Assembly (NCBI GenBank): GCA_000442015.1
Contig: KE561194.1
Location: forward strand, 1 to 31,682
Direction of reading: 5' to 3'
DNA: 31,682 nt
Source of the DNA: Rozella allomycis CSF55
Taxonomy: Eukaryota; Rozellomycota
Below are positions 1 to 31,682 of this stretch, piece by piece (positions within the stretch are counted from its first letter, which is position 1; every line of letters starts with the position of its first letter). Position numbers and translations under genes: made by a program. The notes below the pieces were generated by a model, which had not been told where the DNA came from, ran no database searches, and saw only the letters and a list, made by a program, of their open reading frames with translations.

Positions 1-66
1 ATGTGTGATGGAATCAATACCCCTGTCAAAAGATCGATATCTGTGAAACCATATGGAGCAAACTAG
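1..66 (+). other. possible 3' end of a gene entering from the left
   Basis: An open frame runs from the first base to a TAG at 64-66 and reads about 21 residues ending VKPYGAN. It may be the last exon of a gene whose body lies outside the window. The ATG at base 1 is probably a coincidence of the cut. No family is recognisable from so short a tail, so this is only a flag for whoever joins the flanking sequence. Confidence 0.2.
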
Positions 67-174
67 CAATAGTTAAAGAACTTATAAATGCCATCAGAAA
101 TGATTCGCTATGAAGTGTTAAATAATAGGCAAAAGTTGATAAAGTGAATTTGCTCCTCGTCTTCAACGGTTCAA

Positions 175-260
175 CCGTCCATAGCTCAGTTGGTAGAGCG
201 CGTGACTGTAGATGTCAAATAGTAATCATGATGTCCCTGGTTCAATTCCGGGTGGACGGA
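175..260 (+). tRNA. tRNA-Tyr (GTA) with 13-nt intron
   Basis: The full cloverleaf can be drawn. Acceptor 175-181 pairs with 253-259, and the discriminator is A260. The D arm has the AGTTGGTA loop. Anticodon stem 201-205 pairs with 226-230, the anticodon GTA is at 208-210, and the T arm has a TTCAATT loop. A 13-nt intron (212-224) interrupts the anticodon loop one base 3' of the anticodon, the canonical eukaryotic position and typical of tRNA-Tyr. A TTTT run at 264-267 can serve as the Pol III terminator. The 3' half of the gene is seen again after the N at 290, which I read as an assembly overlap rather than a second tRNA. Confidence 0.96.
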
Positions 261-326
261 TACATTTTGAGGTTTCTTTTATTAGACTTNATTCCGGGTG
301 GACGGATACATTTTGATGTTTCTTTT
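245..326. repeat. duplicated sequence flanking N290 (contig-overlap artefact)
   Basis: Bases 245-280 (end of the tRNA T arm and its 3' flank) recur at 291-326 with one difference, and the second copy begins directly after the single N at 290. This is the same arrangement as at six other N positions in the window, so I treat it as an unmerged overlap. Confidence 0.85.
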
Positions 327-400
327 AGACTCATTGGTTCAATCGACCATCATCACTGCCACTTTACAAATAGCGATCTTAACATCTTAATCTTTCTATA

Positions 401-485
401 AACTTCAATATTCATTGTTATCAACTGAAATAAGACATTTTCAGAAACTTCAATATTCATTGTTGTCAATTGAAATGAGACATTT
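401..485. repeat. imperfect tandem duplication, two 40-bp copies, period 45
   Basis: Bases 401-440 and 446-485 match at all but a few positions (both start AACTTCAATATTCATTGTT and end GACATTT). No N lies between them, so unlike the N-flanked repeats this looks like a real short tandem duplication. It has no open frame or recognisable function. Confidence 0.75.
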
Positions 486-1334
486 CTCGTTGATTGATTC
501 TTAAGCCTACCAAAGGTTGTTATCTGGATCGAAGACTTAAGTCGACAGAGCGAATTTTGTCTCCAACATTGACTTAGTTACAGAAGCCCACCAAAAGTTG
601 TTAATTGATCATTACTACCTTCTCATGAAAAATTATTAACCAAGAATATATAATACGATAACTTTGATCGAGAAACAGAGGGTTGCTTGATTCAACAAAG
701 CAAATGCTTTCTCCAACGTGTGTCGCAAACTCGGTGAGGACCATGCAATTGACGTAAGGTCAATATTAACCAATATTAACCTCAATTGTGTTAATAGAGA
801 TTTCATCAGAAGTCTTTGTCAAAAGGAAATTGTTACAATTTTTCAAACGAGCATAATAATAAAAGTTAAAATACGTAATGAGTATAGCCGTAGGTTTTCA
901 CAGTTCAAAGCTCTTTACTTGCAGGTATTCGCCAATCGAACAAATGTTTTAAAAGAGAATATAAAATTATTTGGGCAATTTAGTTTATAGTTTAATAAAT
1001 GCAATGTTTAAGTACCTGAGCAAGATCAAGATGCCGCAACCCACACAAGAGACAAATAGTTCACACTTCACTCTTTATAAATATAAAACCGTAATAGTAA
1101 TTCTCATTACTACAATAAATTGCAATACAACACTTAAATATGCATTTGAATAATCTAAATAAATTGACAACCCCATATGAATTATTACGCTAAGCTACGC
1201 TCAGAAATCTTGTATGGCCAGGGAATTGCAAAATGTTGTTTTCTTTACGATTAATTGAAACTGGTGTTTTTGAAGTAATCATTGAGCTCAAAAGAATATT
1301 TCTATTTATAGTTCCGCAAATTAGGAAACTTGCA
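486..1334. other. stretch without a convincing gene
   Basis: Open frames here (such as around 718-990 and 971-1153) are short, low in complexity and match no family I know. They lack the GTA...AG phase structure that ties exons together elsewhere. A motif resembling CCACCAAAAGTTGTTA occurs twice in diverged form (about 509 and 588), suggesting decayed repeats. The last part, 1150-1334, should hold the promoter and 5' leader of the first lipase. Confidence 0.5.
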
Positions 1335-2228
1335 ATGTTGATTGCACTAAATTTTTTATTCTTATTCGGTTTCATAAATGGCTACATAAACTCTGTCCGG
1401 CATGTGAAATGTTCTTATCCCTCACACCAAGAGGATAACGATTGTGTAGAGCTACTAGCAAAGGTAAATGTTAAGGTATTGTATCACAAATCCATTCCTT
1501 TTGCCATCGCCCAATATTGCCAAAGTAAAATTGAGATATCATTTAGAGGAAGTATGGATTTTGATGACTGGCTAGTCAATCTTAACTTTTCCCCAACAGC
1601 AAATCAAGAAACGATTATACCCGGAAATATAGCAGTGCATTCTGGTTTTTACAAAAAGGCAATTGAAATACTTCCAATTTTATCCAATTATCTTGAAGAT
1701 AACCTTGAAATTTTACAGTCACATGCAATCATCTTTGCTGGTCACTCTCAAGGTGGAGCTCTTGCTACTGTTACAGCTATGATATTGAATGATTTTTATA
1801 ATTTTAAATCTGTCGTTGTTTACACTTTTGGATGTCCCAAGATATTCTTTTCACAAGTGGATGAATTCTGGAAATATCGCATTTTTAGGTTTGTTCTTTC
1901 AGGGGATCCAATCGTGAATATGCCACCTTTGCTTCGTCACGCAGGAAAAGAAATATTAATGGAATCACCGGAAGGGAAGTTTAGCTCTTTAAAATTGTTG
2001 AATGGCGTGGGATCTTTAGGATCTACAATATCAAATGCGATCTCAACTTTTCAAAGTCCTAAGAAAATGGAAGCCTCAGAGATATTAAAAACGTGTCTTA
2101 ATACATTAAAAGAAGCCTCTGAAAAATGTAGACCTGTCACAAATGCCATCAGATCGCATAGCATTATAGCCTACGAAAAGGGTCTAGACCTTTTTAGAGA
2201 TCAAATTGAAATTCAAATCAAACAATAA
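1335..2228 (+). CDS. secreted class-3 (fungal-type) lipase, paralog 1
   Basis: Predicted triacylglycerol-lipase-like alpha/beta hydrolase of 297 residues without introns. Residues 1-17 form a hydrophobic signal peptide. The fold signature follows: FRGS with a DDW motif (about 70-79), HSGFY (102-106), then the nucleophile elbow GHSQG with Ser138. Asp191 in SGDPIVNMPP and His275 in SHSIIAYEK complete a plausible triad. I chose the ATG at 1335 rather than one at 1233, because the latter would put 34 residues ahead of the signal peptide and neither paralog has such an extension. Cys26 and Cys37 match a Cys pair near the N terminus of paralog 3. It lies 141 bp upstream of paralog 2 in the same orientation, so the pair arose by tandem duplication. 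Substrate is not predictable. Confidence 0.9.
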   Translation: MLIALNFLFLFGFINGYINSVRHVKCSYPSHQEDNDCVELLAKVNVKVLYHKSIPFAIAQYCQSKIEISFRGSMDFDDWLVNLNFSPTANQETIIPGNIAVHSGFYKKAIEILPILSNYLEDNLEILQSHAIIFAGHSQGGALATVTAMILNDFYNFKSVVVYTFGCPKIFFSQVDEFWKYRIFRFVLSGDPIVNMPPLLRHAGKEILMESPEGKFSSLKLLNGVGSLGSTISNAISTFQSPKKMEASEILKTCLNTLKEASEKCRPVTNAIRSHSIIAYEKGLDLFRDQIEIQIKQ

Positions 2229-2369
2229 ATATTGATACTAATCACTATCACCATTCAAACCATAATCACTTATCACTTATTGATTTTTCTTTGCTGACTC
2301 ATTTGATGGGCGTGACAAAGTCCCTGCATATTTTGGCAGGTAACATGCTTGTGGCTGGTGTGAAAAAAG

Positions 2370-3314
2370 ATGAAAATATTTTGTTTGGCACTTATTTCCG
2401 TACTTTCTATTGTCTCATGTGAATTACTTCAGAAGTCTCTACGAAAAGTCTTGTATGCCACACCGAAATACACAAACACCCCGGAATGTCAACACTACGT
2501 CAAAGAAACCAGATCAAAGATACTGTATCATGAAAACAAAGCTTTCGGGATGGTCCAGTCATTTGAAGAAATGATAGAGATTACATTTCGAGGAACATAC
2601 GACCTTGATGATTGGAAGATCAATTTAAGAATGAAGGAAGCAATTGCAACTAATTTAACGAATATAAAAGTACATAAAGGTTTTTTAGAGAAAAGCATGA
2701 AATTATTGCCAATAGTGAAAAAGGCCATAAGTGACACACCGGGGTCTTCGAACAAAAAGCTCTTACTTACTGGGCATTCACAAGGAGGAGCATTAGCCAT
2801 TCTAATTGGCATGGCGCTTTACTTTGAAGACAAATCCTTGAATATGAAGATTGTGACATTTGGTTGCCCAAAAATATTTTACTCTGAAATCGACAAAATA
2901 TTTAACGACAAGATAACGCGAATAGAAGCTCCCCTAGATCCTGTTCCATTACTTCCTCCTTTTCTTAACCATGCCGGTAAACGTGTTGTAATTGGAGAAA
3001 CACCGAACCCTTACGTTTTCTACATTGTCAAATGGGCTTCATTGATTTCATTTAGTATCATTACACAGATGCTTAATCTCAGCACCGTCTCTAGCATAAC
3101 ACCGTCAATTGTAAAAATTCTCATAGAATCGAACGAGATAGAAAGTCTAAAATCAGCAAATTCCTTCATAACTGAAATGAAAATCATTTATCCAACTGCA
3201 TTATACATTATTGTGTTTTTTGCCTACTCCTTAATACAATTGCTAAAAGCACATCAGACTCGACGATACATGGCCGAATTACAGAATTCTCCGAACTTGA
3301 ACATTAAATATTAA
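2370..3314 (+). CDS. secreted or membrane-tethered class-3 lipase, paralog 2
   Basis: 314 residues, intronless. The signal peptide covers about 1-17 (LALISVLSIVSC). Class-3 lipase motifs: FRGTYDLDDW (73-82), HKGF (102-105), GHSQG with Ser137, and Asp190 in PLDPVPLLPP. The C-terminal catalytic His is His295, in AHQTRRY; it keeps the H-x4-Y spacing of the other two paralogs although the neighbouring residues differ. Unlike them it has a strongly hydrophobic segment (about 274-293) directly before that His, which could be a membrane anchor or part of a lid. It also lacks the first of the two N-terminal Cys residues seen in paralogs 1 and 3. It is the most diverged of the three, and activity is likely but less certain. 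Confidence 0.87.
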   Translation: MKIFCLALISVLSIVSCELLQKSLRKVLYATPKYTNTPECQHYVKETRSKILYHENKAFGMVQSFEEMIEITFRGTYDLDDWKINLRMKEAIATNLTNIKVHKGFLEKSMKLLPIVKKAISDTPGSSNKKLLLTGHSQGGALAILIGMALYFEDKSLNMKIVTFGCPKIFYSEIDKIFNDKITRIEAPLDPVPLLPPFLNHAGKRVVIGETPNPYVFYIVKWASLISFSIITQMLNLSTVSSITPSIVKILIESNEIESLKSANSFITEMKIIYPTALYIIVFFAYSLIQLLKAHQTRRYMAELQNSPNLNIKY

Positions 3315-3384
3315 TAAATTGTTGTTAATATTGAATTAAATGCCTTTTTGAATACATTGCCTTTCCTTTTAGCTAGAGCATTTG

Positions 3385-4362
3385 ATGCTTCGCCACAAAT
3401 ACAATTTAACAATGTCCGTTGCCTTTTTCAAAAGTAGAATGCTTAATACATTGGGTCCAATAATATCGAAGAACACGGGAATGACCAAATTGGGAAACAT
3501 TGAGCAAGTTACAGGCGAAAGTGTTAAAAAGGTAACATGGTTAACTGATTCTGAAAGAAACTCGACATACCGCATATACCCTCAATTCGAGCCATTCGTG
3601 AAGGTAAAATTAACTTGGAAGAATACGTTGAAAATGTCCCGCATGATTTGTCATACCTTGAAAAGATCGAGCACGAAAAACCCTACAATGTCAAATATCC
3701 AAAGCTTCAGCCAAGCGATACAGTATTCTGTATTGACTTGAATGAATTGAAATCCAAGCAGCAGCTACTTGAGGAATCAGTTGAGACCTATAAACCGGTG
3801 CCTCCACCGCCGTAAGTTATGTTTAAAGATTTCAATAGTCGGCTAGAAAAGGAAAAGGTTCCAGAAGTTTTTAAACAAGTCATATCTGAGATTTTACCTG
3901 ACAAATGTAGTTTAGATTTTAAACAAGTCAAGTTTCGTGATTTGAAATTGGAAGAGAGGTCAAAAGTAAGTCGCATACTCTTAATCAATCTAGATCTTAA
4001 TTGAATGCCAGAAAAGAACAAATATATATTTTCCAGACTCTGCTCTTAATAGCATTCAAACTCTATATGACGTGCAAGCTCATCTTGAATTTGAGGAACC
4101 TCCTGAGCCTACACATGGAAATCCATTGGATGAATTGTTTAGGGGCCAAATCCTTCCTCCAAATGTGAAAGTGAATTTGTGGGCAGGTTACCGCACCGTT
4201 GTTGACGCGCGATATGTCTTCCCCACATTGAGATCTGAATTTGTTGCTGGTTCAAATGTTAAATATGCTCAACCGAAGAATGTTTTACCAAAGGAGCCTA
4301 AAAAATATAAACAACATCAAATACATCAGAAGCCGCTCCTTGAAAGTGCCGAAGTAATTTAA
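3385..4362 (+). CDS. probable mitochondrial large-subunit ribosomal protein mL50
   Basis: Four exons, 3385-3531, 3558-3811, 3839-3965 and 3994-4362, give 298 residues. The introns are 26, 27 and 28 nt, and each restores phase and avoids an in-frame stop. The first 30 or so residues are rich in Arg/Lys/Ser and lack acids, as in a mitochondrial presequence. The C-terminal exon has a helix around LIECQKRTNIYFPDSALNSI followed by TLYDV, which resembles the Cys/Pro-Ser/His-x-DV pattern of the mL50 family. LPPNVKVNLW after it resembles the conserved LPPN strand. The identification rests on this C-terminal part only. An alternative ATG at 3412 is in the same frame. Confidence 0.5.
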
Positions 4363-4527
4363 TAAAGGTCTAAGAAATGACACCTCATTTCAGTTTTTCT
4401 TAACTTCATAAAGGCTTGATCTTACATTTAAAATGTCAATTTTTCTTTTAACAATCGCAAATGAATTTCATCTAATCAAAATGAATTAGATTCATCAAGT
4501 TCATCAGATGCCGATCATTTCATTGCA

Positions 4528-4576
4528 CGAGATTTCAAAAATACAAAAAATNCGAGATTGCAAAAATACAAAAAAT
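4528..4576. repeat. 24-bp duplication flanking N4552 (contig overlap)
   Basis: Bases 4528-4551 and 4553-4576 differ at one position and abut the N at 4552 on both sides. It lies just beyond the 3' end of the minus-strand gene at 4579-5176, in an A-rich stretch. Confidence 0.8.
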
Positions 4577-4578
4577 GT

Positions 4579-5176
4579 CTATTTATTTGAATGTTTTTTG
4601 ATAAGCTTTAGCCATTGATATATACTTACATTCGCGTTATACGCCCTGGTATTTTTCGCTCTCACTTTATGAATCTGATTAATATATTCTTCGCTCGCAA
4701 ACATCTGTTTCTATGATAAATCATTACAAGCATTTTTACAATAATTATTTCCTTCAAATCCATATCCTGCTGGCTATTAGCATTTCCCAGTTTTTCCAAA
4801 ATCCCCTGATAATATTTTACACGCTCCTGTTCCTCTTCGACCAAGATCATGAGCCTCGCATTAATACTTTTGAGATGGTCCGCTCTCAAAGCTCTCTTCA
4901 CAAACGGTTTATCAATCGCCTTTCCGAGCTGATTCGGCACTATGAGCAAATCTGTCAGACTAAATGCATGTGAATTACCTTCAATACTGGCGGGCAGATG
5001 CTCAAACGAGTCGCCAAGGGGCCCGAACCGTGGGTGATACGCACCGCCGATTTTAGATCGAAGAACGAAAATTGGAAAAAATCGCTCGATTGCCTGTATG
5101 GGAGAAAAATAATGGTTACTGATTCGTCCTTGGAGTATGGCCGCAGATGTGGGATAATCTTTTTGTTGCGGTTCAT
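4579..5176 (-). CDS. unrecognised small basic protein, five exons
   Basis: A spliced model gives 163 residues: exons 5120-5176, 4979-5093, 4740-4951, 4630-4710 and 4579-4605, with introns of 26, 27, 29 and 24 nt in matching phases. The ATG at 5176 is the only one that joins cleanly to the long second exon. Parts of the last two introns are also open when retained, so the 3' end is less sure. The protein starts with a basic stretch (MNRNKKI), has a Phe/Pro/Gly-rich segment (ERFFPIFVLRSKIGGAYHP) and a long charged helix (about 85-120) that may form a coiled coil, and ends Lys-rich. I do not recognise the family. Size and composition would suit a mitochondrial ribosomal or assembly protein, but that is a guess. 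Confidence 0.55.
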
Positions 5177-5436
5177 TTTTGGACAGGGGTGGCCTGGCTA
5201 CCAAAGTTATTTGTACAGGAATTAATAGCTAGACTGCCTAGAGCTTTGATTATTGAATTATTGAGAATATAGTTTTTAATTTATATTGAGAGAAACTAAA
5301 GATTTCAAGTTAAGAAAATAAAAATCCATATTTTCTATTGAACGTTTAATAACCCGTTTACAACATTATTTTATTTCCAATGTTCCATTTTATTACTTCC
5401 TGCTGTCTTTCCCAATCTTTTCAGGATAACCGGGGT

Positions 5437-8400
5437 ATGTCACTTTTTGAGCAAGAAGAAGACGCATTTTCCGCGTTCCAAGTGAGTTCAACCGACTACG
5501 TGGCACCAGTTCCACTTAAGCGCGGCACTGACGAAGAGATCTATCCGTTTCCCAAGAGCGCGCGCCTGTCTAAAGCGACGCAGGTGATGGATGAGTTTTC
5601 GACGCGGGTAATTTACTGTATAATGCTTCAATATAGGTAAAATAATTTTTTCATAATTATCTAGGTAAAATAATGTGGGAGAGATGAGCAGGTTGAGCGG
5701 GAGGTGCAAGAGGGCGAGAAAAAGTCTCAGATCACGCATAGTGTGCGCCACGAGGTAGCGATACCTGAGGGGTTTGAGTATGTGCCTTTGAGTGAGCATG
5801 AGAGTCCGAGTGAGCCTTTTCGGAGGTATCCGTTTACGCTTGATCCGTTCCAGCAGTGTAGTGTGAGTTGTATTGAGAGGAACGAGAGTGTGTTGGTGAG
5901 TGCGCATACATCAGGTAAGGGAGATTGAGTTTTTTGAGGAGGTATTTAATGGGGATGGTGGTAATGATAGCTGGAAAGACAGTGATTGCCGAGTATGCGA
6001 TTGCGATGGCGCTGAAGAAGAAGCAGCGGGTGATATATACGAGTCCGATCAAGGCTCTTAGTAACCAAAAGTACCGCGAGTTCCATCATGAGTTTGGCGA
6101 TGTTGGGTTGATGACTGGAGAAGTTACGATTAACCCAACTGCGTCGTGTTTGGTGATGACGACGGAGGTAAGAAAATAGAAAACAAGAGATAGATTTTGA
6201 GGAGTATGTTGTATAGGGGCAGTGAGGTGATGCGAGAAGTCGGATGGGTTGTGTTTGACGAGGTGCATTATATGAGAGACAAGGAGCGAGGAGTTGTTTG
6301 GGAGGAGACTCTTATCCTGTTGCCTGACCAGGTGCGGTATGTGTTCTTGTCGGCGACGATTCCGAATGCCAAGCAGTTTGCCGAGTGGATCTGTTGTGTG
6401 CACCACCAGCCGTGTCATGTGGTGTATACAGATTATAGGCCGACGCCGTTGCAGCATTATTTGTTTCCTGCTGGTGGCGATGGGATCCATTTGGCTGTAG
6501 ATGAGAAGGGTGTGTTTCGGGAGGATAATTTTGTGAAAGCGTTGAGTGTGTTGGGCGATGATACGGTGTTGGGAGGCAAGAAGAAAAGGAAGCCTACAAA
6601 GAATGGTAAAGAGAGTGATTGAAGAGTATAGGGCCTTCTGATTTGTTTAAGATTGTGAAGATGATAATGATGAAGAACTACCAGCCCGTTATAGTGTTTA
6701 GTTTTTCGAAAAAGGAGTGTGAGGCGAATGCGACGCAGATGTCAAAGTTGGATTTTAATGGTGAGGAGGAGAGGATGATGGTTGGCAAGATATTTAATAA
6801 TGCGATGGAGGCGTTGAGTGAGGATGATAGACAGTTGGCTCAGATTGAGAATATATTACCGTTTCTGAAGAGGGGGATTGGTATCCATCATTCAGGTGAG
6901 AGAGTATGTAAAGAAAGAAAGGATTGTTACCGATATTGAAGGAGGTGATAGAGTTGTTGTTTCAGGAGGGGTTGTTGAAGGTTTTGTTTGCGACTGAGAC
7001 GTTTTCGATTGGACTGAATATGCCAGCAAAGACTGTAGTGTTTACTAATTCGAGAAAGTTTGATGGAAGGGATTTTAGATGGATTAGCAGTGGAGAGTAT
7101 ATCCAGATGAGTGGGAGAGCTGGAAGGAGAGGGTTGGATGATAGAGGGATTGTTATATTGATGTTGGATGAGAAGATGGAGCCAACAGTAGCCAAGAACA
7201 TGATAAAGGTAATAGCATGTAGTTGTAGTGAAGACTAGGTAAGCAAGTAGTTCTAGTGAAGACTAGGTATTGAATTTAAATCAAATATAATAAAAGGGAC
7301 AAGCTGATGCATTGAATAGTGCTTTCCATTTGAGTTANCAAGCTGATGCATTGAATAGTGCATTCCATTTGAGTTATAATATGATATTGAATTTGATTAG
7401 AGTTGAAGTAATAGATGATTGAATGTTTGATGAAGGGGATGTCACCAGAAGATATTTTAGAGAAATCATTTTATCAATTCCAGAACAATGATTCATTGCC
7501 AAATTTGGAGAATCAGTTGAATGAGTTGATTGAAAGAAGAAAAGGATTGAAGATTGAACAAGAAGAAACAATTTCTGAATATTATGAAATAAAACAAGTA
7601 AAAGAGATTTAATATTGTAATGAAGCAATTGGAGGTGTTGAAGAAGGATTTTAAGATGATAATTCATCATCCCACGAATATTTTACCATTTTTGCAAGTT
7701 GGCAGATTGGTTAAAATAAAGCATGAAAATGATGATTTTGGATGGGGATGTTTGGTTAATTTTATTAGAAAGAAAAAGATTGAAAAAGACAAGGGTAATC
7801 TATTACAAGTATGATGATAGAAACAAGTGAGATTTATATAATAGAAGTCTTGTTGAATTGTCAAAAGAATTCAGCTATTCCAAAGCCTTGTTTAAATGAT
7901 AAAGGAGAGATGATTGTTGTTCCAGTTGTTTTGGAGAGTTTAGATGCTGTTTCTAAAGCGAGAGTTTATTTGCCAAAAGATTTAAAGAGTTATGAGAATA
8001 GGCAATCAATGTACAAGACAATTGAGCAAGTTAAAAAGAGACTAGGTAAGGAAGTGGGGGTTGTGTTTAACGTAGGTAAGAAGAAGTTAGTATAGTTAAA
8101 CTAGGTAATCTATTTCTTCTCTAACATTATTATAGGTAATTCATTCTACTTTCACCTCGATGTAAGGGACTATTCCATTGTTGGATCCAGTAAAGGATAT
8201 GAATATTCAAGATGAAAATTTAAAAAAATTAATAAAAAAGATGAACACGTTGGAAATTAAATTGGAAGAAAACAAACTCTTCAATTCTCCAAATCTTTCT
8301 TCAATTTATAATTCATTTGAAGAAAAAGTTAATTTAGAAAATGAAATCAAATTAATCAAAAATTTAATCAAACAAACAACGTGTATTCTTCACATGGATG

Positions 8401-9214
8401 AACTAAAATGCAGAAAGAGAGTTTTAAGAAGATTAGAATTCACAAGTCCATCTGATGTCATTGAAATCAAAGGTAACAGAAGTTTTGAAGGTTTCAACTT
8501 AGGTAACAGAGGTTTAAAGTTTCAACTTAGGTAACAGAGGTTGAAATAGTTAACCTCTAGGTACCAATCATTTCAACTCATAAATTCTAGGTACAAATCA
8601 TTTCAACTCTTAAATTCTAGGTACAAATCATTTCCTCTCATAAATTCTAGGTAGAGTAGCGTGCGAAATTAGCTCCGGTGATGAACTTTTATTAACTGAA
8701 TTGATCTTCAACGGCGCCTTCAATGATCTCACTGTAGATCAAATAAACGCTCTCCTCTCTTGTTTTGTCTTTCAAGAAAAATCTGAAGACAATTCAAAAC
8801 TAAAATCTGAATTAGCAAAACCTCTTAAACTATTACACGACACTGCCAGAAAAATAGCCCAAGTTTCAAAGGAATCAAAATTAAACATCAATGAAGAAGA
8901 CTATGTTAATTCTTTCAGACCTGAATTAATGGATGTTGTTTACGCTTGGTCTCAAGTAGATGTTTCAATTTGAAATTATTTAGGGTGCAAAGTTTTCGCA
9001 GATTTGTAAAATGACTGATGTGTTTGAAGGATCTATCATTAGATGCGTTAGAAGATTGGAAGAATTGTTGAGACAAATGACTATGGCTGCTAAATCTATC
9101 GGTAACACTGAACTAGAAAATAAGTTTGCTCAAGGTATTCAATAATTGTTTCTTTCAATAGGTATCAACAAGATTAAACGTGACATTGTTTTCACCAACT
9201 CTCTCTATCTATAA
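5437..9214 (+). CDS. MTR4: MTR4-type DExH RNA helicase of the nuclear exosome
   Basis: Fourteen exons encode about 998 residues once the overlap at N7338 is collapsed, the usual Mtr4 length. Mtr4 is the ATP-dependent 3'-5' helicase that feeds RNA to the nuclear exosome, in TRAMP and related complexes. Motifs in order: TSAGKT (Walker A, split by an intron at 5915-5970), FDEVHYMRD (DEVH box), [20 protein letters not shown] (motif VI), then the arch/KOW region ([11 protein letters not shown]) and the C-terminal helical bundle ending near [22 protein letters not shown] and LSATIPNA favour Mtr4 over Ski2. Exons: 5437-5607, 5692-5914, 5971-6167, 6194-6605, 6632-6895, 6922-7208, 7297-7407, 7436-7597, 7626-7794, 7821-8045, 8167-8472, 8651-8955, 8984-9134, 9162-9214. 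Five of the 13 introns are composite arrays. It converges on the forkhead gene, 134 bp away. Confidence 0.95.
5608..5691 (+). other. composite intron A of MTR4: three abutting GT-AG units
   Basis: Between FSTR and VEREVQEG lie 84 nt made of units 5608-5636 (29), 5637-5664 (28) and 5665-5691 (27). Each begins GTAA and ends AG, with no base between units. Units 2 and 3 share the start GTAAAATAAT. Unit 2 and unit 3 each bring in-frame stops if retained, and only removal of all three joins the exons in phase 0. Confidence 0.85.
5915..5970 (+). other. composite intron B of MTR4: two abutting GT-AG units
   Basis: A 56-nt intron splits the Walker A codon between TCAG and CTGGAAAG. It divides exactly into 5915-5941 (27 nt, GTAAGG...GAGGAG) and 5942-5970 (29 nt, GTATTT...GATAG). 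The two halves are not obviously similar, so shared ancestry of the units is not shown here, only the GT-AG modularity. Confidence 0.75.
7209..7296 (+). other. composite intron C of MTR4: three abutting units, two near-identical
   Basis: Between NMIK and GQADALN lie units 7209-7238 (30), 7239-7266 (28) and 7267-7296 (30). Units 1 and 2 share the tail TAGTGAAGACTAG and nearly all of the rest (two substitutions and a 2-nt indel), so unit 2 is a tandem copy of unit 1 with its ends exactly on the splice sites. Unit 3 is AT-rich and unrelated. Confidence 0.9.
7300..7376. repeat. 38-bp duplication flanking N7338 (contig overlap) inside an MTR4 exon
   Basis: Bases 7300-7337 and 7339-7376 both encode [13 protein letters not shown] and differ at one base. 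Mtr4 proteins have this segment once. Copy plus N is 39 nt, so a model that ignores the artefact stays in frame but carries a spurious 13-residue repeat. Confidence 0.9.
8046..8166 (+). other. composite intron D of MTR4: four abutting GT-AG units
   Basis: 121 nt separate KKRLG from [11 protein letters not shown] (phase 1). They divide into 8046-8075 (30), 8076-8104 (29), 8105-8135 (31) and 8136-8166 (31). Every unit starts GTAA and ends TAG or AAG. Units 1 and 2 start alike (GTAAG-AAG); units 3 and 4 are pyrimidine-rich and resemble each other in composition only. Confidence 0.85.
8473..8650 (+). other. composite intron E of MTR4: six abutting GT-AG units in two subfamilies
   Basis: 178 nt separate VIEIK and [11 protein letters not shown] (phase 1). 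Units: 8473-8502 (30), 8503-8530 (28), 8531-8560 (30), 8561-8590 (30), 8591-8620 (30), 8621-8650 (30). Units 1-3 begin GTAACAGA(A/G)G and units 1-2 end TTTCAACTTAG. Units 4-6 begin GTAC(A/C)AATCATTTC and end TAAATTCTAG, differing from each other at two or three of 30 positions. The downstream exon itself begins GTAGAG, so even the true acceptor is an AG|GT seam. This is the clearest case of whole-intron tandem amplification in the window. Confidence 0.93.
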
Positions 9215-9348
9215 ATTAAGTAGTTTTAAGTATAATTAAAGAGTTTTAGCGTAATTCTGAGAATAGTTTAAACTCTTTTTGAAATAGTTTACCCACTTCC
9301 CTTTAAAACCCACATTCTGTTGTACACAAAAATTAAAAAACTTTATTT

Positions 9349-10402
<1,054 letters not shown>

Positions 10403-10408
10403 GGAAAG

Positions 10409-10417
10409 GTAAACAAA
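10409..10417 (+). promoter_or_regulatory. forkhead consensus site GTAAACAAA beside the forkhead gene start
   Basis: GTAAACAAA fits the forkhead core consensus (RYAAAYA) exactly and begins 7 bp from the ATG at 10402. A second related site, ATAAACAA, is at 10643-10650 in the same divergent intergenic region, shared with the polysaccharide deacetylase gene. Autoregulation is an inference from position. Confidence 0.4.
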
Positions 10418-10822
10418 CCGGGGCGATATATTAAATTAAGGCGAAATTTCAGGAAATTAAATTAATTTCGAGAATGAAATTTCCGGGTTGTTTGTGGGGA
10501 TTGTTGAGGAGTGGTGGGAATATAATTTATTTGGTGGTGATGGGATGGGGTCGCTGAGTTGGAATGTTTATATTTGGTGAAAAAAATATTTCAATAATAA
10601 TAATAATAAAGAGATGAAAACAATGTGTCTTAAAAGTAAAGAATAAACAACAAACAAAATAACAAATGGTTTATGTCTAATAAATGAGATAGGGTGTTCA
10701 TTAATTCTACAATTCGTTGGCAAAATTAAGTCTTATGAATTAATCAATTAATGTTATGTGTGATTTCATTGGTGTCAAAAGATTGAAATATTGACAAAGG
10801 AAGCCACCTAATTAGTATCTTT
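10418..10822. other. intergenic region between divergent forkhead and deacetylase genes
   Basis: No coding exon is supported. The part nearest the forkhead gene (about 10480-10560) is G-rich on the plus strand. Further on there is a short AAT run (about 10595-10607). The rest is AT-rich and should contain both promoters. Confidence 0.5.
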
Positions 10823-11722
10823 ATGCTGAAAGGTTTTTCAAAACCAGCATTCGCACTCCTTTCACTATCATTGATGTTTGTCTATCTCATTAAGGTTAAT
10901 CGCAATGTGAAAAGTGAACTTGATGAACTAAAAACTCATTATGAAATGTTACAAATTGAATTGAAACAGACACAATCGTTGAAAGTGATAGAATCGAACC
11001 ATGTAAATGTGACAAGCATACCAAGACTTTACAAAAAGGAAAGAATTCATAATAGACGAAAGAATTATCAAACACAGCAAGATTCCATTAGAGTGTTTTC
11101 CTCATGCACAAAAAATGGCGTCATAGCAATTACAATAGATGATGGTCCTGGAGTCTCTACTAGTCGTATCCTTGATGTTTTTAAGAAATACAACTCCAAA
11201 GCAACATTTTTCTTTGTCGGAGTCAATTTTGAAAAGTACGGAAATATAATTAAACCTGCATTTGATGAAGGTCACTTGATTGCCTCTCACACTTGGAGTC
11301 ACATAGACTTTTCTGAATCAACAGATGATAAAATAAAAGAAGAAATTGGTAAGAATAATAATGGCTTTAGAAACCTCATCCGTGCAGTTCCTAGATATAT
11401 TAGACCACCATACGGCACATTTACTCACAATGCTGGTAGAATTTTAAAAGAAATGGGTTTCGAGGCAGCCGTTCGTTGGGATTACGATACTAGAGATTGG
11501 GATACTAATCAATCATCAAATGTTGTGTCTTCATTTCAGAGGATTTTTGACAGCAAGCCTGAAAACTCCTCGTTTCTTGTTTTAATGCACGATATGGAAC
11601 ATTCAGCCGAAGCTTTAAGTTTAATAGTACCCAAATTAGTTGAAAAAGGATATAAACTGGTGAGAGTTGACGAGTGTTTGGGGATCCCCGAGTCCAGAGC
11701 GTATAAATACGAAGAATTATAG
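10823..11722 (+). CDS. membrane-anchored polysaccharide (chitin) deacetylase, CE4/NodB family
   Basis: 299 residues, intronless. Residues 8-24 are a hydrophobic signal anchor, followed by a helical, probably coiled-coil stem (about 28-55) and a basic linker, so the enzyme is likely a type II membrane protein facing the lumen or cell surface. The NodB domain (about 99-285) keeps the five CE4 motifs: TIDDGPG (catalytic base Asp106, metal ligand Asp107), SHTWSH (metal ligands His156, His160), RPPYG, YDTRDW, and LMHD with the catalytic His256. Family members remove acetyl groups from chitin or related polymers, and all key residues are present. Its neighbours are a secreted lipase downstream and the forkhead gene upstream. 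Substrate is inferred, not shown. Confidence 0.92.
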   Translation: MLKGFSKPAFALLSLSLMFVYLIKVNRNVKSELDELKTHYEMLQIELKQTQSLKVIESNHVNVTSIPRLYKKERIHNRRKNYQTQQDSIRVFSSCTKNGVIAITIDDGPGVSTSRILDVFKKYNSKATFFFVGVNFEKYGNIIKPAFDEGHLIASHTWSHIDFSESTDDKIKEEIGKNNNGFRNLIRAVPRYIRPPYGTFTHNAGRILKEMGFEAAVRWDYDTRDWDTNQSSNVVSSFQRIFDSKPENSSFLVLMHDMEHSAEALSLIVPKLVEKGYKLVRVDECLGIPESRAYKYEEL

Positions 11723-11823
11723 TCAATAAAATAAATAAATTTGCAGATTTTCATTTTATACGATGCTACTTTTTTTGTTGTTTATCTGAGATTTGGTGGC
11801 GCAATAATTAAGTGGCACAGCAG

Positions 11824-12756
11824 ATGCAAATATTTTCACTAGCTCTTCTTTTCTGTATCTCCAGCATATTCGCATTTGAAAATGTTTCGCGCTCTGTTAA
11901 AAATATACGATGCGCTTATCCCAAATTTTATCAGACACCGGAGTGTGTAGATTACATTCAAACAACAAAGTCCATGGTGATGCTATACAAAACTATTCCA
12001 TTTGCTCTAGTTCAATATACAGAAGTAGAACTAGAAATAGCTTTTAGAGGAAGCTCGACTGTAGATGACTGGGTTGTAAACCTCAGTTTGCTGTCTGCTG
12101 AACTCGAGCCCGCCATCATGCAAGGAAACATTACGGTTCACAGTGGGTTCTATAAAAAGTCACTTAAACTACTGCCTTCTGTTAAAACTGCTATTAATAC
12201 ATTTAGGTCTATGTATCAGATTGATAGATATGTGTTTTCAGGTCATTCACAAGGAGGTGCTTTGGCTGTGATCACATCGCTGTTGGTGAAAGACTGGTTC
12301 CTGGAGCTTAACGAACACTTTAATTTTGTTGTATATACTTTTGGTTCTCCTAAATTGTTTTTTGGTGATATTTCGCAGGAAGTTCATGATAAAATCTACA
12401 GGTTCATAACCCCCAGTGACCCAGTGCCGGAGCTCCCGCCTCTTATGAACCATGGTGGCAAAGAAATAGTGCTGTCAAAATCAAAAACTACTTCAAGAGT
12501 CCTTAAAACTCTAAAGAAATTTGTGATCTCCATATCAATGGGCGTAGCGTTGAACACCGTTACTTCATACATTAATTTTCCACCAAAGGAAAATGATAAA
12601 GATGAGAAAAAAGAACAAAGCTTGTCTAAGGTATTTAATGGAATTGCCACTGGTGTCGGTATTGTCGCTCTTGCAAAAATGTTGATCCAAGATCATTTAA
12701 CGCCGGCATATGAAAAAGCAGTCAAAAAGTTTGTTGACAGGTTAAAAATATATTAA
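11824..12756 (+). CDS. secreted class-3 lipase, paralog 3
   Basis: 310 residues, intronless. The frame is open from a GTG at 11812, but the first ATG is 11824, which starts directly at a signal peptide (MQIFSLALLFCISSIFAF). Motifs: FRGSSTVDDW (74-83), HSGFY (106-110), GHSQG with Ser142, Asp199 in PSDPVPELPP, and His291 in DHLTPAYEK, each aligning with paralog 1. The Cys30/Cys41 pair near the N terminus also matches paralog 1. It sits about 8.5 kb from the other two lipases, separated by MTR4, the forkhead gene and the deacetylase, so the family is dispersed locally rather than one array. TGGCGC occurs at 11797-11802, about 21 bp before the ATG. Confidence 0.91.
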   Translation: MQIFSLALLFCISSIFAFENVSRSVKNIRCAYPKFYQTPECVDYIQTTKSMVMLYKTIPFALVQYTEVELEIAFRGSSTVDDWVVNLSLLSAELEPAIMQGNITVHSGFYKKSLKLLPSVKTAINTFRSMYQIDRYVFSGHSQGGALAVITSLLVKDWFLELNEHFNFVVYTFGSPKLFFGDISQEVHDKIYRFITPSDPVPELPPLMNHGGKEIVLSKSKTTSRVLKTLKKFVISISMGVALNTVTSYINFPPKENDKDEKKEQSLSKVFNGIATGVGIVALAKMLIQDHLTPAYEKAVKKFVDRLKIY

Positions 12757-12781
12757 TAAATAAAATTACATTGTTATATTA

Positions 12782-12789
12782 TGACGTCA
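12782..12789. promoter_or_regulatory. palindromic ATF/CREB-type site TGACGTCA
   Basis: A perfect CRE palindrome lies between the 3' end of lipase paralog 3 and the tRNA-Ser gene. It is 3' of both genes, so its relevance is doubtful. It is listed because an exact 8-bp palindrome containing CpG is rare in such AT-rich DNA. Confidence 0.3.
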
Positions 12790-12803
12790 TAAATTTTTAA
12801 ACG

Positions 12804-12811
12804 AAAAAAAA
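12804..12811 (-). terminator. Pol III terminator of tRNA-Ser
   Basis: Eight consecutive T on the minus strand begin two bases past the discriminator base of the tRNA at 12813. Confidence 0.85.
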
Positions 12812-12812
12812 T

Positions 12813-12894
12813 CGACAGCAACAGGATTTGAACCTGTGCGGGAAAATCCCACTTGATTTCGAGTCAAGCACCTTAACCACTCGGTCATGCTGTC
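12813..12894 (-). tRNA. tRNA-Ser (CGA)
   Basis: Read on the minus strand the 82-nt gene has acceptor GACAGCA pairing with TGCTGTC, discriminator G, a D arm with the box A motif (GACCGAGTGGTTAAGG), an anticodon stem CTTGA/TCAAG around CTCGAAA with anticodon CGA, a long paired variable arm (GGGATTTTCCC) typical of tRNA-Ser, and the GGTTCAAATCC box B. No intron. Confidence 0.96.
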
Positions 12895-13215
12895 TACGTC
12901 AAAAGGGACTTCAGAAAACATTATATAATGAAATAAAGGATAGATATTTATTCAAAAAAACTGTCTCTATATACACATCTTGTTCCACTAAAATGCGAAT
13001 AACTCAAATCTCCGCCTCATGATTCTAGTCCAAAATGACCTTCTTTGGGATTTCAAACACAACAATTGATTAAATATAACTCATTTGCTTTGTTCAAGTT
13101 CTCATTAGTAGATGTGGCCTGTTCTCACTCTTAATAAATTTGTAATAATAAACTGATAAACAACCCTTCAGGTTTCCAATGTTCCATTATATAACTTGAT
13201 GTGCTTGTTTATTTC
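12895..13215. other. stretch without a convincing gene
   Basis: AT-rich, no exon supported on either strand. The part adjoining 13216 is presumably the 3' UTR of the Tra2-like gene. Confidence 0.5.
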
Positions 13216-13882
13216 TTAACGAGATCTAGATCTCTCTCTTCTTGGGGAAACAGACATACGGCGACGAGGTGGAGAACGTGAGTATCTTCTTGGAGAGCGA
13301 CGGCGATTGTATTCTCTGTCATCATCACGACGTCTATCGTTATAACGACGAGGAGGAGAACGGCTGTAGCGTCTTCTGCGTGGTGGAGAACGGTCTCTGT
13401 AGCTAACACGTCCACGGTATTCACCAGGTGTTGGAGTATGTGGTTTCTTTGTAGCAGAAAAATCAACACGGATTTCTCTTCCATCCATAAGCTATTTTAA
13501 TAAATTCAAAAAATGTTACGGTTCCACTGGCTTTCTTGACGGCTTCTTCGGCTTCAGAAATGGTCGAGTAGTTGATGAACCCGAATCCACGAGAACGGCG
13601 GTCCTTGTCGTGCACAAGAGTGATTTGTTCAATTTTTCCAAACTGATTGAAAACTTCTTCTAAATCACGTTCAGTTGTTCTCAAAGACAAACCGAAAACA
13701 CCAATGACCTTGCAAGGTGGAACTGGTTCACGATTAAAACGACGAACAGGAGCTGGACTGCGTCTTTCACGGCTGTAACGTCTGCGTGGAGCTGGAGAAC
13801 GCTCTGGTGAGCGAGAATAGCGACGGCGTGGTGGTGAACGGTCGCGACTATATCTGCGTGGAGCACGTGGTGGATAACCCAT
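13216..13882 (-). CDS. Tra2-like SR splicing factor (RS-RRM-RS)
   Basis: Two exons, 13520-13882 and 13216-13491, with a 28-nt intron, encode 212 residues. The order is an Arg/Ser-rich head (about 1-53, with repeated RRYSR and SPPRR), one RRM (about 57-135) with RNP2 VIGVFGL and RNP1 [10 protein letters not shown], and a second RS tail. The linker after the RRM reads [11 protein letters not shown], the hallmark of Transformer-2 proteins, which bind GAA-rich exonic enhancers and help define splice sites in the nucleus. The start at 13882 follows a CTTTCAG-T context that looks like a 3' splice site, so a 5' leader exon is possible. A duplicated leader lies 339 bp upstream. Confidence 0.9.
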
Positions 13883-14153
13883 ACTGAAAGAAGTCTATTG
13901 ACAAGGGGCTGTTTCTGATAATTGGTGTTACAGATCGATCGTTAAGAATAGAAACAGCTTCTATGAATAGCAAGAATAGCAACAGGGATCTAAGAATAAG
14001 TTGAATAACAAGCGTGAATGAAGCAAACCAATCAGAGGAATCTCCTTAATTAAATAAATAATTTGGGGGTGTCTGTTGACCCAGGCCCACACAGACAGAA
14101 ACCATAATCGAATAAACTCTTTAATAAAATGCGATTTGTCGACAAATATAGCG

Positions 14154-14260
14154 TTTTTCTTACGGTATTCTNAGTCACGACGGTCCTTTGGAGCAGGTGG
14201 TGGTGAACGGTCAAGGTCCATACTGAAAAAAGTCTATTGACAAGGGCCTGTTTCTGGTAA
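14154..14260 (-). other. duplicate 5' leader and short first exon of the Tra2-like gene
   Basis: Bases 14220-14260 repeat 13881-13921 (the leader just upstream of the Tra2-like ATG) with three differences over 41 nt, both copies ending TTTCAGTATGG on the minus strand. The copy at 14221 begins its own frame, MDLDRSPPPAPKDRRD, which looks like an RS-type head, then meets N14172 and EYR before a GTAAGA donor. It could be an alternative first exon or the relic of a partial gene duplication. Because of the N the splice phase into 13882 cannot be settled. Confidence 0.5.
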
Positions 14261-14312
14261 AATCCTTATTGGAAGAGTACCCAAACAGAGTGAAAAATAA
14301 TTAAATATAAGA

Positions 14313-15491
14313 ATGAATTTTTACTCTTCCGCGTTCCAACCATCAAAGACATCTCCTTGGTACAAAGCTTTGGCTTTGGCTACTGGGTGGTCAAAACATG
14401 AGACAGCAGAAGGAAAAACATTTTATTTTAATCCAATCACCGGTGTTTCTACTTTTGTGAAGCCAACAGATGACCAGGAAAAACCTTTCGCAATTAAAGC
14501 TATTGGAAACTCACCGTGGAGGATTGTTTACACAGATAAACAACATTATTATTTCTACAACAAGGAAACACGATGGTGTGGGTGGTTTCCTCCTCAAGAT
14601 GTCCTGGAACAATTTATTTGGCCCATGGATGATGACGAAAGAATGGATCTTTTGGACCCGTCCACCGCTTTGGTTTCTGAAGCTGAAGAAGAAAGCATTA
14701 AAGATGAAAAGGAAGAAGAAGAAGCTTTAGAACATGATGAGGATAAGGATGAGGAAGAAGAAACACCCGATACCAAAAAGATCAGATTGGACGATATTGA
14801 ACAAGTTATAGCAACAAAAGAGCTAACGACTCAAGAAAAAACACAAAAATTTATTGAATTACTGAAAGAAAATAATGTATCACCTTATGACTCTTGGGCT
14901 TTGGTAGTTCCAAAAATTAAGGATGACGAGAGATTTCAACTTTTAACTTCCGAAAAAGAAAAAACCAAAGCTTTTGCAGCCTATGGCAAAGATATGATCC
15001 AGGCTATTCAAGAAGAGCAACGTATGAAAAAGGAAGCTCTTTGCAAAGAATTTGAATTGTATGTGATGGAAAATGTTTCTGAAAAATCATATTTTGACGA
15101 TTTCAAAAGAAATATTAAACGGTTGAGCAAGTTTAAGTCGTTGGATTCGTATTTTGTCGAGAAAACATTCAAAGACAGGGTTAAATTTTTGAAAAAATCA
15201 AAAAGTGAGACAAGCACGAATGTTACTGTTCAAAAGAAGGATGAATTTTGGCAACTGCTGCTTGATACTTTAGAGATTCACATGAAAAGCAGATGGAGGG
15301 ATGTTAAACCTTTGATCCAGAATGATGAAAGATTTAATTCCGTTTCAAGCATGTCAGAAAAGGAAGATATATTTTATGATTATCTAGAGTTTTTAAAATC
15401 GGAAAGTGAACAAGATAGAAAGTCTCGATTGGAGCGGCAAGCAATGAACAAATCAAGTATTGAGTCAGTAGCTAATAAACTAAAGAAGTGA
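14313..15491 (+). CDS. WW/FF-domain pre-mRNA splicing protein (URN1/TCERG1-like)
   Basis: 392 residues, single exon. Two WW modules come first: GWSKHE...FYFNP...FVKP (about 25-51), in which the second signature Trp is Phe48, and PWRIVYTDKQHYYFYN...GWFPP (about 68-94). An acidic Glu/Asp-rich linker (about 108-155) and a basic patch DTKKIRLDD follow, then FF-type helical repeats around 172-226, 238-295 and 308-365 (conserved WALVVPKIKDDERF and WRDVKPLIQNDERF). Proteins of this build (yeast Urn1, animal TCERG1) bridge spliceosomal snRNPs and RNA polymerase II. Its start lies 91 bp from the duplicate leader of the Tra2-like gene on the other strand, so two splicing factors may share a promoter region. 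Confidence 0.87.
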   Translation: MNFYSSAFQPSKTSPWYKALALATGWSKHETAEGKTFYFNPITGVSTFVKPTDDQEKPFAIKAIGNSPWRIVYTDKQHYYFYNKETRWCGWFPPQDVLEQFIWPMDDDERMDLLDPSTALVSEAEEESIKDEKEEEEALEHDEDKDEEEETPDTKKIRLDDIEQVIATKELTTQEKTQKFIELLKENNVSPYDSWALVVPKIKDDERFQLLTSEKEKTKAFAAYGKDMIQAIQEEQRMKKEALCKEFELYVMENVSEKSYFDDFKRNIKRLSKFKSLDSYFVEKTFKDRVKFLKKSKSETSTNVTVQKKDEFWQLLLDTLEIHMKSRWRDVKPLIQNDERFNSVSSMSEKEDIFYDYLEFLKSESEQDRKSRLERQAMNKSSIESVANKLKK

Positions 15492-15864
15492 AAGCACAAT
15501 AAAATAGAATTCCTTTGTATTTCATATTTTAGTTAACTGGGCCTCTGCTAACGAGAAAAATGGATAACATTACTATTAATATTTATAACTTTATTTATTT
15601 TCCTTAGAGGAGTTTCAATTTATCATGGCCAATGGTCATGGTCATGGTGATGATTCAACTGATGAAATTATTTCGTTAGCTATCCGCCCATTGCCTCTAT
15701 TGATTTTGTAATAGATTTCACTTTCAGGTACTCATTGAAGAATGCCTGCCAATAATTAATTAAACCAGCTATTTCAAAAAAATTAAAGATTGAGGTTTTA
15801 ACCTGCCTTAATTCTTTTTTACGTATAAGTATATTGCATTTGATTTGTGGCGCTTTTAAATTCC
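15492..15864. other. intergenic region with a doubtful tiny frame
   Basis: A short plus-strand frame starting MANGHGHGDDSTDEI around 15624 might be spliced through a GTAATAG...AG interval, but it would give only about 35 residues and I recognise nothing. A minus-strand frame (15680-15886) overlaps the start of RCY1 and is probably spurious. TGGCGC at 15848-15853 lies 11 bp before the RCY1 ATG. Confidence 0.3.
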
Positions 15865-18191
15865 ATGAATCTCGACTTTCCGCCATTTTTACTAGAAAGA
15901 CTACCTGTCAAGGACCTATTCCATCTGTCACTAACATGCAAAAATCTGTATAAAATAATTCTGGTGGATATGCTTCCCTTCAAACTGAAACTGGAAAAGA
16001 TGAATACAAATTCTGACAACCCAAAACTTTATATAGAAATATACCAAGAATTAACCCCTTATTACAGAGAAATGCGCAAGAAACGTCTTGACGGAGAGGA
16101 ATTCAGGAAATTGTCTCCTGTCAATGTCGCGAGGATGCTGGACCGACTGGTTGAATTTGGAAATAGTAGACCGTTGCATGGTTATGAAGCTGTAAGTTTT
16201 GACAGCTGACGTTATAGATTAATGAGAATATAAAGAGGGCGAAGGAAATGTTTGAGAGTAATGCTTTGTTGGCATTTGAGCAAGCGATTGATTCAAAGAA
16301 TGTGCAAGATATGAAAGTAAATGAAGATTTGATATTTGAATAGAATTATATTGAGGTGTTGACGATGCTTGATAATAAGAAGTCTGCAATTCAAATGTAC
16401 CTGTCAAAGATTCCTGTGTTTTATGACAAGACATATAACGCGGTTCATTTCTTCAAGTAATATTGTTTGTTGTGATTAAATTGATCTTCAAAGATTAGCT
16501 TTTCAGAGGTTGGGAATTACATTCAGAATTTCATGGGTCACATTTTGACGGTTTGTACAGATCAGCTAAAGATCATTGAAATGATATTTAATGAAAAGGG
16601 AGAAGTTTCATTTCAATTCGTTTCCAGATTATTTACTGAAGTTGTAAAAAAAAGTTTTGACGAATAAAATATAGATTGAAGATTTTCTTAAAGAATTCTT
16701 TAAACAAGCGTTGTCTAACAATGATGTTCTATATTTGCAAACTATGGTCTATGCGTTTGCAGTTTGTAAAGATTTGAGTCAAAAATTGTTTGCTATTGAT
16801 TCTAAACTGCTGGGGAATGCCACAGTTGAACAATTTGTGGGGAAAGAGTTTGCAACATTTCTGAACTCATATAAAGAGCAAGAAATTAATTATTTAAATG
16901 TTCATTACAAGGCTAAATCAGATGCTGTTCTTTCTAGACTGAAAGTTGAAAAGATTCAAAACAAAATGTCATCAGAAGCGTTTAGTGTCTATAGAATGAA
17001 AATTTTGGTATAAAACGAATTAGTTTTTGATTAGAATATTCTAGAAAAGAATTTAGCTCCAGTTCAAGATGTGGTGGCTGCGATGGATAAGAAATTGATT
17101 CTCGAAGAAGATACAAAATTATTAGACCAGGGTCATCCATCCATTCAATTGTGTTTTGAATTTATTCGAATAAACCAAATTTCAGTTACTAGAGCGATAT
17201 CAGTTTTAATGGGAGATGAAAGAGATCGATTTGTGGAGCAGCAGTTTGGCACAATGACTAGAATGCTTAGTGAACATTTGAAAGCACTGTTTGCAAAGTA
17301 AATTAACCTTATTTGAGTTTAAAGTGAAATTTCCTTGTTGAAAAGTTTAAAATTAGAAAAGATTCCAATTCCACGTGAACCATTTAATAGATTTTTCCAG
17401 ATTGTAAACTTTATGGATCTCGTGCAACAAATTGTTCATTTTTATTTTGAATCAAATATTGTAAAAATAATACCTTGAAATGAAAGCAAATTAGAATTGA
17501 CAAGAAAAAGTTGCACAGTGAATCCGCTGCAGAAAAGAAAATGTTTGAAGGAGTTTTAGATGAAATGGTGGCGACTGGAATGGATCAAATCATGCAAAGT
17601 ATTTAAAAGTTGTTGTTAATAAAGTTTTAATTGAATTTGTTGAACATACCCTGGTCAATCAACATGACGTTAAGGAATATTCAACCAGGGAAATGATTCT
17701 AGAACCAACCAAAGTAAGGCTAATATTAAATTAAAATAGGCTGTTTTGGAGAGTATTGAGATATTGAAAGATTGCATGAAACTGTTTAAAGAGAATTTGG
17801 ATAAGCAATTGTTGGAAGTATTTGGGAATGAACTAGGGACAAGATTATTCAAGTAAATGAATAAGAATTATTTGAAAGTATCTTATGTAAACATATAAAG
17901 AGAGGAATGGTAAGTGAAGCTGGAGGGTTTAGGCTAATGAACGACATTAATCAATTTCATGAATGGGCATCTGAATTAAAATCAATCCAAGTCAAAAAGC
18001 AATTTGAAGCATTGAAAGGAATTTCAAATATTTTTATAATCCAACCAGAAGAAATAAAATCATATTTAATGGAACAACAACGATACCAGGGTATACTCAA
18101 ACAAGATGAAGTTTTAGAGTTTGTTAAATTAAGAAACGATTATAAAAAGATATCAAATAAAGTTGAAGTGGATGGATGTTCCATCTGCTAA
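15865..18191 (+). CDS. RCY1: recyclin-1: F-box / Sec10-like protein of endocytic recycling with CaaX end
   Basis: Eleven exons encode 680 residues. The head (DFPPFLLERLPVKDLFHLSL, about 4-35) is an F-box. The rest is a Sec10-like helical body, recognisable at FFQIVNFMDLVQQIVHFYFE, the LCKHIKRGMVSEAGGFRL motif and the LMNDINQFHEW segment. It ends CSIC, a CaaX prenylation signal, as in yeast Rcy1. Rcy1 pairs with Skp1 and promotes recycling of membrane proteins from endosomes. Exons: 15865-16191, 16218-16316, 16344-16456, 16499-16643, 16675-17007, 17035-17297, 17325-17460, 17487-17598, 17625-17713, 17740-17852, 17879-18191. Introns are 26-31 nt except one of 42 nt. A GTG further upstream is not a credible start. 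Its stop lies 10 bp from that of REI1. Confidence 0.88.
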
Positions 18192-18201
18192 TTTTCTTAC
18201 T

Positions 18202-19393
18202 TTATTGAAGAATTTGAACTCTGAAATGTTTTTGAAGTTTGTTTGCTTTCACTCCCAAATGCATCATTTCATTCCTAAATCTTCTGTCCTTGATTTCCAA
18301 CGCCTTCTTATGAACAACTGAGAGCTCATCGTTTCCTTTCCATCCAAGTGCTCTGTATTGTCCCATCAACTTATTAATCAAAACAGACTCTCTATTCTCC
18401 TCTGCTGGTAATCTCTGCTTGTAATACTTCTTATACATTCTATTTCCTAGCTGTGTTCCAGATGGTAATATCATCGTTCCGTCTGAGTCAACAAAAATGC
18501 TCTCATGTATTGGTGCATCTTCATCTTCAACTTCCATCGCATCTGGATATGAACTAGAGTAATCATAAAATTCTAAAATATTCATATCAGCCTCATCATC
18601 CCACAACAATCTACAATGACCCTTGTCAATCATATGCTTCCTTGTGGATTCTAAACTATAAAAATTTCTTCCCTTTCCATTGCAATATAAACACATATTA
18701 TGCATCGACACTTTCTCTCCAATGTACTTTATTAATCCTTCCAAATCAATCACATATTCCAAGTCTGGTACAAAGAAACTATGGCTGACACTCATGTGTT
18801 GCAAATTATCTTCCAAATTCTCACTCTTATGGTTGCAAAACAAACACTCTTCTATCTCAAGAACGCGTGCTGCTTTCGCCTTTTCTTCAACTATCATTGT
18901 TAATTCTTCCTTAATTAATTCCATCTATTTATAATTACTTCAGTTCTAGCATCTTCAAATTTCTTAATCCAATATCTCTCAGTCAATCTTGGTGTTGTAC
19001 TAGCCACAGTGCTCTCAACAACCGATCCAGCTTCACTGGCTTCCATCATAGCCGTATGCTTAATATTAACTTCCTTGTGTTTTCTAGACTGCATATGGTT
19101 CTGATACGCATTATCACTAGAAAACGATTTCTTGCAACACACACAGAAAAATGTTTCCGTCTTGGTTTTAACGCCGTCCATTTTATTCTGATCTGCTTGC
19201 AACGCTAACATAAATTTTGTAACATATTTTTACCAAGTGTTCTGGTTGCAAAGTTTTCGGCAGAGACAGGAGGTAATCCAGCACATTTTCTTTTCAGGTT
19301 GTAGCGATGCCACTCGGTCCGGTGATGAGTTCGCTGTTCTTCTGGTGTTCCGAATACAACCTGACATGATATACAAGTAAAACTGTTTGTCAT
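18202..19393 (-). CDS. REI1: REI1/ZNF622-type cytoplasmic 60S subunit biogenesis factor
   Basis: Three exons, 19234-19393, 18939-19204 and 18202-18909, with two 29-nt introns, encode 377 residues. The first C2H2 zinc finger is FTCISCQVVFGTPEEQRTH followed by HRYNLKRKCAGLPPV, the REI1 signature. Two more fingers follow in CVCCKKSFSSDNAYQNH and CLFCNHKSENLEDNLQH/CLYCNGKGRNFYSLES. The acidic DDEADMNILEFYDYSSSYPD block and the C-terminal GVKANKLQKHFR are also conserved. Rei1 helps recycle export factors from late pre-60S particles and probes the polypeptide exit tunnel with its C terminus. It converges on RCY1 with 10 bp between the stops, so the transcripts must overlap. Confidence 0.94.
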
Positions 19394-19471
19394 GAAAAAT
19401 AAAATTTGGGGCTTAGCAGCGACATAGAAGATACAGAAAGAAATATCATTAGCATTATCATTGATCGTTAT

Positions 19472-19536
19472 ATTATGTTCATATCTTTAATTAAATAAAT
19501 TACNATTATGTTCATACCTTCAATTAAATAAATTAC
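19472..19536. repeat. 32-bp duplication flanking N19504 (contig overlap)
   Basis: Bases 19472-19503 and 19505-19536 differ at two positions, both T/C. They lie in the divergent promoter region between REI1 and MO25. Confidence 0.85.
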
Positions 19537-19616
19537 TTCATTTCATTGTTGTTATTTTCATTTTTAGTTGAAATATTAAATCACACTTCAAACAATGTGA
19601 TTTTCCGAAATTTCCA

Positions 19617-20856
19617 ATGTCGTTCCTGTTCAAACCAAAACTAAAATCTCCACAAGACCTTGTCAAATCAACACGGGAAGCGATTATAAAGCTGGAACAG
19701 AAATCTTCAGAAAAGGTACCACTATAATCACAAGGCTATAGGCAACCGAGGAAATTTCAAAGAATCTATTTTCAATGAAATCAATATTCTACGGGGAACC
19801 AGGTATACAAACGTCTGCTATTAAATAGACTCGGAACCCTCGCCTGAAAATATGGCCAATCTCGCCGGCGAGCTCTTGTCGTCGGATCTGCTGGACTTGC
19901 TCGTTCAGAATATAGCTAAATTGGAGTTTGAAGTAGGGGCATCTTTGGTTAATTTTTAAGGCTAGGAAAGATACAGCGCAGATATACACAGCTCTGTTGA
20001 GGCGCCAAGTGGGTGTCAGATCGCCGACGTAAGAATTGTTATTCGTAAATTATAGCGTTGAATATATTTTGGCTCACGAGAATATTTTATTCTCTTTACT
20101 AAAAGGGTAAATTGATTTTAAGGTGTATAAAGGTATGAAAATCAAGAAATCGCTTTAAATTGTGGATTAATTCTTAGAGAATGTATAAGGCATGAATCTT
20201 TGGCAAAATTAATGCTTCTTTCGCCAAGTTTTAATCAATTTTATGAATATGTTGAATTGACTACATTCGATATCGCATCTGACGCCTTTGCGACCTTTAA
20301 GGACCTGCTAACCAAACACAAAAGTTTAGTCGCTGATTATCTTCAAAACAATTATGATTTGGTAAGATCTCAAAAAGTTTCACATGAAAGTTTTTTGAAA
20401 AATACACAACACTGTTAAATTCAAATAACTACGTTACAAAACGTCAATCTCTTAAAGTAAAGTCTGCAAATAGTTGATATAGCTTTTGGGCGAATTACTT
20501 TTAGATAGGTCAAATTTTGATATAATGACAAAATATATAAGCAGTGTTGAGAACCTAAAGTTGATGATGAATTTACTGCGCGACAAAAGCAAGAATATTC
20601 AGTTTGAGGCTTTTCATGTATTTAAGGTATAAAAAGATCTGATATATCAAAGGTATTTGTTGCAAACCCTAATAAAACAAAACCAGTTTTGGATGTCCTG
20701 TTCAAGAATCAAGAAAAATTGATTACTTTTCTAAGCAATTTTCATAATGAACGTTCTGGTAACAACATTACTTTATAATTAAAAGATGACGAACAGTTTA
20801 ACGATGAGAAAGCATATTTAATTAAGCAGATTCAGCAACTTGAAATAAGCTCTTGA
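19617..20856 (+). CDS. MO25: MO25/CAB39 scaffold protein
   Basis: Ten exons encode 332 residues, the standard Mo25 length: 19617-19715, 19742-19802, 19829-19932, 19961-20028, 20056-20106, 20133-20361, 20391-20456, 20483-20626, 20653-20758, 20786-20856. Introns are 26-29 nt. Recognised blocks: MSFLFKPK at the start, [89 protein letters not shown], and the C-terminal [15 protein letters not shown]. Mo25 is an armadillo-like scaffold that activates germinal-centre/STE20-type kinases; in fungi (Hym1/Pmo25) it acts in the morphogenesis Orb6 network. Exons 6 and 9 begin with GTATG/GTATT directly after the acceptor AG, so these true exon borders also read AG|GT. Confidence 0.95.
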
Positions 20857-21101
20857 ATAAAAAGTTAAACGTTAAATCACATGAATTTCTGTTCTATTTT
20901 ATTCTTGATTGAAAACAATGATTTGACATTAGCAATGAGGGTACAATGAGGAAAGGATGGATTAGCAAAGAATTGAATCAAGGGACATCGTGACATCGTC
21001 TGATTCTTAAAAAGATGAGAAACTGATTATTTAAATAATAATAAAAGAACACATCAAAAGGCTCAGGGTCACGTTGTGTAAGAACAGTTTATTTTGATTG
21101 A

Positions 21102-21455
21102 TTAACGCCCAAGAACGTCATTACGAGTAGTTTCAGCAATAGCAAGAATGGAATCAATATGTTCGGAATTGACTTTCAAGTCTTTCATAGCATCTCCAAG
21201 AGTGCGAATGACAGTGTCAAAGTGTGCGTCAGTTAATTTCAATTTAGCATGAGCAGCTTTCATCGATTTGCCATTGTATGGTTTTCCGCCAAGTACATGG
21301 TTGAGAAAGCTCTTTTGCATTCTTCTTTGTTTATTCATATCTGTGTTAGCGAATATAAGTGCAACCGATTCATTTTGTAGGAGTTTGGAATAAAACAGTT
21401 CGACAACAGCGTCAATTGCCTTTTCACCTCCAATTTGTTCGTATAAACTTGCCAT
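21102..21455 (-). CDS. truncated (2/2) hemoglobin, group 1, copy A
   Basis: 117 residues, intronless. Group 1 features: the N-terminal LYEQIGGEKAIDAVVELFY with the Phe-Tyr pair of the B helix, a Gly-Gly loop (VLGGKPYNGKSM), and AAHAKLKLTDAHFD carrying the proximal His. Such globins bind O2 and NO; roles in NO detoxification or O2 sensing are known for relatives but cannot be told apart here. It lies tail to head with copy B (about 84% identical protein), 201 bp apart, so the pair is a recent tandem duplication. Differences cluster in residues 23-33. The promoter has TTTTGGCGCCA about 38 bp upstream and a TCACGTGA palindrome. Confidence 0.93.
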   Translation of the reverse strand: MASLYEQIGGEKAIDAVVELFYSKLLQNESVALIFANTDMNKQRRMQKSFLNHVLGGKPYNGKSMKAAHAKLKLTDAHFDTVIRTLGDAMKDLKVNSEHIDSILAIAETTRNDVLGR

Positions 21456-21492
21456 AGTAATTGTTACCTAGTTACGGCCAGGGTTCAATATA

Positions 21493-21503
21493 TGGCGCCA
21501 AAA
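21493..21503 (-). promoter_or_regulatory. E2F-like element TTTTGGCGCCA upstream of globin copy A
   Basis: On the minus strand the sequence contains TTTGGCGC, fitting the E2F/DP core TTTSSCGC, and ends about 38 bp before the ATG. Globin copy B has a matching element at the same distance. Confidence 0.35.
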
Positions 21504-21524
21504 TCAATGGTCTAGACTCAAAGC

Positions 21525-21532
21525 TCACGTGA
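21525..21532. promoter_or_regulatory. TCACGTGA E-box palindrome
   Basis: A perfect 8-bp palindrome of bHLH type (CACGTG core) about 70 bp upstream of globin copy A, followed after 2 bp by ATTGG (an inverted CCAAT box), and by TTACGTCA at 21567-21574. Confidence 0.35.
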
Positions 21533-21656
21533 TGATTGGGAATTGATAAATAAAGAGTTTCGTATATTACGTCATAATAATATATGCATAACACATAGCA
21601 ATTGTAGAGAAAACACTGGAATGATTTATTTTAAGCGATGTAAGTTGATTTATTGA

Positions 21657-22010
21657 TTAGCGTCCCAGAACATCATTACGTGTGGTCTCTGCGACAGCAA
21701 GTATAGAATCAATATGTTGTGGACTTACTTTTAATTCCTTCATTGCTTCTCCCAAAGTTCGGATGACAGTGTCAAAGTGTGCGTCAGTCAGCTTCAATCT
21801 AGCATGCGCAGCTTTCATGGATTTGCCATTGTATGGTTTTCCGCCTAGAACATGATTGAGAAAACTTTTTTGCATTCTTCTTTGTTTATTCATGTCAGTG
21901 TTGGCGAATATGGGGATCATGGTGTCCACTTTTAACAATTTAGTGTAAAAAAGCTCAACTACAGCATCAATCGCCTTTTCTCCTCCAATTTCGTCGTAAA
22001 GATTGGTCAT
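21657..22010 (-). CDS. truncated (2/2) hemoglobin, group 1, copy B
   Basis: 117 residues, intronless, the same length as copy A and identical to it over the core NTDMNKQRRMQKSFLNHVLG and the segment that follows. The Phe-Tyr pair (ELFY), the Gly-Gly loop and the His in AAHARLKLTDAHFD are kept, so heme binding should be intact. Relative to copy A it differs at 19 positions, concentrated in the B-C region (TKLLKVDTMIPIF against SKLLQNESVALIF), the part that shapes the distal pocket entry and CD corner, so ligand properties may have diverged. It lies upstream of copy A on the same strand. Confidence 0.93.
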   Translation of the reverse strand: MTNLYDEIGGEKAIDAVVELFYTKLLKVDTMIPIFANTDMNKQRRMQKSFLNHVLGGKPYNGKSMKAAHARLKLTDAHFDTVIRTLGEAMKELKVSPQHIDSILAVAETTRNDVLGR

Positions 22011-22050
22011 CAGATTTAAATCAGATAGTATGCAGGGGTCACAATCATGT

Positions 22051-22060
22051 TCGCGCCAAA
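22051..22060 (-). promoter_or_regulatory. E2F-like element TTTGGCGCGA upstream of globin copy B
   Basis: The minus strand fits the core TTTSGCGC and lies about 41 bp before the ATG at 22010, the same spacing as in copy A although the surrounding promoters have otherwise diverged. An AGGGG (stress-element-like) sequence is at 22034-22038. Confidence 0.35.
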
Positions 22061-22097
22061 TTTATAGGTTTGAAATTTGGAAATTTAAAAATCATGT

Positions 22098-24456
22098 TTA
22101 TTGGAACGTTACTTTTTCTGGTGGAGTTAATGCATTCAATGATCTTTTCAACTTTTCAGACATCAATGTCAATCCCATTTGATATGATGTATTCATCCAC
22201 CTAAGTAACTCCACGCTTTCTGGTGTACCCGAATCCTTCTCTTGGGACATATTTAAAATCTGTTCCCACATTTCCATACTCGACATNAATCTGTTCCTAC
22301 ATTTCCATATTCGACATTGCAAACATGAGACATTCTGACAACGTCATATTTTTCAGGGACCACGCCATTAAAGTCAACAAATGACTTTGTAATCATGTAA
22401 AGCCAACGATAAGCAATTCTTTTTGCATCTGGCTCATGATTGTAATTTATTAATGCCTTCCATGCCATGATTTGATGCGGCGCCCATCCTAAAATACAAA
22501 TATGAAATCTCTTCTACCGAATGGATAATCCCATTGTCTGTTTGGACGAGAAAGACCAACTTCACCACGGGATTTTTCAGTTCCACATACAAGGCCTCCC
22601 TTAAACTCAAACATATCCAATGATGTTTTTCTTATTATAAAGATTCGAAAATATCTTACATGACCCTTTCAGCTCTTTCTTGAGTAGTTAATCCAGCCCA
22701 AAGAGGCCATAAAGTAGTAACAGATTCGTAAACTTCTTGTTGTTTTGTTTTAATATTGTAATCAAAATATATACCCTTTTCTTCATTCCACAGATATTTT
22801 TCAAATAATTCTTTTCTCCTCTCAGCCTTTTCAAACCAATCCTTTGACGTCTCAACAGTTCCATCAATAGACCATTTAGAATCACAATGATCTTGAATAA
22901 AAGTGGCAATATCTACTTCATATTTGTAGAGAAGCGAATTCAAGTCAACAGTGCACAGATTAGCACATTTTCCATCTAATCGATAAGTGGTATCATGCCC
23001 AGATTCTCTAACAGAGCGGTCATGCACAAAGTATGAATCAAGTTCAGGTTCAGATATTGTACCATTGTTATACAAATTTGAATATGTGTGAATATCGACA
23101 CCCAGCTTTTCTGCAAAGGGTGCGAGAATGACATTAAAGTGAGATGGCTCTGTTTCAGGTGGCATACCAATCCCTTCACTACGATAAAGAGATAACCCAG
23201 TTTCTGACATTCGTGGTGATGATGTCCAAACTTTCTTGTACTCTTTAATCGCCGCTTTCATAGCCTCCTTCAACCACTCAAGATTTTCGGGTGTTTTTGG
23301 AAGGTTATTATACACTGATAATGCCATATCAGTCAAAAAGGGGGGTTGAGAACGAGTGAGATAGTAACTTCGATTTGCATTTAGTATTTTTCCGTAATGT
23401 TCAATTTCATATATGAAGTTTTCAACCATCGATTTTGCCAAATCAGTGTACCCATCGATCATTAATCCCAATGCTTCAAAATAACTATCCCAACCATACA
23501 TTTCATTAAATCTCCCACCAGGAACAACAAATTTGTTCGCTTTAACAATCCTTTCGCCTGTCTCTTCATTAATAGATTCAGTCAACTTGAGAGTCAATAT
23601 TCCAGGTTTGTCATTCAATGATTTTACATACTCTGGTGTAATCTCTTTAGGCAACTTGATAACCTCCAATTGAAACTCTTTATGTTTAGCTGCAAAATGA
23701 ATAAAATAATCCAACGCTAAACTGTCATCATAAGGTACATATATTCTGGGATCATGTCTTTTAAAACTCCTATCTTTGGGATCTAACAGAATCAATTTCA
23801 ACCCTTGTTCATCAATNTAAAGTAATCCAACGCCAAACTATCATCATGAGGCACATATATTCTGGGATCATGTCTTTTAAAGCTCCTATCTTTGGGATCT
23901 AACAGAATCAATTTCAACCCTTGTTCATCAATACAGCGTGTAAGAGATGGCCAAAATAATTCTTTAATCATCCTAGAGAGTCTATTGACTGGTGGTTCAT
24001 ATAACTTTGACTCGTCAAACGTCAGATGCTTAATTCCTTTTTCCGATGCCAATGCAAGCTCTTGCAGCAAACTTGATATAGGATAAGTACCCCTCACTTC
24101 ATATTTTTTGTGGCCTTTAGATACAGCACTTGCTAATTTCATGACCTTCGGGCCAGAATCCTCAATGGTAACCTGTAACAATAGTATCAAATCAGTACTT
24201 GATTGTTCAGGTCGGTGTCTTCCTGTTGCAATAGCAATGTCTTCATATTTTCTACATCAACCATAAATTGTCTTGGATGTGAGCTTTTTTCATCAATGGA
24301 TGCTCTTCTTCTTAGCATTTTAAAATCCTCTTTAGGAATAGGGTTACCCGATAAAAAGATGTCGTGATCCTAACAAAAATTGTTTTACGGATTTACATGA
24401 CTCAATGTTCGATCTCTTCTTGTTGTTCTCTTGCGTCCTGAAGAATCGCCTTCCAT
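22098..24456 (-). CDS. NTH1: neutral trehalase (GH37) with PKA site and Ca2+-binding loop
   Basis: Six exons, 24397-24456, 24199-24369, 22660-24172, 22518-22630, 22229-22488 and 22098-22200, give 690 residues after collapsing the overlaps at N23817 and N22287. It hydrolyses cytosolic trehalose to two glucose. The N-terminal tail has RTLS (16-19) and RRRAS (Ser44), PKA-type sites as in fungal Nth1. Then comes the Ca2+ loop [12 protein letters not shown] (71-82) with Asp/Asp/Asn/Asp at the ligand spacing of yeast Nth1. Catalytic-domain signatures are [15 protein letters not shown] and QWDYPFGWAPHQ, the latter spanning a 29-nt intron, with EGFGW near the C terminus. Read naively the gene looks frameshifted, but only at the two N junctions. 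It lies downstream of glycogenin on the same strand. Confidence 0.96.
22257..22317. repeat. 30-bp duplication flanking N22287 (contig overlap) in trehalase
   Basis: Copies 22257-22286 and 22288-22317 differ at two positions (both C/T). Removing one copy plus the N (31 nt) restores [19 protein letters not shown] and the exon phase. Confidence 0.92.
23702..23932. repeat. 115-bp duplication flanking N23817 (contig overlap) in trehalase
   Basis: Copies 23702-23816 and 23818-23932 encode the same stretch ([20 protein letters not shown]...) and differ at six positions, all transitions, one giving His/Tyr. Copy plus N is 116 nt and breaks the frame; collapsing it repairs the gene. Confidence 0.95.
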
Positions 24457-24656
24457 TGATTCAATCTTTCCAAAATTTCAATTTAGGAGAACTAAGCTCT
24501 CAATGTGAAGAATACATTCACATTTTCAAATTTAACCTAAATCTTGTCAAATATTGACTAAATTGTAGATAATCCGGGAAAAAAGTATGATTTTCGATTG
24601 GAAATTTGAGGGATACACAATAAAGCGATAAATGAAGTAATAAATAATGTAGCGTT

Positions 24657-25850
24657 TTATTTGAAGGAATTATTTTTTGATTGAGAAATAACTGGACTAT
24701 TTCCTTTTGGAGGAGAAGAAGTTGGAGACGATTTTAGTTTTACCGGCTGATAATCTACATCATCTTCATCTCTTCCGCTATTTTTAGCATTGACACTCAG
24801 TCTTCTTTGAACAGAGCTTTCAACTTTTGATCCCCATTGGACACGATAGCTAGCAAATTCTTCGATTGATGGGCGTTCTTTCTCAGTTGACCACGTAGCC
24901 CTTCGTTGAATGTGGAATCTTTCAGGTTTTGGAAAATGCTTAAAGTCCTTTAAATGTAGACATAAATTGAAAAATTACCTGTCCGTAGTATGTATGAACA
25001 ACTCTTTGGTTTGCTTTCTTTATGAATGCATAAATAAATAATTACTTTTGGTAAGAGATCATCATGAAACTCCCACCACTTGTTTACGAGCTCCAACGCA
25101 TTTTCGGAAATTCCAGAATGGGGTATTACAGATCGATCAGATGAAAATCTATGGAATTTCCAGGGTTTATGCTGCCCAATAAAATGGACTATCTTAACGT
25201 CTTCTTTGTGATACATGTAAGCCGGAAGATATGAATACGAAGCACTAAATGTCAAATTGTAGGTGAATGGAATTCGACGAGAACTATCGCCTCTTGCCCA
25301 ATCCTTGAAATACTGATTTAAAAGACCTTGATCACCACCTACTTTAAAAATTGGTTTAGTATTTACCATCGAAACTTCCTACACTTGTTGCCATATTCAT
25401 TAACTGGGTAAAGGTATCGTGATTTGGGCGGCAAACGAACACACCTGAATTAAAGCAGTCAGGCCAACCAGCATCAGGGCAAGCACTAAATTCCTCTCTT
25501 TCCATTAAATCATCAACATTTTGAAGCACCAAAGTGTCAGCGTCGAGGAACACAACCTTGGAGTATTGGGTGAGCGTCCACACGAACAATTTTGTAAACG
25601 TAATGCCAAGCTCTGGACGCCCAAGTAGTTCAAGGTTCTTCGCATCATTAGAATCAATCGTTTCAACAGGGACTATAGTATAATGCTGGCTAAGAATGAG
25701 CCTGTTCTCATGTGACACGTCAGGCGTGACAAGGACGACCAATGGATAACAGCAATTGACTTTTTTCAGTGAATGGGCCAATACTTGAGCGCCAATAGTG
25801 TAGGAATTAGACGTGACCAATGTAACAAACGCGCATTCACCTTGTCCCAT
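24657..25850 (-). CDS. glycogenin (self-glucosylating glycogen primer, GT8)
   Basis: Four exons, 25367-25850, 25046-25338, 24979-25017 and 24657-24947, encode 368 residues. Introns are 28, 28 and 31 nt. The GT8 domain starts FVTLVTSNSYTIGAQVLAHS, has the metal-binding DxD in FLDADTLVLQNVDDL, then NSGVFVCRP, GSFDGGDQGLLNQYF and HFIGQHKPW. The SYSYLPAY segment matches the region that holds the glucosylated Tyr in known glycogenins. The C-terminal tail is Ser/Pro/Lys-rich, and QWGSKVESSVQRRL resembles the motif that binds glycogen synthase. It primes glycogen in the cytosol. It lies 200 bp upstream of neutral trehalase in the same orientation, which pairs the two reserve carbohydrates. It diverges from the CFIm-like gene at 26132. 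Confidence 0.94.
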
Positions 25851-26131
25851 TTCAAATTGTCAACCCCGGTCTTAATAAATTGAACATTTTTTCCATTTTA
25901 ATACACAACTCAAAATCGCCAGAGAATTAAATCAACAAGGATACAATTAGTAATTGTTCTAAAGTTCGCTATTTATCCTCCAAGGCCTTTGCTGCTTTGG
26001 CTCAATTCTTGATTTACTTCTTTATTATTTCTATATCTTAATCTGAGACTTTTAACTAATACTTAATATTAATATCTAAAAAAATATAATTATTCTTCAA
26101 ATCTTTTGGAAATTTCTTGTAACAAATTTTG

Positions 26132-26955
26132 ATGGAAGACGATATTGATTTGTATTCCATAGATACATCGAGAATTAAAGTCTCAAAGCAAGAAAATATA
26201 TATGACGAAATCCTCTCCACCGAAGTTCCTAATATTCAGGATTTTATAACACCTGTTTCAACTGACTCCAAAATGAAAGACGCTATAGACGACCAAGATA
26301 AAGCAAAACAAGAATCAGAGGACAAGCCAAATCATGTTGAAAAGATCGATCCTGTGGCTATTTTAGTCAGCAATTTGCCTTGGGTATTATTGGTCAGTTA
26401 TATGAACTTAGTGGACCAGCGACAATGATATCATAAAGGCTATTGGAATAAGTATACATAAACTAGAATTTAGAGAAAATAAAGCTAATGGAAAATCTAA
26501 AGGGGTCGTGTATCTAGAATTCCTGAACAAGGACTTAGCCAACAAAGCTGAAATGCAATTAACAAAAGCGTAATATAACCTTCAAGTCAGTATTTCATAG
26601 TGGAATAAATGGTCATCGCTGCGATGTGGAGAGAACTCAGATAAATAAAACTGGTGAAACTTCAGATTTAAAGGTCCATAAATCTTCTAATGATAAAAGT
26701 ATATTATCTCTTATTTTATAGTATAGACGAAGATTTAGATCGGAAAGAGTCCATTAGCTCAATTAAGCCGCGCAAACCGTAAGAATTCTGTTTTTTTTCA
26801 TTATCAGGGAAAATTCCTCATTAGAAAAATCGAGAAGTCGTAATGACTCCAGACCAAGATACCGTGGTGGTGATTCTTATAGACCTAGATCACGAGGACG
26901 AAAAAGGTCACATTCCAGGTCTAGGCGCCGTTCTCGCTCACCCAGAAGAAGGTAG
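26132..26955 (+). CDS. CPSF6/CPSF7-like cleavage factor Im subunit (RRM + RS tail)
   Basis: Five exons, 26132-26383, 26412-26569, 26601-26698, 26727-26778 and 26808-26955, with introns of 28, 31, 28 and 29 nt, encode 235 residues. An acidic head precedes an RRM (about 77-155) that reads LVSNLPWWTSDNDI and FRENKANGKSKGVVYLEF, closely matching the NLTWWTTDEDL and ENRANGQSKG signatures of CFIm68/59. The C terminus is RS-rich (SRSRRRSRSPRRR), as in the larger CFIm subunits, which set poly(A)-site choice together with CFIm25. It is much shorter than animal CPSF6 and lacks its long Pro-rich middle. The first ATG of the frame is at 26132. Confidence 0.8.
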
Positions 26956-27088
26956 CTTAATAAACTTATATTAATTCTTTGGCAATCAATTGACTTTTCT
27001 TCCTTGATTTAAATCGATTTATCATTTTGTTTAGCTTTCGAACTATATTTACAATTGCTGAATTAAGCCACAAACTTGAACTCCGGAA

Positions 27089-28268
27089 ATGGATGGATTT
27101 GTGGGGCGCTTGACGCAAGAGCAGAATCAGAAACTGATGGAAATGTGGAAGATCATCATAGACATGGGAAAATGTAATATCAATGATCCTCCAAAAGTGG
27201 ATGTGTCAAAAAGAAGAGGTATTAAAGCCTTGTTAGGGAAGAAAAGAGCATCTAGCAATTCTTTAGTAAAAGAGAATGATTTTGATTTGTTATTTGAACT
27301 ATTTCTTGCATTTGCGACCGACGATCCCGACTCGCTTATTTTAAGATTCTTGAGGGCACGAAAGTGGGATGTTAACAAAGGCGTTGAAATGCTTCTAAAC
27401 GCATTAAAATGTAAATATAAAATCATATTAAAATCAAGGGAGGGCGCAGATGGACATTCCACAATTATTGGCGGGTGGAGAAAGGGATTTGGGAAAACAA
27501 ATCGAAAGTGGAAAGTTTTTTGTGTTTGGAAAAGATAAAATGGGCAATTTAGTATCGTAAGGTTCAATTAGGCGTTTTTGATAAAAAGTTACACAAGAGT
27601 TAAGCTGCATGATAAAAATGCACAATCTCAAGAGGACAGCGAGAAGTTCACAGTTTACTACACAGAATCAGTTAGGAGGATTCTTCCAAAAGGTCACGAG
27701 AAAATAACACTGGTATTTGATTTAACAGATTTTACTATGAATAGCATGGTATTACAGCATTTTTGTAAAAATTTAGGATTATCAGATGGTCAAGTTTTTA
27801 GTTACTTGCTTTGAAGCATATTATCCAGAGTCATTGCATCAATGTCTTGTAGTTAATGCACCTTGGATATTTTGGGGCTGCTGGAAGATTATAAAGCCAT
27901 GGATTGATCCGATCATTTGTGAAAAAATAAAGTTTCTCAAGAGTTACTCCGAATTAGTAGAATTCATTGATGTTGATCAAATACCAAAATATTTTGGTGG
28001 AGAAAATCCATACGAATTCAAATATGACGAATTTAGGGGCGAATCGCAATCAATGCCTGAAGACAAAGTCAATGAAACAAATTCAAAATTTGACACGCTA
28101 AGGGATTCATTTGTGGAGACTACACTGAAATTAATAAATGATCCTAATAATCAAAATCTAACGTTGGAAAGAAACAAGTTGAAGGAACAGATACAAAGTT
28201 TGAATGCCTACATCGAATCATTTTATCCCAAATCAATTTTTCAAAGGTCAAATATTTCTATTAAATAA
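27089..28268 (+). CDS. Sec14/CRAL-TRIO lipid-transfer protein, CSR1-like
   Basis: Four exons, 27089-27410, 27439-27556, 27589-27748 and 27777-28268, with introns of 28, 32 and 28 nt, encode 363 residues. The CRAL-TRIO N domain has DSLILRFLRARKWDVNKGVEML. The lipid-binding domain follows, with GKFFVFGKDKMGNLVSY, LVFDLTDFTMNSMDYQMVKF (across an intron), CFEAYYPESLHQCLVVNAPW and IPKYFGGENPYEF. The WRAQ...GGERDLGKQIESGK region and NSMDYQMVKF resemble the CSR1/SFH2 branch of yeast Sec14 homologs, which move phosphatidylinositol and other lipids between membranes. The branch assignment is less sure than the family. Confidence 0.88.
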
Positions 28269-28307
28269 AGGTTTAATAATTATGAACTATATTGTTTTGT
28301 TCTTTCT

Positions 28308-28719
28308 TCATAATCCATAATCTTCATCTTCGTCATCACTGTAATCCATTCGGCGTCTTTGAATAGTAACTTTAGGCTTTGCTTGCTCTGTTGTTCCACT
28401 TATTTGCTCCAAAAGTCCTTTTAATTGATCTTCATCAACCTTTTGGCGAATTTGCCCTGTTTGTCTCATTCTAATGAGCATTTCTTCTACAACACGGGCC
28501 TTTTCTGGCTTCACAATGGCGATTCTGGAAACTTTGCTGTGAAATAAATAAACTTACGTCTCTCTCTAGCCTCGTTCGTCAATATTTGCGCCAAGAAGCT
28601 ATGACGCATTTCTTCCATTTGTTGCTGCTTAGCAGCTTCGTCTTGTTTATCCTATTTCGAAAGGCTTAAGCAGTTACTGGAGCTCCCTGTCTACTCAAGG
28701 TGTCCAAATTTACGTCCAT
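28308..28719 (-). CDS. PDCD5: PDCD5 / TFAR19 family DNA-binding protein
   Basis: Three exons, 28678-28719, 28558-28651 and 28308-28531, with two 26-nt introns, encode 119 residues, the usual length. Conserved blocks: KQQQMEEMRHSFLAQIL, ARERLSRIAIVKPEKARVVE (across the second intron), LIRMRQTGQI and the C-terminal Arg-rich to acidic tail (RRRMDYSDDEDEDY). Members have a three-helix DNA-binding core and in animals link to apoptosis and prefoldin/TRiC; the role in fungi is poorly known. Its stop lies 39 bp from that of the CSR1-like gene, in convergent orientation. Confidence 0.93.
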
Positions 28720-28788
28720 TGAATGCAAGCCACAAGAAAACAAAAGTTGATTATAAAGTCGGTTTATTTAAATGCCATGCATGAAAAC

Positions 28789-29652
28789 TTATTCATCAAA
28801 AATAAAATAGTCTTCCAATTTAACATTATCATTCTTAGTGGCAGTATCACATTCTTCAATGTCAAGCAAGAAATTTGATGCCACTTCAGATGCAAGGTTG
28901 ATTAAAATTCTTTTGTCATCACTATTCCGTCGAAGAAATTTTGTTACTTCTGGTTTGGAGTATTAGTAAATCCTTTTGGACTTGGTGTGGGGGTCATCAT
29001 ATTCTCAAATGAAAATACTGAGTCTGCCGTATCTAGATTTGAATCATTGAGAAACAAATCAGAAAAGTCTGTTATATTATTGACATCAATTGTGGAATTG
29101 AATATCTCAAAGGTATTTGGAAGCTCCAACAAAGGCATAATAGGCATGGTTCCGGTCTCAATTTCATCATTTAGTGACAGTCTTTGTATAAACTTACATT
29201 TAATTGTAGATATTACCTTTTGCTCCCTTTTGATAATATTTCGTTATCATTATCAGGGCGTTTGTTACACTTTTTAAAATCATGTAATTCTTCTTTTAAA
29301 TCTTCCTTTGAATTTGATATAGCTTCCAGGATTAATTTATTCCCTACATTAGAGCCAATTAGACCGGCATATTCAGGTGAAACATCATCCTTTTTCTTAT
29401 CCAGAGTTTGGGCAGGGAGGGTAACTTTACTTTCTCTCTTTACTTTGGAGCGCCTATTTTGAAACCTTTTATACATAAATGGGACTAATGATACCAAATA
29501 CTAATGCTTCTGGCTTTCAGATTGAGTCTTGCTGCAAGATTTTCTAAACAGTCTTTGCTAGGATTATTATCTATTTCGAACACGCTTTCAAGTATTGCTT
29601 TATGAGCATGAGTAAAGCGTGTTCTTTCATTGTTTTCCAACATGCAGTTCAT
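28789..29652 (-). CDS. homeodomain transcription factor
   Basis: Four exons, 29495-29652, 29217-29465, 28948-29181 and 28789-28921, with introns of 29, 35 and 26 nt, encode 257 residues. A typical (non-TALE) homeodomain lies at about 9-67: RTRFTHAHKAILESVFEID and LAARLNLKARSI lead into IWFQNRRSKVKRE, whose Trp codon is split by the first intron. The rest has acidic, Asn/Asp-rich stretches (ITDFSDLFLNDSNLDTADSV) that may activate transcription, and TPTPSPKG, a possible proline-directed kinase site. Target and pathway cannot be told. Two in-frame ATGs (29652, 29643) are possible starts; I took the first. The last exon depends on the 26-nt intron; without it the protein ends 44 residues earlier. 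Confidence 0.88.
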
Positions 29653-29835
29653 CGGCAGCTACAGATTTATGGGGCTATAAAGATAAATTAATACAATGTC
29701 AAGGTTTAGCGTGTTCAAATTAAGTTTAATGCTCCGATTGTGATTATTCCAGATTTTGACAAGGAGTTGGGCATTAAGTGACAAAGAGTGGTAAATTGGA
29801 AAATAGTTACAAAAAAAATAATTTATTTCAATTAA

Positions 29836-31285
29836 TTAATATTTCTCGTCATTGATTTTTAATGATTTCCATAGATTGACAACCTAGCGATAAAGAAATT
29901 GAAAAGTAATCACCTTTCGTTGGACAATTAAAGTCTTTTGAAAGTATTCATTGATTGCTTTTCTAAAATCTCTAATCTTTACATCGTCAAAATAATCCAT
30001 TTCCTGTTTAATTGTTTGATCGATTGTTTCTAGCTCTTTTTCCATTTCAATTTCTACTTTCTCATCCTTTATTGTTGCAAATATTTAATTTCTACTTGTT
30101 CTACTTGCTGTTCTAATTGTTGAATCTTTTCTGGCTTTGATTTATTCCCTCCTCTCAATTTAAAAAGATTTTCTTTCTTTTTTCTTAAAGAATCCTTAAA
30201 ATGAGTTAACGAATGGAATATTTTTAGTCTATTATTGAAAGCATGGTTGATTGAGGAAATGTATCGATAAAATTCGCTTGTGACGCATATTAACGTTTCC
30301 GTCTCTATTTTAGCCTATTAGCTCTTAATTTTGCATTTACTTGATCTTCTTGAAATTCTTTAAGATTTTGATGTGTTTTACCAAACGCTACCATCAAATC
30401 AGAAAGCCCGCGATGAATTTCTACATTAGACAAAGAAATTATCGCTTCTCCAAAGCTAGCCATTGAGGATCCAACTTCTTTTCTTTGCTTTGAAATAGCC
30501 TCCAGGGCCTTTAGCAATCCTTTAAATTGACTCTCAAGCCTTTCAATTTGCATTCGTTTCTCCTCAAACCACTAATTTTCATCGCCCATTTGTTTTACGT
30601 TATCACCAACATGACGCGATAAACTCATGGTCGAGAGAATATTGTTAACAGTTTTGATTAAATCAAATTTGTTTGTTCTATCCTCTTTCTTTGCTTCTTT
30701 CATCTGCTTTATCAGATTTCATTACTTTACCACTCCTTCAAATGAATCCATGGAAAGAAATGCGATAAGAGAGGGATCTCTAAAAAGAACAGGGTGTCTT
30801 GTAAAATTTTTAAGACATCTTTCTAGTCCGAGTCTTCTTGCTTCAAGAAAATCTTCTTGGAAACGCCCAATTGCACTCTTCTCAGGAATAGGCGGGACAA
30901 ATACTCCATGGTATTTGCTCATTAATAAATTATGTAGGAAGAAAAATTCATTGTATCTTCTTTTCACAGTCGATTCTTTAATAGCATAATATTCTGAATT
31001 TGTCTTGTTAAATTATTAATTGCATACTACCTTGAAATGAATAGTATAGAGAACATAAGCATTTAGCCCCTCTCCTATCTTTACCGGATCAGATACTTTA
31101 ATATCAAAGAAAGTCGTCTTTTCTAATGACATTTCAACTGGCGTTTCCATTCGCCGTCCTTCAAGTGGATTATCATTTACAAATAAACGCAAATTATCGT
31201 TACAAGTTTCAATGGGAGAGATATCATTGGCACCGTCTTTCAATTCAGCAAAAGGATTAAACTGCAGTTCATCAACGCTATTCAT
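29836..31285 (-). CDS. VPS5: retromer sorting nexin Vps5/SNX1 (PX-BAR)
   Basis: Seven exons, 31031-31285, 30731-31003, 30599-30703, 30341-30571, 30096-30314, 29914-30066 and 29836-29883, encode 427 residues. All introns (26-30 nt) are in phase 0. The PX domain (about 55-175) has VKRRYNEFFFLHNLL, the loop VPPIPEKSAIGRF and RHPVLFRDPSL, as in SNX1/Vps5. The C-terminal half is a BAR-type coiled coil (EKRMQIERLESQFKGLLKAL onward) ending VVNLWKSLKI. With its partner it would bend endosomal membrane for retromer recycling. One intron (30704-30730) could end three bases earlier without a frame change. It sits head to head with the inositol kinase and near RCY1 in function, another endosomal recycling factor. 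Confidence 0.92.
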
Positions 31286-31307
31286 TCTAAATCTGAATTT
31301 TCGTATA
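31286..31307. promoter_or_regulatory. 22-bp spacer between divergent start codons of VPS5 and the inositol kinase
   Basis: The ATG of VPS5 (31285, minus) and the ATG of the kinase (31308, plus) are 22 bp apart. No room exists for two separate promoters, so each transcript must start inside or very near the other coding region, or upstream ATGs are wrong. Confidence 0.6.
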
Positions 31308-31682
31308 ATGGAACCTTTTGAACATCAGGTGGCCGGACATGAAATATACGTCAAAAATGGCGATCTATTAAAAAGCTTTACGAAGCTAGNAAAATGGCGA
31401 TCTATTAAAAAGCTATACGAAGCTAGAACATGAATTCTATACACGTTGCGATCTTGAACTAGAAAGTATCATACCAAATTTCCTGGGGGTAGTTGAGCAC
31501 GAGGGAAAAAGTAAATCTCCAATTCATACGATTTAGCGTCAAGAGTATATAAAACTCGAAAATTTACTTGCAAACTGCAGCAAACCATGCGTCATGGATG
31601 TCAAAATGGGAGTGCGCTTGTATGATGATGAAGCTGATGCAGCGAAAATAGAAAAGATGAAAAAGCTAGCTGAATCTACAAC
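31308..31682 (+). CDS. inositol polyphosphate kinase (IPMK/IP6K family), 5' part
   Basis: Exons 31308-31510 and 31544 to the window end, joined over a 33-nt intron. After collapsing the overlap at N31390 the N terminus reads MEPFEHQVAGHEI, then FLGVVEHEGKKYIKLENLL and SKPCVMDVKMGVRLYDDEA. PCVMDVKMG is the PxxxDxKxG inositol-binding signature of the family. The protein continues past the window. Whether it is an IP6 kinase or a multikinase cannot be told from this part; HQVAGH near the start leans toward the IP6K/IPMK type. Confidence 0.88.
31354..31426. repeat. 36-bp duplication flanking N31390 (contig overlap)
   Basis: Copies 31354-31389 and 31391-31426 differ at one base and both encode NGDLLKS(F/Y)TKL. 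Copy plus N is 37 nt; removing it restores the frame into EHEFYTRCDLELE. Confidence 0.92.

Follow-up and report, generated by a model that had tools for sequence, protein, structure and literature searches.

In the MTR4 gene of Rozella allomycis CSF55, which encodes the exosome RNA helicase, two exons are separated by 178 nt of noncoding sequence in a gene whose other introns can be as short as 26 nt. This locus raises the question of how such an intron arose and how it is removed. The window, the whole stretch of DNA analysed here, comprises 31,682 nucleotides (GenBank assembly GCA_000442015.1, contig KE561194.1, forward strand), and coordinates refer to it unless another locus is named. Positions 8473-8650, the focal array, consist of six contiguous GT..AG units of 30, 28, 30, 30, 30, and 30 nt, with no bases between any two of them and hence five juxtaposed AG/GT joints (slash, splice boundary):

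8473..8502, plus strand, focal array unit 1, 30 nt
8503..8530, plus strand, focal array unit 2, 28 nt
8531..8560, plus strand, focal array unit 3, 30 nt
8561..8590, plus strand, focal array unit 4, 30 nt
8591..8620, plus strand, focal array unit 5, 30 nt
8621..8650, plus strand, focal array unit 6, 30 nt

The preliminary description of this DNA had read the intron as six end-to-end units in two groups, and this anatomy holds. Units 4 to 6 are near-identical, with 28/30, 27/30, and 27/30 positions in common pairwise, and units 1 to 3 form a second group with pairwise identities of 26/30, 23/30, and 21/31. The register of the copies coincides with the splice sites, the complete intron being what repeats, and no coding sequence lies between the exons encoding VIEIK and GRVACE, which excision of the array joins without a gap relative to human MTR4. 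The upstream exon ends ATTGAAATCAAAG and the downstream exon, which has 1 match in the genome, begins GTAGAGTAGCG. Units from different groups share 16 to 20 of about 31 positions, nearly what is seen when units are taken from separate arrays; as judged by sequence comparison, units 1-3 and units 4-6 have no detectable kinship, and a single founder of the array is therefore not established. When the array was subjected to dinucleotide shuffling with its first four and last three bases held fixed, 1/20000 shuffles parsed into GT..AG units of 23-34 nt. Units 1-3 contain inner AGGT motifs, and cutting at every AGGT splits them too finely. Unit 1 (8473-8502) has no in-frame stop over its 30 nt, and its sole retention would insert ten residues; keeping the first two to six units introduces stops. 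The array is free of N, the nearest being at 7338, and its copy number is as given by the assembly, whose method is not stated.

The remainder of the gene was interpreted from its spliced reading, which aligns to human MTR4 (6d6q) across residues 30-1013, and with an abutting-intron finder that accepts units of 20-36 nt. The 13 introns measure, in order, 81, 56, 26, 26, 26, 88, 28, 28, 23 (or 26), 121, 178, 28, and 27 nt, and comprise five arrays (of 3, 2, 3, 4, and 6 units) and eight solo introns:

5437..9214, plus strand, MTR4 gene from start to stop codon, 13 intron positions, from the spliced reading and alignment to human MTR4
5608..5688, plus strand, three-unit array, last unit possibly ending at 5691 (also AG); 17/5000 shuffles split alike
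5915..5970, plus strand, two-unit array, 27 + 29 nt, weak alone (489/5000 shuffles split alike)
6168..6193, plus strand, solo intron, 26 nt, spliced reading and finder
6606..6631, plus strand, solo intron, 26 nt, spliced reading and finder; Rozella protein record P0097 has another border
6896..6921, plus strand, solo intron, 26 nt, spliced reading and finder
7209..7296, plus strand, three-unit array, 30 + 28 + 30 nt, the first two units similar; 20/5000 shuffles
7408..7435, plus strand, solo intron, 28 nt, spliced reading and finder
7598..7625, plus strand, solo intron, 28 nt, spliced reading and finder
7795..7831, plus strand, solo intron with two readings, 26 nt (7795-7820) from the finder or 23 nt (7809-7831) from the manual reading
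8046..8166, plus strand, four-unit array, 30 + 29 + 31 + 31 nt, units mutually unlike; 12/5000 shuffles; last three units caught by the finder
8956..8983, plus strand, solo intron, 28 nt, spliced reading and finder
9135..9161, plus strand, solo intron, 27 nt, spliced reading; no finder call here

The spliced MTR4 has, over 60% of its length, a 97% match to P0097, a partial R. allomycis CSF55 protein; the differences, by reading, are limited to one intron border (KER inserted), the last residue, and the assembly repeat. The N at 7338 is an assembly joint flanked by a duplicated 38-nt stretch of MTR4 exon (7299-7376), the copies differing at one base. Single N's stand elsewhere in the window at 290, 4552, 14172, 19504, 22287, 23817, and 31390; such N's often have a repeat on either side, a pattern suggestive of a joint between contig ends that overlap or are allelic, and at some of them no repeat was found.

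Across the sampled loci the finder returned 203 clusters, 145 of them with coding support on both sides, and it replaced an earlier 20-36 nt version whose full per-unit penalty shortened arrays. In MTR4 it extended the focal array past 8650 to 8656 and missed unit 1 of 8046-8166 and all of 5915-5970; because of these misreadings, the three arrays were entered by hand. After duplicate removal, the comparison set contained 34 arrays (107 units), one of which (L013:1503) may be a coding repeat, and 110 solos. This sample is deliberately array-rich, with some loci fetched by the array pattern.

Genome-wide counts over the assembly (213 contigs totalling 9,970,177 bases, with the window as contig C183) reveal that such arrays recur. 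AGGTA pairs number 451 at a spacing of 26-32 nt versus 85 at 37-43 nt. The reversed motif, a different motif with its own abundance that serves only to show the absence of a spacing step, gives 494 versus 478. AGGTA-type triples number 183, and the reversed pattern 83. Subtracting triples from pairs, less the off-period number, yields very roughly 180 arrays of at least three units, an estimate that leaves two-unit arrays outside the count and in which the pattern spacings differ slightly and the triples carry their own background. The preliminary description had dealt with the focal array by itself; its anatomy stands but its scope does not, with the focal array being one of five in MTR4 and one of this larger number genome-wide.

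The distribution of the arrays is uneven. The loci read include 50 kb around array clusters (L034-L038) and 7 kb of L049. In six array-rich stretches, AGGTA spacings fall 91 times at 27-31 nt, 0 times at 22-26 nt, and once at 32-36 nt, with echoes at 57-61 nt (53) and 87-91 nt (27), and four permuted motifs gave no comparable spacing peak in these stretches. In 108 kb chosen array-blind (L039-L048, L050), a single AGGTA spacing falls at 27-31 nt. The array-aware finder identified 22 confident introns in that sample, 22/22 of them solo, along with one low-scoring two-unit call in L039, where the motif-blind scan described below points to a likely two-unit array at 5087-5155. Arrays are thus rare overall and concentrated in certain hot genes, including those for Sec7 (L034), glycogen debrancher (L035), HYDIN-like protein (L036, L038), TOP2 (L037), and Prp8 (L049). 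In the Prp8 and glycogen debrancher genes the exons on either side of the arrays match one family. Two TOP2 arrays, the first flanked by TDQ and DHDGSH and the second by KYYK and GLGTS, are at positions where the alignment to yeast Top2 shows no insertion. The MTR4 and TOP2 alignments pass through the array positions with conserved protein continuous across GT..AG ends, as in spliceosomal GT-AG introns. One U6 and one U2 spliceosomal RNA gene were found. Prp8, a core protein of the spliceosome, is itself encoded by a gene bearing mini-intron arrays.

Intron length was assessed with a separate finder that uses a smooth length prior and is blind to units. The invariant GT and AG were removed from its splice scores, and earlier self-trained scores (2493 and 3175 introns in rounds 2 and 3) were discarded. 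It called 150 introns, 119 of which have coding support on both sides: 74 are 26-32 nt long (68 of these 26-29 nt), 3 are shorter, and 42 are at least 40 nt. Of all 56 called introns of at least 40 nt, supported or not, 20 can be divided without remainder into GT..AG units of 23-34 nt. The other 36 have no unit split, which counts against the intron-minisatellite reading given below; by reading, they are N joints or fragments of arrays, coding sequence mistaken for intron, and an unassigned rest, and a few may be genuine longer introns. Array lengths, 55-178 nt, are multiples of about 29 nt, and solos are mostly 26-29 nt.

We regard it as fairly probable that the arrays are intron minisatellites, in which exact duplicates of an intron are probably spliced out one or a few units at a time. 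Minisatellites are head-to-tail repeats with a unit of roughly 10-60 nt, and the array units, mostly 28-31 nt, are likewise arranged head to tail. The anatomy and recurrence of the arrays are firm, single-unit splicing is likely from the sequence evidence, and duplication by slippage or unequal exchange is what we infer. The process would start from an ordinary spliceosomal intron of ~27 nt flanked by short direct repeats (exon ..AG/GTA ... AG/G.. exon). Slippage or unequal exchange would copy exactly one intron, and the new AG/GT joint would amount to a zero-length exon. Any joining of GTi to AGj would then leave a legal shorter array and an identical final exon junction. Because this junction would be the same whichever sites pair, the protein would be unchanged and the array free to grow, shrink, and diverge. 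Removal unit by unit is probable because every partial splice would give the same exon junction; that units would leave singly or a few together is made probable by an apparent tuning of the splicing machinery to introns of ~26-31 nt. One feature is not predicted by the intron-minisatellite model: array units are longer on average than solos (29.1 vs 27.5 nt; p 1.6e-10 treating units as independent, which they are not) and also longer than solos in AG/../G context (27.5 nt, n=13).

The main rival explanation, which we consider unlikely, is splicing in a single step: the tandem repeat would be part of one intron running from the array's first GT to its last AG, and the internal sites would be skipped passengers of recent duplication. 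PMC4974935, citing Zhu and Niu (2013), reports a precedent for such splicing, fission-yeast ESTs in which 24-bp AGGT duplicates, four in one case and two in another, are spanned by a single intron. Some array units are also near-identical and may be young. Alignment cannot separate the two modes of removal because the protein is identical either way. The internal sites, in contrast, argue against one-step splicing, as they remain intact even between unlike units. In the 23/73 neighbour pairs that are seemingly unrelated, donor position +4 is A in 19 and acceptor position -3 is T or A in 21, compared with 84/110 and 97/110 of solos. Differences between the members of 26 alike pairs fall at +4 in 1, at positions +5 to +8 in 28/104, and in the core in 94/559. 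A motif-blind scan that used only the period found 54 tandem repeats, and AGGT pairs are in register in 19/19 of those with a period of 28, 29, or 31, in 9/18 with a period of 30, and in 2/17 with the remaining periods. The nine period-30 repeats without AGGT pairs include five in called coding exons, one that is the L039 array (unequal units), two in L046, and one in L017.

Acceptors point in the same direction: TAG ends 57/73 non-last units, 12/34 last units, and 54/110 solos, making it commoner at internal than at terminal acceptors. These internal-site counts lean upward because the finder and parse favour good splice sites, and the GT and AG of units are fixed by the parse itself. When units were chained by AGGT joints without requiring T, T still occupied -3 in 68% of internal units versus 49% of solos. 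Internal sites that are better, and not decayed, nonetheless speak against their being passengers. One-step splicing would also yield introns of 55-178 nt in a genome where supported introns are mostly 26-29 nt. A branch-like T[TC]AA[TC] motif occurs in 40/107 array units (18.5 expected), of which those from the same array are not independent, versus 16/110 solos (15.4 expected). Its occurrence in 29/73 non-last and 11/34 last units shows no clear difference, which counts against unit-by-unit removal. The reading frame through a retained intron is open in 0/110 solos and 6/95 array units, a comparison that is void, as the finder would take such introns for exon.

Origin by local duplication is supported by neighbouring units and by flanks. 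Similarity beyond the 95% level set by cross-array pairs is seen in 32/73 neighbour pairs, as tandem duplication predicts. The AG/../G context surrounds 26/34 arrays versus 17/110 solos, or 16/24 versus 13/100 when possibly shortened arrays are excluded. It means that AGG is repeated at both intron ends, which would fit exact duplication by slippage or unequal exchange. Two copies of TOP2 sequence across an N joint differ at 1/196 exon bases and 1/29 solo-intron bases, and their adjoining arrays have 3 units versus 4 complete units and a fragment, and 3 units and a fragment versus 5. At an N joint in the Sec7 gene, unlike arrays precede an identical 44-nt exon stretch. The TOP2 and Sec7 copies may be alleles, or they may be a joining artefact of the assembly.

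Successive introner-like insertion of distinct introns at an existing splice junction would account for the unrelated neighbour pairs noted above and for the two unlike groups of focal units, 1-3 and 4-6. We consider it very improbable, as introner elements are similar copies dispersed across many genes and dispersed copies were not found: the focal unit pattern with ≤2 mismatches has 3 genome matches, all inside the focal array, and the best cross-array identity in the 34 arrays is 0.77, where AT-rich unrelated pairs reach 0.67 at the 99% level. The excess similarity of neighbours is, in addition, what local duplication predicts. Least probable of all, and scarcely credible, is an assembly artefact in which joined or repeated contig ends multiply a single intron, for although single-N joints with repeated flanks exist (the 38-nt repeat in MTR4, and others within the Sec7 and TOP2 arrays), the repeats at these joints differ in length from the units and include exons, while arrays are in splice register with diverged units of 27-31 nt and the focal array lacks N.

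Returning to intron minisatellites, a stronger form of the model can be proposed, on which our judgement is evenly balanced. The Rozella spliceosome would have an upper size limit near 31-36 nt, and as a consequence introns would lengthen only by whole units. Intron length would be quantised, every long intron would be an intron minisatellite whose splicing has to pass through zero-length exons, in whatever order, and intron gain by exact duplication would be continuing and polymorphic, even in the Prp8 gene.

The preliminary description also stated that nothing like the array was known, a claim that needs limiting, as Drosophila ratchet points, an intron-containing repeat in Cryptococcus, and fission-yeast AGGT duplicates are partial parallels. 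Drosophila ratchet points share the juxtaposed AG/GT, an apparent zero-nucleotide exon within an intron, and their stepwise removal leaves no trace in mRNA (PMC8605326). They differ in lying mostly in long introns and in being said to need a downstream cryptic exon (PMC8605326), whereas the Rozella units of ~29 nt abut in arrays of only 55-178 nt, not in long introns, and their stepwise removal is presumed from sequence features. Fungal stwintrons likewise place several intron units at one intron position and are removed by consecutive reactions, but they are nested, with one intron in or near the donor of another (PMC7138796). Rozella units lie side by side, and those of the focal array run unbroken from GT to AG and abut one another, with no internal intron interrupting a splice element of an external one. 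In intron gain by tandem duplication of AGGT segments, the copies supply AG and GT, and the cited fission-yeast cases have several 24-bp copies; however, an exonic segment is copied and one intron spans the copies (PMC4974935), while in Rozella the whole intron is copied and each copy has a normal intron length for the genome. In Cryptococcus CNN00420, an expanding, strain-variable repeat multiplies introns, but this repeat of ~107 nt includes exon ends and multiplies exons as well (PMC2395259), and no exon lies between the Rozella copies. Paramecium has similarly short introns of about 25 nt with a narrow length range, although its available text describes no tandem arrays and lacks the word 'tandem' (PMC5014332). 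For Rozella itself, 2.5 introns per kb are reported in a paper whose available text lacks the term 'tandem duplication' (PMC8476143), and the word 'intron' is absent from a paper on a Rozella relative (PMC5701793). A literature search by title and the start of the abstract, mostly outside subscription journals and not covering the 2013 Rozella genome paper, found no description of tandem mini-intron arrays.

If this interpretation is correct, the many arrays of two to six units would form a replicated experiment of nature on recursive splicing and on the way a spliceosome gauges intron size. They would also capture intron multiplication seemingly in the act, with the intron itself copied, likely microhomology in the flanks, and a number of units that apparently differs from one copy of a locus to another. 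Array genes will be misread by gene finders that assume one intron between two exons.

Several other features of the array genes and the window were observed. In array genes (window 5700-8100; L034, L035, L036, L037, L049), GC skew is strongly positive (0.3-0.7) over the first kilobases and falls to ~0, often near arrays. Mean GC skew is 0.29 in array genes (n=7) versus 0.15 in array-free genes (n=40; p 0.044), and the drop in skew is 0.10 at arrays versus 0.03 at solos, a weak difference (p 0.075; within-locus permutation p 0.034). The window also contains three class 3 lipase genes on the plus strand (1233-2228, 2370-3314, and 11812-12756), the first two adjacent, and with these a polysaccharide deacetylase gene (10823-11722). 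Two adjacent genes for bacterial-like (truncated) globins lie on the minus strand at 21102-21455 and 21657-22010.
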